Part shown: piece by piece, positions 1-64,000 of the stretch
How the letters are laid out: every line of letters starts with the position of its first letter
Numbering within the stretch: the stretch's first letter is position 1
Assembly: GCF_001413925.1 (NCBI RefSeq)
Contig: NZ_LBMJ01000001.1
Coordinates: forward strand, 2,954,001-3,018,000
Direction of reading: 5' to 3'
DNA: 64,000 bases
From: Nonlabens sp. YIK11
GTDB lineage: Bacteria; Bacteroidota; Bacteroidia; Flavobacteriales; Flavobacteriaceae
Translations under genes and position numbers: made by a program
Notes under the pieces: model-generated
The model's input: only the letters and a program-made list of their open reading frames with translations
What the model was told of the DNA's origin: nothing
Database searches by the model: none

Positions 1-889
1 TGGTTTTGCTCACCACTTCTTCAATTCGTGCTGGGTGAATTCTTCCATCAGTTACCAGTTTGTGTAATGATAGTCGTGCTACTTCACGTCGCACGCTATC
101 AAAGCAACTTAAGATAATGGCATCTGGAGTGTCATCAACAATGATCTCTACTCCTGTGGCAGCTTCAATGGCTCGTATGTTACGACCTTCACGGCCTATG
201 ATACGTCCCTTGACATCGTCACTTTCAAGATTAAAAACTGAAACACAGTTTTCAACGGCTTCTTCAGTACCTATTCTTTGGATCGTATTGATGATCACTT
301 TACGCGCTTCTTGTTGCGCTGTTAGCTTTGCTTCTTCAATGGTATCTTGAATGATAGACATCGCCTCTGTTCTTGCTTTGTCCTTGAGAGATTCTACCAA
401 TTGTTTTTTAGCATCGTCGCCAGACATACCACTTATGACTTCGAGTTGCTTGATTTGCTGCTCATGAAGTTTCTCCACTTCTTCCTGCTTTTTGGAAAAA
501 GCTTCTCGCTTCTCGTCAAGGTCTTTGATTTTGCTATCAAGACTCTGGCTTAAACGTTTTGTTTGCGCTAGTTCATTAGATACTTTGGACTCTTTGTCTT
601 TGGTTCGCTTTTCAGCATCGCTCATTTTCTTCTCACGTTGCATGATTTCCTTTTCATGCTGTGATTTGAGTTCTATGAATTTTTCTTTGGCACGATAGGT
701 TTTCTCAGACTTGATTTTTTCACCTTTCGCCTCGGCTTCTTTGATGATGGACTCGGCGTCCTTTTTAGCATCAATGATGAGTTGTGAGGCTTTACCTTTC
801 TCGACTTTTGCCTTGGCTATGAAGAAGCCTATGGCGAGTCCTATTATAAGTGCGACGATCGCCGCTATAATCACTGTTGTTGTATCCAT
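1..889 (-). CDS. rny: Ribonuclease Y, 5' part (truncated by window edge)
   Basis: Membrane-anchored endoribonuclease that starts mRNA decay. Reading the minus strand from the ATG at 887-889 gives 296 residues with no stop before the window edge. Residues about 4-25 are one hydrophobic helix ending in GFFIAK. Residues about 27-190 are a charged coiled coil rich in K, E and A. A KH RNA-binding domain with the signature [10 protein letters not shown] lies near residue 225. This is the RNase Y architecture; the catalytic HD domain must lie beyond position 1. The order rny, 6S-like RNA, zapA, coiled-coil gene on one strand suggests one transcription unit read leftwards. The family assignment is firm from the KH motif plus the N-terminal anchor. 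Confidence 0.95.
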
Positions 890-903
890 TGGTTGTTATA
901 TAT

Positions 904-1072
904 AAAAAAACCTGCACGAGTTTCGGTTTTGTCTGAACTCCCTAAATAAAGTTTAAAGCTAACTGGCTGATCAAGGATCCGGCTCTAGGCACGGCTTGCT
1001 TTTACAACCACGACTCACTTTTTTTAAAGAATTAAGTGTTGAGTTCACCAAAAAATGAAACAAGTGCAGGTA
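904..1072 (-). ncRNA. ssrS: 6S-like RNA (ssrS candidate)
   Basis: The 200-bp gap between zapA and rny has no ORF but strong RNA structure. On the minus strand it opens with ACCTGCACTTGTTTC and closes with GAAACTCGTGCAGGT followed by a run of seven T. The ends pair as ACCTGCAC/GTGCAGGT and GTTTC/GAAAC, with an inner GTGAACTC/GGAGTTCA arm, leaving a large unpaired centre. A long rod about 170 nt in length with an open central bulge is the 6S RNA shape; 6S RNA holds RNA polymerase by mimicking an open promoter. Proximity to zapA is the classical 6S location in other phyla. I infer identity from structure, terminator and location, without a covariance-model score. Confidence 0.7.
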
Positions 1073-1095
1073 GTAACTGTTTATTTAAAGAACGT

Positions 1096-1386
1096 TTATG
1101 ACAAGTGTTGATTCAATAATTGTTCCAGTATCTGTAAACGATCCTGGACCTCTTCATTATCATCACTCTTATCAATAGTATGTTGCTCAGATCTTGCTGC
1201 AAACTGCAGCGCACACATGGCAAGGACATCTTGCTTGTCACGCACGGCATAGCTTTGCTCCAGTTGCTTGATCATCGCCTGGATATTTTTTGCTGCCTTG
1301 CGCAAACCTTCTTCTCGAGAAGGGTCAATCGTTAAAGGATAGACTCTATCTGCAATCGATATCTTAATCTTGAGTTTACCTTCCAA
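1096..1386 (-). CDS. zapA: Cell division protein ZapA
   Basis: 96-residue ZapA-like protein. ZapA binds FtsZ and bundles protofilaments at the division ring. The N-terminal part (KIKISIADRVYPLTI, residues about 5-20) is the strand-rich ZapA head, followed by EEGLRKAAKNI and a long helix with LEQSYAV and MCALQFAAR, matching the family coiled-coil tail. Length is normal. The gene starts one base after the stop of the coiled-coil gene 1388-1675, so the two are almost certainly co-transcribed and translationally coupled. The 6S-like RNA and rny follow downstream on the same strand. Confidence 0.9.
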   Translation of the reverse strand: MEGKLKIKISIADRVYPLTIDPSREEGLRKAAKNIQAMIKQLEQSYAVRDKQDVLAMCALQFAARSEQHTIDKSDDNEEVQDRLQILEQLLNQHLS

Positions 1387-1387
1387 C

Positions 1388-1675
1388 CTATGCTAATTGT
1401 GCAATACATTGATCTATTTCACGGACCAGTGCATTGATCTTGAGTTTTGTTTTTGTTTTGTAATCATCACTACCTAGCATCGCATTTGCCGTTTTAAGCA
1501 TAACGATCGTCTCATTGCCTTCTTGAATGGCCTCTTGCGCGACCTCTAGCTGCTTTTTAAATCCTTCAATAGACTCTTGTTTAGAATCTAATTTCTTTTT
1601 CAACCTTTGATTTTCAATGATTAAGGCTTTGACCTTAAGCTCTATCTGATCAATGCGGTTTAAAAGGGTGGACAT
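1388..1675 (-). CDS. Small coiled-coil protein upstream of zapA
   Basis: 95 residues, nearly all predicted helix: heptad-like L/I spacing runs from residue 5 (LLNRIDQIELKVKALI) to about 60, with many K, E and Q. There is no signal peptide or membrane segment. It lies directly upstream of zapA with a one-base gap. A short coiled coil beside ZapA suggests a divisome-associated role, comparable in size and composition to ZapB, but I cannot show homology to ZapB from sequence alone. An alternative is a generic structural coiled coil. The first gene of the leftward unit therefore remains a hypothetical cell-division-associated protein. Confidence 0.75.
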   Translation of the reverse strand: MSTLLNRIDQIELKVKALIIENQRLKKKLDSKQESIEGFKKQLEVAQEAIQEGNETIVMLKTANAMLGSDDYKTKTKLKINALVREIDQCIAQLA

Positions 1676-1793
1676 TGGGCAAAATTAATGCGGTTCCAAC
1701 AAAATTAACTTTCCACACAGACAAATCAAATATTTATGGAACAAAGTTTGAAAACCTTTTTGCGATCAACATTCCTAACCATATATTTAGAAG

Positions 1794-3503
1794 ATGCAAA
1801 CAAAATATATCTGTTTCCTGTTACTGGGATTATTTTTAGTTCGCTTTGGCGAAAGCCAAACTACAAAAGAGCTTCCACAGGATTATTTCCATCATCCTCT
1901 GGACATCAAACTTATTCTAAGTGGTACTTTTGGTGAGCTGCGCTCCAACCATTTTCATAGTGGTCTGGATATCAAAACCAATCAGAGAACAGGCGCTAAC
2001 GTTCATGCCGCTGCAGCTGGCTACGTGAGTCGTATCAAGATAGAGCATTATGGTTATGGAAAGGCGCTGTACATCACGCATCCTAATGGCTATACTACCG
2101 TGTATGCACACCTTGAAAAATTTAGCCCAAGGATTGAAGAATATGTGAAGGCAAGACAATATGCCCAAGAAAGTTATGAGATCCAACTGTATCCAGACGA
2201 TCTGGAATTGCGAGTAGATCAGGATGAGATCATTGCCTACAGCGGTAATTCTGGCGGTAGCGGTGGACCACACCTTCACTTTGAAATACGTGATGGAGCG
2301 GCACGACCCATGAATCCCATGCTATTTGGAATCGATATTCCAGATTCCAGAAATCCTTTAGTGAAACAAGTCAAAGCCTACCCACTAGATGCAGAGTCAA
2401 CCGTAAATGGAAAAAATGAGGCGCAACTACTTCGTGTGGTTCCCTTACAGGATGGTAAATTCAAAGTGGAACCTTTTTCAGCTTACGGAAACATTGGAAT
2501 GGGCGTCAATACTAATGACCGACTGGATGGAGCCAACAATCAAAATGGTGTCTATACCATAAAAACCTACTTCAACGGTAGTCCACATTTTGAAATGACA
2601 TTTGATAAATTTTCTTTTGATGAAACCCGATACATCAATCAAATGATTGATTTTGAACATTTCAAAAAAAGCAAGAGCCGTATTTCTAGACTATATGTTC
2701 CAGATGGTAGCCCGCTTAGTCTTTACGGCGATGTCAACAATCAAGGAAAGCTACAGCTTTTTGATCCTGGATCCACTCATGTTTATAAAGTCAATATCAC
2801 AGATTTTAAAGGCAACGACAGCGAGATCGTGATGGACATTACCAACGAGTCCAAATTAGAAAACCTGCAAGTTGACAGCCCAAAAGACGCTACTTTGATA
2901 CCACACAATGAGACTTATACTACAACTTTAGGAGCCTTCACGCTTACCATCCCGCAAGGGTCGCTTTATGAAGATACTTTTTTGAACATCAAACAGAACT
3001 CTGACACGCTCAAAGTTCATGAGGACATCGTGCCATTACATAAAAACATGGTGATCAATTATGACATGAGCAGCAAACAGGATGAGGATCGCGACAAATA
3101 TTTTATCGCGAGGACCACTTCTTGGGGTGCTGCCTACTACACTCCTTCACGTTTGAAAGGAAACACATTAACTGCGTTTACTAAAACCCTAGGCACTTAC
3201 GCCATTAGCAAGGATACCAAAGATCCCACCATCGCACCCGTCAATTTCAAGGATGGACAATGGATCAGTAAAAACCAAACGCTCAAATTAAAGATTAACG
3301 ATAAGGATACGGGCGTCCAGGCCTATCGTGCGACAGTGAATGGTAAATTCATTTTGATGGAATACGATTACAAAACAGATCTATTGACGCATTACTTTGA
3401 GGATGGCGTCGTTACAGATACTGATAATGAGTTGGTGGTCATCGTCACGGACAATGTGGGAAATAGCAGTAAATTTGAAGCTACATTTCACCGAAAGGAA
3501 TAA
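1794..3503 (+). CDS. M23 family metallopeptidase (secreted)
   Basis: 569-residue exported peptidase of the lysostaphin/LytM type, expected to cut peptidoglycan cross-bridges or act as a scaffold in the periplasm. Residues 1-22 form a signal peptide. The M23 domain (about 40-170) carries the zinc motif HSGLD (H55, D59), a central H106 in VYAHLEK, and the final HLH of HLHFE (H160, H162), so the active site is complete. The remaining ~390 residues are beta-rich, without a recognised motif, with Ig-like strands near the end (IVTDNVGNSS). An in-frame ATG is absent upstream; the ATG at 1794 directly precedes the signal peptide. The TonB receptor starts immediately after the stop codon, so the pair looks operonic. 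Confidence 0.9.
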   Translation: MQTKYICFLLLGLFLVRFGESQTTKELPQDYFHHPLDIKLILSGTFGELRSNHFHSGLDIKTNQRTGANVHAAAAGYVSRIKIEHYGYGKALYITHPNGYTTVYAHLEKFSPRIEEYVKARQYAQESYEIQLYPDDLELRVDQDEIIAYSGNSGGSGGPHLHFEIRDGAARPMNPMLFGIDIPDSRNPLVKQVKAYPLDAESTVNGKNEAQLLRVVPLQDGKFKVEPFSAYGNIGMGVNTNDRLDGANNQNGVYTIKTYFNGSPHFEMTFDKFSFDETRYINQMIDFEHFKKSKSRISRLYVPDGSPLSLYGDVNNQGKLQLFDPGSTHVYKVNITDFKGNDSEIVMDITNESKLENLQVDSPKDATLIPHNETYTTTLGAFTLTIPQGSLYEDTFLNIKQNSDTLKVHEDIVPLHKNMVINYDMSSKQDEDRDKYFIARTTSWGAAYYTPSRLKGNTLTAFTKTLGTYAISKDTKDPTIAPVNFKDGQWISKNQTLKLKINDKDTGVQAYRATVNGKFILMEYDYKTDLLTHYFEDGVVTDTDNELVVIVTDNVGNSSKFEATFHRKE

Positions 3504-5990
3504 TTGACCACATTGAAATACTTCATCCTTCTACTTTTTTTGATGACCGCTTCCATGGCTGCTCACGCCCAACAAGCGACCATTCAAGGTATCATACTTA
3601 ACGAGCAACAGCAACCCATAGCAAATGTCAATGTAAGTGTTCAAGGCACTACGATAGGTACAGTAAGCAACATCAACGGGTATTATGAGATCAAGGTTGA
3701 AGCCAATACCGCTATAAACCTGAGGTTCTCAAGCGTCTCCTACAGCTCTTTGACGATCCAACAACTCCTACTGAAAAGTGGTGAGATTCTGGAGATCAAC
3801 CCTGTTATGAAGGTAGCTGTAGAACAAATAGGAACGGTTGTCGTTAATGCCACCACAGACCGCCAATTTACCGGCGTGACCACAATAGATCCACAAATGA
3901 TCAGAAGAATCCCAGGCGCCCAACCTGGTGTGGAAAACATTCTACTATCGCTACCAGGAGTGAATAACAACAACGAACTAAGCACTCAATACGCCGTGCG
4001 AGGTGGAAATTATGATGAGAACCTCATCTACATCAATGAAATCGAAGTGTATCGCCCATTTTTGATACGTAGCGGCCAGCAGGAAGGCCTGAGCGTTGTC
4101 AATACAGATCTGGTGCGCAGTGTTGATTTTTCAGCTGGTGGTTTTCAGGCAAAATATGGTGACAAACTCAGTTCGGTTTTGGATCTGGAGTACCGCAGGC
4201 CTACAGATTTTGCCGCTGGTATAGACGCCAGTTTGTTGGGAGCAAATGCGTTTGTTGAGGGAACCGCTTTCGCGAAAGCGATGACCGCAACAGCTGGATT
4301 GCGATACAGAGACAACAGTCTTTTCATCAACTCTAGGGAAACCGTAGCCAATGCAGTACCGAGGTTTTTTGACGCACAGACGTACATCACCTATCGAGTC
4401 AATCCCAAATTTGAACTGGGCTTTTTAGGAAACATCGCAATCAACAGTTATGATTTTGAACCTCGTGACCGACAGACAAACTTCGGAACTATCCAAGAAC
4501 CTGTTGCGGTGGTGATTGATTATCAAGGCCAGGAAGAGGATCAATATGAGACCTATTTTGGCGCTGTAAAAGCGAGTTATGATGTCAATGATCAGCTTAA
4601 TTTAAGACTCATTTCAAGCGTCTATCATACGCAGGAACAAGAGCATTATGACATTCTCGCCCAGTATGGTTTAGGTAGTCCCAATACAGATATAGGCAGT
4701 CGTGATTTTGGACAGGTGGATTTTGTCACCGGTATAGGTTCAGAACTGGAACATGGCCGTAATGACCTAGACGCTTTGATCGCTACACTTGAACATCGTG
4801 GAACTTTCGTTTTTAAAAAAGAAGGCAATTCTAACGATCAGCTGGATTGGGGCATTAAAGCCAATGTGGAAGACATTAGGGATCGTGTGCGAGAATATAC
4901 GGTTGTTGATAGTGCTGGATTCAATGTGCGTCCACCAGGAGGAAACCTAAGAAATGATGAGCCATACACGCCTTTTACCGCGCCTCTAGTACCATTCACC
5001 TCTATCAATGCAGATAATGAAGTGAAGGTTTCTCGCATACAGGGTTTTGCTCAATATAGCAGCCGCGGTTACTGGGGAAATAGTGAAATCTTCTGGAACC
5101 TAGGCGCACGCTTTCACAATTGGACCGTTAGTGGCGATGCCTTTGAAGATTCCAATCAAACCGTTTTTTCACCTCGTGGACAGTTTGCCATAAAACCTTA
5201 CTGGAAAGAGACGGACATGCTTTTTAGAATCTCTACTGGAGTCTATCACCAGCCACCTTTTTACCGAGAATTACGTGATGAGGATGGAAGCGTCAACCCA
5301 GATGTCAAAGCCCAGCAATCCATTCATTTTGTGATTGGGAACGACTGGAGTTTCCAGTGGAATGACAGGCCTTTCAAGCTGACTAGTGAAGCGTACTACA
5401 AAAATCTAAGCGACGTCAACACTTACACGCTGGAAAATGTAAGAATACGCTATCGTGCAAACAATGATGCCAAAGCTTATGCGTATGGTCTGGACTTGAG
5501 ACTCAACGGTGAATTCATTAAAGGAACCGAAAGCTGGATTAGTGCTGGCTATCTCAAAACAGAAGAGAACCTCAACAACCGCGGATTCATCTCCAGACCG
5601 ACAGACCAACGTCTGAAATTTGCCATGCTATTTCAGGATTATGTGCCTAATTTACCACAACTGCGCATGTATTTGAACTTGGTTTACAACACAGGTCTTC
5701 CTGGCGGCTCACCTAATTATGCAGATCCCTATGATTTTCAGTTTAGATTGCGGGATTATCGTCGCGCAGACTTAGGTATCAATTATGTATTCAAGGATGA
5801 CAATAATGATAGCAAGACTTTCGCCAATTTTGATGAGTTCTATATAGGTGCCGAGATCTACAACATCTTTGACAACCAGAACAGCATCACAAATATTTGG
5901 GTCAGAGACATTGCCACTAGCAGGCAGATTGCGATCCCAAACTTCTTGACGCCACGAGTGCTTAACTTTAGAGTGGTGGCTAGGTTTTAA
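3504..5990 (+). CDS. TonB-dependent receptor with carboxypeptidase-like N-domain
   Basis: 828-residue outer-membrane receptor that imports a bound ligand using TonB energy; the ligand is unknown. Residues 1-22 are a signal peptide ending AHAQ. Residues about 25-110 form the carboxypeptidase-regulatory-like domain (GIILNEQQQPIANVNV). Then comes the plug domain (about 115-235, with LLSLPGVNNNNELSTQYAVRGG in two parts), and a barrel ending in F (FRVVARF). The start is TTG, directly after the stop of the M23 gene; no ATG fits before the signal peptide. The palindrome GCTTTCGCGAAAGC at 4266-4279 encodes AFAKA at residues 255-259, near the start of the barrel. The stop overlaps the convergent cysteine desulfurase stop by four bases. 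Confidence 0.9.
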   Translation: MTTLKYFILLLFLMTASMAAHAQQATIQGIILNEQQQPIANVNVSVQGTTIGTVSNINGYYEIKVEANTAINLRFSSVSYSSLTIQQLLLKSGEILEINPVMKVAVEQIGTVVVNATTDRQFTGVTTIDPQMIRRIPGAQPGVENILLSLPGVNNNNELSTQYAVRGGNYDENLIYINEIEVYRPFLIRSGQQEGLSVVNTDLVRSVDFSAGGFQAKYGDKLSSVLDLEYRRPTDFAAGIDASLLGANAFVEGTAFAKAMTATAGLRYRDNSLFINSRETVANAVPRFFDAQTYITYRVNPKFELGFLGNIAINSYDFEPRDRQTNFGTIQEPVAVVIDYQGQEEDQYETYFGAVKASYDVNDQLNLRLISSVYHTQEQEHYDILAQYGLGSPNTDIGSRDFGQVDFVTGIGSELEHGRNDLDALIATLEHRGTFVFKKEGNSNDQLDWGIKANVEDIRDRVREYTVVDSAGFNVRPPGGNLRNDEPYTPFTAPLVPFTSINADNEVKVSRIQGFAQYSSRGYWGNSEIFWNLGARFHNWTVSGDAFEDSNQTVFSPRGQFAIKPYWKETDMLFRISTGVYHQPPFYRELRDEDGSVNPDVKAQQSIHFVIGNDWSFQWNDRPFKLTSEAYYKNLSDVNTYTLENVRIRYRANNDAKAYAYGLDLRLNGEFIKGTESWISAGYLKTEENLNNRGFISRPTDQRLKFAMLFQDYVPNLPQLRMYLNLVYNTGLPGGSPNYADPYDFQFRLRDYRRADLGINYVFKDDNNDSKTFANFDEFYIGAEIYNIFDNQNSITNIWVRDIATSRQIAIPNFLTPRVLNFRVVARF
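4265..4280. repeat. GCTTTCGCGAAAGC palindrome (in TonB receptor)
   Basis: Perfect copy, with the pairing extended to 16 bp. It encodes AFAKA at residues 255-259 of the receptor. Confidence 0.9.
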
Positions 5991-7144
5991 TTATTGGCAC
6001 TCTCTAGGTACTCCTTCAAAACATCTACCACATAATCCAATTCTTCTTTGGTATTATAGATAGAGAAGCTAAATCTCAAACTAGGTTTGTCCAGGTCTTC
6101 CTCATTCAAAATTTGAGACAGGACATGAGAGCCTTTTTGACTACCACTTTGACAAGCGCTACCTTTAGAACATGCGATTCCTTTAAGATCCAGGGTGAAC
6201 AGCAGCATTGCAGCTTTTTCGGCTGGACATGGTAGGCAAACGTTCAATAGCGTGTAGGTGGAGTTATCCCCATCGGCACATTTACCGTTGAACTTGACGC
6301 CATCAATTTTCGCCTCGAGCGAATTTTTAAAATATTCTTTTAAGTCCTTGATGTAGGCTCGATCCTTTTCAAGGTTTTCATATGCCATTTGCATGGCTAG
6401 ATCCATTCCTACAATATTGTGGACACTTTCAGTTCCTGCCCTGATGCCACGTTCTTGTGAACCACCTAGGATTAAGGGCTTCAAACCAGTTCCCTTTCTT
6501 ATGAAGGCAAACCCAACGCCCTTAGGACCATGAAATTTATGGGCGCTTACCGCCGTAAAATCCACGGGAAGTTCCGCAAGATCCATCTCGTAGTGACCTA
6601 TGGATTGAACGCAATCGCTGTGAAATAGTGCCTTGTATTTACGACACAGGCCACCTACACGTTCTATGTCGAGCCTATTGCCTATCTCATTATTGATGTG
6701 CATTAAGGAAACCAAAGTTTTCTTATCAGACTCTTGAAGCAATTGCTCTAGATGGTAATAATCTGGAGTACCGCATTCTTTCAATTTAACGTGCTCTACC
6801 TCGATACCGTATTTATCCCGACAGTAATCCACGATATATACTACAGCATGGTGCTCGATACCTGTAGTAATAATGCGTTTGACATCTAGATCCCTAACGC
6901 AGCTGTGTATGGCAAGATTATCAGCTTCTGTACCACCAGAGGTGAAAATAATTTCGGCAGCAGTGACGTTTAATTGCTTTGCAATGTTCTTGCGAGCGGT
7001 CTCTATCAAAGATTTAGCGCTGCGTCCATAGCTATGTGTTGAACTGGGATTGCCGGGCACGTTTGACAAAACCTCTGTCATGCGAGACACCACTTCTGGT
7101 CGCAATTGCGTGGTCGCTGCATTATCTAGATATACTTGCTTCAT
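5987..7144 (-). CDS. Cysteine desulfurase (NifS/IscS family)
   Basis: 385-residue PLP enzyme that takes sulfur from L-cysteine for Fe-S clusters or tRNA thiolation. It begins with the family motif YLDNAATT. PLP-binding lysine K203 lies in SAHKFHGPKG, and H99 is in the IEHHAV motif. The persulfide cysteine C331 lies in GSACQSG. The ATG at 7142-7144 starts MKQVYLDNAATT; an upstream in-frame ATG would add 12 hydrophobic residues not seen in the family. It is convergent with the TonB receptor and divergent from the lipoprotein at 7216. IscS and NifS subtypes cannot be separated here. No iscU-like or suf genes lie nearby. Confidence 0.93.
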   Translation of the reverse strand: MKQVYLDNAATTQLRPEVVSRMTEVLSNVPGNPSSTHSYGRSAKSLIETARKNIAKQLNVTAAEIIFTSGGTEADNLAIHSCVRDLDVKRIITTGIEHHAVVYIVDYCRDKYGIEVEHVKLKECGTPDYYHLEQLLQESDKKTLVSLMHINNEIGNRLDIERVGGLCRKYKALFHSDCVQSIGHYEMDLAELPVDFTAVSAHKFHGPKGVGFAFIRKGTGLKPLILGGSQERGIRAGTESVHNIVGMDLAMQMAYENLEKDRAYIKDLKEYFKNSLEAKIDGVKFNGKCADGDNSTYTLLNVCLPCPAEKAAMLLFTLDLKGIACSKGSACQSGSQKGSHVLSQILNEEDLDKPSLRFSFSIYNTKEELDYVVDVLKEYLESANN

Positions 7145-7203
7145 GCAACAAAAATAAAATTTTAGGAAACAATAAAGCACATGATCATATTATAATGATA
7201 TAC

Positions 7204-7211
7204 TACCTTTG
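7204..7211 (+). promoter_or_regulatory. TACCTTTG -7 promoter box, possibly leaderless start
   Basis: An exact match to the Bacteroidota -7 consensus TAnnTTTG lies only four bases before the ATG of the lipoprotein gene (7216). If used, transcription would begin at or within a few bases of the start codon. No clear -33 TTG is visible at the proper distance, so this is moderate evidence. Confidence 0.45.
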
Positions 7212-7215
7212 GAAT

Positions 7216-8193
7216 ATGAAGAATATATACTGTTTTTTACTGCTGCTAGTGCTGGTTTCCTGCGATGACGGCGACATCATTGTAGAGGATCTTTCTTTTC
7301 AAGGCATTGACGTAGAGGCTTGCTTACCAGAAACAGATACAGGTACAGATACAGACTCTAGAACCTATCTTTTTTACAAAGTAGATAACAACACTTTTGA
7401 AAGTTTGAGCGTGGAGCTTACTACTGATAGAAACTTACTGGATATAGATGGTTCCTACACTGGTTTAAGAATAAGTGATATGAACCGTGTAGAATATAGA
7501 AAATACAATGCAGCACCTGGTGATGATTATTTTTGTAGCCTGCTGCCACCGGCAACACCTACCGTGATAGACGCTCTTATTTCGAGATCTGGAGAGATCA
7601 ATTTGATTGCGTCTAATCAAATTCTCACATCCACAGAAGCACTAAATAATGAAGAGGATGAAAGACTAGACAGCGATCTCGATGGCATACCCAACTATCT
7701 GGAGCCATCAGGCCAGGACACGGATGGTGATGGGTTACCCGACAAAATTGATGCAGATGATGATGGTGATAATATCCCTACTATTGATGAAGGCGTGGTA
7801 TTTGAAAATGATGGTACCATCTCTTTAACCCAGAGTCGTGATACAGACGGCGATGGTATTCCTGATTATCTAGACAATGATGATGATAACGATGGTGTTT
7901 TAACCATTCAAGAAGATGCTAACCGTGACCTTGATCCTACTAATGACATCACTAACGGCAGGCCAGATTATCTAAATCTTGAGGTTGCCAATGCCGTCTC
8001 ACCGGCCATAGATAGTTTTATACCGCACAGCTATGACAGAATTTCTGTGGTTGAGATTCAAATACCTAACCTTACTTTAGTGAGAGGAGAAGAAACCATT
8101 GTTTTTGACAACTTTGATCAAATCAGAAACTTTGGAACATACATTATACCAGAGAGACAAGTTACCGTCACTCCAGCATTTGTAGAAGAGTAA
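7216..8193 (+). CDS. Lipoprotein with thrombospondin type 3-like calcium repeats
   Basis: 325-residue putative surface or outer-membrane lipoprotein. A signal peptide ends in the lipobox LVSC (C16), followed by acidic residues (DDGD), which in Bacteroidota often favours surface export. The middle (about residues 150-260) has several Asp-rich repeats of the form DxDxDGxxD, for example DTDGDGLPDKID and DTDGDGIPDYLD, typical of calcium-binding thrombospondin type 3 repeats that make stiff linkers. The C-terminal 70 residues have no recognised motif. The start chosen is the ATG at 7216, because the open frame upstream is antisense to cysteine desulfurase. The function is unknown; a structural or adhesive role is inferred. 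Confidence 0.85.
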   Translation: MKNIYCFLLLLVLVSCDDGDIIVEDLSFQGIDVEACLPETDTGTDTDSRTYLFYKVDNNTFESLSVELTTDRNLLDIDGSYTGLRISDMNRVEYRKYNAAPGDDYFCSLLPPATPTVIDALISRSGEINLIASNQILTSTEALNNEEDERLDSDLDGIPNYLEPSGQDTDGDGLPDKIDADDDGDNIPTIDEGVVFENDGTISLTQSRDTDGDGIPDYLDNDDDNDGVLTIQEDANRDLDPTNDITNGRPDYLNLEVANAVSPAIDSFIPHSYDRISVVEIQIPNLTLVRGEETIVFDNFDQIRNFGTYIIPERQVTVTPAFVEE

Positions 8194-8195
8194 TT

Positions 8196-8732
8196 CTATT
8201 TAGGATTTTGAAATAAATACACCTCAGTGGCACCTTTACCGTATTTCTGGAAATCAGCATCATAATGTTTTAGGTAATCATAGCGCTCAAACAAAAAGTC
8301 CAGTTCTTGTTTGAGTACTCCAGCGCCTACGCCATGGATAAAAACCAGTTTTGGAATGTTGTTGCGGTGCGCCCATTCTATCTTGTCTCTGGCAGTATCA
8401 ATTTGCAGGTTGAGCATGTCATAATTATCCATATATCGCTCATTATCGGTCAACTGGTGGATATGTAAATCCACTTCTACCGCTGGGATAAATGCTCCTT
8501 TTTTACGGGACTGTATGCGTCTTTTGGGTTTTTTGGGAGCCGGTTCCTTTTTCACTTCGATGTGTTTTACCTGTAACCGCCTATCAAGAATCAACTCATC
8601 TTCATGAAAGGTGAGATCAATACCATCTGCAGTAGTGATGGTGATTTGTTTCGCTTTCGCGAAAGCGACAACTCCACTCATATCGTCGTCCAGCACCAGC
8701 ACTTTATCTCCTTTGGAAAACTTGTTACTCAT
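8196..8732 (-). CDS. Smr-domain protein (DUF2027-like)
   Basis: 178 residues. The N-terminal ~55 residues form a small beta domain (KGDKVLVLDDDMSG), then a basic linker (about 60-82), then an Smr domain (about 86-178) with the start motif VDLHIH and the nuclease/DNA-binding loop IHGVGAG. Smr domains occur in MutS2 and in stand-alone nicking or RNA-cleaving proteins; this is the short form with an N-terminal add-on seen in Bacteroidota. The palindrome at 8653-8666 encodes AFAKA at residues 23-27, within the N-terminal beta domain. The gene overlaps the upstream small membrane protein gene (8725-8916) by eight bases, so they are co-transcribed. Confidence 0.88.
   Translation of the reverse strand: MSNKFSKGDKVLVLDDDMSGVVAFAKAKQITITTADGIDLTFHEDELILDRRLQVKHIEVKKEPAPKKPKRRIQSRKKGAFIPAVEVDLHIHQLTDNERYMDNYDMLNLQIDTARDKIEWAHRNNIPKLVFIHGVGAGVLKQELDFLFERYDYLKHYDADFQKYGKGATEVYLFQNPK
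8651..8668. repeat. GCTTTCGCGAAAGC palindrome (in Smr gene)
   Basis: Perfect copy, extended to 18 bp (TCGCTTTCGCGAAAGCGA). It encodes VAFAKAK in the Smr-domain protein. Confidence 0.9.
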
Positions 8733-8916
8733 CTAAATGGTCGTTTTTATGTTTTGCCCAATGCTTGCTCGCACGGTACGCTCCTATCATCAGAATGAAT
8801 AATCCGACGATCTGCACATACACGCTCACGCCCGTAACTGTAAGGGAATAAGCCAGTAACGCGGCACCTACCACAACTAAAATACCGTTAAAAAGCTGTT
8901 TTTTATTATCGTTCAT
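8725..8916 (-). CDS. Small membrane protein, hypothetical
   Basis: 63 residues beginning MNDNKKQLF, with two hydrophobic segments (about 9-27 and 33-48) and a charged tail (KHWAKHKNDHLDE). I prefer the ATG at 8914-8916 because the in-frame extension upstream is a low-complexity hydrophobic stretch in the promoter region of the divergent T9SS gene. It is translationally coupled to the Smr gene by an eight-base overlap. No family is recognised and no function is proposed beyond inner-membrane location. Confidence 0.7.
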   Translation of the reverse strand: MNDNKKQLFNGILVVVGAALLAYSLTVTGVSVYVQIVGLFILMIGAYRASKHWAKHKNDHLDE

Positions 8917-8999
8917 CGAATAATTGTGTATTTTGCCGATAGTATTTAAGACAAGATTAATTAGATTTGAAATTAACAATATTACTCTTTTAAAGAGTA

Positions 9000-9007
9000 T
9001 ATTTTTG
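9000..9007 (+). promoter_or_regulatory. TATTTTTG -7 promoter box for the T9SS protein gene
   Basis: Exact TAnnTTTG match 20 bases before the ATG at 9028, at a position that would give a leader of about 13-15 nt. A -33 TTTG is not at the ideal distance (nearest at 8966-8969). Confidence 0.5.
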
Positions 9008-9027
9008 TCTTAGTAAAAGTTACCTCT

Positions 9028-11034
9028 ATGAAAAACTTTACATTCTTTATCGCAACTCTTTTTGTTGCAGGTAGTTCCATAGCGCAGGTTCACGTTGTCA
9101 ATGACGCGTTTATCTATTCTAAGGGTACTGATATTTTTATCACTCAAGAACTAGAATTGCGCGATGCACCATCTGCACCAGGAGAAACTGGATCTGCTTT
9201 TTATCTAAGAGAAGGCGCAGACGCCTCGGGAGACGGGAATGGTCAAATCGCTCAACTTATTCAAGGAAATGTTGGATCTGCTAATACTGGTGCAGGAACA
9301 TTTTCTGTTTTTCAAGAAGGTGTCGCAAATAATTTTACGTATAACTATTGGTCATCTCCGGTAAGTGAGCCTGATGCTGGAGCTAATGCAGGTTTCAAGA
9401 ACACTCAAATCTACTTCCCCATTCTTACTGAAGGTTTTGACTTTGAAACAGACTTTGTTATAGATGCTGATCAAGCATTCATTTTTGGAACAAATGTAAG
9501 AGATGGTAGAACAGATGACCAGGAATTCACAAATCAAGCGACGCAGACAGGCCCGACTATTATAAACCAACCCTTAAGAATAGCTTCCAGATGGCTTTAC
9601 AGTTATAATAGTGTTGGAGATGGAGCTGGTAATGGAGGGACATCTGGATATTTTGGATGGCAATCATTTGCTGATCCTTCAGCTACTGTTTTACCAGGAT
9701 ATGGTTTTACCATGAAGGGAGTTATACTTGATGGTGGTGGAGTTAATATAGAAAACTCAGAATTAGGAATGGGACAACGTTATGATTTTAGAGGTATTCC
9801 TAACAATGGTGACATAGAAGTAGGAGTCGCTCAAGGTGATTTCTCACTAGTAGGTAACCCCTATCCGTCTGCTTTAGACCTAAAGGACTTTTTAGAAGAC
9901 AATCCAGACATTACTCCAGAGATCTATTTCTGGGATTCAAATTCTACGACTCATATTCTTCAAGAATATGAAGGAGGTTATGGGGTTTATACACCAGGTG
10001 AGGCTGGCAATGATGCGGATGACGGAACTTTTGTGCCTGCGACTTTTTTTAGGTACGACTCTAGTGGTGTGCCAATCAGCGGTTCCAATACTACTATAAC
10101 TGGTGGTCCTTCATTTCCAGTTGGCATTGGAACTACAAGAAGATATGCTCCGATAGGTCAAGGTTTCATGATCGTTAGAGATAATGACGGTTCTGGTAAT
10201 GCTTTTCCTTCTGGAAATGGTATTGCAACATTCACAAACGCACAACGTGAATTCGTGAAAGAAAATCCGACTAATTCATTTTTCAAAGCTGCTCCTAATT
10301 CAGGAAATGATCAAACCGCAAATGCTAATGTTATTAAATACGTTAGACCTCAAATACTATTGAACACGTTCATCAATAAAAGATATAATAGACAGATGGT
10401 ATTGTCTTTTGGACAAGGTGCTACCGAGGATTATGATTGGGGACTTGAAGGTAGCAATAATGCTAACAAAGTGAATACAGACATTTACATGCCATTAAAT
10501 GGTAATGAATATGTGATTCAAGCTGTTCCTTATGACAAGAACCAAACAGCTGTGCCAGTATCGTTTAAATCTGCAGCAGCTACATCAACTTTTGAAATTG
10601 CCGTGACAACCATGGTGAATTTTGAAACTGAGAAGGTGTTGATCCACGACAAACAAACCGATACATATCATGACATATTAAATGATTCTTATACTATTAC
10701 AACTGGTAAAGGAACTGTGGCAGATCGATATGAAATCGTTTTTGAAGAAAAATCAACATTGAGCAATGGTGATGAATTACTTGCTACAGATGCGTTCAAC
10801 ATCTTTCAAAACAATGAGCGTAGTTTGTTGACCATTCAAAACCCAGCTGGCAAAAATGTTTCTGACATTAGTGTATTTGATTTAGCAGGTAGATTGGTGG
10901 CAAGCCAAAATCCAAAAGAAGTAAATCAAGAATTTACCTTTAATACGTCATCGTATTCCGCTGGGATTTACATTGTCAAGGTGTCTACGCCTGATGATGA
11001 AGAGCTGGCTAAGAAAGTGATTATTTCTAATTAG
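9028..11034 (+). CDS. Secreted protein with type IX sorting domain
   Basis: 668-residue secreted protein. Signal peptide residues 1-20 (ending SIAQ). The body is Gly/Asn/Asp-rich and beta-rich with no catalytic motif that I recognise. The last ~80 residues form a type A Por/T9SS sorting domain: ISVFDLAGRLV, then SAGIYIVKV and a terminal KKVIISN. This signal drives export by PorU/PorV and anchoring or release at the cell surface. An Asn/Gly-rich region from 25 to 400 suggests an adhesin or structural coat protein. The DUF2752 gene follows after five bases. Confidence 0.85.
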   Translation: MKNFTFFIATLFVAGSSIAQVHVVNDAFIYSKGTDIFITQELELRDAPSAPGETGSAFYLREGADASGDGNGQIAQLIQGNVGSANTGAGTFSVFQEGVANNFTYNYWSSPVSEPDAGANAGFKNTQIYFPILTEGFDFETDFVIDADQAFIFGTNVRDGRTDDQEFTNQATQTGPTIINQPLRIASRWLYSYNSVGDGAGNGGTSGYFGWQSFADPSATVLPGYGFTMKGVILDGGGVNIENSELGMGQRYDFRGIPNNGDIEVGVAQGDFSLVGNPYPSALDLKDFLEDNPDITPEIYFWDSNSTTHILQEYEGGYGVYTPGEAGNDADDGTFVPATFFRYDSSGVPISGSNTTITGGPSFPVGIGTTRRYAPIGQGFMIVRDNDGSGNAFPSGNGIATFTNAQREFVKENPTNSFFKAAPNSGNDQTANANVIKYVRPQILLNTFINKRYNRQMVLSFGQGATEDYDWGLEGSNNANKVNTDIYMPLNGNEYVIQAVPYDKNQTAVPVSFKSAAATSTFEIAVTTMVNFETEKVLIHDKQTDTYHDILNDSYTITTGKGTVADRYEIVFEEKSTLSNGDELLATDAFNIFQNNERSLLTIQNPAGKNVSDISVFDLAGRLVASQNPKEVNQEFTFNTSSYSAGIYIVKVSTPDDEELAKKVIISN

Positions 11035-11039
11035 AAATT

Positions 11040-11333
11040 ATGAGTATAGTTGTGGACGACAGCTGGATGCTGCCTTGTTTCACTAAGCAAATGATAGGAA
11101 TGGACTGTCCTGGATGTGGTATCCAGCGGTCCATTTCTCTGTTATTACAGGGAAAGGTGATCGATTCCTTTTTTATGTATCCGGCATTATTGCCCGCAAT
11201 ATTTCTATTAGGTTTCCTAATTTTTGATATGTTTGTCAATGTAAAGTATGGAGAGAAAATCAAATTATGGGGAACCATAATCGTCATCGGAACCATATTG
11301 ACCAGTTACATTATTAAATTATCATTCATCTAA
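11040..11333 (+). CDS. DUF2752 membrane protein
   Basis: 97 residues with the DUF2752 signature CPGCGIQRS (C23, C26) followed by a basic/polar turn and two hydrophobic helices (about 41-63 and 75-95). The function of the family is unknown. The paired cysteines could bind metal or form a disulfide at the membrane surface. It starts five bases after the T9SS gene and is followed 13 bases later by the first CCC-motif gene, so 9028-11709 may be one transcript ending at the terminator near 11745. Confidence 0.85.
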   Translation: MSIVVDDSWMLPCFTKQMIGMDCPGCGIQRSISLLLQGKVIDSFFMYPALLPAIFLLGFLIFDMFVNVKYGEKIKLWGTIIVIGTILTSYIIKLSFI

Positions 11334-11346
11334 ACAACCAACTATT

Positions 11347-11709
11347 ATGCAAAAATTAAACACCACTGTAGTTTATATTCTCTCGATTGTAGGGTTTTTA
11401 TGCTGCTGCTTTTACGGAATAGGATTCATAGCATCCATAATTGCTTTCGTAATCGCTACTAAAGAACTAAAAAAATATGCCGAAAACCCAGAAGCTTACA
11501 GCAATGGAAAGGCAATGAAAACAGCAAAAACCGTGGCACTTGTTGCTTTGATTTTATCTGGAATAATGGCAGCATACACTGCTTATCAATACATTGTTCT
11601 TAGCGAAGAAGAAAGATTAGAGCAAACACTGGACACTATGGAAAGTCTGGGCGTGCCGCAAGACATTATTGACCAAACTAGAGCTCAAGCAGAAGCTGAT
11701 ATGGATTAA
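11347..11709 (+). CDS. CCC-motif membrane protein, copy 1
   Basis: 120 residues. It opens MQKLNTTVVY and has the triple-cysteine motif FLCCC (C19-C21) in the first helix, then GKAMKTAKTVA before a second hydrophobic helix and an acidic C-terminal tail. This is the CCC-motif family common in Flavobacteriia, of unknown function. The next gene (11809) is a paralog with the same first 20 residues. The 5' 40 nt of the two genes are nearly identical at DNA level, pointing to recent tandem duplication or gene conversion, whereas the C-terminal tails differ completely. Confidence 0.88.
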   Translation: MQKLNTTVVYILSIVGFLCCCFYGIGFIASIIAFVIATKELKKYAENPEAYSNGKAMKTAKTVALVALILSGIMAAYTAYQYIVLSEEERLEQTLDTMESLGVPQDIIDQTRAQAEADMD

Positions 11710-11729
11710 ATATTCTAGTTTTTATTTTC

Positions 11730-11760
11730 AAAGGGAAAGCGTCGGCTTTCCCTTTTTTAT
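11730..11760 (+). terminator. Rho-independent terminator
   Basis: AAAGGGAAAGC-GTC-GGCTTTCCCTTTTTTA: a GC-rich stem followed by a T run, ending the unit with the first CCC-motif gene. Confidence 0.85.
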
Positions 11761-11808
11761 TCTAAAAAAGTAAATTCTTTTATATTTAGACTACTAAATC
11801 CAACTAAC

Positions 11809-12171
11809 ATGCAAAAATTAAACACCACTGTAGTTTACATTCTTTCCATCGTAGGGTTTTTATGCTGCTGTATATACGGGATTGGAACCGTAGCCGCTAT
11901 TATAGCATTAGTGATAGCCTCTAAGGAGTTGAAGAAATACAACGAAAATCCAGATTTGTATTCTAATGGAAAGGCAATGAAAACGGCTAAAACGGTAGCC
12001 ATCATTTCGCTTATCATATCCTTAATAGGGTTAGCACTTATAGTAGCGTTCTACTACAACCAATGTGCATTCTACCAATGGTATATTGATACATTTGCTG
12101 ACAATCCTAACGTGACGGAAGAGCAGTTGGCACCTCTTTACCAAGCGATGGAAGAAGCAGGCTGTATGTAA
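11809..12171 (+). CDS. CCC-motif membrane protein, copy 2
   Basis: 120 residues, same architecture as the preceding gene: MQKLNTTVVY start, FLCCC (C19-C21), KELKKY..NP motif, GKAMKTAKTVA, a second hydrophobic helix, then a different tail with three further cysteines (QCAF and the terminal AGCM). It has its own flanking terminators on both sides, so it can be transcribed separately from copy 1. The role is unknown. The conserved head with variable tail suggests a common membrane anchor carrying a divergent exposed end. Confidence 0.87.
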   Translation: MQKLNTTVVYILSIVGFLCCCIYGIGTVAAIIALVIASKELKKYNENPDLYSNGKAMKTAKTVAIISLIISLIGLALIVAFYYNQCAFYQWYIDTFADNPNVTEEQLAPLYQAMEEAGCM

Positions 12172-12191
12172 TGGAGAACCGCACGGTAATT

Positions 12192-12230
12192 CAAAAAGGG
12201 GAAAACTAGCGTTTTCCCCTTTTTTATTTT
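12192..12230 (+). terminator. Rho-independent terminator
   Basis: AAAAAGGGGAAAACTAGCGTTTTCCCCTTTTTTATTTT: strong GC stem with A/T flanks, able to work in both directions. It serves CCC copy 2 and lies downstream of the convergent ornithine aminotransferase gene. Confidence 0.85.
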
Positions 12231-12260
12231 TTAGATCTTAACTCCATCTAAGTTTTAGAA

Positions 12261-13532
12261 CTATTCAAAATCCTTTAGCGTTTTGATGATGATCTCTATA
12301 CATTCATCGAGTTGCTCTTTAGTCATGACCAATGGTGGCGCAAATCGTATGATGTTGCCGTGAGTAGGTTTAGCAAGTAAACCGTTGTCTCGCAATTTCA
12401 AACAAATATTCCATGCTGTATCACTGTCTTCAGAATCATTGATCACGATCGCATTCAATAAACCACGGCCTCTTACTAAAGTGACAGTATCAGTGGTTTC
12501 AATATACTCATTGATTTTTTTACGGAAGTAATTTCCCAATTCGCGAGCATTTTGAGCGAGCGATTCTTCCTTAACAACATCAAGAGCAGCAATAGCTACT
12601 ACAGCTGCTACTGGATTCCCACCAAAAGTACTTCCATGCTGTCCTGGATGGATCACGTTCATGATATCATCATCGGCAAGAACGGCACTTACGGGAAACG
12701 CTCCGCCAGATAATGCTTTTCCTAAAATCAAGATATCTGGTCTGGCATAGGTCTCTTGTCGTTCACAAGATCCATCACAAGTACATTTACCACAAACGGC
12801 GAGCAACGCTCCTGTTCTTGCGATACCGGTTTGGATTTCATCTGCGATAAATAAAGCATTGTATTTTTCGCACAATTCCTTACTGCGACGCATAAAATCA
12901 TCTGCTGGTGTATAAACTCCAGCTTCACCTTGAATAGGCTCTACTAAAAATCCAGCGATATTATCTTGTTGTAAGGCTTTTTCAAGAGCCTCAGTATCAT
13001 CATAAGGTATCTTGATAAAACCAGGTGTATAGGGTCCAAAGTTTTTACGGGCGTTCTCATCATTGGAGAACGAGATTATAGTGGTGGTACGACCATGGAA
13101 GTTGTTGTCACAAACAATAATTTGAGCATCGGTTTCAGCAACGCCTTTTTTTTCATAGGCCCATTTACGAGCAATCTTGATGGCGGTTTCAACAGCCTCT
13201 GCACCAGTATTCATGGGCAGTACTTTGTCAAAGTCAAAATAGCTGGTCATGTAACTATTGAACCTGCCCAACTTATCATTGTGAAAAGCTCTTGAGGTAA
13301 GTGTCAAGGTACGCGCCTGCTTTGTCATTGCTTCAATAATTGCAGGATGACAGTGACCTTGATTGACGGCGCTGTAGGCACTCAAGAAATCATAATAACG
13401 CTTTCCTTCTACATCCCAGACATAGACACCATCGCCACGCTCTAACACCACTGGTAATGGATGGTAGTTGTGGGCACCGTGCTTTTCTTCTATTTCTATA
13501 AGTTCTTTTGATCTGGACGCTGTAATATTCAT
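12261..13532 (-). CDS. rocD: Ornithine--oxo-acid aminotransferase
   Basis: 423-residue PLP class III aminotransferase converting L-ornithine and 2-oxoglutarate to glutamate semialdehyde and glutamate. The family hallmarks are visible: [15 protein letters not shown] (residues 49-63), [13 protein letters not shown]-ring aspartate D231 in IADEIQTG, and Schiff-base lysine K272 in [11 protein letters not shown]. An insertion with four cysteines ([13 protein letters not shown], about 247-259) interrupts the usual loop before RPDILILGK; similar inserts occur in flavobacterial homologues, to my knowledge. The ATG at 13530-13532 gives the normal N-terminus; the upstream extension is unlikely. Single gene, convergent with the CCC-motif unit. 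Confidence 0.92.
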
Positions 13533-13678
13533 TTGTATATTTTGATTTCTTTGTCGCAAATTACAAAAAAGGCTTTGTGCAATCCGTTTAGGGCGCGTTA
13601 ATTCATTATTGATTAGAGTGGTTCAAAATATGGCGCCAACCCATTTCTAGTCGTGGCAATTGGCTTAATTTTGAATCC

Positions 13679-15100
13679 ATGTCCAAAAGAAGAAAAAGAG
13701 CCCAAAAAACTTTTGAAAAAGTACCTGTTGTTGATGCAGGAGCTAGAGGTAAAAGTGTCGCAAAAACTGCCGACGGTGAAGTTATATTCCTTACCGATGC
13801 AGTACCAGGCGATGTAGTTGATATAACAACCTTCAAAAAGCGCAAGTCCTTTTATGAAGGAAAAGTGACGCAGTTTCACGAGCGATCCACAAGACGCACA
13901 CAACCTGTTTGCAAACATTACGACACTTGTGGCGGTTGCAAGTGGCAGGAAATGGCCTACGACAGCCAGCTCTTTTTCAAACAAAAGGAAGTTGTTGAAA
14001 ACCTAACACGCATAGGTCACCTTACATTGCCAGAGATTGAACCGATTCTGGGCAGCGAGCAGCAATACTACTATCGCAATAAGATGGAATTCAGCTTCTC
14101 GGCAAATCGGTGGTTGACGCTTGAAGAGATTCAGTCTGACGTGCAGCTGGACGATGACGATAAAAAAGCGTTAGGCTTCCACATTCCTGGAATGTGGGAC
14201 AAGATCCTACATCTGGATGAATGTCACTTGCACCCAGCCATTGGTGAGCAGATACGTTTGAGTGTCCACGCTTTCGCGAAAGCGGAAAATATCTCCTACT
14301 ACTCACCACGAGAAAAGTCTGGCACCTTACGCACGCTCATGTTGCGCATGTCCAGCACTGGCGACGTGATGGTGGTGATTCAATTTTATCAGGATCATGA
14401 GCAACAGCGCATCGCTTTGTTGGAGCATTTGAAAGAATCGTTTCCAGAAATCAAGTCCCTGCAATACATCATAAACGAGAAGGCAAACGACACGATCTAT
14501 GATCAAGATGTGGTGTTGTACGACGGTGATGATTTTATCATGGAAAAAATGGAGGGCCTGCAGTTTAAAATTAGTGCAAAATCGTTCTATCAGACCAACT
14601 CTGCACAGGCCTATGAACTGTATAAGGTTACTCGGGATTTTGCTGGACTGGACGGTTCTCAGATCGTTTATGACCTATACACCGGTACTGGTACCATTGC
14701 CCAATTCGTTGCTGGTAAAGCCGCCAAAGTCGTGGGAATTGAGTCCGTACCTCAAGCTATCGAGGATGCGCAAGCAAACGCCCAACTCAATAATGTAGAA
14801 AATGCAGAATTTTATGTGGGCGATATGAAGGACGTGTTCACCACGGACTTTATCAATAAGCACGGCACGCCAGATGTCGTCATTACAGATCCACCGCGTG
14901 ATGGTATGCATAAAGATGTAGTTGCACAACTTTTGAACCTTGCGGCACCAAGAATTGTATATGTTAGTTGCAATAGCGCAACACAGGCACGTGATCTAGC
15001 GTTACTGGATGATGCATACAGAGTGGTGCGTGTGCGTCCGGTGGACATGTTCCCGCAAACCCATCATGTGGAAAACGTAGTTTTACTTGAATTAAAATAA
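13679..15100 (+). CDS. rlmD: 23S rRNA (uracil-5-)-methyltransferase RlmD/RumA
   Basis: 473-residue SAM-dependent enzyme making m5U in 23S rRNA. An N-terminal TRAM domain (about 15-70) is followed by iron-sulfur cysteines C78, C84 and C87 (CKHYDTCGGCKWQ), with a fourth likely in DECHLHP near 180. The methyltransferase half has DLYTGTGTIAQF (SAM loop), TDPPRDGMH and the catalytic YVSCNSATQARDL. The palindrome at 14270-14283 encodes AFAKA at residues 198-202, in the central domain. The thioredoxin-like gene begins four bases after the stop, so the genes are coupled. Confidence 0.94.
   Translation: MSKRRKRAQKTFEKVPVVDAGARGKSVAKTADGEVIFLTDAVPGDVVDITTFKKRKSFYEGKVTQFHERSTRRTQPVCKHYDTCGGCKWQEMAYDSQLFFKQKEVVENLTRIGHLTLPEIEPILGSEQQYYYRNKMEFSFSANRWLTLEEIQSDVQLDDDDKKALGFHIPGMWDKILHLDECHLHPAIGEQIRLSVHAFAKAENISYYSPREKSGTLRTLMLRMSSTGDVMVVIQFYQDHEQQRIALLEHLKESFPEIKSLQYIINEKANDTIYDQDVVLYDGDDFIMEKMEGLQFKISAKSFYQTNSAQAYELYKVTRDFAGLDGSQIVYDLYTGTGTIAQFVAGKAAKVVGIESVPQAIEDAQANAQLNNVENAEFYVGDMKDVFTTDFINKHGTPDVVITDPPRDGMHKDVVAQLLNLAAPRIVYVSCNSATQARDLALLDDAYRVVRVRPVDMFPQTHHVENVVLLELK
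14270..14283. repeat. GCTTTCGCGAAAGC palindrome (in rlmD)
   Basis: Perfect copy encoding HAFAKAE in RlmD. Confidence 0.9.
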
Positions 15101-15104
15101 TACC

Positions 15105-16568
15105 ATGAAAAAAGTCATTTTACTGTTGTTAACGGCAATCCTACTCTTTGCCTGTAAAGATGAAGTGGTTGAAGAGGCCATTATCACAAGCAATACGGTT
15201 ACCATTGCCGGTATGGTAAACCCAGCAGACTCGCTGGATGTTTCCCAGGTGCAGGTTTATGCCTATGATTATTTGAAGAGCGATTACGACGAGTACACGG
15301 CAGACCTCAACGAGGATGGCACCTTCCAGTTGGAGTTGGAATTGACAGACCCTAGAGAGGTCACCGTTTTTGCTTCTAGACCTTTTAGCTTGATTGCTGT
15401 TCCCGGCAATTCCATCAATGTGACTATTGAAAAAGCTGTGGACACTACACAGGTGATCGCACCTAAATTTTCGGGAGATCATGCAGATACTAATAACAAT
15501 CTGCAACTCTATTTGAAGGATTTCCCAGTGGACGTGCAATCGTATTACAACAATGAAGAAGTACAGGCGACAGATGATTTTATCGCTTTCGCGAAAGCGG
15601 AACAAACCACCATCGCAGATTACAACAAGAAATTCATGTCTTCCATTAATGATACATTATTGCAGGATTACATCACGTCGCGTGAGAAGTTTTTCTTTCC
15701 CAATTCCAAGATTGATTATGCGATGTACAGAGATTATTATGGACTGGAAGCTCCTGCGGCAGACAGCGAATACTTTGATTTCCTGAACAGCCTTCCTAAG
15801 CTTGAAAAAGAAGATTTGATCAACACTTCTATCATACAAAGATTGGTATACACCTTAAAATACCACTATCAAAGCAGAGCCAGATTGCTCGTGGAAGAAG
15901 GCGAGAGCGTAGATTCCAAAGCCATTGAAATAGCAGCGAACTCATCAGACGGGTCATTGCTACACGACCTGGTCATTCATGAGTTTTATCTCAACCAGTT
16001 CCAGGATCACAATGTTGACATTTATGAATCTACTAGTGACCAGTACTTATCTAAGGTGGCCGATGAAGAAATCAGAAACAGCATTGCTTCCAGGTATGAA
16101 AGTGAGAAAAAGCTGTTGGAAAGTCCAGAACTTCCTGAGGAAGCTCAACTTCTAGAATTTAAAAGTGAAGATCCAAAGGATTACTTAGCAGAGATTATTG
16201 AAAATGCCAATGGTAAAGTTGTCTACATTGACAACTGGGCAACCTGGTGTGGTCCCTGCAAAGCCGAATTTAAAGAGGCATCACCTAAACTGCATGAAAA
16301 ATTCAATGATGATGTTGAGTTTGTATATTTCTGTCACAGCAGTGAAAGACGTGCATATATACCATCCATTGCGGAGTTTCAGATCAAGGGAAAACACTAT
16401 TTCCTTGATGAGGATCAATCAAAAGTTGTGAGACAAATGATAGAATTAGAAGGCTATCCTACCTATACCGTTATTGATAAATCTGGAGAGATCGTTCTAT
16501 CTGATTATATTCACAGACCCAGCTATCCTGCTACGACAGAGTTGCTGACAAAACTTATTAATGAATAG
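15105..16568 (+). CDS. TlpA-like thioredoxin-fold lipoprotein
   Basis: 487 residues. A signal peptide ends in the lipobox LLFAC (C17). The first ~140 residues look like a beta-sandwich DUF4369-type domain (VTIAGMVNPADSLDV), the middle is helical, and the last ~140 residues are a thioredoxin domain with WCGPC (about 380) and the cis-proline stretch LEGYPTYTVI. It is predicted to be a thiol-disulfide reductase facing the periplasm. The palindrome at 15585-15598 encodes AFAKA at residues 161-165, in the helical linker. It overlaps the next gene (16561) by eight bases, part of a four-gene unit with rlmD. Confidence 0.88.
   Translation: MKKVILLLLTAILLFACKDEVVEEAIITSNTVTIAGMVNPADSLDVSQVQVYAYDYLKSDYDEYTADLNEDGTFQLELELTDPREVTVFASRPFSLIAVPGNSINVTIEKAVDTTQVIAPKFSGDHADTNNNLQLYLKDFPVDVQSYYNNEEVQATDDFIAFAKAEQTTIADYNKKFMSSINDTLLQDYITSREKFFFPNSKIDYAMYRDYYGLEAPAADSEYFDFLNSLPKLEKEDLINTSIIQRLVYTLKYHYQSRARLLVEEGESVDSKAIEIAANSSDGSLLHDLVIHEFYLNQFQDHNVDIYESTSDQYLSKVADEEIRNSIASRYESEKKLLESPELPEEAQLLEFKSEDPKDYLAEIIENANGKVVYIDNWATWCGPCKAEFKEASPKLHEKFNDDVEFVYFCHSSERRAYIPSIAEFQIKGKHYFLDEDQSKVVRQMIELEGYPTYTVIDKSGEIVLSDYIHRPSYPATTELLTKLINE
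15585..15598. repeat. GCTTTCGCGAAAGC palindrome (in TlpA-like gene)
   Basis: Perfect copy encoding IAFAKAE in the thioredoxin-like lipoprotein, in its helical linker. Confidence 0.9.
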
Positions 16569-17073
16569 AAATCAAATCATAGCGGTTTTACTGCTTGTTG
16601 CCTGTTGCTTCTCATCTTGTGAGAAGGATGACTTGTGCATTCCAGAAGAGTTGGATGTGCCACGACTGGTGATCGTTTTTCTAGATGCTAGAAACCCATT
16701 GTTGCGCAAACCAGTGGAAAGGCTCCAAGTGTTTGAAACCGAAGAGAATTTTGCAGTCAGTCTTAATGGTACGGGCGCAACTAGTCTCACACAAGTAGAC
16801 TCGATTTCTATACCCTTACGAAATGATCAAAACGTGACCAATTTTGCATTCACTCGTACGTCCAACGGCGCTGTCAATGCAGACCCTATCAACTTTAGAT
16901 ATACCGAGGAAGAAGTATACCTCAACCGTGCCTGCGGCTTTACCTCATCTTTTCTGGATCTTAGTTTGGAAAGACCTGATGAAGATCCCGTAAATCCATG
17001 GATAAGCAACGTCATCATAAGAAATGCTGACGTCATCTCAAAAAATGACATTCATGTTGAGATACGCCACTAG
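16561..17073 (+). CDS. DUF6452 family lipoprotein
   Basis: 170 residues with a lipoprotein signal (FSSCEKDD, C20) and a conserved cysteine pair pattern (CIPEE near the front, RACGFTSSF near residue 122). The composition and the position directly after a TlpA protein and before a DUF6048 gene match DUF6452, a flavobacterial family found beside rlmD. Function unknown. Its start overlaps the TlpA gene by eight bases and its end overlaps the DUF6048 gene. Confidence 0.8.
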   Translation: MNRNQIIAVLLLVACCFSSCEKDDLCIPEELDVPRLVIVFLDARNPLLRKPVERLQVFETEENFAVSLNGTGATSLTQVDSISIPLRNDQNVTNFAFTRTSNGAVNADPINFRYTEEEVYLNRACGFTSSFLDLSLERPDEDPVNPWISNVIIRNADVISKNDIHVEIRH

Positions 17074-17755
17074 CCTATTGTTCGTAATGGTGGCTTGCCT
17101 TGCAAGTGCACAGCAAACCACACAGGAACCTGTGGCAAATGATACCATTGTATATCCTACGACTTATGGACTGCGAGCAGGAATAGATCTAGCCAGTCTA
17201 GTACGCACAGCTATTGACGATGAATACACAGGCTTTCAAGTCATGGCAGATTATAGACTTACCAAGGACTGGTATGTCGCCGGCGAACTAGGAACCGAAA
17301 CTCTTGATCGTGAAACCAATCAAATTGATTTTGAAACCACTGGTTCCTATATCAAAGCTGGCGCAGATTATAATTTCTATGGCAACTGGCTCGATCTAGA
17401 CAATATGATTTATGTAGGGTTTAGAGCAGGTGCCTCAAGCTTTTCACAAACCCTAAATAGGTTTGACTTTTACGAAGAGGTAGGTTCTTTTCCTGCACCT
17501 AGTAGATTCCCTAATGAAGAGTTTACTGGACTGACGGCTTTCTGGGCAGAGATTCAAGCTGGTGTAAAAGTTCAAGTATTAAACAATGTATATCTGTCCT
17601 TAAATGTTCAGCTAAAAAGACTTGTTGCGGAAGATCAGCCTGATAATTTTGACAATCTTTATATACCCGGTTTTGGACGCACCTATGATACAGGCGAAAT
17701 AGGCGTCGGTTATTTTTATGGCATTTCCTACCGTATTCCTATTTACAAAAAGTAA
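17045..17755 (+). CDS. DUF6048 family outer-membrane beta-barrel protein
   Basis: 236 residues from the ATG at 17045 (MTFMLRYATSLLF), with a signal peptide to about residue 22 (LASAQ). The body alternates polar and aromatic residues as in an eight-stranded barrel (YGLRAGIDL, FQVMADYRL, YVAGELG, YIKAGADYNF, YGISYRIPIYKK). This fits DUF6048. It overlaps the DUF6452 gene by 29 bases, so expression is coupled. The partnership of a lipoprotein and a small barrel suggests an outer-membrane complex, but nothing in the sequence names a substrate. An in-frame ATG at 17024 exists, but the signal peptide fits better from 17045. Confidence 0.8.
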   Translation: MTFMLRYATSLLFVMVACLASAQQTTQEPVANDTIVYPTTYGLRAGIDLASLVRTAIDDEYTGFQVMADYRLTKDWYVAGELGTETLDRETNQIDFETTGSYIKAGADYNFYGNWLDLDNMIYVGFRAGASSFSQTLNRFDFYEEVGSFPAPSRFPNEEFTGLTAFWAEIQAGVKVQVLNNVYLSLNVQLKRLVAEDQPDNFDNLYIPGFGRTYDTGEIGVGYFYGISYRIPIYKK

Positions 17756-17812
17756 TTCTGCTTTTTTAAAACATAGCTCCATCAAGTAATTGATTCTAAA
17801 TAGACAGCAAAG

Positions 17813-17843
17813 AAAAAGCCTTTTCAACATTGAAAAGGCTTTG
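17813..17843 (-). terminator. Rho-independent terminator
   Basis: Read on the minus strand, AAAGCCTTTTCAATGTTGAAAAGGCTTTTTCTTT forms a stem with a T-rich tail after the DUF5606 gene. It can also stop the convergent DUF6048 transcript. Confidence 0.8.
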
Positions 17844-17864
17844 ATATTTGTATATATTGGTACT

Positions 17865-18272
17865 CTATTCTTCTTCCTCAGAGTTTGACAAGCTGTCCAA
17901 CAAATCATTTTGTTGCAGAATGTTATACCACTGCACCACTTTTTTAATGTCGCTGGCATAAACACGATCTTCATCGTATTCTGGTAAGACTTCATTAAAA
18001 TAGTTGCTCAACTCATCTTTAGATGCTTTGTGGCTAATAGCGGCACCTTTGTCTTCTTTTTTGGCAATCTTGTTAAAGACTTCTTTTAAAGGAACCTCTG
18101 CCTCATAGGTATAAATGGAGATGTCTTTTAAAACACTCACGTTGTGACTCATCCCAACAATGGATGTTTTGTTGTCCATAAGAGATTCCACGACAAAGCC
18201 ACTGCGGGCTTTGGTCTTCAATTTGTATAATCCTGGTTTCCCTGTAATGGACAAAATGCTGTCTAGACTCAT
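17865..18272 (-). CDS. DUF5606 domain protein
   Basis: 135 residues starting MSLDSILSITGKPGLYKL, a conserved beginning of the DUF5606 family in Bacteroidota. Residues 1-55 resemble a small beta-barrel (YKLKTKARSGFVVESL), residues 55-115 are mixed alpha/beta, and the C-terminus is acidic (SEEEE). It has no signal peptide, so it is cytoplasmic. It lies downstream of peptide deformylase and RuvX on the same strand, with 43 bases between it and def, likely one unit. Function unknown. Confidence 0.82.
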   Translation of the reverse strand: MSLDSILSITGKPGLYKLKTKARSGFVVESLMDNKTSIVGMSHNVSVLKDISIYTYEAEVPLKEVFNKIAKKEDKGAAISHKASKDELSNYFNEVLPEYDEDRVYASDIKKVVQWYNILQQNDLLDSLSNSEEEE

Positions 18273-18315
18273 AATATTTTTCTTTTAAAGCGATCGCAAA
18301 TATATAAAACCGTAA

Positions 18316-18906
18316 TTATCTGCGGCCTTTTGCATCAGGAAAACGCATGCGGTAATCTACACTTGTTTTCCCTTTAGATATGTTATTTAATTTATTCTTG
18401 ATCAAACGCTTTTTGAGGCTGGAAATTTTATCGGTAAATAAAATCCCTTCAATGTGGTCGTACTCATGCTGTATGACTCTGGCGATCAAACCATCGTATG
18501 TTTCTGTATAAGTTTTGAAGTTTTCGTCTTGGTATTGGATGGTAACCTTTTCAGGTCTAAAAACATCTTCACGAACGTTAGGTATGCTTAAACAACCTTC
18601 ATTAAAAGACCATTCATCACCGGTCTCTTCTAGGATTTGAGCATTAATAAATGCCTTTTTAAAGCCCGCAAGCTCCTTTTGCTCCTGCTCGCTCAAATCT
18701 GGGTCATCGCTAAAAGGCTCTGTGTCGATCATGAACATGCGTATGGGCAATCCTACCTGTGGCGCGGCAAGGCCTACACCAGCAGCGTTATACATGGTTT
18801 CCCACATGTTCTCGATTACTTCTTCCAGCTTAGGATAATCTACCGTTATTTCTTGCGCTTCCTTGCGCAACACTGGATCACCGTAAGCAACTATTGGTAA
18901 AATCAT
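18316..18906 (-). CDS. def: Peptide deformylase
   Basis: 196-residue metalloenzyme removing the N-formyl group from new proteins. All three family motifs are present: GVGLAAPQ (residues 43-50), EGCLS with metal ligand C105, and QHEYDH with ligands H147 and H151 and the catalytic E148. The insertion DTEPFSDDPDLSEQEQ (61-76) is normal for Bacteroidota deformylases. It is flanked by DUF5606 downstream and ruvX 19 bases upstream on the same strand. Confidence 0.96.
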   Translation of the reverse strand: MILPIVAYGDPVLRKEAQEITVDYPKLEEVIENMWETMYNAAGVGLAAPQVGLPIRMFMIDTEPFSDDPDLSEQEQKELAGFKKAFINAQILEETGDEWSFNEGCLSIPNVREDVFRPEKVTIQYQDENFKTYTETYDGLIARVIQHEYDHIEGILFTDKISSLKKRLIKNKLNNISKGKTSVDYRMRFPDAKGRR

Positions 18907-18925
18907 TTTTGTACTGTTTCAGTTC

Positions 18926-19339
18926 TTATCTTATTCTATCCATATAGGATTGAAGGATGATGGTCGCAGCTATCTCGTCTACCAGAGCTTTGTTGCGACG
19001 TTGTTTTTTATTCAAACCACTATCGATCATGGTCTGGAAAGCCATCTTTGAGGTAAAACGTTCATCCATGCGTTCTATCTTGATGTTAGGGTATTTGACT
19101 TGTAACGCTTTCGCGAAAGCGTTAATCACGCCACCCAACTCACTATCGGTATAATCCATTTGCTTGGGCTCACCTATGACGATCGTCTCTACATCTTCAC
19201 TCACAATATACTCTTCCAACCACTTATTAAGTTCATAGGTCGCTACGGTACACAAACCCGACGCAATGATCTTCATGGGATCTGTTACGGCAATGCCGGT
19301 GCGTTTTTTCCCATAATCTATCGCCAGTATGCGTCCCAT
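18926..19339 (-). CDS. ruvX: Putative pre-16S rRNA nuclease / Holliday junction resolvase RuvX (YqgF)
   Basis: 137-residue RNase H-fold nuclease. The first strand carries the catalytic aspartate (MGRILAIDYGKKRTG, D8). GEPKQMDY (about 77-84) and MDERFTS (112-118), plus the final VDEIAA motif, are family hallmarks. Family members process the 5' end of 16S rRNA; an older annotation is Holliday junction resolvase. Start at the ATG 19337-19339; the ATG three codons upstream is less likely because family members begin MGRI. The 20-bp palindrome at 19104-19123 encodes NAFAKAL near residue 75, between strands. Confidence 0.93.
   Translation of the reverse strand: MGRILAIDYGKKRTGIAVTDPMKIIASGLCTVATYELNKWLEEYIVSEDVETIVIGEPKQMDYTDSELGGVINAFAKALQVKYPNIKIERMDERFTSKMAFQTMIDSGLNKKQRRNKALVDEIAATIILQSYMDRIR
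19104..19123. repeat. GCTTTCGCGAAAGC palindrome (in ruvX)
   Basis: Longest perfect copy, 20 bp (AACGCTTTCGCGAAAGCGTT), encoding NAFAKAL in RuvX. Confidence 0.9.
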
Positions 19340-19404
19340 ATTTTGCAAAAATAGGCATAATAGCCCAGTTCGTGAATGAAGATACCATATTCAACTTTTG
19401 CGTT

Positions 19405-19412
19405 TATCTTTG
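19405..19412 (+). promoter_or_regulatory. TATCTTTG -7 promoter box of dapD
   Basis: Exact TAnnTTTG match 21 bases before the TTG at 19433. It lies inside the stretch that would be coding if the upstream ATG (19376) were the start. This argues that dapD translation starts at the TTG, giving a transcript leader of about 14 nt. Confidence 0.6.
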
Positions 19413-19432
19413 AATTCTTAAAGCACAATTTT

Positions 19433-20248
19433 TTGGAACAGATAAAGAACATCATCGAGAACGCGTGGGAAGACCGCAGCCTTTTAGAAAATAAAGTAAC
19501 ACAAGATGCAATACGCAACGTGGTAGATCTACTGGATAGTGGTGAACTGCGCGTCGCACAACCTACAGACAACGGCTGGCAGGTAAATGAATGGGTGAAG
19601 AAAGCGGTCGTGCTTTATTTCCCAATCCAGAAAATGGAAACCATAGAATGTGGTCCTCTTGAATTTCACGATAAAATCCCGCTTAAAACGGGTTATAAAG
19701 ATAAAGGCATAAGAGTAGTACCCCATGCGGTGGCACGTCATGGAGCCTACATTTCCAAAGGAGTGATCTTGATGCCCAGTTACGTAAACATAGGTGCGCA
19801 CATTGAGGAAGGAACCATGGTAGACACCTGGGCAACCGTAGGTAGCTGCGCCCAGATAGGTGCCAATGTGCATTTGAGTGGTGGCGTAGGTATAGGCGGT
19901 GTTCTTGAGCCACTACAAGCCGCTCCAGTAATCATTGAGGATAATGCTTTCATAGGATCGCGTTGTATCGTTGTAGAAGGTGTGCGCGTGGAGAAAGAAG
20001 CTGTTTTAGGTGCTAATGTGGTACTTACCGCGAGCACAAAAATCATTGACGTGACTGGTGATGAACCTAAAGAGATGAAAGGCGTTGTTCCTGCAAGATC
20101 TGTAGTGATCCCTGGTAGTTATGCTAAAGAATTCCCAGCAGGAACCTTTAATGTGCCTTGCGCCCTAATCATAGGAACCCGAAAGGAAAGCACCAACAAA
20201 AAGACGTCGCTCAACGATGCCCTGCGCGAGTATGATGTGGCAGTGTAA
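19433..20248 (+). CDS. dapD: Tetrahydrodipicolinate N-succinyltransferase
   Basis: Transfers succinyl from CoA to tetrahydrodipicolinate in lysine/diaminopimelate synthesis. From the TTG at 19433 the protein is 271 residues and opens LEQIKNIIENAW, aligning with the family start, and equals the usual length; the ATG at 19376 would add 19 hydrophobic residues upstream and would place a promoter box in the gene. The left-handed beta-helix core is clear: VLMPSYVNIGAH, DTWATVGSCAQIG and LSGGVGIGGVLEP. C-terminal residues close the active site. It is divergent from ruvX, with the promoter between them. Confidence 0.95.
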   Translation: MEQIKNIIENAWEDRSLLENKVTQDAIRNVVDLLDSGELRVAQPTDNGWQVNEWVKKAVVLYFPIQKMETIECGPLEFHDKIPLKTGYKDKGIRVVPHAVARHGAYISKGVILMPSYVNIGAHIEEGTMVDTWATVGSCAQIGANVHLSGGVGIGGVLEPLQAAPVIIEDNAFIGSRCIVVEGVRVEKEAVLGANVVLTASTKIIDVTGDEPKEMKGVVPARSVVIPGSYAKEFPAGTFNVPCALIIGTRKESTNKKTSLNDALREYDVAV

Positions 20249-20293
20249 CAGTTTAAGACTATATTACAAACCGTACACTGATCTAAATTTATA

Positions 20294-21208
20294 ATGTCAA
20301 ATCCGATACGTCATTTTGCAATGCGCACTTTGAGAAAAATGCGCTGGTTACCACCTAAATTTTATGTGAAATGTCATTATGAATATTTCTCAGGAAAGAA
20401 AATGGATCTGGAGAATCCGTTAGAATTCAACGAAAAATTAGAATGGTACAAAGTTTTTTATCATCCCAAGATTTTAAACCAATTAGCAGATAAATATGCC
20501 GTTAGAGCCTATGTAGAGCAAAAAATAGGCTCACAATACCTCAACGAATTGTACGGAGTTTACAAAAAAGGTGAGGAAATACCCTTTAATGAACTACCAG
20601 AGCGATTTGTAATTAAAGCCACTCATGCGAGTGGTTTCAACATCATTGTAAAGGATAAGTCAAATCTGGATAGAAAAAAAACCATAAAGAAACTCAATAA
20701 ATGGTTAGGCATCAATCAATATTACCGGAAAGGTCAAGAATGGGCCTATAAGGATATTGAACCCAGGATTGTTGTAGAAAAATTTCTAGAAGAAGAAGGA
20801 AGATCCTTTTTAGTCGATTATAAATTTTATTGTTTTAATGGAGAAATCAAGTTCTTCACAGCTCACTTAGATAGATTTACCGGTCATAACCATACCACTT
20901 ATGATGTAGATTTTAATCTGCTACCATTCGGTCATGAAACACTTCACGACAATGCAGCTGAGACGATCGAAAAGCCTAGCAATCTTGAAGAGATGATCAC
21001 GCTAGCGACTAAATTATCTGAAAACTTACCTTTTGTCAGAGTGGACTTTTATTCTATTGACGGTAAAACAATTTTTGGAGAACTTACACTCTATCCAGCT
21101 GATGCTCGGCTTAAATGGCTTCCCGAGGAATACAATAAGATTATAGGAGATTATTTTGTCTTACCAGAGCTCAATGAAGAAAACGAGCCCATCACTAGTT
21201 TTCCTTAG
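20294..21208 (+). CDS. TupA-like ATP-grasp protein
   Basis: 304 residues, no signal peptide. The pattern ENPLEFNEKLEWYK near residue 40, LADKYAVRAYVE, and PERFVIKATHASGFNII (nucleotide-binding loop) mark the TupA-like ATP-grasp family, found in capsule and teichuronopeptide or polysaccharide clusters. A second cluster of conserved residues (VDYKFYCFNGEIKF, RVDFYSIDGK and FGELTLYP) completes the ATP-grasp core. It probably adds an amino acid or modifies a surface polysaccharide. It is followed by a Stealth gene 45 bases downstream, then glycosyltransferases, giving a small surface-glycan block. Confidence 0.85.
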   Translation: MSNPIRHFAMRTLRKMRWLPPKFYVKCHYEYFSGKKMDLENPLEFNEKLEWYKVFYHPKILNQLADKYAVRAYVEQKIGSQYLNELYGVYKKGEEIPFNELPERFVIKATHASGFNIIVKDKSNLDRKKTIKKLNKWLGINQYYRKGQEWAYKDIEPRIVVEKFLEEEGRSFLVDYKFYCFNGEIKFFTAHLDRFTGHNHTTYDVDFNLLPFGHETLHDNAAETIEKPSNLEEMITLATKLSENLPFVRVDFYSIDGKTIFGELTLYPADARLKWLPEEYNKIIGDYFVLPELNEENEPITSFP

Positions 21209-21253
21209 TGAGATTTGATATCACCTCAATATAAAATTAATTCATCCATATCC

Positions 21254-22192
21254 ATGAATCAAACAGAAACTACAATAGATGCAGTCATTTTGTGGGTTGA
21301 TGGAAATGATAAGGAACACCGCAAAAAAATGCTTCCTTATCTCGAGGTAAGTTCTAAAATCAATGATGAAGGATTTAGAACCAGGTTTGATCAAGTAAAT
21401 GAAATTGAATTTACGGTATATTCAATCCTTAAGTTCGCTCCGTTCATTAGAAATATCTTCATCATCACAGATAATCAAACACCTAGTTTTCTTAAAGATA
21501 AAGGATCTAATCATTCATTTCACAAGGTTGTAATAGTGGATCATAAAGAGGTGTTTGACGGATTTGAAGAGTACTTGCCTACATTTAACAACAGGTCCAT
21601 CGAGAGCTGTCTACATAGAATACCCAACCTCGCTGAGCATTTTATTTATATGAATGATGACTTTTTCCTCATCAACAAAACCGTGCCAGAGGATTTCTTT
21701 AGAAATGGTCTTCCGGTTCTGAGAGGTAAATGGCTGAATCTTGATGAGAATATTTTTTATAAAAAATTCAGCAAGCAACGTTATGGTCATAAATATGCCC
21801 AACAGGCCTCTGCAAAACTCGCGGGACATTCACGATATTATAATTTCAGACATACACCTCACCCGATGAGGAAATCGACTCTTGCGGAATATTTCTCTAA
21901 ACATCAGGGTGTTTTTTTAAACAATATCCAGCACAGATTTAGAAATAAAACTCAGGTATTGCCGCAAGGATTGTCCAACCATCTTGAGATAAAAAATAAA
22001 ACTTGTTATCTAGAAAATGACTTAAAACTCATCTACTTTAGATCCTACAAGAAACCTTTGCCTTGGTACAAGTACAAACTACAATACAGATCTAGCGACA
22101 AATTATTTATGGGTCTTCAAAGTCTTGATCGTTGTCCACCAAAAACTCTTAATTTCTTTTTTGATTGGTTGACAAACCGAATTTTATCTTGA
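21254..22192 (+). CDS. Stealth family (hexose-1-phosphate transferase-like) protein
   Basis: 312 residues from the ATG at 21254. The first Stealth conserved region is plain (IDAVILWVDGNDKEH, residues 7-21), the second follows (RFRDQ-like RTRFDQVNEIEFTVYSI, then IFIITDNQTP), and YMNDDFF near 134 is the third hallmark. Stealth proteins transfer sugar-1-phosphates to build phosphodiester-linked surface polymers, such as capsules with hexose phosphate repeats. Cytoplasmic, no signal. The TTG-initiated extension upstream has no support. It follows the TupA-like gene and is convergent with the glycosyltransferase at 22243. Confidence 0.88.
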   Translation: MNQTETTIDAVILWVDGNDKEHRKKMLPYLEVSSKINDEGFRTRFDQVNEIEFTVYSILKFAPFIRNIFIITDNQTPSFLKDKGSNHSFHKVVIVDHKEVFDGFEEYLPTFNNRSIESCLHRIPNLAEHFIYMNDDFFLINKTVPEDFFRNGLPVLRGKWLNLDENIFYKKFSKQRYGHKYAQQASAKLAGHSRYYNFRHTPHPMRKSTLAEYFSKHQGVFLNNIQHRFRNKTQVLPQGLSNHLEIKNKTCYLENDLKLIYFRSYKKPLPWYKYKLQYRSSDKLFMGLQSLDRCPPKTLNFFFDWLTNRILS

Positions 22193-22242
22193 TTGAAATG
22201 CTTTAACTTAAGGGTTAGGATTAAAATATTCGAATAATATTA

Positions 22243-23088
22243 CTAATCCTGTTGTTTTATTGGTGACCTTTTGATAATGCCATATTCTGTAAAAGCAGAC
22301 TTTGAAGTTTTAGTATTCTTCCGGATAGCCTTGTTCTTCTCGATAGATTCTTGGGTTTTATAACCACGACTATGATCCAGATGCAAACAAATGGCGCTGT
22401 ATCTTATTTGGATAGACTTAATACCATAATTAAAAAGACGCTCACCTAGTTCCCTGTCCTGTCCTCCATACTGCATTCGTTCGTCAAACCCATTAACTGC
22501 CAAAAGGTCTTTTTTCCAACCGCTAGAATTATGACCATTCCAACTAGCATTGGTAGGTGTCAATCTTTCCATGATATTTGCTTGTACAAAACCAGAGTTG
22601 AGCTTCTGGGTTTTATAACTTTCTGGTAAACCGTTTCTCTTAAGCCACTGTAGATTGAAACATTTTTGGGTTAGGATATCGTCTTTGGTGATTTTTTGGG
22701 AAAGATCCAATGGTAGTTTATAATAACCGCCAGAAAGAAAATATCCTTCCTTACGCCTTTCATAATGTACCTGAAGGAAGTCCTCTCGGGCGAGACAGTC
22801 TCCATCACTCATCACAACGTACTCTGTAGAGCAAGCTAAAAGTGCCTTATTGAGAATGGCACTTTTTTGAAATCCGTTATCCTCATGCCATATATGAATT
22901 ATTTTTCGATTGGATTTTGGTTGGTATTCTTTTATAAAATTGGCTGTTTCCTCATCAGAACCATCATCTGCAATGATGATTTCAAAGTCTCTGAAAGTTT
23001 GTTGCTCATAACTCCACAGCGTTTTTTTTAGCCACTCTAACGAGTTGTAAGTACTTATAATTACTGAGATGACGGGTTCTTGGACCAT
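22243..23088 (-). CDS. Family 2 glycosyltransferase with galactosyltransferase-type C-domain
   Basis: 281 residues. GT-A fold: ISVIISTYNSLEWL (residues 7-20), IIADDGSDEET, nucleotide-metal motif MSDGDC (about 95), then a second conserved area NGFDERMQYGGQDRELGERL, typical of the GT7-like C-terminal domain seen with family 2 enzymes. It uses a nucleotide sugar to extend a surface glycan; donor and acceptor are unknown. Soluble, probably membrane-associated. It is divergent from the next glycosyltransferase at 23176 and sits in the same block as TupA and Stealth genes. Confidence 0.88.
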   Translation of the reverse strand: MVQEPVISVIISTYNSLEWLKKTLWSYEQQTFRDFEIIIADDGSDEETANFIKEYQPKSNRKIIHIWHEDNGFQKSAILNKALLACSTEYVVMSDGDCLAREDFLQVHYERRKEGYFLSGGYYKLPLDLSQKITKDDILTQKCFNLQWLKRNGLPESYKTQKLNSGFVQANIMERLTPTNASWNGHNSSGWKKDLLAVNGFDERMQYGGQDRELGERLFNYGIKSIQIRYSAICLHLDHSRGYKTQESIEKNKAIRKNTKTSKSAFTEYGIIKRSPIKQQD

Positions 23089-23146
23089 AGATGAACAAAT
23101 TTCGGAAAAATAAGTTATACAAAGTAGGAGAAGTCGGTAACAAGTT

Positions 23147-23154
23147 TATTTTTG
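23147..23154 (+). promoter_or_regulatory. TATTTTTG -7 promoter box
   Basis: Exact TAnnTTTG match 21 bases before the ATG at 23176. It overlaps the in-frame TTG at 23152, so translation must begin at 23176 rather than at that TTG. Confidence 0.55.
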
Positions 23155-23175
23155 TTTGAAAAGAGAATTGCTTTT

Positions 23176-23940
23176 ATGCAGAAGTACAAGATATCGGCTA
23201 TAGTTCCCTGCTATAATGAGTCACATAATATAGTAGAGGTTTTAAAATCGGTTGAATTTTGCGATGAGGTGGTTCTCGTTGACAGTAACAGCACAGATAA
23301 CACTGTGGCTCTTGCCCAGCCATACATAAATAAGCTGCTTGTTAGGGAATATGAGCATAGTGCAAGCCAGAAGAATTGGGCCATTCCACAAGCAGCTAAT
23401 GAATGGATTTTATTGGTAGATGCTGATGAAAGAGTAACTCCAGCACTCAAGGAAGAGATCCTAAACTTATTTGAAAAAATTGATGAGCAACCTCATGTAG
23501 GTTACTGGATAGGTAGGCTTAATTTTTTCATGGGTAAACAAGTGCGTTACAGTGGTTGGAAAAATGATAAAGTCATACGCTTTTTTAGAAAGTCGAAATG
23601 TCGCTATGCCGACAAACATGTCCATTCTGAAATCATTGCCGATGGTAGCGTAGGATATCTCAAAAACAAACTGACTCATTATAAGTATGTAGGGATCGAT
23701 GCGCACATGAGAAAGCTACAGCGATACGCCTCTCATCAAGCCTTAGATTATGATCAAAAGACAGGGAAAATCACTTTCTTTCATATCATCATCAAACCTA
23801 TATGGTCGTTCACAAAACACTATTTCATCCAGCGCGGTTTTCTTGACGGCTTTGTAGGATTGACTATAGCCTATTTGAGAGGTTACATGGTGTTTATGCG
23901 CTACGTCAAGTTATGGTTGCTACGCAGAGGTATTGATTAA
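23176..23940 (+). CDS. Family 2 glycosyltransferase (WaaE/KdtX-like)
   Basis: 254 residues from MQKYKISAIVPCYNE. The signature VDSNSTDNT (about residue 37), a following WILLVDADERVT (DxD metal site) and the later RFFRK and ADKHVHSEI segments match the WaaE/KdtX-type glycosyltransferases that add the first heptose-linked glucose or similar core sugars to lipopolysaccharide. A C-terminal amphipathic region (FFHIIIKPIWSFTKHYF) probably touches the membrane. Its end overlaps the convergent gene at 23920 by 21 bases. Confidence 0.88.
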   Translation: MQKYKISAIVPCYNESHNIVEVLKSVEFCDEVVLVDSNSTDNTVALAQPYINKLLVREYEHSASQKNWAIPQAANEWILLVDADERVTPALKEEILNLFEKIDEQPHVGYWIGRLNFFMGKQVRYSGWKNDKVIRFFRKSKCRYADKHVHSEIIADGSVGYLKNKLTHYKYVGIDAHMRKLQRYASHQALDYDQKTGKITFFHIIIKPIWSFTKHYFIQRGFLDGFVGLTIAYLRGYMVFMRYVKLWLLRRGID

Positions 23941-24759
23941 TTTTCTGAGTTCAGGAAATTCATTAAGTATGTTTTCCATTTGCTCTCTATTAAAATCCTT
24001 ATCTACATTGACTTTCTTAAGTGAGATCTTTTGGGTTCCTGCAATAGGAATAGGTTCTGGAAGGTCATATCCAGAAATCACGCTGTTATTCCAATTCAAC
24101 AAAGCCATCACTTTAAACCATGGATCATCATTCTTGGGAGTAATTCTCATAAAGGTATCTACATCAGTGACTTGTTCGTTTAAAACACCTGCAGGATAAG
24201 CTACCGTAAAAGCACCAATAGGCATGAACCAGTTTTTGTCTGCCGTATCTTTGTTTGCGTATTTCCATTGAGCATAGGGCAACACTTTACCTTTATCATC
24301 AAACGAAATATTACGGCCTCTATGAGAAGTCACCTTCTTGGGGTTTTTGATGGCTGCTTTATAAAGGCTGGACAAAGTTGATGGATGATAAATAATGTCA
24401 TCGTCAACGGTGATGATCATGTCATCAGGAAACTCGACCACACTATGAATGAGTTTTCTATGTGAAAAAGTGTAATCTGAGTATCTGATCTCTAACAAGC
24501 CTTGAGTCAAATCTGTAAGTGATGTTGGTAACGTACCCTCTAGATCTTTATGAAGCCATAAAACGATTTTCTTTGGCTTACAATCTTGTAGCATGATACT
24601 CTTCAATGTAATGTGAATAGTACCTAGTCTAGATGGTATTGAAGTTAGGGAAACAATCGCGTCTATTTCTGGAACGTCTCTGTCAATGAGTTGAGAAATA
24701 TTTATCCTACTTAGACGGTAACTATGATATAAAGAAGATGGCCACTCTTTGAGTTTCAT
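23920..24759 (-). CDS. Glycosyltransferase-like protein
   Basis: 279 residues. The N-terminus contains AIVSLTSIPSRL (about 33-44), followed by a GT-A style IVLWLHKDLEG and the acidic metal motif ITVDDDIIY (about 115-123). This resembles uncharacterised glycosyltransferases found in polysaccharide loci. The last 60 residues are charged without a motif. It lies one base downstream of the Kdo/WaaP-type kinase gene on the same strand and overlaps the convergent glycosyltransferase by 21 bases. A role in lipopolysaccharide or capsule assembly is inferred from context. Confidence 0.8.
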   Translation of the reverse strand: MKLKEWPSSLYHSYRLSRINISQLIDRDVPEIDAIVSLTSIPSRLGTIHITLKSIMLQDCKPKKIVLWLHKDLEGTLPTSLTDLTQGLLEIRYSDYTFSHRKLIHSVVEFPDDMIITVDDDIIYHPSTLSSLYKAAIKNPKKVTSHRGRNISFDDKGKVLPYAQWKYANKDTADKNWFMPIGAFTVAYPAGVLNEQVTDVDTFMRITPKNDDPWFKVMALLNWNNSVISGYDLPEPIPIAGTQKISLKKVNVDKDFNREQMENILNEFPELRKLINTSA

Positions 24760-24760
24760 G

Positions 24761-25537
24761 TTAGATGAATTTTTTGAATTTCTTTTTTAAACGCTTTTTG
24801 TTTTGGAAATACTGCCTGAACTTTTCTGCATGATGCCACATAGTTTGAATGGTCTGATCTTCATCGAGTCCTGCTAGTTCTGCATATTTAGCACCCATGA
24901 TTTCATACATCCACTTTTGAGGTGACAGCCTTTCAAAATTTTTAAGTCGATCTTCCACTGGTATGTCATAAAACTTCATCCTATTCAAATCAACTAGGTA
25001 AAATTTATAGCTGGTTTCATTTATAGAAATTAAGGTATTGCCAGGTGAGTTATCCAAAAAGTAGATCTGTGCCTCATGCATACGATATACAAACTGCGTA
25101 AAAGACTCTAGAATCTCAATCTTATTTTCAATGGAATCGTCGTGAATCAATTCCCTAAAGGTAAAATCATGTGAGGCATACTCACTGACATAGTAACTTT
25201 TATAAAAACCTACTGCTCGCCGCTGCTCTAGGTAAGCAACAGGCTCAGGAGTTCCTATACCATTGTTTTTTAGATAAATAGCATTTAGATATGAGCGCTC
25301 TGCTTTTGATTTTCTAAAAAAACGATAAGCAATTTGATTCACGATGTTAGGAACTTTAAAAGACTTGACGACCAGCCTTCTGTTCTCAAATTCCACGATC
25401 TTGATTTCATTGCGATCATCACCCAGTTTTCGATTAGATTCGTGAAAAAGCTCCAGGATGTTTTGAAACTGCTTTCGCGAAAGCGTACTACTCACAAATA
25501 TCTCACTGCGCATGATCCTTTCAAGTTTGATGTGCAA
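24761..25537 (-). CDS. Lipopolysaccharide kinase (Kdo/WaaP family)
   Basis: 258 residues. Kinase-like fold: VVKSFK (about 53-58, ATP lysine), a helix with KAERSYLNAIYLKNNG (glutamate ion-pair candidate), FLDNSPGNTLI (catalytic loop, about residue 155), and LVDLNRMKF in the DFG position. These features match the InaA/WaaP/KdkA group that phosphorylates heptose or Kdo in the lipopolysaccharide core. The C-terminus is very basic (KKRLKKKFKKFI), fitting membrane association. The palindrome at 25471-25484 is read here in another frame and encodes TLSRK near residue 20. Confidence 0.85.
   Translation of the reverse strand: MHIKLERIMRSEIFVSSTLSRKQFQNILELFHESNRKLGDDRNEIKIVEFENRRLVVKSFKVPNIVNQIAYRFFRKSKAERSYLNAIYLKNNGIGTPEPVAYLEQRRAVGFYKSYYVSEYASHDFTFRELIHDDSIENKIEILESFTQFVYRMHEAQIYFLDNSPGNTLISINETSYKFYLVDLNRMKFYDIPVEDRLKNFERLSPQKWMYEIMGAKYAELAGLDEDQTIQTMWHHAEKFRQYFQNKKRLKKKFKKFI
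25471..25484. repeat. GCTTTCGCGAAAGC palindrome (in LPS kinase gene)
   Basis: Perfect copy read in another frame, giving TLSRK. Confidence 0.9.
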
Positions 25538-25638
25538 AGTAACAATTTTAGTTCTTTACAAATCAAAAGCAGGTTGAACTAGTTGACCATTTCATAAACA
25601 ATACTACCATAACTTTTACAACATGCCTGTAGAATCCT

Positions 25639-25646
25639 TAATTTTG
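25639..25646 (+). promoter_or_regulatory. TAATTTTG -7 promoter box, near-leaderless
   Basis: Exact TAnnTTTG match five bases before the ATG of the threonylcarbamoyl-AMP synthase gene (25652), similar in arrangement to 7204-7211. It suggests a transcript with almost no 5' leader. Confidence 0.45.
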
Positions 25647-25651
25647 CACCA

Positions 25652-26299
25652 ATGAGTAAGAGCGATAGACATAAGAATAGAAGAGACCAAGTAAGAGGTC
25701 GCGAAAACAAGAAAACCAAGGGACCAGAAATAGAAGTTCCTAAAGCGATTGTTCAAGAAGCTGTTGCTGCGCTCAAAAAGGGCCAGACCATTCTTTACCC
25801 TACAGATACCATCTATGGTATAGGTTGCGATGCCACAAACTATGAGGCTGTAGAAAAGATTTATGAAATAAAGGAACGTGATCCATCAAAATCCCTTTTG
25901 ATCCTCGTGGATAGTTTCCCAATGCTGGATCAATATATTGAAGAAGTTCCTGACATGGCTTGGGAAGTTCTTAAAGTCAATAAAGATCCATTGACCATTA
26001 TCTATGATAGGCCTAAAAGCGTTGCAGAAAACCTCATCGCGAGCGACAACTCGCTTGCTATACGTGTGACCAACGATCCTTTGTGCCGCGCGATTATTAA
26101 AGGACTGCGCAAACCCATCGTTTCTACCAGCGCAAACATAAGCGGGCAACCTTCACCGGTTCATTTTGAAGACATTTCAGAGGAACTGAAAGAGCGCATT
26201 AATCACATCGTGGATCTACCTTTACCAGCTAAAAACGTCAAACCTAGCGCCATCATGAAAATATCCAACAACGGCGTGATCAAGGTCATTAGAAAGTAA
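25652..26299 (+). CDS. L-threonylcarbamoyladenylate synthase (YrdC/Sua5/TsaC)
   Basis: 215 residues. Makes threonylcarbamoyl-AMP for the t6A37 tRNA modification. The first ~30 residues are basic and variable. The YrdC domain (about 35-212) has KKGQTILYPTDTIYGIG, KERDPSKSLLILV and the closing STSANISGQP motif. It is cytoplasmic and of normal single-domain (TsaC-like) length. The CCA transferase gene follows after five bases on the same strand, so both tRNA maturation genes are one transcript. Confidence 0.92.
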   Translation: MSKSDRHKNRRDQVRGRENKKTKGPEIEVPKAIVQEAVAALKKGQTILYPTDTIYGIGCDATNYEAVEKIYEIKERDPSKSLLILVDSFPMLDQYIEEVPDMAWEVLKVNKDPLTIIYDRPKSVAENLIASDNSLAIRVTNDPLCRAIIKGLRKPIVSTSANISGQPSPVHFEDISEELKERINHIVDLPLPAKNVKPSAIMKISNNGVIKVIRK

Positions 26300-26304
26300 G
26301 TTAC

Positions 26305-27735
26305 ATGCCTCAGCATAATTTTAAGGAAGCGATAAAGTCCAGCGTGTTTCAAACGCTGAGTCAAGCAGCACAAGACATAGGTGTAGATGCCTATGTTATA
26401 GGTGGTTTTGTACGTGACTTTTTACTGGAAAGAGGCAACAAACAAGACATCGACATTGTGGCCATAGGCAGCGGAATTGAACTGGCACAAAAGACTAAAG
26501 AGCTGCTCCCACAAAGCACCAAGATCAGCATTTTCAAGAATTATGGAACAGCCATGATCAAAACCAATGATCTAGAATTGGAATTTGTGGGCGCGAGAAA
26601 AGAAAGCTATGATCGCGGCAGCCGCAATCCTGTCGTAGAAGATGGAACCCTTGAAGATGATCAAAACCGTCGTGATTTCACCATCAACGCGATGGCATTC
26701 TCATTACAACCTGATAATTACGGCGACTTATTGGATCCATTTGATGGGCTGGACGACTTGAAAAAGAAAGTCATCAAGACGCCACTAGATCCAGATATCA
26801 CCTACAGTGACGATCCTTTACGCATGTTGCGTGCGATACGATTTGCAAGCCAGCTGAAGTTTACCATAGAACCAGAGTCCTTTAAAAGTGTTCAAAAAAA
26901 TTCATGCCGCATCGGGATCATCTCTAACGAGCGCATCGTTACAGAACTCAATAAGATCATGATGTGCGATGCTCCATCACATGGATTCCTATTACTGGAA
27001 AAGTCAGGTCTACTAGAACTTATATTGCCAGAATTGACCGCTCTTAAAGGTATTGAAGAGGTAGAAGGACAAACGCACAAAGACAACTTTTATCACACAC
27101 TGGAAGTGGTGGACAATATTTCCAGAAATACAGATGATCTATGGCTGCGATGGGCAGCCATGCTTCACGATATAGGTAAAGCACCTACTAAGCGATTTAG
27201 CAAAAAGGTAGGCTGGACCTTTCATGGTCACGAGTTTAAGGGGTCAAAAATGGTTTATCATCTTTTCAAAAGGTTGCGCATGCCACTTAACGATAAGATG
27301 AAGTTTGTACAGCAAATGGTGCGCATGTCTTCACGACCCATTGCGGTAATTGATGAGGCTGCCACAGACAGTGCCGTTAGGAGATTGGTACACGATGCTG
27401 GCGATCACATTGAGGATTTGATGACTCTTTGTGAGGCAGATATCACTACTAAAAACCCAAAGCGCTTCAAGAAATATCACAACAATTTCCAGAAAGTGCG
27501 TGATAAAATCGTCGAGGTTGAAGAACGTGATCACGTACGCAATTTCCAACCGCCGGTCACTGGCGAGGAAATCATGCAAACCTTCAACTTGAAGCCTTGC
27601 CGTGAGATAGGAATGATCAAATCTGCGATTAAAGAAGCCATATTGGACGGTGATATCCCTAACGAGCACGATGCAGCGTATCAATTGATGTTGCAAAAAG
27701 GTGAGCAATTAGGGTTAAAGCCTCAAACCATTTAA
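26305..27735 (+). CDS. cca: CCA tRNA nucleotidyltransferase with HD domain
   Basis: 476 residues. Adds or repairs the 3' CCA of tRNA. The class II head has GGFVRDFLL (about residues 33-41), the catalytic DIDIVAIG, and RRDFTINAMAF (neck). MLRAIRFASQL follows, and an HD phosphohydrolase domain begins at AAMLHDIGKAP (about 285-295). Bacteroidota poly(A) polymerases and CCA enzymes share this plan, so a poly(A) polymerase role cannot be excluded by sequence. Co-transcribed with the YrdC gene. Confidence 0.93.
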   Translation: MPQHNFKEAIKSSVFQTLSQAAQDIGVDAYVIGGFVRDFLLERGNKQDIDIVAIGSGIELAQKTKELLPQSTKISIFKNYGTAMIKTNDLELEFVGARKESYDRGSRNPVVEDGTLEDDQNRRDFTINAMAFSLQPDNYGDLLDPFDGLDDLKKKVIKTPLDPDITYSDDPLRMLRAIRFASQLKFTIEPESFKSVQKNSCRIGIISNERIVTELNKIMMCDAPSHGFLLLEKSGLLELILPELTALKGIEEVEGQTHKDNFYHTLEVVDNISRNTDDLWLRWAAMLHDIGKAPTKRFSKKVGWTFHGHEFKGSKMVYHLFKRLRMPLNDKMKFVQQMVRMSSRPIAVIDEAATDSAVRRLVHDAGDHIEDLMTLCEADITTKNPKRFKKYHNNFQKVRDKIVEVEERDHVRNFQPPVTGEEIMQTFNLKPCREIGMIKSAIKEAILDGDIPNEHDAAYQLMLQKGEQLGLKPQTI

Positions 27736-27758
27736 TAATTTTTCTTAACTTAGTTAGG

Positions 27759-28178
27759 ATGAAATTCTTGACCACGTTTTACCTCACTATAGCAGTTATT
27801 TTCGCGAGCTGCTACACGACTAACGCACAATCTGCGCCAGTCAAAAGGACTTCTTTTTCATTAGTCCAGACCAGCTATCAGCCGCAATCTTTGCTCAATT
27901 CTATGACTAGATTACAACAACCAGGTAGGCTTCAGGTTTCCAATAGAAATTTCGGTTGGTCACAAAACCTTCAGACTAAAAATACACAGCCCATAGTGAT
28001 GGTAGATCCAGACAATGACAGACTTGCCAAATTGTACGATAACTTGGTCATCAACTTTACGATTCTGGATGAATACGCCATGAAATACAAACTTCAAAAT
28101 CCAGCATTGTATGAAGCTGGAAGAAATACGATTTTTTCACAGGTAGAAAATCCCTTTTCGCGCAATCTTCAGTTTTAA
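27759..28178 (+). CDS. Hypothetical secreted protein
   Basis: 139 residues with a signal peptide (MKFLTTFYLTIAVIF, cleavage near NAQ at residue 24). The mature part is rich in Q, S, T and N, has one conserved-looking segment KLYDNLVINFTILDEYAMKY and ends QF. No family is recognised. It follows cca by 23 bases on the same strand and may share its transcript. Function unknown. Confidence 0.7.
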   Translation: MKFLTTFYLTIAVIFASCYTTNAQSAPVKRTSFSLVQTSYQPQSLLNSMTRLQQPGRLQVSNRNFGWSQNLQTKNTQPIVMVDPDNDRLAKLYDNLVINFTILDEYAMKYKLQNPALYEAGRNTIFSQVENPFSRNLQF

Positions 28179-28205
28179 AAGTGTTGCGGTGTAATTAAAT
28201 ATATC

Positions 28206-28219
28206 GCTTTCGCGAAAGC
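28206..28219. repeat. GCTTTCGCGAAAGC palindrome (intergenic)
   Basis: Perfect copy in the gap before pepT. The flanks ATATC and GAAT resemble those of the copy at 34385. Confidence 0.9.
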
Positions 28220-28333
28220 GAATTCCATTCCACTTCATACCTTCTTCAACCAGCCACACTGGCATCTGGCTTTTTGATAATTTTTAGTTCCTTTCAAGAG
28301 TCAAATCTTATCTTTACCCATCAAATTTAAGCT

Positions 28334-29578
28334 ATGGAAAAACAAGCCATTATTGACCGGTTTGTAAGTTATATTACGATTGATACAGAGTCAGATCCAG
28401 CAAGTGAGACCACGCCCAGCACAGATAAACAGTGGAATCTTGCACGCAAACTGCATCAGGAATTGATCGACATGGGAATGCAGGATGTGAGCATTGACGA
28501 GAATGCTTATGTGATGGCGACGCTACCTAGTAATGTGGATTTTGAAGTGCCCACAATTGGATTTATTTCCCACTTTGACAGCACTCCAGATTTTACGGGA
28601 AAAAACATCAAGCCACAGATTATAGAGAAATATGACGGGCGCGATATTCCGTTAAAAGGCAGCGACCTGGTGCTCTCACCAGACTACTTTGAGGACCTTA
28701 AACAATACAAAGGCCAGACCATCATCACTACCGATGGTACTACCCTACTCGCTGCAGATGATAAAGCAGGAATCACAGAGATCATGACGGCGATGAAGCA
28801 CCTTATGGATCATCCAGAAATTAAGCATGGAGCAATTAAGGTAGGTTTCACTCCAGATGAAGAAATAGGTCGTGGCGCCCATAAATTTGATGTGGCAAAA
28901 TTTGGTGCAGATTGGGCCTACACCATGGACGGCAGCCAGATAGGCGAATTGGAATATGAAAACTTCAACGCAGCTGGAGCTGTAGTGACATTTACAGGTA
29001 AAATCGTACATCCTGGCTATGCCAAGGGAAAGATGATCAACTCGATGTACATCGCTACAGAGTTTATAGATTCTTTGCCTAGACTGGAAACTCCAGAACA
29101 TACTGAAGATTACCAAGGTTTTTTCCACTTACACAATATGAAAGGTGCTGTTGAAAAGACAGAGCTACACTACATCATACGCGATCACGATAAAGCCCAT
29201 TTTGAGGCTCGTAAGAATGTGATGCACAAACTCGCTGCAGACATGAACGCTCAATATGAGCGTGAAGCAGTTAGCATCGAGATTAAGGATCAATATTTCA
29301 ATATGAGGGAAAAGGTGGAGCCTGTCATGCATATCGTTGATATTGCAGAGCAAGCAATGAAAGATCTAGACATTGAACCTATCATAAAACCCATACGTGG
29401 TGGAACCGATGGTTCCCAATTGAGTTATATGGGATTACCTTGTCCCAATATTTTTGCTGGCGGCCACAATTTTCATGGACCCTATGAGTATGTACCCGTA
29501 GAAAGCATGATCGCAGCCAGTAAAGTGATTGTGAGAATTGCAGAGTTGGTTGCAAAGAAGAAATCACCTAAAAAATAA
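28334..29578 (+). CDS. pepT: Peptidase T (tripeptide aminopeptidase)
   Basis: 414-residue M20 family zinc peptidase that removes N-terminal residues from tripeptides in the cytoplasm. The metal-binding motifs are in place: GFISHFDST (first histidine, near residue 79), LLAADDKAG (bridging aspartate and its neighbours) and TPDEEIGRG (catalytic Glu-Glu). Later PIRGGTDGSQLS and AGGHNFHGPYEY match PepT specifically rather than other M20 members. Standard length, with ATG start after a short leader. The 155-bp gap before it holds a copy of the 14-bp palindrome (28206-28219). Confidence 0.95.
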   Translation: MEKQAIIDRFVSYITIDTESDPASETTPSTDKQWNLARKLHQELIDMGMQDVSIDENAYVMATLPSNVDFEVPTIGFISHFDSTPDFTGKNIKPQIIEKYDGRDIPLKGSDLVLSPDYFEDLKQYKGQTIITTDGTTLLAADDKAGITEIMTAMKHLMDHPEIKHGAIKVGFTPDEEIGRGAHKFDVAKFGADWAYTMDGSQIGELEYENFNAAGAVVTFTGKIVHPGYAKGKMINSMYIATEFIDSLPRLETPEHTEDYQGFFHLHNMKGAVEKTELHYIIRDHDKAHFEARKNVMHKLAADMNAQYEREAVSIEIKDQYFNMREKVEPVMHIVDIAEQAMKDLDIEPIIKPIRGGTDGSQLSYMGLPCPNIFAGGHNFHGPYEYVPVESMIAASKVIVRIAELVAKKKSPKK

Positions 29579-29792
29579 AGAGCAAAAATTATTTATCGTG
29601 AACGGTGTTTCAAATGCCTGCTTGGTTATTCGAGTATTGTAAATATAACCCAGCGAAAAGCTATGGTTCTTTCTGGAAAGATTTAAAAAGTTGCTGGTTA
29701 AATAGAATAAACAGAGCTAGGTTGGTAAACTTTTACAGTATGTCGACGCAACCTTTGTATATTTCCTGCATCTAATAAATGATAACCAACCG

Positions 29793-30374
29793 ATGAAAAA
29801 AATTATTCTATTTGTCTTTTTCTCCTTCTCTCTAATTTCTTTAGCGCAAGATGAGGAACAAACTGATTCTCAAAATAGGCTAGATTCCTTTACTAGTATC
29901 AAGAAACGTGAGCTTTCACTTGACGTTACTGCGGCATTAGTCCTTCCTGCAATCAGCCCTAGATACGAACATATCTTGGGGCGATATTCAGGAGTTGGTG
30001 CAGATCTATTCATTCTTCTAGACAATGACGACGATGTTGATTACAGCGACTTAGAAAAGTTTTCATTCACGCCGTACTACCGTCAATACTTTTTCTCTAA
30101 AGAAGACTATGGTGCGAAAGGGTTTTATGCTGAGGGATTTTTGAAATTCTTTACCTATGAAGATTATGACCAATTCCCTTCTGGTTTTGATGATACAGAG
30201 AATTATTTTGAAACCGCCATTGGTGTTGGTATAGGTTGGAAATGGGTGAGCAATAGCGGCTTTCTAATTGATCTAGGATTAGGTTTTGGTCGTGACTTAG
30301 GAATAGCCGATGATCCTGTAGACGATATCGATATTAGAGTAAGAGGTGGATTGAATTTCGGGTGGAGGTTTTAA
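29793..30374 (+). CDS. Hypothetical outer-membrane beta-barrel protein
   Basis: 193 residues. A signal peptide (MKKIILFVFFSFSLISLAQ) is followed by an acidic stretch, then alternating strands (ELSLDVTAALVLP, ISPRYEHIL, FSFTPYYRQYFF, GFYAEGFLKFF, FETAIGVGIGWKW, FLIDLGLGFGRDLG) and a terminal aromatic FGWRF, the usual barrel end signal. It fits small OmpA/OmpW-like barrels with no named ligand. Monocistronic, ending at the terminator 30393-30423. The 214 bp before it contains no other feature I can name. Confidence 0.78.
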   Translation: MKKIILFVFFSFSLISLAQDEEQTDSQNRLDSFTSIKKRELSLDVTAALVLPAISPRYEHILGRYSGVGADLFILLDNDDDVDYSDLEKFSFTPYYRQYFFSKEDYGAKGFYAEGFLKFFTYEDYDQFPSGFDDTENYFETAIGVGIGWKWVSNSGFLIDLGLGFGRDLGIADDPVDDIDIRVRGGLNFGWRF

Positions 30375-30392
30375 AATCCTCACAATTCTTAT

Positions 30393-30423
30393 TAAAAAGA
30401 CGCTCTTATCGAGCGTCTTTTTT
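30393..30423 (+). terminator. Rho-independent terminator
   Basis: AAAAAGACGCTC-TTAT-CGAGCGTCTTTTTTA: perfect stem followed by a T run, after the barrel gene. Confidence 0.88.
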
Positions 30424-30505
30424 ATTTTGGTAAAGTTTGCTTACCTGTATGCTGACAGGCAGGCGCTACAGCGGAAACTACTACAATCCCTTATAACTAC
30501 TATCA

Positions 30506-31720
30506 ATGAGCAAAACGATTCTTTACAATTGCAAGCTGGATCGCCAAAAGCAAGCTGTCGATATTCACATTGAAGATCAGGTAATATCTCGCATAGAACA
30601 TCATGCCAAGACCCCAGATGACGCCTTGGATTGCCATGGAAAGTTGGTCACCGTTGGCCTTGCAGAAAGTCACTTGCATCTGGATAAGGCCTGCATTTTG
30701 GATCGCTCGACTATTGAAGAAGGAACGCTGGACGAGGCCGTGAAACAAACGGGTCAAGCCAAAAAAGAATTTACCGAAGAAGACGTCTACGAGCGTGCCA
30801 AAAATGTGATCCAGATGATCCTGCCACATGGAACCACCAGCGTGAGAACCTATGTAGAAACCGACTCAAAAACAGAATTGCGCAGTCTTAAAGCTTTGCA
30901 GCAGCTTCAAAAAGATGTTTCCCACCAGGTAGATATTGAAATGGTGGCTTTTGCCCAAAACGGTCTAACAACGGCTCCTAAAACAGTGAAGCTTCTCCAG
31001 CAAGCTTTTGAATCGGGAATCAAAACCATAGGCGGTTGTCCCTATAAAGACAAGGATCCCAAAGCTCACATAGATCTTGTTTTTAAACTTGCTCAAGAAT
31101 ATAACTTGAGTGTAGATTTTCATATGGATTTTGATCTGGAAGCCAGCAACAGCTCTATTCCATACATGTGCGAGGTAATGGATAGAACAAATTTCAAGAA
31201 CAAGGTATCCATAGGTCACGTGACTAAACTCATGGCTCTAAAAACAGATCGGCGTAAAGATTTGGAAAAAATGCTGGCAGATCATAACGTATCCGTTTGT
31301 GTATTGCCTGCAACAGATTTGTTTTTGAATGGCCGCGATCATGAAAAACTCATACCTCGCGGAGTTCTAAGAGCGACAGAATTTGATGATCTGGATCTCA
31401 ATGCTGCTATAAGCAGAAATAATATTTTAAACGCCTTCACGCCTTATGGTGACGGCAACTTGTTGCGTATGACAAATCTGTATGCAAACGTGAGCCAATT
31501 GTCGACAGACGACGAAATGAGACAGTGCTTTGAAATGATCACTACCAACGCATTTAAAATTTTAGGAAAAACCAGAGCCATTGAAGTAGGACAGCCTGCA
31601 GATCTCGTTTTATGGAATACCGATTCCATTGCTAGTGCCGTGCGCAAATTACCCCAAGCGCTTGCTGGTTGGAAGGATGGCAAAAAAACCTTTAGCAATC
31701 CAGCACCTATCATTTATTAA
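30506..31720 (+). CDS. Cytosine deaminase-like amidohydrolase
   Basis: 404 residues of the amidohydrolase superfamily, cytosine-deaminase/N-isopropylammelide clade. The metal motif SHLHLDK (H56, H58, then K61) near the N-terminus, HGTTSVRTYVE (second segment), VDFHMDFD (third histidine near residue 209) and SIGHVTKL with the following acidic residue complete the TIM-barrel metal site. The C-terminal composite domain has GQPADLVLWNTDS. The likely reaction is hydrolytic deamination of a pyrimidine-like or other ring amine; the exact substrate cannot be told from sequence. Single gene. Confidence 0.87.
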   Translation: MSKTILYNCKLDRQKQAVDIHIEDQVISRIEHHAKTPDDALDCHGKLVTVGLAESHLHLDKACILDRSTIEEGTLDEAVKQTGQAKKEFTEEDVYERAKNVIQMILPHGTTSVRTYVETDSKTELRSLKALQQLQKDVSHQVDIEMVAFAQNGLTTAPKTVKLLQQAFESGIKTIGGCPYKDKDPKAHIDLVFKLAQEYNLSVDFHMDFDLEASNSSIPYMCEVMDRTNFKNKVSIGHVTKLMALKTDRRKDLEKMLADHNVSVCVLPATDLFLNGRDHEKLIPRGVLRATEFDDLDLNAAISRNNILNAFTPYGDGNLLRMTNLYANVSQLSTDDEMRQCFEMITTNAFKILGKTRAIEVGQPADLVLWNTDSIASAVRKLPQALAGWKDGKKTFSNPAPIIY

Positions 31721-31740
31721 CTCCATGACATATATTATTA

Positions 31741-31784
31741 AAAACAAAACAGCTCGCAAAATGTTTTTTTGCGAGCTGTTTTGA
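31741..31784 (+). terminator. Rho-independent terminator
   Basis: AAAACAGCTCGCAAAA and TTTTGCGAGCTGTTTT form a long stem with a T-rich 3' side. It sits directly after the amidohydrolase gene and before the composite repeat at 31799, and could also stop the convergent GH31 transcript. Confidence 0.85.
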
Positions 31785-31798
31785 TTGGGAAAAGTATT

Positions 31799-31830
31799 GC
31801 TTTCGCGCCTGCCTTTTGTAGGCAGACAGA
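31799..31830. repeat. Composite half-palindrome repeat
   Basis: Begins with the left half of the 14-bp palindrome (GCTTTCGCG) and continues CCTGCC...GGCAGACAG, where the inner part is an inverted repeat. A closely similar composite lies at 52301-52335, and related CCTG/CAGG inverted repeats at 30445-30468 and 59150-59165. Confidence 0.7.
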
Positions 31831-31842
31831 ACAACGGTCCAT

Positions 31843-34248
31843 TTATTTCTTACCTACCACATGGAACTCACTAAATTCCTTGTTGACAAGCATGGTCTGT
31901 GTTTTGCGATCGTACTGTAGATCCTCCAGCGGAATGCGAACATTGTCCACCTCTACATAATCAATCTCAAACGGCATCCCTATAAAATTGAAACGTAGCG
32001 TTTCATATTCTGTAGTGTACTTACCATCTTTAAATTGAGATATAGTCATTTGATCCTTAGTTCCTTTAAATCTCAAATTACGCAAGCTAAAACGGCCTTT
32101 CTTATAATCATAACCGTCTGAGGCGTCCTCGTAAACTACAGATTTATCGGATCCTAGTGTATAGTAAACATCAAGAGTCAAAAATTCGATTTTACTCTCG
32201 CCTACGTATTGCATGACTGGATATCTAGGAATTATGGACCCTGCTTTTACAAACAATGGGATGCTATCAATGTCGGCATCAACCCATTCTTCCTTACCAC
32301 CGGTAATGGTCTCGCGAGACCAGAAGTTGTACCATTCACCTTTAGGAATATACATGCGGCGGCCCTTGGCATTAGGTTCCAGAACGGGACACACCAACAT
32401 CTTATCACCAAAAATGAATTCGTCATTTCTATAGTGCGTTTGCGGATCTTCTTGATCATAAAGCACGAGAGACTTCAGCATAGGTGTACCTTCTTCGGCA
32501 TACTGCCAGAAGGTGGTGTATAGATACGGTAACAACTTATATCTAAGTTCGATAAAATTGCGGGTAATGTCTGTGATATTTTCATCAAAAGTCCATGGCT
32601 CTTGATCGCCATGATCACCACTGGAATGCACCCTACAAAACGGGTGGAATATCCCTAACGCGATCCATCTGGCAAACAATTCACCGGTTGGTTGCTCGGC
32701 AAAACCACCAATGTCAGATCCCGCAAAAGACATTCCTGACAACGCCATGCGCTGCGCCTGTATATTCGCAATACTCAAATGTTCCCAAGTAGCAACATTA
32801 TCACCAAACCAACTTGAAGTATAGCGCTGTGTACCAGAATAGGCAGATCTTGTGATGACGAAAGGTCGCTTGGGATAAATGAACTTCTTGACGCCTTCAT
32901 AGGTGGCTTTGGCCATTTGGGCACCATAGATGTTATGCGCTTTTCTATGAGAACATGGATGTCCATCAAAGTCATGACGTACATCGTCTGGAAACGTTTT
33001 GTTGGGAACCTCCATAACGGCAGGCTCATTCATGTCGTTCCAGATTCCTGCTAGCCCATTGTCTGCAATAAGGCCTTTAAACAATCCAGCCCACCATTCT
33101 CTCACTTCTGGATTGGTATAGTCTGGAAAATAACACTCACCAGGCCATACTTTTCCTTTCATATATGGACCATCTGCTCTTTTACAGAAGTAATCCTTCT
33201 CCATGGCTTCTTGATAGACACTATAATCAGGATCTACCTTGATACCTGGATCGATAATGGCAATGGTTTTAAAACCATCTTCACGTAGATCGCTAATCAT
33301 TTGAGTAGGATTAGGGAACTTCTCGTTATCCCAGGTAAAACAACGGAATCCATCCATATAATCGATGTCTAGATAAATAGCATCACAAGGAATTTTTAAA
33401 TCCCGAAACTTTTGAGCCACCTCACGTACGTTACTTTCTGGATAATAACTCCATTTACACTGGTGAAAACCTAATGCCCACAATGGTGGCAATTCTGGTT
33501 TACCGGTCAAATCTGTATAACCGCTCACGACGCTGTTTGCATCTGGACCGTAGATAAAATAGTAATCCATCACACCACCTTGCGCCCAGAAACTGGTCAC
33601 ATGGTGACGCTCTTGAGCAAAGTCAAAGTAGGATCTAAAGGTGTTGTCAAAAAAGATACCGTAAGATATCTTGTTGTGAAGCCCTAAATAGAAAGGGACA
33701 TTCTTATATAAAGGATCGGTTTGTTTTCCAAAGGCGTATTGATCTGTACCCCAAAGTTCAAATCTCTTACCGCGCATGTTATTGTCGGCTGGCTTGTCGC
33801 CCAGCCCATAATAACTCTCGGCAGGTTGTGCCTTTTTGGACATTTTTACGACCTCGCCACCATACTCATAACTTTCTTCATAATGAAAGCCTAGTTCATC
33901 TTCACAAATGATTTTTCCATCAATGTCAAAGATGCGGCTGCGCAGATCGATTTTGGCAATCTGGCAAATGATCTTAGAAGTGGTGATTTCATAATAAGCC
34001 TCTTCTTCTGTGACTTTTAATTTGTTGTATCCTCTATTTCCATCGTCATCAATGGCATAAGAAAAATCTTCTTCCATCTTGCCGCCTGTACCATATTTAA
34101 ACCTCAGGACGCTGTCTCTCAAAACCTGTACTTGAAGGATGACGCCGTTATTAGAGTTGAAAATCAATGTATCCACTACATGAGTGAAACTGGTAAGCAT
34201 CCCGGGAAACACATTACCAGATTTATGTAATTCTGTATTAGTAATCAT
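31843..34248 (-). CDS. Glycoside hydrolase family 31 (alpha-glucosidase type)
   Basis: 801-residue family 31 retaining glycosidase, probably acting on alpha-glucosides or alpha-xylosides. An N-terminal galactose-mutarotase-like beta domain (about 1-240) is followed by the catalytic barrel: LGFHQCKWSYYPE, YLDIDYMDG, nucleophile motif IWNDMNEP (D near 403) and general acid WFGDNVATW (D near 482), then GSDIGGF. C-terminal beta domains end in a DUF5110-like part. No signal peptide is present, so it is cytoplasmic or non-classically placed. It may feed maltose units to the GlgE operon downstream, which is an inference from gene content only. Confidence 0.9.
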   Translation of the reverse strand: MITNTELHKSGNVFPGMLTSFTHVVDTLIFNSNNGVILQVQVLRDSVLRFKYGTGGKMEEDFSYAIDDDGNRGYNKLKVTEEEAYYEITTSKIICQIAKIDLRSRIFDIDGKIICEDELGFHYEESYEYGGEVVKMSKKAQPAESYYGLGDKPADNNMRGKRFELWGTDQYAFGKQTDPLYKNVPFYLGLHNKISYGIFFDNTFRSYFDFAQERHHVTSFWAQGGVMDYYFIYGPDANSVVSGYTDLTGKPELPPLWALGFHQCKWSYYPESNVREVAQKFRDLKIPCDAIYLDIDYMDGFRCFTWDNEKFPNPTQMISDLREDGFKTIAIIDPGIKVDPDYSVYQEAMEKDYFCKRADGPYMKGKVWPGECYFPDYTNPEVREWWAGLFKGLIADNGLAGIWNDMNEPAVMEVPNKTFPDDVRHDFDGHPCSHRKAHNIYGAQMAKATYEGVKKFIYPKRPFVITRSAYSGTQRYTSSWFGDNVATWEHLSIANIQAQRMALSGMSFAGSDIGGFAEQPTGELFARWIALGIFHPFCRVHSSGDHGDQEPWTFDENITDITRNFIELRYKLLPYLYTTFWQYAEEGTPMLKSLVLYDQEDPQTHYRNDEFIFGDKMLVCPVLEPNAKGRRMYIPKGEWYNFWSRETITGGKEEWVDADIDSIPLFVKAGSIIPRYPVMQYVGESKIEFLTLDVYYTLGSDKSVVYEDASDGYDYKKGRFSLRNLRFKGTKDQMTISQFKDGKYTTEYETLRFNFIGMPFEIDYVEVDNVRIPLEDLQYDRKTQTMLVNKEFSEFHVVGKK

Positions 34249-34384
34249 AAAATGATGTTGTTCAAATTTCTTAAAGCACTAGTATGTACCGTATAAACGT
34301 GGGAAAGTATAAAAAAACCATTGGAATTTCACGCATTAATGTGTTTAGTTATGCAACCGTTTTCTTCAAGATGGAGAAGATATC

Positions 34385-34398
34385 GCTTTCGCGAAAGC
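34385..34398. repeat. GCTTTCGCGAAAGC palindrome (intergenic)
   Basis: Perfect copy in the gap between GH31 and DUF4136. Confidence 0.9.
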
Positions 34399-34549
34399 GA
34401 AATTATTACAGTCCATATCATGTAAAAGTGAACTAATAAGGGATCGACGATCAGGAGTTCTATTTTTTGCCAATCCTGCATTTTTTCAAAGCTTAGGAAG
34501 AAAGATTCGTACTAAAAAAAAGCGCAAATTATCGCGTAGGTGTTTCATA

Positions 34550-34581
34550 AAAAAAGCCCGTTAATCAAACGGGCTTTGTTT
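34550..34581 (-). terminator. Rho-independent terminator
   Basis: On the minus strand AAAGCCCGTTTGATTAACGGGCTTTTTTT is a strong stem with a T run, closing the DUF4136 lipoprotein gene. Confidence 0.85.
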
Positions 34582-34597
34582 TAATTGGGATTTTTAT

Positions 34598-35188
34598 CTA
34601 TTTCAATAACGGGTATTCCTCAAAAATCGCGTTGACCAGACTGGTCATGGCAGCAGTGTCTCCACTGTTGTAGATACTGGTGCTACTTATTCCTTTCCAC
34701 ACCGTTTCACGTGACTCACGATCCACCAATTGAATGATCAATGTACCATCCTTATAGTTATAGGTATCTGTATCGTACCCAACTACGGTTGGAAATGTGT
34801 TGTAACCATTGTAGTAGTAATTGTTATAATAAGAATTGACTCTCAATCCTGGTCTATTATAGTTCCCATATCGCGCATATACTGGATCTGTGGTCGTCTC
34901 TGTAGTTTCATCAACTTTGGTACTTACCAATACCAGTAAATCTGGTTTGGTTCTGTCTAATTCGTACCCAGCATCCATCATTCGATCGTTGATTTGCTGA
35001 ATTACCAATGTGTTCACATCATCATTCATAGCCATATCTGGCATTTCTATAGCAGAATTAGGCAAATAGGAAAAGCTCTGATATTTTTTCAGGCTATCGT
35101 CAGTAGGTTTGGTTGTATTCACCGCAGGACCACAGCTATAAACAAGCGCCACAGTAAGTACAAAAAATAAAGGTTTTAAAATTTTCAT
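34598..35188 (-). CDS. DUF4136 family lipoprotein
   Basis: 196 residues from the ATG at 35186-35188. A signal peptide ends in the lipobox VYSC (C19). The mature protein has the DUF4136 pattern: KYQSFSYLPNS near the front, INDRMMDAGYELDRTKPDLLV in two parts in the middle, a Tyr/Asn-rich loop (about 115-145) and a final GTLIIQLVDRESRETVWKG strand-turn-strand. The family is a periplasmic or outer-membrane lipoprotein of unknown function. Single gene with its own terminator, divergent from the DUF4382 gene. Confidence 0.85.
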   Translation of the reverse strand: MKILKPLFFVLTVALVYSCGPAVNTTKPTDDSLKKYQSFSYLPNSAIEMPDMAMNDDVNTLVIQQINDRMMDAGYELDRTKPDLLVLVSTKVDETTETTTDPVYARYGNYNRPGLRVNSYYNNYYYNGYNTFPTVVGYDTDTYNYKDGTLIIQLVDRESRETVWKGISSTSIYNSGDTAAMTSLVNAIFEEYPLLK

Positions 35189-35438
35189 AGTTTTTATTTT
35201 CAAGATACGACTGCACTGCAGCGACTTATCCTACAAAAAGCCTAATTGATCTTATATTAACAACTTTCGGTATCACAGCATAAACTCTTCACTATCCTTT
35301 CCATTTTTTCTATTTGAAATCTCAGATGGCTTTATCAAATCCAAATTGTTAAGGATCTCTTTATTAACAAGCATATAGGAACTCAACCCTAAAACTTAAA
35401 TTAAGTTTGAACTCCTTAATTAATTTAAAACCCTAAAA

Positions 35439-36221
35439 ATGAAGAAACTAATTTATTCCCTGATGTTGGTTGCAATGACAACGACATTATTTTCCTGTAG
35501 CGACGACAATGACAGCACACAACCAGCCAGAGTTAACATTAAACTTGTGGATGCGCCCGGTGATTATGATAACGTCTTTATTGATGTAGAGGCAGTTGCC
35601 ATCAAATTTAACGGCGATGCAGATGATGAAGAATTAGTGCTTGATATGGATAATACCGGCATCTATGACCTTCTCGAATTGACTGGTGGAAATAACGTTG
35701 TGCTAGCAGATGACGAAATCCCAGCTGGAAGAATCAACCAAATCAGATTGATCCTAGGAGACGATAACTCTGTTGTTGTTGACGGTCAAGAATTCCCATT
35801 ATCAACGCCTAGCGCCCAACAATCAGGTTTGAAGCTTAATGTGAATCAAGAATTGGAAGGCGGCATTCTTTATGAATTCATTCTAGACTTTGATGCAGAT
35901 AAATCCATCGTACGTCAAGGTAATGGTGGTTACTCTTTAAAACCCGTAATTAGAACTGAATTAGCGGCATTGTCTGGAGCGATCATAGGTGATGTGGAAC
36001 CTACAACCTTTCAAGTTGAAGTTATGGCCAGCAATGGAGTTAACGAGATAAGCACATTTACTGATGTGAATGGACTGTATAGACTTAATGGTGTACCTAA
36101 CGGAACCTACACGGTTACCATTGAAGCAGATCCAGCGGCCGAGTTACAAACGGTTGTAATCAATGATGTTGTTGTTGTGAACGGCGAGGTTACTGCCCTA
36201 GGCACTACTAACTTGAATTAA
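35439..36221 (+). CDS. DUF4382 domain lipoprotein
   Basis: 260 residues. Lipobox at LFSC (C20) followed by SDDND. Residues about 30-170 form a DUF4382 domain (NIKLVDAPGDYDNVFIDV, then GRINQIRLILG and LKLNVNQEL), and residues about 180-260 are a carboxypeptidase-regulatory-like beta-sandwich (LSGAIIGDVEP, DVNGLYRLNGVPNGTYTVTI). The run DDEELVLDMD suggests calcium. It is predicted to be an exported lipoprotein of unknown function. Single gene, divergent from DUF4136, ended by a strong terminator. Confidence 0.85.
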   Translation: MKKLIYSLMLVAMTTTLFSCSDDNDSTQPARVNIKLVDAPGDYDNVFIDVEAVAIKFNGDADDEELVLDMDNTGIYDLLELTGGNNVVLADDEIPAGRINQIRLILGDDNSVVVDGQEFPLSTPSAQQSGLKLNVNQELEGGILYEFILDFDADKSIVRQGNGGYSLKPVIRTELAALSGAIIGDVEPTTFQVEVMASNGVNEISTFTDVNGLYRLNGVPNGTYTVTIEADPAAELQTVVINDVVVVNGEVTALGTTNLN

Positions 36222-36273
36222 TCACATTCAAACCCAACCATTGAGATTGGAAAATTTCAATTGAAGTTTGAAC

Positions 36274-36308
36274 TAAAAAAAGGTCCACTTGAACAAGTGG
36301 ACCTTTTT
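36274..36308 (+). terminator. Bidirectional terminator
   Basis: AAAAAAAGGTCCACTTG-AA-CAAGTGGACCTTTTT: near-perfect stem with A and T flanks, ending DUF4382 and the convergent GlcG-like gene. Confidence 0.88.
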
Positions 36309-36325
36309 GCATTTATAGTGTTTTA

Positions 36326-36724
36326 CTAGATGGCTGCTGCTCCAGCTCCTGCCACCTCGTGGTCATTTTCAACAGTACTGCCGCTCACACCTATCGCTCC
36401 TATGATGTCTCCATCCTTATTTTTAATAGGTAATCCACCTGGAAAACTGATCAGACCGCCATTAGAGTGCTCGATTCCAAAAAGGGATTCACCTGGTTGT
36501 GATATTTTGCCTATCTCACCGGTCGGCATGTCAAAAAATCGAGCAGTTTTGGCTTTTTTGAGAGCAATGTCAGCACTTCCCAGCCATGCACCATCCATAC
36601 GAACGAACGCAACTTGATTGGCACCGGCGTCTACGACACTGATGTTCATTTTTGTGTTGATTTCTTTTGCTTTGGCCATCGCTTTTTCAATGATCGCTTG
36701 AGCTTGTTTAAGTGTAATATTCAT
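36326..36724 (-). CDS. GlcG/HbpS family heme-binding-like protein
   Basis: 132 residues with the GlcG/HbpS fold: an N-terminal helix ([17 protein letters not shown]), then [36 protein letters not shown], and a closing [20 protein letters not shown] followed by AGAGAAAI (each segment separated by short loops). Family members bind heme or accompany glycolate oxidase and other enzymes, and no partner gene lies nearby. Single gene on the minus strand, convergent with DUF4382. Confidence 0.88.
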
Positions 36725-36810
36725 GTTTAATTATTTGAACATTAAAGTAATAGATTTCCCGTCTTAAAAAGTATGATTATGTGAAGTTTAACGGGAAATC
36801 CAATCAATTG

Positions 36811-37551
36811 CTACTTACAGTAATAACTTCCATTGGAATACTTAAGTATAGCAACATCATTCTTTGAAATACTCAATATCTCTTCATCTCCATCAATCAC
36901 TTTACTTTTTAAGACTACCTCTTGAATTCTAAGATCTGAATGGTGTTGTGTATGGTTCCATGGTGTAACTAGCCTTTTTGATTCTTTGTAAGATCCATTT
37001 AATCCTCCATCGTTTTCTCCAATGATCTCGTGAATCACAAAGTCTTCGAGCGTGGTTTTTATTTCATCGCCAACTCGCTCAAATGCATACAAGTTTTTTG
37101 AAGAGTGTGGATTGACACGACTGCTACCATAATATTCTATGATGACACTAAGGGAATCGAATCGATCGGATACCATTATTGAATTGTAATCAACCTCAGC
37201 ATTATACAATTTCGTGGCATCACTTTTCAAAAAGATTTGTTTTGTTAATTGCGACAGAATGAGTCCAGTCGAGTTTTGAACTATTACCAAGTCAAATTTG
37301 TAAGCAATGAATTCTTCGCTTTGCTCTACAATCTCTGGAATTAGAAGCGCTGACTCTTTTTCGGAAATCTTTTCAATAACCAGAAGATCTTCGGCAATAT
37401 CAGATTTGCTCATACTCAATTCTTTCAATGCCAGTTCCAACAAATCTTCCCTACTGTCTTGAGCTATAGATAAAAAGGACAGAAATGAAATAACTATTAT
37501 CAGTGTATATCTAAACCTGCCGATTTTAAACCCTATAAACCAAAACCCCAA
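36811..37551 (-). CDS. Hypothetical exported protein
   Basis: 246 residues with an N-terminal hydrophobic stretch (YTLIIVISFLSFLSIAQ, about 14-30) that reads as a signal peptide. The rest is mixed alpha/beta with many S, E and K and one cysteine at the end (SYYCK). No family is recognised. The start lies inside the glgB 3' end (26-base overlap), so it is transcribed with the glgE-mak-glgB unit, but a functional link is not shown. The first codons before the signal peptide are basic and aromatic, so the true start could be slightly downstream, but no other ATG is present. Confidence 0.65.
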   Translation of the reverse strand: MGFWFIGFKIGRFRYTLIIVISFLSFLSIAQDSREDLLELALKELSMSKSDIAEDLLVIEKISEKESALLIPEIVEQSEEFIAYKFDLVIVQNSTGLILSQLTKQIFLKSDATKLYNAEVDYNSIMVSDRFDSLSVIIEYYGSSRVNPHSSKNLYAFERVGDEIKTTLEDFVIHEIIGENDGGLNGSYKESKRLVTPWNHTQHHSDLRIQEVVLKSKVIDGDEEILSISKNDVAILKYSNGSYYCK

Positions 37552-39424
37552 GTGGCGGCAAGTTCAACTCGACACTTTGATCGCGATATTGCCAGTTCTC
37601 CTTTTGAGCCGTAAAGGACTTTTTTATCTTGTAGTCAGATCCGCCGTACTTTGAATCGTCGCTATTAAACAGCAGTTTGTATTTACCTATTGCTGGCAAA
37701 CCTATTCTATAATTTTCTCTAGGTACAGGTGTCATATTACAAACGACAACAATCTGAGAATCATTTCCCTTGCGCACATAGCTTATGACGCTGTTGTCTG
37801 CATCTTCATGCGAGATCCATTCAAACCCAGCGGCATCAAATTGCTTCTCGTGCAAAGCCGGTTGTTTTTTATATAACTTGTTCAAATCAGTAATCACGTT
37901 CATAATTCCCTGATGATCTGCAAACTGTGTGAGATGCCAGTCCAGACTGCCATTGAATTTCCATTCATCGTGCTGGCCAAATTCTGATCCCATCATCAAT
38001 AAATTACCGCCAGGATGCGTGAACATATAACCATAAAGCAATCGCAGGTTGGCAAACTTTTGCCAGCTGTCGCCGGGCATTCTACCTATGATGGAGCTCT
38101 TACCATAAACCACCTCGTCATGCGATAGCGGCAGCATAAAATTCTCGGTAAACGCATAAGTCATCGAGAATGTCAAATCATTTTGATGGTGACGTCTATA
38201 AATAGGTTCTTTTTTAAAGTATTCTAAGGTATCATGCATCCATCCCATCATCCATTTCATCCCAAAACCGAGACCACCTATAGAGGTAGGTTTACTCACC
38301 ATCGGGAAGCTAGTGCTCTCCTCGGCAATGGTTTGTGTATCTGGATAATTGAGATAAACAGCCTCGTTCATTTCTCTTAGAAATGCCATGGCTTCCAGAT
38401 TTTCCCTACCGCCAAAAACATTAGGTTCCCACTCACCATCTTCTCTGGAATAATCCAAAAACAACATGCTTGCCACGGCATCTACTCGCAAGCCGTCGAT
38501 GTGGTATTGATCCATCCAGAACAGTGCATTTGAAATCAAGAAACTCTTGACCTCGTTGCGACCGTAATTAAATATCAAGGATTTCCAGTCTGGATGATAA
38601 CCTCTTCTGCGATCTGGATGCTCATATAAAGCAGTACCGTCAAAGAATCCCAGTCCATGGGCATCTTCTGGAAAATGGGATGGCACCCAATCCAGGATGA
38701 CTCCTATTCCAGCTTTGTGCATCGCATCGACGAGTTGCGCAAACTCTTCCGGATAACCAAATCTTGCTGTAGGCGCAAAATATCCCGTCAACTGGTAGCC
38801 CCATGAAGGATCATAGGGATATTCCATGATGGGCATGAACTCTACGTGGGTGAATTGTAACGCTTTCGCGTAAGCGACCAGCTCATCTGCCAATTCCAGA
38901 TAGCTCAAACTGCGATCTTCCTCAATCTTGCGTTTCCAGCTGCCCAGATGTACCTCATAAACAGAATAGGGCGCATCAAGTGCGTTGTGTTTTGCCCTCG
39001 TTTTCATCCATTTTGCATCGCTCCACTTGGGATCATATTGCCATACGACGCTGGCCGTTTTAGGCGGATGCTCACAGCGACGAGCATATGGATCTGCTTT
39101 TTCTGTCTTGATATCGTTGTGTGACGAGTGGATCTTGTATTTGTAGGTTGCGCCTTGCTCCACTCCAGGAATAAACCCTTCCCATATACCGCTGCTGTCC
39201 CAACGTACCTGCAACTGGTGCTCACCTTCTACCCAAAAATTAAAATCTCCAATGACGCTCACAGCCTTAGCGCTTGGTGCCCAGACGGCAAAATAGGTTC
39301 CTTTGACGCCATCTTTTTCAAGAATGTGCGAGCCGAATTTTTCGTAAAGCCTGTAATGCTTTCCAGATTTGAAAAGATTAATGTCAAAATCTGTAAACAG
39401 CGAGTGCGTGATTACCTGGCTCAT
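37526..39424 (-). CDS. glgB: 1,4-alpha-glucan branching enzyme
   Basis: 632-residue GH13 enzyme that makes alpha-1,6 branches in glycogen-like glucan. An N-terminal CBM48 (AVWAPSAKAVSVIGDFN) precedes the catalytic barrel with DWVPSHFPED, nucleophile GLRVDAVASM (D near 315), acid/base AEESTSFP (E near 368) and LPLSHDEVVYGK. It is the last enzyme of the GlgE route, with the maltokinase gene overlapping by four bases upstream. The palindrome variant GCTTTCGCGTAAGC (38862-38875) encodes AYAKA in VAYAKAL near residue 185. Confidence 0.95.
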   Translation of the reverse strand: MSQVITHSLFTDFDINLFKSGKHYRLYEKFGSHILEKDGVKGTYFAVWAPSAKAVSVIGDFNFWVEGEHQLQVRWDSSGIWEGFIPGVEQGATYKYKIHSSHNDIKTEKADPYARRCEHPPKTASVVWQYDPKWSDAKWMKTRAKHNALDAPYSVYEVHLGSWKRKIEEDRSLSYLELADELVAYAKALQFTHVEFMPIMEYPYDPSWGYQLTGYFAPTARFGYPEEFAQLVDAMHKAGIGVILDWVPSHFPEDAHGLGFFDGTALYEHPDRRRGYHPDWKSLIFNYGRNEVKSFLISNALFWMDQYHIDGLRVDAVASMLFLDYSREDGEWEPNVFGGRENLEAMAFLREMNEAVYLNYPDTQTIAEESTSFPMVSKPTSIGGLGFGMKWMMGWMHDTLEYFKKEPIYRRHHQNDLTFSMTYAFTENFMLPLSHDEVVYGKSSIIGRMPGDSWQKFANLRLLYGYMFTHPGGNLLMMGSEFGQHDEWKFNGSLDWHLTQFADHQGIMNVITDLNKLYKKQPALHEKQFDAAGFEWISHEDADNSVISYVRKGNDSQIVVVCNMTPVPRENYRIGLPAIGKYKLLFNSDDSKYGGSDYKIKKSFTAQKENWQYRDQSVELNLPPLGVLVYRV

Positions 39425-41043
39425 ACTTTTTCTTGTTTATGGTTCATGATACTGTGGATGCCTCGCAATGGAATAATGGCCCAGCTAGGTCTGGAATTGA
39501 ACTCATAGCCCAATTCATAAATGGCCTTTTCCAGTAGGCAAAACTGTAATAAGAAATTGACTTCCTTGCGGTAGCCTATGTTCAAGTTGTTATTGTGCAC
39601 GTGATGCAAATACGTATCCATAAAAATGGAAATCAAATACTTATACAATAATTCACCTGCCTCATAAAGGTCGTCTCTTGAAATTCCCGTGGTTTCTCCA
39701 TGATCAAAAATCGTGGAATAGATCGCGTAATGAAAACTGCGAAACATCCCAGCAAGATCCTTTTGTGGCATTTGCTTGACCTTGCGGTCGCGTATGGTAC
39801 TTTCTGGTTCACCCTCAAAATCCAAAAGATAAAAGTCCTCGCCGTCCACTAGTACCTGACCTAGATGGTAATCACCATGGATACGTATGCGTTCACCTTT
39901 CATGTGGTGCCAGTCAAATTGTATAAAGCGGTTGCGTATCTCATTTTTACGCTCCAGTAATTCCTGTGCTAGATCCAGCGCTTCTCCACTCAATTTATGC
40001 AGATTATTTTCTACAGTGTTGAGCCTATTCTGGAACATGTACAACAATCGGTTTTTAAGCCAAACGTTGTAGTCACCGTTATACTTATCTGCCGTGAACT
40101 TTAGATCGTTGCGCTCGCCGCCCATAGCCACGTGAAATTGTGCCGTGCGCAGTGCCAGGGTTCTGATTCTTTTCAAAAGGTCCAGTCCAGTCCAGTCGAC
40201 AATCTCGTGTGGCACCTCTTGTAATTTTAATCTGGTAAATAGCTTGACGTCTGGTAAGGATTTGATGTCAATTCGCTTTCGCGAAAGCGTATTAAAAACA
40301 ACCTTCAACTCTTCCAACATCCATTCCCAGCCATCACCATCATTGTCCACTAATTTTTGCATCAATGCCAGTGTGATATCGTGCTTTTTGACAATATTAA
40401 GGTTAATGGAACCTGTGTACGTAGGCGAACGGTCAAACGAAGTTTGCTCTGTAAGGTAGCGTGATATTTGATAGTCTGGATTGGTACTACTATAAATCCT
40501 ACGGAAAAACTTAATGATGTGTTTATCATTGAAGATAATGCTGGTATTGGATTGCTCTGCGCCTAGAAAGCGGCTGGAAACGTATTGCGTTTCATCCAGT
40601 TCTTCGCCAGCATGGAAAGTGATCGTACCCAATCCTTCTACCGGTTGGGATTCAATGATTTTTTCAAAAAGTACTTTTCTAAAACTATCCAGATATAGCG
40701 CATCTACTAAATAACCATCTTGATCGCCCAGCTTGATAGGCGCGATCAAACCTTCTAATGCGGCAGATTTATCCGCTACAAAACCTAAGGGCAAAAAGTA
40801 ATGCTGATAAAACGCTTCTTTAAAATTGACTTCCAGCAATAAGCCATAAAAGTGATCGCCCTTGTGAGCAATGGTAAAAAACTCACTAATCTCAAGATAT
40901 TTGAGCGTGCTGCTCTTGCCACCATACCAACGTTGCTGTACCACGTAGCTCTCTAAAATATCATGAGTCAGCTGCTTTTTAAAGGCAGCATCGTCTAGAA
41001 GTTGTTCCCAGGGTTTTGGGTTTGTGAGCTTGGTTTTGGACAC
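39421..41043 (-). CDS. mak: Maltokinase
   Basis: 540 residues. Converts maltose plus ATP to maltose-1-phosphate, the substrate of GlgE. The kinase is of the aminoglycoside-phosphotransferase fold: QQRWYGGKS near the front (conserved in maltokinases), a long helical middle, the catalytic HGDYHLGQVL (near 390) and the metal-binding LLDFEGEP (near 408). It is a stand-alone protein, not fused to TreS, which is common elsewhere. It lies between glgE and glgB on the same strand. A perfect palindrome at 40275-40288 is read as TLSRK here. Confidence 0.92.
   Translation of the reverse strand: MSKTKLTNPKPWEQLLDDAAFKKQLTHDILESYVVQQRWYGGKSSTLKYLEISEFFTIAHKGDHFYGLLLEVNFKEAFYQHYFLPLGFVADKSAALEGLIAPIKLGDQDGYLVDALYLDSFRKVLFEKIIESQPVEGLGTITFHAGEELDETQYVSSRFLGAEQSNTSIIFNDKHIIKFFRRIYSSTNPDYQISRYLTEQTSFDRSPTYTGSINLNIVKKHDITLALMQKLVDNDGDGWEWMLEELKVVFNTLSRKRIDIKSLPDVKLFTRLKLQEVPHEIVDWTGLDLLKRIRTLALRTAQFHVAMGGERNDLKFTADKYNGDYNVWLKNRLLYMFQNRLNTVENNLHKLSGEALDLAQELLERKNEIRNRFIQFDWHHMKGERIRIHGDYHLGQVLVDGEDFYLLDFEGEPESTIRDRKVKQMPQKDLAGMFRSFHYAIYSTIFDHGETTGISRDDLYEAGELLYKYLISIFMDTYLHHVHNNNLNIGYRKEVNFLLQFCLLEKAIYELGYEFNSRPSWAIIPLRGIHSIMNHKQEKV
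40275..40288. repeat. GCTTTCGCGAAAGC palindrome (in mak)
   Basis: Perfect copy, read as TLSRK in maltokinase. Confidence 0.9.
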
Positions 41044-41146
41044 TTATTATCAATAAATTGAGTAGATCTCAAAAATATAAGAATCTTCTTGAGAATTTGA
41101 TTTGATTACCCTATAAATATAGAAAGATTATGAGGTAATCAAACAG

Positions 41147-43081
41147 TTATCTCTTCACCTCAAATATATGGAATGGCAATACGGGATTGATCTTTACATA
41201 ATTGTGTGTGCCGCTCCAGTGGTAACTACTATCTGTAATGACATCTCTTACGGTAATACCATGATGCTCATCAATTCCCATCTCTTGTAAAGGCATGGGT
41301 ACCCAAGTTTCCTGCTCGTAATATGGATCAAGGTTTATGGCCACGATTACTTCGCTCTTTCGGTCTTCACTCCATTTGTAGAAGGTGATCAATTGATTGT
41401 TGTCCTGGTGCAGGAACTTGATATTATTGGTTTGTTGTAGCGCTGCGAGATTCTTGCGCGCTTGATTGATCTTAGTGATGATCAAGGTAAGTTTGGTTCT
41501 CTTGCTCCAGTCGTAATTAGCAATCTGGAACTTTTCAGAATCCAGATATTCTTCCTTGCCAGGAAGAGCGCTGGAGATCATTTGCTCAAACACGGGACCA
41601 TAAATTCCTATACTGGAACTCAAGGTGGCAGCGAGCGCATAGCGATTCAAGTGAACGCTCTCGTTACCGGACTGTAAATGATATGGGTTGATGTCTGGCG
41701 TGTTGGGCCAGAAGTTGGGTTGCATGTATTCTCTTTGATGGCTGGTGGTGAGTTCGTGCACATATTCCTGTAATTCATGCTTGTTGTTGCGCCACGTGAA
41801 ATAAGTGTAGGATTGCTGGAAACCAACCTTAGCCAGCTGATTCATCACTTTAGGTGCTGTGAAAGCCTCTGCCAAAAAGATGACGTCGTTGTGTTTTTTC
41901 TTGACTTCGCCAATGAGATATTCCCAGAAATGAAAAGGTTTAGTATGTGGATTATCGACTCTAAATACCTTGATGTCAAATTCTTCTACCCAATATAAGG
42001 CTACTCGCAGTAACTCTTTCCACAGATTTTTCCAATCGGTAGTTTCAAAGTAGATAGGTAGAATGTCTTGATATTTCTTCGGCGGATTCTCTGCATACTG
42101 TACGGTTCCATCTGGTCGCCATCTAAACCATTCCTTGTGTTCTTTTACCCAAGGATGATCTGGTGCTGCCTGCAAAGCATAATCCATAGCTACTTCAATA
42201 CCTCTGGATTTTGCCTCTTGCACCAGCTTCTTGAAATCTTTTTCACTACCTAATTGTGGGTGTAGCGACATATGTCCGCCATTTTTTGAACCTATTCCCC
42301 AACAAGAACCTACATCGTCACCATGCGCTGTTGTGGTGTTGTTTTTTCCTTTGCGATTGACCTCTCCAATAGGATGAACTGGTGGGAAATACAAGGTATC
42401 AAAGCCCATCTCTTCCACATAGGGCAATAGCTCGATACAGTCCTTAAAAGTCCCGTGGTTATAATTTTGTCCAGCGCTGCGTGGGAAAAACTCATACCAG
42501 GTCGAGAATCTTGCCTTCTCGCGGTCTACGCTACAAATGAAAACCTCACTCTCTGCAGCGAACTGCTTTGCGGGATATTTAAGGAATATGTCTTTTAACC
42601 TATCTGATAAGGCGACCTCAACGGCCTCATCATATCGAGAGTCGGTTTGAAATGACTCAATCCCGAATTGAAGCAAGGACTGTTCGGTTTTGTTCGCTTT
42701 CGCGTAAGCGTGCTCTAAATGAATCACTCCATCTAGCAACTCACTTTTAACGTGTTGACCGTCGGCCAGTTTTCTGGAGATCCCATGACGCCAGTTGAGT
42801 GCATAATCGACCCAACCTTGAACTTTATACTGAAGTTTGCCCAGTTTTTCTACTTGAAAACTCGCCTTGTAATCGTCGTTCCCGATCGAGTCCATGCGTT
42901 GTTCCTGCCATTTTCTCGCCTTTTCATGTTTATACAAAACGGCACTTTGAATGACATCGTGGCCGTCAACAAGAACGGTGGCACTCACATGCACGGTTTC
43001 TCCTATTACTCTTTTGATGGCGTGACGACCAGCATTGATGACTGGCTGGACATTTTCTATAACTACACGTTCTTGATTCAT
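41147..43081 (-). CDS. glgE: Alpha-1,4-glucan:maltose-1-phosphate maltosyltransferase
   Basis: 644-residue GH13_3 enzyme that extends alpha-glucan by maltose units from maltose-1-phosphate. An N-terminal domain (about 1-180) is followed by SWYEFFPRSAGQ and MGFDTLYFPPVHPIG, typical of GlgE. The catalytic residues are in KVFRVDNPHTKP (nucleophile D near 372) and FLAEAFTAP (E near 403). The start at 43079-43081 gives the expected MNQERVVIENV N-terminus; the 13-residue upstream extension lacks support. First gene of the glgE-mak-glgB unit. The variant palindrome at 42696-42709 encodes AYAKAN in the N-terminal domain. Confidence 0.93.
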   Translation of the reverse strand: MNQERVVIENVQPVINAGRHAIKRVIGETVHVSATVLVDGHDVIQSAVLYKHEKARKWQEQRMDSIGNDDYKASFQVEKLGKLQYKVQGWVDYALNWRHGISRKLADGQHVKSELLDGVIHLEHAYAKANKTEQSLLQFGIESFQTDSRYDEAVEVALSDRLKDIFLKYPAKQFAAESEVFICSVDREKARFSTWYEFFPRSAGQNYNHGTFKDCIELLPYVEEMGFDTLYFPPVHPIGEVNRKGKNNTTTAHGDDVGSCWGIGSKNGGHMSLHPQLGSEKDFKKLVQEAKSRGIEVAMDYALQAAPDHPWVKEHKEWFRWRPDGTVQYAENPPKKYQDILPIYFETTDWKNLWKELLRVALYWVEEFDIKVFRVDNPHTKPFHFWEYLIGEVKKKHNDVIFLAEAFTAPKVMNQLAKVGFQQSYTYFTWRNNKHELQEYVHELTTSHQREYMQPNFWPNTPDINPYHLQSGNESVHLNRYALAATLSSSIGIYGPVFEQMISSALPGKEEYLDSEKFQIANYDWSKRTKLTLIITKINQARKNLAALQQTNNIKFLHQDNNQLITFYKWSEDRKSEVIVAINLDPYYEQETWVPMPLQEMGIDEHHGITVRDVITDSSYHWSGTHNYVKINPVLPFHIFEVKR

Positions 43082-43193
43082 GGATGGAAAGGTTTTTTCA
43101 AATGTAATAAAAGAGCACAACTGCTGTTGCTCTTTTTACGAAAGCGATTGCGCCATCCCCAAAATTTGAGGTCTATCTTTACAAAAAGTCTTC

Positions 43194-43673
43194 ATGCCTA
43201 AAATAGTCCTGCATACTAAAGTCAACGCACCGCTCGAGGTGGTTTTTGACCTGGCGCGCAGTATAGACCTACATCAAGATTCCCTACAACACACCAAAGA
43301 GAAGGCCATTGCTGGCAGAACGACTGGACTGGTAGAAGAAGGTGAAACCGTGACCTGGGAAGCGGTACACTTTGGCATCAAACAACAGCTTACAAGTTTG
43401 ATCACAGACGTGCGCCCGCATCAATTTTTTGCGGATGAATTGGTGAGCGGTGCTTTTAAACACTTTCGCCATGAGCATCATTTTAGCTCTCAAGAAGATG
43501 GCAGTACATTGATGAAAGACATCTTTGACTACGACTCGCCACTAGGATGGCTAGGCCATCTTGCCGATTTCCTTTTTCTTGAGAAATATATGACTCGATT
43601 GTTAGAGCAACGCAACCACTTTTTGAAACAAACTGCCGAAGATGGTAGCTGGAAGGAGCTGCCTGGGATGTGA
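43194..43673 (+). CDS. SRPBCC family protein
   Basis: 159 residues with the START/Bet v1-like hydrophobic pocket fold: a first strand with VLHTKVNAPLEVVFDLARSID, a middle VTWEAVHFGIKQQL, and a final long helix EKYMTRLLEQRNHFL. It has no signal peptide. Proteins of this kind bind lipids or small hydrophobic molecules; the ligand is unknown. It is divergent from glgE, with about 110 bp between them, and is followed by a short-repeat cluster (43676-43780). Confidence 0.83.
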   Translation: MPKIVLHTKVNAPLEVVFDLARSIDLHQDSLQHTKEKAIAGRTTGLVEEGETVTWEAVHFGIKQQLTSLITDVRPHQFFADELVSGAFKHFRHEHHFSSQEDGSTLMKDIFDYDSPLGWLGHLADFLFLEKYMTRLLEQRNHFLKQTAEDGSWKELPGM

Positions 43674-43675
43674 CT

Positions 43676-43782
43676 TCGGCTACGCTCAGTCACCAGACTA
43701 GACTCTGGCTACGCTCAGTTACCTGAATCTGGCTACGCCAGTCACCCGACTATGATCACGCTCAGTCACCGTTAGTTAGGCT
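43676..43782. repeat. Cluster of short degenerate GGCTACGCTCAGTCACC repeats
   Basis: Between the SRPBCC gene and the GIY-YIG gene the motif GGCTACGCTCAGT-ACC occurs about four times in degenerate form, and a related reverse piece (GGCTGAGCGGAGTCGAAGCC) lies at 44243-44262. No ORF is seen here. It resembles dispersed CGCTCAGTCACC repeats common in Bacteroidota intergenic regions. Confidence 0.65.
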
Positions 43783-43875
43783 TTGCTAACATAGCACTTA
43801 TTGGACATGAGAATTGTCTTGCAAAGCAGGTCATCGAGCGAAGTCGAAATGATCCAGATCCACAAATCGAATTAT

Positions 43876-44187
43876 TTATTCCTTACGCCATTTCTCATGA
43901 GAAGTATCATTTAAACACTTTGCCAACTTTTTCAATTCGTCAGAAAATCCATTGATGAGTGCTTCTTTCTTAGCTCTGGACCAGCCCTGAACTTGTTTTT
44001 CTCGATAGAACGCATCCTGAACTCTATCAAATTCTTCAAAATAGATGAGTTCTACCGGTAAATATTTTTTGGTATGATTTGCACCTAACCCTGCTTGATG
44101 TTTGATCATTCTGCGATTAAGATCATTGGTACTTCCAGTATAATAACTACCGTTTGAACAAAGCAATATGTACATCCATCCTTTCAT
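43876..44187 (-). CDS. GIY-YIG family nuclease
   Basis: 103 residues from the ATG at 44185-44187. It has the family beginning GWMYILLCSNGSYYTGST with the GIY-like and YxG elements, then LNRRMIKHQAG and the helix with a conserved glutamate DAFYREKQVQGW (near residue 68), so a full catalytic set is present. The short single-domain form is the UPF0213/YhbQ-like group, which acts on DNA; a repair or mobile origin cannot be decided. The upstream in-frame ATG (44226) is less likely. It sits beside the short-repeat cluster, suggesting a locus open to insertions. Confidence 0.85.
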   Translation of the reverse strand: MKGWMYILLCSNGSYYTGSTNDLNRRMIKHQAGLGANHTKKYLPVELIYFEEFDRVQDAFYREKQVQGWSRAKKEALINGFSDELKKLAKCLNDTSHEKWRKE

Positions 44188-44262
44188 CCTCGTAATATAC
44201 TTACAACTAAGGGATGTTTTCAACATAGAATCTATTTGTGATGGCTGAGCGGAGTCGAAGCC

Positions 44263-44296
44263 AAAAAAAAAGCCCTTGATTTCTCAAGGGCTTGGT
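44263..44296 (-). terminator. Rho-independent terminator
   Basis: On the minus strand AAGCCCTTGAGAAATCAAGGGCTTTTTTTTT is a strong stem with a long T run, closing the nusB-DUF1573-yajC unit. Confidence 0.87.
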
Positions 44297-44313
44297 ACTA
44301 CTATAAATTCAAA

Positions 44314-44607
44314 TTATTTCTTGACATCTGTTGGAGTGTTGAGCTTTTTAGTAAGCTCTACCGAAATGGCAGTTCTTTCAAAAAGCATCTTTCCTGCTCC
44401 AGTTTCAATCATTACAGTTCCCTTGTCTGCATTGATCTGGTTGACCTTACCGTGAATACCACTGGTGGTAATGACACGATCTCCTACTTTAAGGGATTCT
44501 GCAAATTGTTTTTCTTCTTTGCGACGTTTAGACTGTGGCCTGATAATTAGAAAATAAAATATCAGTGCAATACCTACGTAAGGCGCAAATGCCATAAACT
44601 GCTCCAT
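44314..44607 (-). CDS. yajC: Preprotein translocase subunit YajC
   Basis: 97 residues: one N-terminal membrane helix (about 5-22, PYVGIALIFYFLIIRPQ) followed by the family segment RPQSKRRKE, then VGDRVITTSGIHGKVNQI and the basic beta-rich tail. YajC assists SecDF in export. It follows DUF1573 by eight bases on the same strand, downstream of nusB, an arrangement common in Bacteroidota, and ends at the terminator 44263-44296. Confidence 0.95.
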   Translation of the reverse strand: MEQFMAFAPYVGIALIFYFLIIRPQSKRRKEEKQFAESLKVGDRVITTSGIHGKVNQINADKGTVMIETGAGKMLFERTAISVELTKKLNTPTDVKK

Positions 44608-44615
44608 AAAAAGGA

Positions 44616-45089
44616 TTAGGCGTTAGGTGTACTGGACTTTCCAGTTACAAAACCTTTGATGACGATCACCTCAGTTCCAGCTTCAGTATTTGTAGTAATG
44701 GTTACAGATTTACTCTGTGCATTAGGCTTACCACTGGTATTGAATTTGACAAGAAGGGTTCCTTCTTCTCCTGGCGCTACTGGCTCTTTAGTCCACGTAG
44801 GAACCGTACATCCACAACTACCTTTTGCATTCACGATAATCAATGGAGACGTTCCTGTGTTTTTGAATGTATATTCTTTTTCAACAACAGTACCTTCATT
44901 GACCGTTCCAAAATCATATTCTGGCTGGTCAAAAGTCATCACTGGATAATTTGCCTCTACGGACTCACGGTCTGCAGCAGCAGTAAGGTTAGCCTCATCA
45001 ATCTTTGCAGATGCGGATTCATTACAACTTGTAAGTGTCACGGCAGCAACTGCTGCAAACAACAAAACTATTTTTTTCATTTTATTCAT
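44616..45089 (-). CDS. DUF1573 domain lipoprotein
   Basis: 157 residues. Lipoprotein signal with lipobox LTSC (about C22). The mature part is a single Ig-like DUF1573 domain: YDFGTVNEGTVVEKEYTF, a conserved GSCGCTVPTW and VKFNTSGKPN. DUF1573 proteins are common in Bacteroidota and are periplasmic or surface associated, of unknown function. There are two possible ATGs, three codons apart (45087-45089 or 45078-45080). Lies between nusB and yajC in one unit. Confidence 0.87.
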   Translation of the reverse strand: MNKMKKIVLLFAAVAAVTLTSCNESASAKIDEANLTAAADRESVEANYPVMTFDQPEYDFGTVNEGTVVEKEYTFKNTGTSPLIIVNAKGSCGCTVPTWTKEPVAPGEEGTLLVKFNTSGKPNAQSKSVTITTNTEAGTEVIVIKGFVTGKSSTPNA

Positions 45090-45150
45090 TTTTTAAAGCG
45101 TTCAAATATAAGGAAATGCTTGGGGATGAACAACGACAAAAACCATTCCG

Positions 45151-46089
45151 TTACATGGTGCCGCGCCCTATTTTATTGATCATATCGTCCTTTTGGAACT
45201 GCTTGAGCAAGTTGTCCAAAATTCCATTGATAAAGATGCGGCTCTTGGGTGAGCTGTAATCTTTTGAGATCTCCAGATATTCATTAAGAGATACCTTAAC
45301 CGGTATGCTAGGGAAATACAAGAATTCACATTGAGCCATCATGATCATGACCGCATCGATTTGTGCTATACGTTCTGAATCCCAGTTGGGAGTTTTTCCT
45401 TCCAGACGGTTCCATAATTCGTCATGGTTCAAGATGGTACGTCTAAAAAGGTCCATCGCAAATTTGATGTCTTCACTGTCCTTGACTAATTCTGGAAGTT
45501 TGATCTCTTTGTTGACCTTTATCTTTCTTACAAATTTGATGATCTCTGTATTCACCAGTGGATAATCATCCATCCATGTGATGTTCGCATCTTCCAGATA
45601 ACTCATCAATTCATCATCTGGTGCTATGATTTCAGAAAATATGGAATTAACAAAGTTTTGATCTTTCTTGATGCTATCACTTTCCTCACTGGCGTACATG
45701 ACAAAGATCTTGTCATTGACGATCTGCTCATAAAGACGCTCCACATATTTTGAATCTAGATGCCAAGGATCCAATTTGCGTTTCTTGAGAGCTTCCTTAA
45801 GGGCTGGACTTTTGGCAAGCTCGATTAAGACCTTGTTTTCTATAAGTGCGCGACTAGGGTTTTTGACAGCTTCAGATCCCGTGAAGCGGTCCTGGGCCAG
45901 CTTGAAGCGCTGTTCTGCCAGTTCATGGATTTTTACCAGTAGCTGCAACATGTAAAGAAACAGTACAAAGGTTTGCGTCATACTGCCATTGAGAAATTTT
46001 TCCAATTCCTTCAAGTCATCGGGTCGTTGTCTATGAAAGACAAAAACGGCCTGCATGACCTTGATGCGCAAATGTCTACGGGTAAGCAT
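45151..46089 (-). CDS. nusB: Transcription antitermination factor NusB
   Basis: 312 residues, longer than the ~140 of E. coli NusB but normal for Flavobacteriia, in which the NusB fold follows a helical N-terminal part. The first motif TRRHLRIKVMQAVFVF (residues 3-18) is the family signature, and the C-terminal section has IDAVMIMMAQCEFLYFPSIPVKVSLNEYLEIS (in pieces) and SPKSRIFINGILDNLL, the second NusB signature. NusB binds boxA RNA with S10 for rRNA antitermination. It heads the nusB-DUF1573-yajC unit. Confidence 0.93.
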   Translation of the reverse strand: MLTRRHLRIKVMQAVFVFHRQRPDDLKELEKFLNGSMTQTFVLFLYMLQLLVKIHELAEQRFKLAQDRFTGSEAVKNPSRALIENKVLIELAKSPALKEALKKRKLDPWHLDSKYVERLYEQIVNDKIFVMYASEESDSIKKDQNFVNSIFSEIIAPDDELMSYLEDANITWMDDYPLVNTEIIKFVRKIKVNKEIKLPELVKDSEDIKFAMDLFRRTILNHDELWNRLEGKTPNWDSERIAQIDAVMIMMAQCEFLYFPSIPVKVSLNEYLEISKDYSSPKSRIFINGILDNLLKQFQKDDMINKIGRGTM

Positions 46090-46131
46090 AAGAACGTTTT
46101 TTATAAATGCAACGCGGCTGGTGTCGAGTCA

Positions 46132-46145
46132 GCTTTCGCGAAAGC
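46132..46145. repeat. GCTTTCGCGAAAGC palindrome (intergenic)
   Basis: Perfect copy between nusB and the leucine dehydrogenase gene. Confidence 0.9.
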
Positions 46146-46202
46146 GTAATTATCAATATCCTCACTGCAAATTACAGCTTGAGGACTGCAAAAATACTAC
46201 TA

Positions 46203-47315
46203 TTAATGGGATTGACTGCTGTGTTCTGCTCGTCTTGCATCGATACGTGCCTGAGCGATCTGTAGCGCAGCGGTGTGCGTCGTGACCCCATTATCTGCGG
46301 CCTTTTTAAGGATCTCGATGGTCGTCGTATAGATGTTTTCTGTCTTGCGCATGATTTCTGAACGGTCGTAACCTTCCAGCTCTGCAAAGACATTTATGAT
46401 ACCACCAGCGTTGATCAAGAAATCTGGCGCATATACGATGCCTCGCTGCTGTAGCAACATGCCGTGTTTAGCCTCATCGGCCAGCTGGTTGTTAGCCGCT
46501 CCAGCGATGATTTGTGCCTGCAGCTTGTTGATGGAGTTGTCGTTGATCGTGGCACCTAACGCACAGGGCGCATAGATATCCATAGGTTCAGAATGCAGGT
46601 CTGCACCTTGATAGATGGTAGCTCTATATTTAGAGCTTACCTCTTCCAGGCGCTCGCGGTTGATGTCTGCAATGACGACCTTTGCACCTTCTTCCGTGAG
46701 GTATTCCACAAGGGTTTCACCTACATGGCCTACACCTTCTACATAGATGACTTTGTCTTCTAGCACATCACTACCATACTTGAACTGTGCTGCAGCCTTC
46801 ATTCCCATAAACACACCATATGCGGTGATGGGCGATGGGTTACCAGAGCCACCTTTACTTTCTGAAATTCCTGTGACGTAAGGAGTTACTTCACGCACCA
46901 GGTCCATATCCTCTGTATTCATCCCAACATCCTCTGCGGTGATGTACTTACCGCTAAGACTGTGAACAAACTCACCAAATTTGCGCATCATCTCTGGAGT
47001 CTTCTGGGTTTTGGCGTCCCCAATGATCACTGCCTTACCACCACCTAAATTAAGACCGGTAATGGCGCTTTTATAAGTCATGCCTCGAGAGAGCCTTAAG
47101 GCATCATTTAGGGCAGACCATTCGTTGTCATAATTCCACATTCTCGTACCGCCCAAAGCTGGGCCCAATACCGTATTATGTATACTTATGATGGCCTTTA
47201 ATCCTGTATCTTTGTCGTTGCAAAAAACCACTTGTTCATGATCGTTGAAGGACAACTGTCCAAAAACCGGATCCTGATTGATGATTTTTTCTAAAGTAGT
47301 ATAGTCTTGAGACAT
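46203..47315 (-). CDS. Leucine/Glu/Phe/Val dehydrogenase (leucine dehydrogenase type)
   Basis: 370 residues from MSQDYTTLEK (an ATG four codons upstream is also possible). Oxidative deaminase of branched-chain amino acids using NAD. The catalytic segment has GPALGGTRMW and GLNLGGGKAVI (active lysine), then GKYITAEDVGMN. The nucleotide-binding half has VYVEGVGHVG and a later GAANNQL. The ordering and length match leucine dehydrogenases of Bacteroidota. Divergent from the ABC transporter gene. The 113 bp after the gene contain one perfect 14-bp palindrome (46132-46145). Confidence 0.9.
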   Translation of the reverse strand: MSQDYTTLEKIINQDPVFGQLSFNDHEQVVFCNDKDTGLKAIISIHNTVLGPALGGTRMWNYDNEWSALNDALRLSRGMTYKSAITGLNLGGGKAVIIGDAKTQKTPEMMRKFGEFVHSLSGKYITAEDVGMNTEDMDLVREVTPYVTGISESKGGSGNPSPITAYGVFMGMKAAAQFKYGSDVLEDKVIYVEGVGHVGETLVEYLTEEGAKVVIADINRERLEEVSSKYRATIYQGADLHSEPMDIYAPCALGATINDNSINKLQAQIIAGAANNQLADEAKHGMLLQQRGIVYAPDFLINAGGIINVFAELEGYDRSEIMRKTENIYTTTIEILKKAADNGVTTHTAALQIAQARIDARRAEHSSQSH

Positions 47316-47436
47316 GGTGTAACCCATTAAGGGCGTTTGATTTTGCGCTGCAAAAGTAGTTTGATTTTACATAATCAACAATGGACTTATCGCCTATTTT
47401 CAACTTACAATAGTTAACAATGTACGACACGTACCT

Positions 47437-49185
47437 ATGAAGGAATTACTGAAGCTCAATAAGCTGTTTGCCAAGTATAAATGGCAGCTCATTTTTGGAA
47501 TTATTGTCACGATTGCCTCCAGATATTTGTCTCTTTACTTGCCTAAGTACGTAGGTAAGATCATCAATCTACTCAACGCCTATGGGAACGGTGAACGTAC
47601 TGATCTAGAACAGGTCAAGGACGACCTACTTCTTTATATAGGCATCATCTTAGGCACTACCCTACTTGCAGCGATTTTGACGTTCATCATGCGCCAACTG
47701 ATCATTGTGGTTTCCAGGCATCTGGAGTATGATCTCAAGAATATCATTTACCAGCAATACCAGCGATTATCATTAAGCTTTTACAAACAGAATCGTACAG
47801 GTGACTTGATGAATCGCATAAGCGAAGATGTCTCTAAAGTACGCATGTACATGGGGCCAGCCATCATGTATGGTATCAACATGATTACTTTGTTTGCCGT
47901 GGTGATTCCCGCAATGATCGACACGGCACCAACGCTTGCACTCTACACCATCGTGCCATTGCCGTTTTTATCTATCGCTATTTATGTGGTAAGCCGCGAG
48001 ATTCACAAGCGCTCCACACTGGTACAGCAATACTTGTCCAATCTCAACACCATATCTCAAGAGGCTTTTAGTGGCATTTCGGTCATCAAGGCCTATAATC
48101 TCGCATCTCAAATGAATTCTCAGTTTGCGCAGGTGGCTAATGACAGTAAGGACAAGAACATTGACCTTGCACGGGTTCAAGCCTTGTTTTTTCCTTTGAT
48201 GGTATTGCTAATTGGACTTAGCAATATTTTGGTGATTTACGTAGGTGGTCGTCAGGTCATTGCAGGAGAAATTGAAGTAGGAACCATTCCAGAATTCTTG
48301 ATTTATGTCAATATGCTTACCTGGCCGGTAGCGGTTGTGGGTTGGGTGACCAACATGATCCAGCAAGCTGAGGCTTCCCAAAAACGCATCAATCAATTTC
48401 TGGACATTGAACCCCAGATTCAAAACCTAGTAGAAGAAACTACTCGTGTCGAAGGAAGCATCGAGTTTGACAAGGTCAATTTTGTCTATGAAGACACCAA
48501 CATCCATGCGCTTAAAGACCTTTCCTTCAAAATTCACAGTGGCGGCACACTGGCCATACTAGGTAAAACAGGTAGCGGTAAGTCTACCGTTCTGGAATTG
48601 ATTGGTCGCCTATACGATGTGACCGATGGCGTTATCAAGATTGACGGTAAACCTATTAGGGATTTGAATCTGGATGATTTAAGACAATCCATAGGATATG
48701 TACCTCAAGATGCCTTTTTATTTTCTGACACTATCGGGAACAATATAGCCTTTGGAAACAAGGATGCCAGTGAGGAAGAAATTGTTGCTGCCGCAAAAAA
48801 TGCAGTCGTTCACAAGAATATCAAGAATTTCACTCACGGCTATGAAACCGTGCTGGGCGAGCGAGGCATCACTTTAAGCGGTGGACAAAAACAAAGGGTT
48901 TCCATTGCAAGGGCCATTATCAAAGAACCCAACATTTTGTTGTTTGACGACTGTTTGAGTGCCGTAGATACAGAGACTGAAGAGCAGATCCTGAACAACC
49001 TCAAAAAAGTAACCCGAGACACCACCACCATTATCGTGAGCCACCGTGTGAGCTCTGCCAAGAATGCAGATCTTATCATCGTTTTAGAGGATGGTAGCAT
49101 CATAGAGAGCGGTGATCATGAGACGCTACTGGAAGCAGACGGCTATTATGCCGATTTGTATGCCAATCAAATGCTGGAACAGTAA
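47437..49185 (+). CDS. ABC transporter, fused permease and ATPase
   Basis: 582-residue half-transporter exporter. Six membrane helices span about 17-310, and the nucleotide-binding domain runs from about 340 to 575 with Walker A GKTGSGKST (near 385), Q-loop YVPQDAFLFSD, signature LSGGQKQR and Walker B ILLFDDCLSAVD, followed by SHRVSS. It most closely fits the MsbA/multidrug-like type, but the substrate cannot be read from sequence. Homodimer expected in the inner membrane. Divergent from the leucine dehydrogenase gene. A DUF3276 gene follows on the same strand. Confidence 0.92.
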   Translation: MKELLKLNKLFAKYKWQLIFGIIVTIASRYLSLYLPKYVGKIINLLNAYGNGERTDLEQVKDDLLLYIGIILGTTLLAAILTFIMRQLIIVVSRHLEYDLKNIIYQQYQRLSLSFYKQNRTGDLMNRISEDVSKVRMYMGPAIMYGINMITLFAVVIPAMIDTAPTLALYTIVPLPFLSIAIYVVSREIHKRSTLVQQYLSNLNTISQEAFSGISVIKAYNLASQMNSQFAQVANDSKDKNIDLARVQALFFPLMVLLIGLSNILVIYVGGRQVIAGEIEVGTIPEFLIYVNMLTWPVAVVGWVTNMIQQAEASQKRINQFLDIEPQIQNLVEETTRVEGSIEFDKVNFVYEDTNIHALKDLSFKIHSGGTLAILGKTGSGKSTVLELIGRLYDVTDGVIKIDGKPIRDLNLDDLRQSIGYVPQDAFLFSDTIGNNIAFGNKDASEEEIVAAAKNAVVHKNIKNFTHGYETVLGERGITLSGGQKQRVSIARAIIKEPNILLFDDCLSAVDTETEEQILNNLKKVTRDTTTIIVSHRVSSAKNADLIIVLEDGSIIESGDHETLLEADGYYADLYANQMLEQ

Positions 49186-49220
49186 GCCAAAATTATAGAT
49201 AGGCTTTTCAAGTTTTTTCC

Positions 49221-49228
49221 TATTTTTG
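49221..49228 (+). promoter_or_regulatory. TATTTTTG -7 promoter box of the DUF3276 gene
   Basis: Exact TAnnTTTG match 25 bases before the ATG at 49254, overlapping the upstream in-frame TTG at 49230; it therefore supports the downstream ATG start. Confidence 0.5.
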
Positions 49229-49253
49229 AGTGCTTAACACCCAAAAGACCGAC

Positions 49254-49640
49254 ATGAGCGATAGAGATTATCAGGAGCAGGAAGAAATTTATTCAAAAGT
49301 AGTTCGTGCAGGAAGACGCACTTATTTCTTTGACGTACGATCTACAAAGGCAGACGACTACTACCTCACGATTACAGAAAGCAAGAAGTTCACCAATGAT
49401 GACGGTAGCTTTCACTTCAAGAAACACAAGATTTACTTGTACAAGGAAGACTTTGCAGAATTTGGCGATACGCTTAAAGAGGTGACCGACTACATCATCG
49501 ACCAGAAAGGCGACGAGGTCATTTCAGAGCGCCACAAAGCCGATTTCAAAAAAGAAGATTCAGCCTCACCAGCCTCAGACGATGCTACAGAGCCTAATCA
49601 CCCGGCAAGCTTTACCAACGTAGACTTCGACGATATTTAA
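49254..49640 (+). CDS. DUF3276 (PUR-domain nucleic-acid-binding) protein
   Basis: 128 residues from MSDRDYQEQEE. The core VRAGRRTYFFDVRSTKADD-style strand and KHKIYLYKEDFAEFGDTL match the bacterial PUR-alpha-like domain (DUF3276), which folds as a beta-beta-beta-beta-alpha single-stranded nucleic-acid binder. An acidic C-terminal tail follows (SPASDDATEPNH). It is cytoplasmic, and binds nucleic acid by family inference. Ended by the terminator at 49661-49690. Confidence 0.87.
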   Translation: MSDRDYQEQEEIYSKVVRAGRRTYFFDVRSTKADDYYLTITESKKFTNDDGSFHFKKHKIYLYKEDFAEFGDTLKEVTDYIIDQKGDEVISERHKADFKKEDSASPASDDATEPNHPASFTNVDFDDI

Positions 49641-49660
49641 TCATTACCATACATTCCATA

Positions 49661-49690
49661 AAGCCTTTCCCTGTGAAAGGCTTTTTATTT
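49661..49690 (+). terminator. Rho-independent terminator
   Basis: AAGCCTTTC-CCTGT-GAAAGGCTTTTTATTTT: stem plus T run after the DUF3276 gene. Confidence 0.86.
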
Positions 49691-49712
49691 TATTGACCTA
49701 ATTCAAAACCAC

Positions 49713-52253
49713 ATGAGGAATCTTGTACTAGTGCTGGCTGTTTTTTTCGCTTTCGCGAAAGCGGTAACCGCACAAACCATTGTTGATCCACAAATGGATT
49801 ACTACTTACCCACAGACGTCACCTACAATCCCAATATCCCAACACCTGAAGAAGTGATAGGGTACGTTCCCGGGAAATGGCATGTGACCCACGACAAGCT
49901 GGTTCAGTACATGACGGCGCTCGCCAGTGCCAGCGACCGCATCACTATCGAGAATCGAGGCAAGACCTTTGAGGACCGACCCTTGATCCTACTTACCGTG
50001 AGCTCGCCCAGCAATCTGCAAAATGTGGAAGCGTTGCGCCAGGCACATCAAGCAAATATTGATGGTACATCCAGTGAAAACAATCCTATTGTAATATATC
50101 AGGGTTTTTCCATTCATGGGAATGAAGCTAGTGGTTCCAATGCTGCATTGCTTTATGCCTACTACCTGGCGGCTGCACAGGGATCCAAAATTGATGAGAT
50201 GCTGAACAATACCGTGGTGTTGCTGGATCCCAGTTTTAATCCTGATGGACTGCAGCGTTTTGCAGGTTGGGTGAATCAGCATAAAAACGAAAACATCACT
50301 ATTGATGGCAATGACCGCGAATATGACGAGGCGTGGCCTGGTGGTCGTACCAATCACTACTGGTTTGATATGAATCGCGACTGGTTGCCGGTACAATTGC
50401 CAGAATCCAGAGTACGCATCGCTACCTTCAATAAGTGGATGCCCAATATCTTGACCGACCATCACGAGATGGGAACCAATTCCAGCTTCTTCTTCCAGCC
50501 AGGAATACCTTCTAGGACCAACCCATTGACCCCACAAATGAACCAAGAACTTACCAAGGAAATAGGTAATTATCATTCCGCGGCGCTGGATAAAATAGGA
50601 TCCTTTTATTATACCGAGGAAAGTTTTGATGACTTCTATTACGGTAAGGGCTCCACGTTTCCAGATGTAAACGGTGGCATAGGGATTTTGTTTGAGCAGG
50701 CGAGTTCCCGTGGACATGCGCAGGAATCAGTCAATGGGGTTTTGACTTTTCCATTTACCATACGCAACCAATTTACCGCAGCGCTAAGCACGCTGGCTGC
50801 TGCCAACGGTATGAAAGACAAACTATTGAACTATCAAGCGAAGTTCTATAGAGATGCTGCCAATGAAACCAAATCAGGCAATATCATTTTTGGCGATGCC
50901 AAAGACTCTGGAAAAACCGATGCGTTTGCAGAGGTTTTACTACGCCATGAGATACGATTAAAGGAGCTCAACCAAGATGTCCAAGTAGACGGAAAAGAAT
51001 ACAAGAAAGGTTATGCATACGTCATTCCCAAGTCGCAGAAGAAAAGTAGATTGATCCAAGCCTTGTTTCAAAAAGACACTGAATTTACAGACAGTCTTTT
51101 CTATGACATTAGCGCATGGACGTTCCCGCTGGCTTTTGATCTGGACTATTCCATGAATGCTGGAAATATTGCTACTGGAGCAGACGTGACCGCCACGATG
51201 GACCAAAATTCTTTTGAGATCCATAAAGCTTCCAGTACCAAAAAGCCTCTTGCGGTTTCAGACTACGCCTACCTGATGGAATGGAATGAATACGAAACAC
51301 CTAAGGTATTGAACAAGCTATTGAGGGATGAGATCATTGCCAAAGTGGCGATGCAGCCCTTCACGCTCAACGGTAAAACGTATGACTATGGTACGATCAT
51401 GATACCGGTATCGAGACAACCTTTTTCCAAAAATGAACTGCAGGAGCGTTTGCAGGAATATACTAATGAGACAGCGGTGGTAATGGATGCGGTTTCTACG
51501 GGATTGACCACAGGAATCGATTTGGGATCTAATTCGTTTGTGCCTTTGCAAGATCCCAAAATTGCGCTGGTGATAGGCGATGGCATTGATTCTTACGATG
51601 CTGGTGAGATCTGGCATTTGATGGACCAACGTTATGATATTGCGATCACTAAGATAGAACGCGATCGTCTAGGCCGTGCCGACTTGAGCAATTACAACAC
51701 TATCATCTATCCCAATTCTTATGGGTCGCCAGACAAGAGCACGATGGAAAGCCTGCAGTCTTGGGTACGCTCTGGTGGTACCTTTATAGGTTTTGGCAAT
51801 TCGCTGCGCTGGATGTCCAGTAGCAAGATGTTACCAGTGACGTTTAAGTCCACTGAAAATCCTGCCAAAAACGTGACTTTTGAGCAACGCGGTGATTTTA
51901 ACGGCGCACAGGTCATAGGTGGAGCCATTTTTGAAACCCAACTGGATCGATCGCATCCTGTTGCTTTTGGGTATAAGGACAGCCAGCTGCCTATATTTAG
52001 AAACACAACTATGTTTGTAGAGGCTGATAGCACTTCCTATCGCAATCCCATCAAATACACCAATGAACCTCTCATGGCAGGATATATTTCTAAACCCAAC
52101 CTAGCAGCTTTGAGAAATACCAGACCCTTTGTACACAACAACTATGGCCGAGGTGATGTTATCGGCTTTACCGACAATACCAATTTTAGAGCCTTTTGGT
52201 ACGGCACCAACAAGTTAATGATGAACGCCATATTCTTTGCAAAGGCCATGTAA
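49713..52253 (+). CDS. M14 family zinc carboxypeptidase
   Basis: 846-residue secreted metallocarboxypeptidase. A signal peptide ends near VTAQ (residue 21). The M14 domain has the zinc motif SIHGNEASG (near residue 135), the NPDG segment and a later H in LTDHHEMG, with a C-terminal beta/alpha extension of about 450 residues containing a glutamine amidotransferase-like region near the end (SLQSWVRSGGTFIGF). Odd point: the perfect palindrome at 49749-49762 falls within the signal peptide and encodes AFAKA at residues 13-17 of it. It is likely a periplasmic or surface protease. Confidence 0.9.
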   Translation: MRNLVLVLAVFFAFAKAVTAQTIVDPQMDYYLPTDVTYNPNIPTPEEVIGYVPGKWHVTHDKLVQYMTALASASDRITIENRGKTFEDRPLILLTVSSPSNLQNVEALRQAHQANIDGTSSENNPIVIYQGFSIHGNEASGSNAALLYAYYLAAAQGSKIDEMLNNTVVLLDPSFNPDGLQRFAGWVNQHKNENITIDGNDREYDEAWPGGRTNHYWFDMNRDWLPVQLPESRVRIATFNKWMPNILTDHHEMGTNSSFFFQPGIPSRTNPLTPQMNQELTKEIGNYHSAALDKIGSFYYTEESFDDFYYGKGSTFPDVNGGIGILFEQASSRGHAQESVNGVLTFPFTIRNQFTAALSTLAAANGMKDKLLNYQAKFYRDAANETKSGNIIFGDAKDSGKTDAFAEVLLRHEIRLKELNQDVQVDGKEYKKGYAYVIPKSQKKSRLIQALFQKDTEFTDSLFYDISAWTFPLAFDLDYSMNAGNIATGADVTATMDQNSFEIHKASSTKKPLAVSDYAYLMEWNEYETPKVLNKLLRDEIIAKVAMQPFTLNGKTYDYGTIMIPVSRQPFSKNELQERLQEYTNETAVVMDAVSTGLTTGIDLGSNSFVPLQDPKIALVIGDGIDSYDAGEIWHLMDQRYDIAITKIERDRLGRADLSNYNTIIYPNSYGSPDKSTMESLQSWVRSGGTFIGFGNSLRWMSSSKMLPVTFKSTENPAKNVTFEQRGDFNGAQVIGGAIFETQLDRSHPVAFGYKDSQLPIFRNTTMFVEADSTSYRNPIKYTNEPLMAGYISKPNLAALRNTRPFVHNNYGRGDVIGFTDNTNFRAFWYGTNKLMMNAIFFAKAM
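49749..49762. repeat. GCTTTCGCGAAAGC palindrome (in M14 signal peptide)
   Basis: Perfect copy encoding FAFAKAV in the signal peptide of the M14 peptidase. Confidence 0.9.
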
Positions 52254-52300
52254 TGGTAATGCACAAAGCTTTTTGATGCAGGCTGGACTTTAGGTGATCT

Positions 52301-52335
52301 CGCTTTCGCGCCTGCCTGTCGGCAGACAGGAAAGC
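52301..52335. repeat. Composite half-palindrome repeat
   Basis: GCTTTCGCG (left half of the 14-bp palindrome) is joined to CCTGCCTGTCGGCAGACAGG, an inverted repeat, and then AAAGC restores the right half. This looks like a palindrome copy into which a CCTG...CAGG element was inserted. Compare the related piece at 31799-31830. Confidence 0.75.
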
Positions 52336-52370
52336 AAAGCAAAAATTAGAACAAAAACTTACATCCAACA

Positions 52371-52404
52371 AAAAAGCAGATTCTCACGAATCTGCTTTTT
52401 TTAA
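52371..52404. terminator. Bidirectional terminator
   Basis: AAAAAGCAGATTC-TCAC-GAATCTGCTTTTTTT: strong stem with A/T flanks between the convergent M14 carboxypeptidase and typA genes. Confidence 0.87.
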
Positions 52405-52423
52405 TATATGATTGAAGCTACAT

Positions 52424-54229
52424 CTAGCTCAATTCCTTACCTCTACGTTTGCGCTCATTCTCGTCAAGATAGATTTTACGCAATCTCAAGTGGTTAGGAG
52501 TTACCTCTACATATTCATCCTTCTGGATGTATTCCAGGGCTTCTTCTAACGTGAACTTTACCGGTGGCGCAATCTTTACCTTATCGTCGTTTCCTGCACT
52601 ACGTACGTTGGAAAGTTTTTTGGTTTTAGTCAAGTTGATCGCAAGATCATCTGGTCTTGAGTTCTCACCTACTACTTGTCCACCATAAATCTCTTCTCCT
52701 GGATGGATAAAGAATTTACCACGATCCTGAAGCTTATCCATCGAGTAAGGAATCGCTGTTCCCTTTTCCATAGAAATCATGGATCCATTGATACGTCCAG
52801 AAATCTCACCTTTATAAGGTTCAAAACCTATAAAACGGTGGTTCATGATGGCCTCACCAGCAGTGGCGGTGATCAATTGGTTTCTCAACCCTATGATACC
52901 ACGTGATGGGATCTTAAATTCAATCAACATACGGTCGCCCTTAGGTGCCATACTGGTCATTTCACCTTTACGCAAAGTAACCATGTCAACTGCCTTACCG
53001 CTTACATTCTCTGGCAAGTCGATAGACAACTCTTCAATAGGCTCACATTTTACACCATCTACTTCCTTGATGATTACCTGTGGTTGACCTATCTGTAATT
53101 CGTAACCTTCACGACGCATGGTTTCAATCAATACAGAAAGGTGCAATACGCCACGGCCAAATACCATGAACTTATCTGCAGCACCAGTATCGTGTACCTG
53201 CAAGGCAAGGTTTTTTTCCAATTCCTTAGTCAAACGATCCTTGATGTGACGTGAGGTCACAAACTTACCGTCCTTACCAAAGAATGGTGAATCGTTGATG
53301 GTGAACAACATGCTCATGGTAGGCTCATCGATAGCGATGGTTTCCATAGCTTCTGGGTTTTCAAAGTCAGCCACACTGTCGCCTATTTCAAAACCTTCCA
53401 GACCTACGATCGCACAAATATCACCTGCCATGACTTCTTCTGCCTTGGCTTTTCCCATACCGTCAAAAACGTATACTTCTTTGACCTTTGTTTTGGTCAT
53501 AGAACCATCACGTTTGCACAATGTCACATTTTGTCCTTCTTTCATGGAACCTCTTTTTACTCTACCTATCGCGATACGACCGGTGTAGTTTGAGAAGTCT
53601 AGAGAAGTGATCAACATTTGAGTGGTTCCTTCTTCTACTTTAGGAGCTGGAACATGCTCAATCACCATATCCAGCAATGGCTCGATATTGCTGGTCTCGT
53701 TCTTCCAGTCCTCTGACATCCAGTTGTTTTTTGCACTACCATAAACGGTAGGGAAATCCAGCTGCCATTCTTCTGCACCCAATTCAAACATCAGGTCAAA
53801 AACAGACTCGTGTACCTCGTCTGGTGTACAGTTTTCCTTATCTACTTTATTGACCACTACACAAGGCTTCAAACCAAGGTCGATGGCCTTTTGCAATACA
53901 AAGCGGGTTTGTGGCATAGGACCTTCAAAGGCATCTACCAACAGTAACACACCATCTGCCATGTTCAATACACGTTCTACCTCACCACCAAAATCTGCGT
54001 GACCAGGTGTGTCGATGATATTGATTTTAGTACCCTTGTACATTACAGATACATTCTTTGCAAGAATCGTGATCCCACGTTCTCTTTCAATATCGTTGTT
54101 ATCAAGGATTAATTCTCCCGTATTTTCATTCTCACGGAAAATCTCACAGTGGTGCAAGATCTTATCAACCAGTGTGGTTTTACCGTGGTCAACGTGAGCA
54201 ATAATCGCAATGTTTCTAATATCTTTCAT
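52424..54229 (-). CDS. typA: Ribosome-associated GTPase TypA/BipA
   Basis: 601 residues. Translational GTPase involved in ribosome assembly, stress and cold response. The G-domain motifs are complete: [10 protein letters not shown] (G1), RGITI (G2), [12 protein letters not shown] (G3) and NKVDKE (G4), followed by a domain-II beta-barrel, an EF-G-like domain III and the TypA-specific C-terminal domain ([13 protein letters not shown]). Start at the ATG 54227-54229 giving [16 protein letters not shown]; the nine extra codons upstream are unlikely. It is the last core gene before the repeat-rich accessory region. Confidence 0.96.
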
Positions 54230-54256
54230 AAAAATAGCGCTTCTTAGCGGCTGCAA

Positions 54257-54708
54257 AAGTAGTCTTATTTATTGGTTTTTAAGCCTTTGATGCGTTAAAG
54301 TAGGTTTTGAGGTAATAATCTGATAATCAACTCTTGTTTTTCAACCAACACGAGTGGTAGTGTCTACGCTGTTTTGCCATTCTCCATGCGTTCTCCTTGC
54401 TTTTGCATCATAACGCCTACTACCCAGGAAAGAAAATAATGGAGTCAAGACCATAGCATGACTTAAGGTTACTTGATCTATACTTGATCCATACTTATTT
54501 GTCAAGAACGCCATACACTATCCCCTAAGTATCTCCCTAGTATCTCCTTAGTATCTCCTTAGTATCTGAAATGGAAAATAGCTTTCTTTCGAAATATTAA
54601 AATTTTTGTTAAACTGCCTTAATAATCCTTTTTACTTTTGTAATCTATTGTCACTAGTTGTGCTTTCTGTTAATAGATATCCAGGCAAAATAAAATGCCT
54701 GTAATGAT
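54257..54708. other. Gene-free left margin of the accessory region
   Basis: About 450 bp with no credible ORF. It contains four tandem copies of an 11-12 bp unit (54523-54568), a possible TAnnTTTG box on the + strand (TACTTTTG, 54633-54640) and the typA upstream region. It is followed directly by the repeat D1. Confidence 0.6.
54523..54568. repeat. Tandem YTAGTATCTC repeat, four copies
   Basis: The unit (C)CTAGTATCTC repeats four times (with CTAAG, CTAG, TTAG, TTAG variations) in an otherwise unstructured gap. The function is not known; iteron-like binding or simple slippage would both fit. Confidence 0.6.
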
Positions 54709-54863
54709 CATTCCTCTCGCGGTGCTCGTAGCATGCAGGTTTTTCACGAGAGGCTTCTATTCAACAACATTAACTATCTTCATCCATCAAAATCAATTAA
54801 GGCAAGGTAACAGCCAAACGTAAGGGAACGCCTCACATGCATTATAACTTTGCCGTTGGCATC
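54709..54863 (+). repeat. Structured repeat D1 (array left end, ends in core-like GTTGGC)
   Basis: About 150 bp nearly the same as D2 (59329-59487), including the block from TCTATTCAACAACATTAACT onward. It contains a CCTCTCG...CGAGAGG arm near its start, and ends TAACTTTGCCGTTGGC. The final GTTGGC (54855-54860) is the same core-type sequence that ends the B sites. An exact TAnnTTTG promoter box (54845-54852) lies inside, aimed at the cargo. It may be the leftmost, promoter-bearing recombination site of the array. No matching left arm could be fixed with certainty. Confidence 0.65.
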
Positions 54864-54940
54864 AAGCAATAAATACCCCATAAAGGGTATTGACTAATTG
54901 TAGATTAAGGTCTTATTTTAGGAGCTACGAATCGGAAAAA

Positions 54941-56253
54941 ATGAAAAAACTCATACTGTTCAGCATTTTTATTACAGGACTTTGCCTAAACGCACAAAAT
55001 GATTCTATTCTTGGAAACATCATTTACGACCTGGATTTAAGCAAACCCTCCATTGTAAATGAAAAGGGTTTAAAGGTTAAATCAAAACAGCAATTAGTGT
55101 TTAAACTTACCAATGCCAACCCGTTTAAGTACAAATATGTCCTAAAACATGAATATGTAAATATCTTTAAAGATGAAGCTTTAATAAATTTTGAGGATTA
55201 TATAATCCCGAAAGATTTACCAGCTGAAGAATTTGAAAAAATGGATGATAGTCTGGAAATCGATGCCAACAACAACATTAATGAAATTTTCGATCATTAC
55301 GGCGTTGTAAAAATCAATGAAGCTAAGACCGAGTTAAAAATTAAGTCAGATAGTGATTTAACTTTCAACGATTCTTTAAAGGTTGCGTCTCAACTCATAC
55401 TAACTGAACAGAAAAACCTATATAACGATATAGAGACCTACCTTAAAATACAACAAGGTGCAGATGTTATAAACCAAAACTTATTTTATTAAAAACGCGA
55501 TAAATATAGTAACGCATTTAATAGTATAAAGGATAGCCAACAATTGCTTTATGAAGCTTATTCTGATACAGAAAGTGATGATGATTTAAAGGCATTTTTT
55601 AAAGCAAATCAAAAATCTTATGTTGAAAATAGTTAGAACATCGTTGAGTTACTTAACAAAATGCTTTCAGCAAACTTTACACATTTTACTTTACCTATAG
55701 ATATTCACGGTAAAAACATAGATTTTGTAAACATTACCTTAGAGCGTCATACCATAGGTAGCGAAACCGAACCTGAAACGTATCACTATAGATTTTGGGT
55801 AACCAATGGCGTAAAAATAGACATTAGTGCAGGTATGTTTATCAGTTCAGTTCTTGATAATGAATATACTGCTATTGATGATACAGATAACCTAGGCCAA
55901 AAACGAGTTATTGAAAATGACAATGGACCCTATGACTTCGGCTTTGGCAGTATGGCCAATATAAAATATAGAGTCTACGGTACAATAGCACCAATGTTTA
56001 GTGTAGGTATAATGCTTACAGCTAATCAAAAATTTCAAATACTTGCAGGTCCTGGTTTAGCCATAGGAAAGGACGAGCGCATCATTATATCAGGTGGTGT
56101 TGCTATGGGGCGCGTTAACCGTCTTAGCAATACTCTGGAGTTAAATACACCTGTAGATTTAGTCACAAACGACATACCTACCAATCAAATGTTTGAAATA
56201 GGACATTTATTGGCATTACTTATAACTTAGGAAAATCTATTACCAAAAAATAA
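54941..56253 (+). pseudogene. Broken gene for a secreted/outer-membrane barrel protein
   Basis: One reading frame runs from the ATG at 54941 (signal peptide MKKLILFSIFITGLCLNAQ) to near 56200, but contains a TAA at 55490-55492 and a TAG at 55634-55636; the sequence on both sides stays in the same frame and stays protein-like. Near 56201 one base is missing: the next frame then reads TFIGITYNLGKSITKK and stops at 56251-56253, a typical barrel C-terminus. The intact product would be about 430 residues, with a helical N-part and a barrel C-part. Two stops plus a frameshift indicate decay rather than recoding. It is the first cargo of the array. Confidence 0.8.
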
Positions 56254-56284
56254 GTCTATCCAAACCCTTGTTTAAAATTATATT

Positions 56285-58797
56285 ATGAAAAGTACAATTC
56301 TCTATTTATTTATCCTCTTTATCACTATTCCTCTTTTTGCGCAAGATCAAAAATGTGAATGCTACTCCAAATCGGGAATAACTGAAAAAATCGGAATAGG
56401 AGGTTACGGTATGTTTAAAGATTATACAGATCCAGATGAAAGACAGTACCATTGGTATGCAGCTTACTTTCCATCAGAGGAACTTTGCTATCCTCGAGAT
56501 AATTACTGGTGGCAAGAAGTACAAACTAAAATTGCAGATGCTGTAGAGTTTCATCCAGTTTATTATGCTGCCAAAAAACAAATGCCCGAGATGTATAGAG
56601 AAAAGCCAATGGTTGCTAACCAAGCAGACATTCGGCAAAGCGATATTGATAGAGTTATAAAGACAGCGGCAGACCAAGGTGCCACACTACTTATTATTGA
56701 TGTAGACCTGGCCAGCTTTGCTAGGCCATTGCAGCGGTGTGCAGATATAAAAGAGGAAGACACAAACTCAACTTCCCAAGAAATCTCTGATACTTCTAAA
56801 AGTACGTCCAGCAGCTATAGCAGTTCTACATCCAGCAAGAAGGAAAGTAAAAAAGTAATGACTAGGGAGGAGTATGAAAAATCTAGGTTGAATATAAGCA
56901 ATTACAAGTTTTCTCAACGTGTTAAGGAACTTGAAATAAGAGGATACTCCAGCGGACAGGCACAGGTAATGGCAGATTACGAGCGCGATAATAGAAATAA
57001 TAAAGTGATTGTAGAAGAGTTGGGCAATGCCTTGGGCGGAGTGCTGGCAGATATATTTGACGGAAGCAATAAACGTATAAACAATGCAATGAACGAGAGG
57101 TGGGGAGATCAAGAATTTGAAAAACAGGGTAAAGCACTCAATCAAATCAACAAAGATGACATAGCTGAAATTCGAAAAAAATACGCATCAAAAAATATCC
57201 CAGACGAGCCAGACGATATAAAACAGTTCATCATGGAGTACTATCTATTATTTGGTAATAGATCCTATTATAGTTACGGCGCAATTGTGCAGCAAAGAAT
57301 TACCGATATTTATTTCGAGGGTGACAAACTTCGTTTAGATTTTGAGATAAAAACAGAACAGGGAATCGACGATAACAACCATCTTGGTGGATATTCATCA
57401 AGAAATCATGTTACTATTAAAGGGCAGCATCTTATGAATATAAAATTGGACAAAAAAATTCTTGGAAGTGCAATTAAACCAACCATACATCACGAAAGAT
57501 TTAATGCAGATAAGGCAAAAGTCTATAACATTTTATCATTTATGGAAAATTATCCAAACATAAGAGCGAACTGGAACAGCTATGATATAAAACCAGGGAT
57601 CTATAGTTTGCTTTCACAGCTTGAAAAACCCGATTATAGATTGATTGATATGTTCGATAAATTTGTAGAAGTCACAGACAATAGAGAAATTACAGTTGAT
57701 GATTTGCAGTTTGACCAATACTTAAAAAATGAATTGCCCAGGCTTGATAGAGTGCGAAATAAGGACAGCGAGAGAATAGAACCGGTAATTTGTAAATATT
57801 TAAGCACCGATAAAAAAACAATTGCACTTATGTATGTTTTGGATGACAGATATATCTATTTGACTTTTCCCATTTCAAACTTTGAAGGTACGGAGTGGCT
57901 CACAAACAATGACTACAAAACCCAATGGACTAATGCTCCACTGTCCTATTATTCCTCCACACATAAAGGTAAAAATGAAAAAATAGATTATAAAAAAAAT
58001 ACTATAAACCAGCACATTCGGCTATTTATGGTATTGGTGGAGAATCGGGATATGATGTAATGATGAGAAAAAATCCAGAAGAAATAGTAGAAGATATGAG
58101 TGTATATACATATGCCACTCCTTTTATAAGCTACAGATCTACCGATTTAAAGTTCTATAAAGAAGGGGAACCTGAACCACTTGACGCATTAAAAGGAAGT
58201 AACGGGTACAATTTTGAAAAACTTCTGTCGCCCACGGTACAGTTCGGGAAATTCAGCCCAATGATAGAGTATAAATTTCATAAAAATGCCGCTGGAAAGC
58301 TTAGGGAAAATGAAATTGAAAACAATAAGAAATTTTATAGGGATTCTGTTAATACAATAATGTATAATGTGAGTCAATATAGAGAAAAAAATTTATTCGC
58401 TATCATTCGGGCAGATAAGGTTAATTATACTGCAACCAGTAACAAGCCAATAAAACTGTTCTATAATGGGAATAAAAAATCATCCAGTAAAAATAAATTT
58501 TTGTTCAAGCCCACATTTGTGAAAGGAGGCTACGCTAGCCTGCCGCATTCAAGCAAGTTTAAGTATAGATTTTTTGATATTAACAATTTTATTCATTTCC
58601 TCAAAGAGACAATCTCCAAGGATTTTAGTATTACCAAAGAAGAGTTTAATGAAATTCTCGCTCTGCCCACTACTCTCAATACATACGACATGAACGCACC
58701 AGGCTATACCCACGTAATAAATATTGCCCAAAAACTAGAAAAGTATATAGAGCTAACAGATAATTATAGTACTGTTATTGAAAAATTAATGGAGTAG
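56285..58797 (+). pseudogene. Large secreted protein gene interrupted by a -1 frameshift at an A8 run
   Basis: The first part (56285-58060) encodes 591 residues with a signal peptide (ending LFAQ at about 20), a Ser-rich linker (about 165-190) and a mixed alpha/beta C-part. The second part (58060-58797) encodes 245 residues without signal peptide. The -1 frame can be read back from 58060 to about 58000 as YYKPAHSAIYGIGGESGYDV, continuing the protein smoothly, whereas the first frame quickly stops. The switch point is an eight-A run at 57992-57999. A single lost A (nine to eight) would explain it, giving about 836 residues originally. Programmed slippage is possible but less likely. No family is recognised. 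Confidence 0.7.
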
Positions 58798-58817
58798 AAT
58801 TAACATACTGAAACTGC

Positions 58818-59023
58818 CAGTTGCCAAAAACGACTATAAGTAATTCGGGATTAGGTGCTTAGCCCCAAAAAAATCGCTATTTTGCAAAGACCGCCAAAGC
58901 CTTGTTTTGGCTCATTAAAAAGAAAAGATAATAAGCAAGAAAACAAGGTTTTGGCTATGTACCTAATCGAAAGGAAAGTGCGTGTTTGCGCCCGCACTAC
59001 TCATAGCCAAGACCGTTCAGGCC
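58818..59023 (+). repeat. attC-like structured site E (long B-type variant)
   Basis: Starts near GTTGCCAAAAACGACTATAA (compare the start of B1) and ends TACTCATAGCCAAGACCGTTCAGG (compare ACTCATAGCCGAGACCGTTGGC of B1 and B2). The inside is longer than in the other sites, and folds with arms GATTAGGTGCTTAGCC / GGCTATGTACCTAATC and CAAAGCCTTGTTTT / AAAACAAGGTTTTGG. The core after it is GTTCAGGCC. The start motif is degenerate (GCCAAA instead of GCCAAC). The ORF that spans this element (58855-59274) is an artefact of the repeat. Confidence 0.65.
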
Positions 59024-59328
59024 AATTGCCTGCGGCCGTAGCTCTCCGCTATGAAATTTTGAAGCTAAGGCTTAGAATCACGAATCATTTGAGTGCCTGC
59101 ATTATCAAGATCTTCAACCAGTCAGGGGAACACAAAATTTCAAGACCTGTATGCCGGCAGACAGGCTTCCCATATACTCTTATGTCTTCCTCTCATTCCT
59201 ACCTCGCTCGTCGAAGACAGAAACGGCAACCGTTATTCAAAGCCTATTCAAAAGGTAGGTGTTTACCTGGATAGGATCTCGCTTCCTCCACCAACTGATA
59301 CGAACATAGCATAAAGCGCATAATGCAC

Positions 59329-59487
59329 GCATTCCTCTCGCGGTGCTCGTCGGATGCAGGATGCTCCACGCGAGGCTTCTATTCAACAACATTAACTATC
59401 TTCATCCATCAAAACCAATCAATGGCAAGGTTACAGCCAAACGTAAGGGAACGCCTCACACGCATTATACCTTTGCCGTTGCCAGTA
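59329..59487 (+). repeat. Structured repeat D2
   Basis: Near-copy of D1 over ~150 bp: CATTCCTCTCGCGGTGCTCG, TCTATTCAACAACATTAACT, the block with GTAAGGGAACGCCTCAC, and the end TACCTTTGCCGTTGCC. Contains the exact promoter box TACCTTTG at 59468-59475, 18 bases before the ATG of the 154-residue cargo. The arms CCTCTCGCG / CGCGAGG pair. The terminal GTTGCCAGTA (59478-59487) is complementary in nine of ten bases to TACTGCCAAC at the other end of the same cargo unit (59966-59975). Confidence 0.7.
59468..59475 (+). promoter_or_regulatory. TACCTTTG -7 promoter box in repeat D2
   Basis: Exact TAnnTTTG match 18 bases before the ATG at 59494. The same box (TAACTTTG, 54845-54852) occurs at the same place in repeat D1. 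No -33 TTTG lies at the right distance, so strength is uncertain. Confidence 0.5.
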
Positions 59488-59493
59488 ATTTAA

Positions 59494-59958
59494 ATGAACA
59501 ATAAACAAATAGATGTTTTAGACTATACGATTCACTTTAGATCTCTGTATAAGGATGGAATAATTGGCGAGTTATTTCATATAGTTCGTAAAGAGCATGG
59601 AGGAAGTTTGTTAACTCCTGTTGGTCACATTTATGGATTTATAGAGCCTGCATCTTTATATTCAGAATCATTTTGGAAAATCATTATCGATATACGAGAA
59701 GAGGTTAGATATCAAATTGACTCTCAATTAACTCACGTTTTTGTAAAGAGTGCATATAAGAATAAACTCAAGTTTACATTAACAAAATTGTTTGAATCAG
59801 AATCCAAAATAAAAAGAATAAACCCTCAATTTCCAGAGGTATTAAAAGACAAACTAATTGAAAGTGGATATTGTGTATCTCCAATTTCTATTCAAAAGAC
59901 AATTGGACAAAAATCTTATGTCTACTCCAATGTAAAATTCAATTTTGACTTTGATTAA
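59494..59958 (+). CDS. Hypothetical 154-residue cassette protein
   Basis: 154 residues, acidic and basic residues balanced, no signal peptide or membrane segment. It starts MNNKQIDVLDYTIHF, has a conserved-looking GHIYGFIEPASLYSESFWK and a basic patch KSAYKNKLKF, and ends NFDFD. I recognise no family. It is the sole gene of its unit between repeat D2 and site A1, in the same orientation as all other array genes. The D2 promoter box sits 18 bases upstream. Defence or small-molecule roles, common for cassette cargo, are only guesses and are not claimed. Confidence 0.65.
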   Translation: MNNKQIDVLDYTIHFRSLYKDGIIGELFHIVRKEHGGSLLTPVGHIYGFIEPASLYSESFWKIIIDIREEVRYQIDSQLTHVFVKSAYKNKLKFTLTKLFESESKIKRINPQFPEVLKDKLIESGYCVSPISIQKTIGQKSYVYSNVKFNFDFD

Positions 59959-59965
59959 AAAAAAC

Positions 59966-60103
59966 TACTGCCAACAATATATCACCGCAATTACGGCGGA
60001 TTCGACTACGTCCGAATCCACTCGGAATTGCTAAAGTTAGTGCTTAACCGAAAATTAACGCATATTAACCCGTAACTGACGGTTATAATAGACCGTTAGC
60101 TGT
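59966..60103 (+). repeat. attC-like site A1
   Basis: About 135 bp. Starts TACTGCCAAC (inverse-core type), followed by AATATATCACCGCAATTACGG; ends CCGTAACTGACGGTTATA, a short spacer, and GTTAGCTGT (core of the next unit). The arms CGCAATTACGG and CCGTAACTGACG pair with bulged bases, and an inner GGATTCG...CGAATCC hairpin (about 59998-60019) follows. It is nearly identical to A2 (61231-61372). The conserved AAAAACTA precedes the start, as in all sites of the array. Confidence 0.8.
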
Positions 60104-60133
60104 TCGGTGTGATTTGAGCGAAAATCTAGAAAA

Positions 60134-60164
60134 TTTGATTTTTTACCAAAAATTGGTATGTTTG
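60134..60164 (+). promoter_or_regulatory. ParDE promoter with operator-like palindrome
   Basis: TTTG at 60134-60137, then exactly 19 bases, then TATGTTTG at 60157-60164: a textbook Bacteroidota -33/-7 pair. Between the boxes lies the 15-bp palindrome TACCAA-AAA-TTGGTA (60144-60158), overlapping the -7 box, in the position expected for autoregulation by the antitoxin. Confidence 0.75.
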
Positions 60165-60179
60165 ATAAAAATGATTAAA

Positions 60180-60428
60180 ATGAAAAATACATCAATATCG
60201 CTCGGAAATTATTTTGACCAGTTTGTACAAACCCAAGTTTCTGCTGGACGGTATAAAAATGTAAGCGAAGTAATCAGAGCTGGACTTCGACTTTTAGAAA
60301 ATGAGGAAAGCAAAGTAATTGCGTTAAGAAATGCTATTCAAGAAGGAATTGATAGTGGAATTGCTCACGATTTCGACCCAAAAAAAAATCTTGAGGAATT
60401 AAAAGCTAAACGCAAAAAGAATGGCTAA
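60180..60428 (+). CDS. ParD-like antitoxin
   Basis: 82 residues from the ATG at 60180 (MKNTSISLGNYFDQFVQ). The N-terminal half is a ribbon-helix-helix DNA-binding domain (NTSISLGNYFDQFV, then YKNVSEVIRAGLRLL), and the C-terminal half is a charged toxin-binding tail (DFDPKKNLEELKAKRKK). This is the classical antitoxin design. The upstream in-frame extension overlaps the promoter and is not coding. It overlaps the toxin gene by eight bases, so the two are translationally coupled. The palindrome in the promoter is the likely binding site. Confidence 0.88.
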   Translation: MKNTSISLGNYFDQFVQTQVSAGRYKNVSEVIRAGLRLLENEESKVIALRNAIQEGIDSGIAHDFDPKKNLEELKAKRKKNG

Positions 60429-60720
60429 ATACGAATTGACCAATAAGGCTGTAGCTGACTTAAATAGAATTTGGGAGTATACAGTTGAGAATTGGTCTGA
60501 AAATCAAGCTGACAGATATTACGATATGCTTCTTGATATTTGCCAAGATATAGCTGACAATCAAGAATTAGGAAAAAACTATAATGGGATTAAATCTAAC
60601 CTTTTCGGACTAAAAGCAAATCGACACATAATATTTTATCGAAAAAGAATTGACCATCCGATTGAAATAACAAGAATTTTACACGGTCAAATGGATTTGA
60701 AAAACAGAATAACCGAATAA
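60421..60720 (+). CDS. ParE/RelE-type toxin
   Basis: 99 residues. The family pattern is clear: KYELTNKAVADLNRIWEYT at the start, NQADRYYDMLLDICQ in the middle helix, a LGKNYNGIKSNLFGL turn, then the closing HIIFYRK and ITRILHGQMD strands. ParE toxins poison gyrase, and RelE members cut mRNA; sequence alone cannot decide, but the terminal ILHGQMD resembles ParE. It pairs with the antitoxin just upstream. As cassette cargo such pairs can stabilise an array against loss, known from Vibrio superintegrons. Confidence 0.88.
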   Translation: MAKYELTNKAVADLNRIWEYTVENWSENQADRYYDMLLDICQDIADNQELGKNYNGIKSNLFGLKANRHIIFYRKRIDHPIEITRILHGQMDLKNRITE

Positions 60721-60727
60721 AAAAACT

Positions 60728-60863
60728 ACACTCAACAATGGCTATAAGTAATTGCTTGTTCTCGCCTACTTCTGAAAATCCTCACGGATTTTCAGTTTGG
60801 TGTGTACTTGCAATGTTAAGTGCTAAACCACGCAACTACTCATAGCCGAGACCGTTGGCATTA
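60728..60863 (+). repeat. attC-like site B1
   Basis: About 130 bp. Starts ACACTCAACAATGGCTATAAGTA and ends TACTCATAGCCGAGACCGTTGGC (core GTTGGC 60854-60859). The arms GGCTATAAGTA and TACTCATAGCC pair with one mismatch. The inner hairpin CTGAAAATCC-TCAC-GGATTTTCAG (about 60772-60795) has a perfect 10-bp stem. Very similar to B2 (62556-62698). The start motif matches its unit's core only partly (six of nine). Confidence 0.8.
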
Positions 60864-60869
60864 ATTTGA

Positions 60870-61217
60870 ATGAAAAACGCAATCAGAATTTTAATATTAG
60901 TATCATTTTTACAAAGTTGTTCAGAAAACAACATTAATCCTGACCTAATTGGACATTGGAAATCTACCAAAAGCGCGAATATTGTTGAATTAGAATTTTT
61001 CAAAGATTCTCTGATTTACAACGCTTGGGAAAAAAGAACTAAATTTTCTTGGAAAAATGACAGTACAAAAATTTACTATACGCAACTGACAAACATTGAC
61101 CCTGAATTAGAAACGGACTTTATAATGCATTACCGACTGAATTCGGAAAAAGACACTCTTTTCCTAAAAACCTCTGATACGGATTTCACAAATGAATTTA
61201 TAAGGTTAAATGAATAG
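60870..61217 (+). CDS. Small lipoprotein, lipocalin-like
   Basis: 115 residues. A lipoprotein signal ends in the lipobox LQSC (C17) followed by SENN. The mature domain starts DLIGHWKST and alternates strands (IVELEFFKDSL, KTKFSWKNDSTKIYYTQL-like strands, HYRLNSEKDTLFLK), as in small lipocalin-like proteins of the Bacteroidota envelope. Starting at 60870, about ten bases after the core of site B1, it has almost no leader, so it is probably transcribed from an upstream promoter. The ligand is unknown. Confidence 0.72.
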   Translation: MKNAIRILILVSFLQSCSENNINPDLIGHWKSTKSANIVELEFFKDSLIYNAWEKRTKFSWKNDSTKIYYTQLTNIDPELETDFIMHYRLNSEKDTLFLKTSDTDFTNEFIRLNE

Positions 61218-61230
61218 CAAAATAAAAAAC

Positions 61231-61372
61231 TATCGCCAACAATGTATAACGGCAATTACGGCGGATTCGACTACGTGCGAATCCACTCGGAATTGCTAAC
61301 GCCAGTACTTAACCGAAAATTAACGCATATTAATCCGTAACTGACGGTTATACCAAACCGTTAGGGCAAATT
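61231..61372 (+). repeat. attC-like site A2
   Basis: About 135 bp. Starts TATCGCCAAC (61231-61240), next AATGTATAACGGCAATTACGG; ends CCGTAACTGACGGTTATA, spacer CCAAACC, core GTTAGGGC (61360-61367). The outer arms TATAACGGCAATTACGG and CCGTAACTGACGGTTATA pair with a single bulged base, the sort of extrahelical base found in integron attC sites. The inner arm GGATTCG-ACTACGTG-CGAATCC forms a hairpin. A near-copy of A1. Confidence 0.85.
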
Positions 61373-61396
61373 TGCCAAAAAACCCAAAATTGAACT

Positions 61397-62553
61397 ATGA
61401 AAGAAAAATTTGTCCTTTTAATTACCTTCTTAATATTCGGACTAAATACTTCATTTGCGCAGAAATCTAAAACAATTGAAAAACTTGAGTTTGAGAATTA
61501 TGAACTTAAAGTTATATTTTTTGACCCTTACGAAAATTTAGTTTCAGAAAATCCTGAATTCAAAAGCCTTGACTCTCTAAAACAAGGAGAAATTTGGAAT
61601 AAATATTTACTTAACAATGTCATTTATGATTTTCAATTAATTCAAAAAAAGAAAATTGTTAAACATTATATTTTAAGAGGAAATTTATCAAAAGACATTT
61701 ACCCAAAAGATTTAACGAGAAATAATGTCTTTTTATTAGATATAGTAAATCATAAAAAGAACACTAATTTTTATAATTTATCAGACTATTCAAAAATGAT
61801 TGATAAAACAATCGATAAGTTCAGTTTTTATGGAACACTATTCGAGAATATGGAACTACTGAAAGATAACGATGGAAAATTAGGCAAAAACCTCTTTGGT
61901 AGATTTAGATTAAAATTCCTTATTCCACAATCCAGAATAATGTAATGACTTTAATAGGTTTTGACTTATTTGGAGAAATAGAAACTGAATGGATAGCAAA
62001 TAGCACAGAAGAATTTAAAAATTCATTTTTCGATTATCAAGAAAAAGTCGACCAATATTTCAAAATCGAAAGAATAAAAAAAACGTATGTAAGAACTTAT
62101 GACCAAAATGGAGAAATTCAAAATGAATATCCAAGGTTAAATACAGATGAGGATATTAAATCCTATATTGGAAAAATGAATAGAATTGGAGATGTAGTTT
62201 CTTTACCGTTTTTCAAATCTACTGACAAAGTAATTTTAATCGAAAAGGATAGTTTATACTCAAAATATAAAGTTGAGACTAAAAACAATAAACCGATTGA
62301 TAAGTATTTAGAAAATATTGTCGTCCTAAAAAATTCAGATGGAGAAATCGAGAATATTACAGCAACTCTTTTAATTCACGGCTCATCAATTGACAGAGGA
62401 GATTATGTTGAGAGAGAAAATTATATTGCATATTTCAAGACTTTTAAGGATTTGAGATTACCTTATAAAATTCTGTTTTCGCCATTAACTGACAAACAAT
62501 TTGAAAAACCACGAATTGAAATTGAATTAGATTATTTGTTCCATAGAAAATAA
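61397..62553 (+). pseudogene. Secreted protein gene, possibly split by a -1 frameshift
   Basis: Two overlapping reading frames. The first (61397-61945, 182 residues) has a signal peptide (ending TSFAQ, about residue 22); the second (61945-62553, 202 residues) has none and starts at an ATG overlapping the first stop as AATGTAATG. In the second frame the upstream bases read IKIPYSTIQNNVMTLIGFD, which joins on more naturally than the first frame's C-terminus (FLIPQSRIM). The -1 frame switch would fall near 61911-61917, in a TAAAATT stretch. One lost base would give an original of about 384 residues. Two translationally coupled genes remain possible. No family is recognised. Confidence 0.55.
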
Positions 62554-62555
62554 AA

Positions 62556-62698
62556 AACTTGCCCTAACACCGCGTATAATTAATGGCTAGTCCTCGCCTA
62601 CTTCTGAAAATCCTCGCGGATTTTCAGTTTGGTGTGTACTTGCAAAGTTAAGTACTAAACCACGCAACTACTCATAGCCGAGACCGTTGGCGGTAATT
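62556..62698 (+). repeat. attC-like site B2
   Basis: About 135 bp, near-copy of B1. Starts AACTTGCCCTAAC (62556-62568), complementary in twelve of thirteen bases to GTTAGGGCAAATT (61360-61372) at the start of the same unit. Inside lies the CTGAAAATCC-TCGC-GGATTTTCAG hairpin (about 62604-62627). Ends CTACTCATAGCCGAGACCGTTGGCGGTA with the core at 62686-62695 (the last part given in pieces here). Confidence 0.85.
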
Positions 62699-62700
62699 AA

Positions 62701-63401
62701 ATGAAATACTTTATCTACACATTAATAGTTATCAGTTTGAGTTCTTGCGGACAGAATAATTCTGCTGAAAAGGAATCAGACTTGGACATTCCTGTTTTGA
62801 AAGTTGAAAAACCACAAGAAGAGAAAGAGGTAATAGTAGAAGAACACACTTCTAACAGTATTAGATCGTCAGAAGTTCAAATGGACAAACCAAACTACAC
62901 GAATGGAATACAGCCTGACTTCTTTGATATAAATGCTTCTCAATTCAGCCAGTTTAAAGAAGATAGTTCTAAGTGGTTTATTAGTTCGGACGGTAAGAGC
63001 AATCTATATTTCGTTCCATATACTGACTACTCTATAACTACAGCAATTCTAACAGAAAAGAAATTACCGATCCGGAATTAATCAGTCTGCTACAATTTGA
63101 AGGAATAGAAGTCAATAACCACAAAAAGACCATTGAATTAAACAGGATTCAAACTGAGAAAGGAATAAGACTTGGCTTGTCAATTAATGAAGTAAAGAAA
63201 ATCTTTGGAACCCCTGATTCGGTCGAACAAGTAAATGACAAAGACTTGTTAGAGTGGCGTTTTGTTATGCTTGAAAATGAAGAATCCAATAAAGTTGGAG
63301 GGTTAAAACCTTTTGTTCTAGGAGGACTTGAATTCTTAGCTGAAATGGAATTTACAGAAAACAAATTGACCAAAGTAGTTTATAAATATGAAGTTCCTTA
63401 A
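62701..63401 (+). pseudogene. Lipoprotein gene split by a -1 frameshift
   Basis: The first frame (62701-63081, 126 residues) has the lipobox SLSSC (C16) and an acidic linker, and stops after KKLPIRN. The second frame, if read from about 63060, gives EITDPELISLLQFEGIEVNN and continues through 63177 to 63401 (KLTKVVYKYEVP) without a stop. The junction lies at a GAAAAGAAA stretch (63055-63063). One lost base would explain it. The reconstructed C-part (RLGLSINEVKKIFGTPDSVE) resembles SmpA/BamE-like small beta-alpha folds. The original would be about 233 residues. Confidence 0.75.
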
Positions 63402-63409
63402 GGAATAAA

Positions 63410-63480
63410 AACTACCGCCAACAACGTATAAAATTAATTGCTAGTGCAAGCCTACTTACGAAAATCCTCACGGATTTTCA
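63410..63480 (+). repeat. Truncated attC-like site (B-type left half)
   Basis: Starts AACTACCGCCAAC (63410-63422), complementary in twelve of thirteen bases to GTTGGCGGTAATT (62686-62698) at the other end of the same unit. It keeps the CGAAAATCC-TCAC-GGATTTTC hairpin (about 63459-63478), but the similarity ends near 63480, so the right arm and core are missing. This marks the right edge of the intact array. Confidence 0.75.
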
Positions 63481-63802
63481 GTTTGATAAGAAGACCAAAT
63501 AAAACCCATCCAGCACGCATTCCTCTTGTCATACATAGCAATGCCATATGTACTATACGATCCATCATTTGAGAATAACACATAACACCATCAATCAAAA
63601 CCAATCAAGGCAGTCCAACATTCAAATACAAGTTAACAATTACTCCATTTGAACAAAATTTGGTTCTCAATCACGCTGTCATTTAACAAACAGCGAGTTA
63701 AGTTGTTAAGTCTTTCTTAATCCAGCTAGTTATCATGGTATTAGTTTGGGTTTGGCCGTTGCATTTTTCACCTTTGCCGCTCACACAAAAAAGTGAATTA
63801 TT
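63481..63802. other. Right margin of the array, with a decayed D repeat
   Basis: No ORF. It contains pieces of repeat D: CAGCACGCATTCCTCT (63511-63526) and ATCAATCAAAACCAATCAAG (63590-63609), with poor match between. A later GGCCGTTGCA (63753-63762) and CACCTTTG (63769-63776) resemble the D1/D2 ends GCCGTTGGC and TAnnTTTG. The FKBP gene begins 26 bases after the box-like motif. Confidence 0.5.
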
Positions 63803-64000
63803 ATGAGTCAAGTACAAGCAAACGATACGGTAAAAGTTCATTACACGGGTAAATTGAAAAATGACGGTCGTGTCTTTGATACATCAGAAAATAGAGAACC
63901 TTTAGAAGCAAAATTGGGCCAAAACCAATTGATTCCAGGTTTTGAAAAAGGACTGACCGGAATGAAGGTGAACGAGAAAAAAACGATTGAAATCCCTATG
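63803..64000 (+). CDS. FKBP-type peptidyl-prolyl isomerase, 5' part
   Basis: 66 residues are visible before the window ends. They begin MSQVQANDTVKVHYTGKL with the SlyD/FKBP type DTVKVHYTGKLKNDGRVFD pattern, then LIPGFEKGLTGM, matching the SlyD-like FKBP family with the substrate-facing YTGKL and GFE motifs. The gene would be a folding helper in the cytoplasm. It is the first core gene to the right of the repeat-rich accessory region and lies close to a weak promoter-like CACCTTTG box at 63769-63776. Confidence 0.9.
   Translation, partial: MSQVQANDTVKVHYTGKLKNDGRVFDTSENREPLEAKLGQNQLIPGFEKGLTGMKVNEKKTIEIPM

What the first reader, a model, noticed from the sequence alone, without database searches (positions are those of the whole stretch)
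54709..63480. Array of attC-like gene cassettes in a Flavobacteriaceae chromosome, without a visible integrase
All genes lie on one strand, each alone or as a coupled pair, and are separated by large structured repeats of about 130-145 bp (A1, B1, A2, B2, truncated B at 63410, longer E at 58818). Each intact site starts near ...CCAAC and ends GTTrG..., has long inverted arms with bulged bases and inner hairpins, and is preceded by a conserved AAAAACT. This is the plan of integron attC sites, about the size of Vibrio VCRs. The core differs from the usual GTTRRRY (GTTGGC, GTTAGG), so a divergent integrase or an unknown recombinase is possible. Integron-type arrays are rarely described in Bacteroidota. 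I see no integrase gene in this window.
Basis: partly seen in the sequence, partly recalled or inferred. Interest (0 to 1): 0.9.

Follow-up and report, generated by a model that had tools for sequence, protein, structure and literature searches.

The report
Bacteroidota integron with a patchless integrase
A marine bacterium carries arrays of exchangeable gene cassettes like the integrons that spread antibiotic resistance, but headed by a different and widespread kind of integrase that our searches did not find described, and the stretch in this window looks like an integrase-less remnant of such an array.

Summary
The array is real and integron-like. In the host genome (Nonlabens) the same sites form a main array of about 20 kb at another locus, headed by a divergent tyrosine recombinase gene behind an attI-like site. 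Cassettes start GTT plus 7 variable bases that pair with the 10-mer ending in AAC of their own site (12 homology-defined sites: 6.2 of 7 bases with own start, 2.2 with others, 0 of 10,000 permutations). In 204 reconstituted sites the bottom strand folds better in 198, as in canonical attC. Recombinase relatives head such arrays in 25 of 31 tested loci of other Flavobacteriaceae. One 628-bp cassette is 98% identical between genera, with identity ending at the cores. One relative's assembly holds an extra cassette exactly at attI. The sister species has integrase, attI and cassettes at the window's own locus, so the window holds a decaying CALIN-like cluster. The recombinase is not IntI: it lacks the ~42-residue patch and forms its own clade; the family occurs in 143 of 295 sampled Bacteroidia genomes. 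Fragments lie beside tet(X3) and blaVEB-3. Recombination itself is inferred.

The parts
54745..54854 (+). remnant of the non-coding P cassette (its 3' end), ending at core GTT 54855
   Evidence: 88% over 111 bp to the P element of the main array
54855..59014 (+). cassette c1, about 4 kb, several ORFs (54941-55492, 55661-56230, 56285-58060, 58060-58797; no Pfam match for the first three, fourth not scanned), ends in long attC-like site E (about 58818-59014)
   Evidence: outer stem with its own start only 6 of 14, so decayed or composite
59015..59477 (+). P element: non-coding cassette copy between cores GTT 59015 and GTT 59478
   Evidence: 76 bp at 89% and 230 bp at 79% to main-array P
59478..60094 (+). 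cassette c2: ORF 59494-59958 plus attC-like site A1 (AAC 59973-59975)
   Evidence: outer stem 12 of 14 with the A.C at position 11; one other window start also gives 12
60095..60853 (+). cassette c3: parD (60180-60428) and parE (60421-60720) toxin-antitoxin pair plus attC-like site B1 (AAC 60734-60736)
   Evidence: Pfam PF03693, PF05016; same unit at 98.3% over 767 bp in the G001 array; outer stem with own start only 7 of 14
60854..61359 (+). cassette c4: ORF 60870-61217 plus attC-like site A2 (AAC 61238-61240)
   Evidence: outer stem 11 of 14; one other window start also gives 11
61360..62685 (+). cassette c5: ORFs 61397-61945 and 61945-62553 plus attC-like site B2 (AAC 62566-62568); left and right arms of B2 look like different site types
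   Evidence: outer stem 13 of 14, other starts at most 8; arms read
62686..63485 (+). cassette c6: ORFs 62701-63081 and 63177-63401 plus attC-like site truncated at its 3' side (AAC 63420-63422)
   Evidence: outer stem 12 of 14, other starts at most 11

Best explanation
The window holds a decaying, integrase-less cluster of gene cassettes (functionally a CALIN) of a Bacteroidota integron system. In that system a tyrosine recombinase of a patchless, non-IntI clade recognises the folded bottom strand of an attC-like hairpin. The outer stem is GTT+7 = 10 bp, then a G.T wobble, then 3 bp; a 3-nt and a 5-6-nt spacer separate it from an inner TATA-containing stem. The recombinase inserts the cassette at an attI site (TATA-N6-7-G|TT) beside its own gene and excises it again. 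Shown by sequence: cassette anatomy, association with the recombinase, strand bias, one cassette shared precisely between genera, and one within-isolate insertion at attI. Inferred: that this recombinase catalyses the reaction, that the substrate is single-stranded, that cleavage is G|TT, and that the window array once had an integrase at its head, as the same locus still has in the sister species.
For: Own-site pairing in the main array: 12 sites and starts defined without the pairing rule, 6.17 of 7 variable bases with own start, 2.20 with others, 7 of 12 perfect against 0 of 132, 0 of 10,000 permutations (one search is the same with 14 sites, two starts of which came from the pairing finder). 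209 cassettes from 38 loci: position 11 is A/C in 188; positions 12-14, not used in selection, pair in 83-92%. Bottom strand more stable in 198 of 204, still 188 of 204 when position 11 is paired in silico. Finder hits on the array sides of the recombinase 203, on the other two sides 23, one shuffle per locus 10. 628-bp cassette with 11 mismatches between genera, flank identity 33% on both sides. Extra P at attI in G017 contig C2, identical to two internal P copies but 8 of 376 different from its neighbour; left flank 6,855 bp without mismatch. P copies diverge with distance from attI, Spearman -0.89 over 13 copies. 174 of 198 unique cassettes have the longest ORF on the array strand. G001 has integrase, attI and cassettes in the 20-kb interval before FKBP, the gene that ends the window array.
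Against: No recombination assay. Two of six window cassettes do not pair with their site, and two of the other four pair as well with another start. Of 31 non-Nonlabens loci 6 show fewer than two cassettes; of 11 Nonlabens loci 5 do, three with none, two of these within about 250 bases of a contig end. 23 finder hits lie on the unexpected sides. The IntI patch, reported as necessary for integron recombination, is absent. The parDE cassette shared with G001 sits at the same locus, so it may be inherited, not moved. The G017 C2 contig could be an assembly product: its right flank has 2 mismatches and 8 one-base gaps.
Confidence: 0.92

Rival explanations
1. The repeats are dispersed REP/MITE-like intergenic elements, and the gene order reflects chance insertion or homologous recombination between repeats.
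For: Sites occur at several places in the genome (14 B-type and 10 A-type matches, 12 of the 24 in the main array), and identical tandem cassettes exist that homologous recombination could make.
Against: Units of the main array carry their own start-to-site complementarity; boundaries of a shared cassette are exact at the cores; arrays lie on the side of the recombinase; the extra P at attI is not a copy of its neighbour.
Confidence: 0.03
2. The cassettes are moved by the housekeeping XerC/XerD or by a canonical IntI elsewhere, and the adjacent recombinase is a bystander.
For: XerD and a XerC-like protein are present in the genome; canonical IntI passes its cut-off in 105 of 395 Bacteroidota genomes.
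Against: No TIGR02249 match in this genome at E 1e-45; only 1 of the 108 matching genomes is listed as same class. The adjacent family heads arrays in many genera in two polarities, with attI beside it.
Confidence: 0.04
3. The system is a true IntI integron whose integrase secondarily lost the patch.
For: Similar site anatomy, bottom-strand bias, LSPL-type C-terminus and Foldseek TM 0.72 to IntI4 2a3v; the two clades share a weakly supported fork (81/88).
Against: IntI is a separate, fully supported clade (100/100) with four non-integron rows on its side, weakly placed; all 62 clade rows have the short 63-69-residue spacing.
Confidence: 0.25

Closest known systems
Sedentary chromosomal integron (IntI, attI, attC arrays; e.g. 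Vibrio superintegron)
   Same: Array headed by a tyrosine recombinase and an attI; mostly single-ORF, same-strand cassettes; hairpin sites with R and L boxes and a long R stem (canonical 9-11 nt, passage in PMC2727003; here 10); bottom-strand preference; a cassette shared as an exact unit.
   Different: Recombinase lacks the IntI patch and is outside the IntI clade; R box is GTT plus 7 variable bases instead of GTTRRRY (recalled); an A.C/G.T position at 11 in 188 of 209 sites; integrase divergent or co-directional; repeated non-coding P cassettes.
CALIN (cluster of attC sites lacking an integrase)
   Same: The window array has several sites and no integrase, with decay.
   Different: Sites are of the new type; the IntegronFinder attC model was not available here.
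XerA / Xer-like tyrosine recombinases (NF040815, PDB 4a8e, 5hxy)
   Same: Best NCBIfam model of the recombinase (189 bits, below its cut-off 220) and best structural match by E-value.
   Different: Sits at the head of cassette arrays; XerD and a XerC-like protein are separate genes in this genome.
xerD-tet(X) and blaVEB repeated-element (Re) contexts on plasmids
   Same: C-terminal fragments close to this recombinase clade precede tet(X3) and blaVEB-3 on the same strand; the 135-bp Re size resembles these sites (one passage).
   Different: No site passed the finder at stem 9 in either plasmid stretch; the Re sequences were not fetched or compared.

Membership tests
Integron (functional definition) | tyrosine recombinase gene at the head of the cassette array | tested here: met
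   Main array of this genome; two or more cassettes on the array side in 25 of 31 other-genus and 6 of 11 Nonlabens loci. Not met in the window itself.
Integron (functional definition) | attI site beside the integrase where new cassettes enter | tested here: met
   ATACACTAGTT in G000, G001, G006, G014, G017, or a TATA-type core before GTT elsewhere; extra cassette exactly there in G017; P divergence gradient.
Integron (functional definition) | attC hairpins at cassette ends, bottom strand as folded substrate | tested here: met
   anatomy and strand bias only; recombination of the strand not tested.
Integron (functional definition) | cassettes exchanged as exact units | tested here: met
   One case between genera; the parDE cassette shared with G001 is at the same locus and may be inherited.
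Integron (functional definition) | integrase catalyses attI x attC recombination | not testable with these tools
   Needs an assay.
Integron (functional definition) | promoter (Pc) driving the first cassettes | tested here: inconclusive
   P of Nonlabens G000, G006 and G014 ends in TACCTTTG, which fits the Bacteroidota -7 box TAnnTTTG (consensus recalled); P-type elements of G003, G017 and L183 lack it.
IntI integron integrase family | IntI-specific additional domain (patch) | tested here: not met
   Motif spacing 63-69 residues in 62 of 62 clade rows against 106 in the 12 of 14 IntI rows that could be measured.
IntI integron integrase family | score over TIGR02249 cut-off / membership of the IntI clade | tested here: not met
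   168.8 bits against cut-off 265; separate clades.
IntI integron integrase family | attC core consensus RYYYAAC / GTTRRRY (recalled) | tested here: not met
   Positions 5-10 vary widely while pairing; position 4 is G or A in 204 of 209.
CALIN | at least two attC sites within an array and no integrase | tested here: met
   Window sites A1, A2, B2, Bt pair with own cassettes; no PF00589 match at E 0.01 inside the window. The official attC model was not run.

The most novel reading that the evidence does not exclude
A second, independently evolved integron class, with a patchless Xer-like integrase clade of its own and its own bottom-strand hairpin code, is the prevailing gene-capture system of Bacteroidia. 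It spreads cassettes between genera, multiplies non-coding (possibly promoter-carrying) P cassettes, and was the vehicle that first mobilised Bacteroidota resistance genes such as tet(X).
Probability: 0.35. Interest if true: 0.95.

Novelty: new variant of a known kind. Interest (0 to 1): 0.9.

Why it matters
Integrons are reported as rare in Bacteroidetes: IntegronFinder 2.0 names Salinibacter ruber as the complete integron found in Bacteroidetes itself (passages). Here the recombinase family occurs in about half of sampled Bacteroidia species (143 of 295) and in 187 of 299 sampled Flavobacteriaceae, and 31 of 42 tested loci carry two or more cassettes. If right, a large cassette pool exists that tools built on the IntI patch or the standard attC model would miss (inference; they were not run here). 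It would also show that the patch is not needed for hairpin-based cassette systems, and give a testable answer to why a 'xerD' sits beside tet(X), which one paper leaves for future validation (PMC7473080, passages).

Tried and rejected
Rfam scan of the array: one chance-like match at E 0.69. Direct fold of integrated sites was ambiguous about strand; folding the site with its own cassette start resolved it. L166 proved a patch-bearing IntI, a chance positive control for the finder. So I surveyed by family and class instead. The relaxed finder on the window missed several sites; an explicit count replaced it. Phage records: no match at 1e-40. tet(X3) and blaVEB-3 plasmid stretches: no site at stem 9; one chance-like stem-7 hit in the former. 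A general promoter role for P is not kept: the motif is missing in three P types. The IntegronFinder/HattCI models are not available here. In one search the finder selected stems of 9 or more and spacers of 2-4 and 4-7, so pairing at positions 1-9 and the spacer range there are partly by construction; positions 11-14 and one search are free of that. Of the 203 A.C positions counted, 188 are position 11; outside it A.C is 15 and G.T 5.
Full report
Setting. The window is C1:2954001-3018000 of a 3.26-Mb, two-contig genome. Contig lengths tie relatives to Nonlabens: G006, G003 and G007 have the contig lengths listed for N. marinus, N. arenilitoris and N. ponticola proteins, so the host is a Nonlabens species (inference).

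What is in the window. The sites exist as described. The array lies between a bipA/typA-like gene (52424-54256, minus) and an FKBP-type isomerase gene (from 63804); both names are recalled from reading the ORFs. It consists of a P remnant, a 4-kb cassette c1, a P element, and cassettes c2 to c6, including a parDE pair. Four of six cassettes pair with their own site over 11-13 of 14 positions, all four with the A.C at position 11; c1 and the parDE cassette do not (6 and 7 of 14). For A1 and A2 another window start pairs equally well. The array is partly decayed or composite.

The main array. The same sites recur in the genome: 14 B-type and 10 A-type matches including the window's five; 12 of the 24 lie at C1:996,000-1,015,300. 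At the head of that array is a 285-aa tyrosine recombinase on the opposite strand (C1:1016355-1017212), then ...TATACACTAG|TT, then a 384-bp non-coding P element, then cassette 1. P recurs at 13 positions, in full or part; the five nearest attI are 100% identical and identity then falls, Spearman -0.89.

Cassette rule. Cassettes begin GTT plus 7 bases; in most the 10-mer is the reverse complement of the 10-mer ending in AAC at the start of its own site. To avoid circular selection I took sites by homology and starts from P ends and homology-defined sites: 12 cassettes, own pairing 7,7,7,7,7,6,6,7,5,5,7,3 of 7 (mean 6.17), other cassettes 2.20; 7 perfect against 0 of 132; 0 of 10,000 permutations. 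The 3 is a site whose nearer true start (24259) the homology list lacked. One search gives the same with 14 sites, of which two starts had come from the pairing finder. In ten shuffles of the 36-kb region the finder gave 7-17 chance pairs and 0-1 links against 60 pairs and 39 links.

Other genomes. Of 23 Nonlabens genomes (own included) 17 match the recombinase at 1e-40. A family survey found the family in 187 of 299 Flavobacteriaceae and a class survey in 143 of 295 Bacteroidia, at 1e-70; these count recombinases, not arrays. From the capped list I took every listed locus of other genera in genomes with three or fewer contigs (31 loci, 28 genomes), plus 11 Nonlabens loci. Finder hits by quadrant: 135 downstream on the same strand, 68 upstream on the opposite strand, 12 and 11 in the other two, 10 in one shuffle per locus. 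Two or more cassettes on the array side: 25 of 31 and 6 of 11. There are two layouts, co-directional (21 loci) and divergent (4 loci plus Nonlabens). At nine bipA loci of other Nonlabens the finder saw none on either strand.

Anatomy. From 209 finder cassettes of 38 loci: 10-bp outer stem, then A (cassette) against C (site) in 188 of 209, then three pairs (83-92%), then 13-22% pairing; spacers 3 and 5-6 nt in 186; AAC-GTT distance 110-129 in 165. A.C in the top strand is G.T in the bottom strand. The bottom strand is the more stable in 198 of 204 unique sites up to 300 nt, mean -30.2 against -25.9 kcal/mol; with position 11 paired in silico still 188 of 204, so the bias is not that position alone. 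In canonical integrons the bottom strand is the substrate, chosen mainly by an extrahelical base (PMC2727003, abstract and passages). attI cores share TATA and a similar spacer before GTT with the inner arm of the sites.

Mobility. A 628-bp cassette of the main array recurs in G061, another genus with a co-directional integrase: 11 mismatches, 33% identity in 100 bases either side. The window's parDE cassette recurs at 98.3% over 767 bp in G001, ending within 5 bases of the cores; there the interval between bipA and FKBP holds integrase, attI and seven finder cassettes over about 20 kb. As the locus is the same, this unit may be inherited; the other window cassettes have no long match there apart from P. 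So the window array looks like a remnant at a locus where the sister species keeps the platform. In G017 a 14-kb contig repeats the chromosomal array with one extra P exactly at attI; the copy equals two internal P copies and differs by 8 of 376 from its neighbour, against simple tandem duplication.

Contents. Of 198 unique cassettes up to 2.6 kb, 174 have their longest ORF on the array strand, 13 opposite, 11 none; ORFs start a median 25 bases after the core. Of 93 cassette proteins scanned (13 from this genome, 80 drawn from 155 others) 65 Pfam families appear, none in more than two members; some match phage-defence models.

The recombinase. Below the IntI cut-off (168.8 of 265 bits), best with XerA, also below cut-off. 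In an 89-row tree the array-type recombinases form one clade (62 rows, 97/94), IntI another (14 rows, 100/100); some branches are long and the joining forks weak. Not every row of that clade was checked for an array. The IntI insertion is missing in 62 of 62 rows. The model (pLDDT 83.6, low at 249-260) is closest to XerA and IntI4. The patch is given as a defining feature of IntI and necessary for recombination (PMC9668308, passages; PMC2426708, passages). Hence: works like an integron, is not an IntI integron.

Prior art. Searches of a PMC open-licence library (no preprints, few subscription papers): none of the listed titles or abstract starts describes such a system; most searches matched more papers than were listed. 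IntegronFinder 2.0 names Salinibacter ruber as its complete integron in Bacteroidetes itself (passages). Papers note xerD beside tet(X) without a mechanism (PMC7473080, PMC11194056, passages); for tet(X14) the xerD is said to lie upstream in opposite direction, which would fit the divergent rather than the co-directional layout.

Resistance link. On plasmids 63 records match at 1e-40, 49 of them Acinetobacter. In the one Acinetobacter record opened, a 175-aa C-terminal fragment precedes tet(X3) on the same strand, behind a TATA...CACTTG|TT core read; a 203-aa fragment precedes blaVEB-3. Their best matches in my set are clade members (67% and 57%); next outside it are L124 (54% and 51%) and L116, from Firmicutes and archaeal MAGs, then other recombinases; IntI is at most 36% and 39%. 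No site passed the finder at stem 9 there, so this remains a lead.

Noticed in passing
L242 (NZ_CP041290.1) 4998-6881; L245 (NZ_CP084417.1) 4106-5727: C-terminal fragments close to this recombinase clade lie directly upstream of tet(X3) and blaVEB-3, same strand, as a first cassette would; blaVEB Re elements of 135 bp are mentioned in print and were not compared.
   Followed up: partly
main array L025/L026; L058, L063, L064, L060, L183, L243: Non-coding P-type cassettes with perfect palindromic ends recur; G000, G006 and G014 share one type, G017, G003 and L183 have others, and a similar palindromic type occurs on a Chryseobacterium plasmid. They may be promoter cassettes or satellite parasites of the system.
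   Followed up: partly
G000 C1:1016241-1017186 versus G001 C4:1857659: The integrase and attI segment is 94% identical over 946 bp between the G000 main locus and G001's bipA locus: the platform sits at different chromosomal places in sister species.
   Followed up: partly
L192, L193, L194, L195 attI regions: A perfect palindrome (e.g. CACCACCGGTGGTG) lies just before the co-directional attI core; it may be a terminator or a recombinase-binding site.
   Followed up: no
L104 (Rufibacter): A shorter site type: 52-54 bases between AAC and GTT, with the same rule and similar spacers, in seven finder cassettes behind a clade member.
   Followed up: no
L176 and L177 (G180): Two array loci in one genome have recombinase rows identical in the tree; no cassette pair between them appears among the 28 homologous pairs.
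   Followed up: no
family survey: Many recombinase hits lie within a few hundred bases of the start of their contigs, so short-read assemblies may break at these arrays.
   Followed up: no
C1:994816-995244 (L038): Another PF00589 recombinase frame (491 aa open frame, 40.9 bits) lies at the far end of the main array.
   Followed up: no
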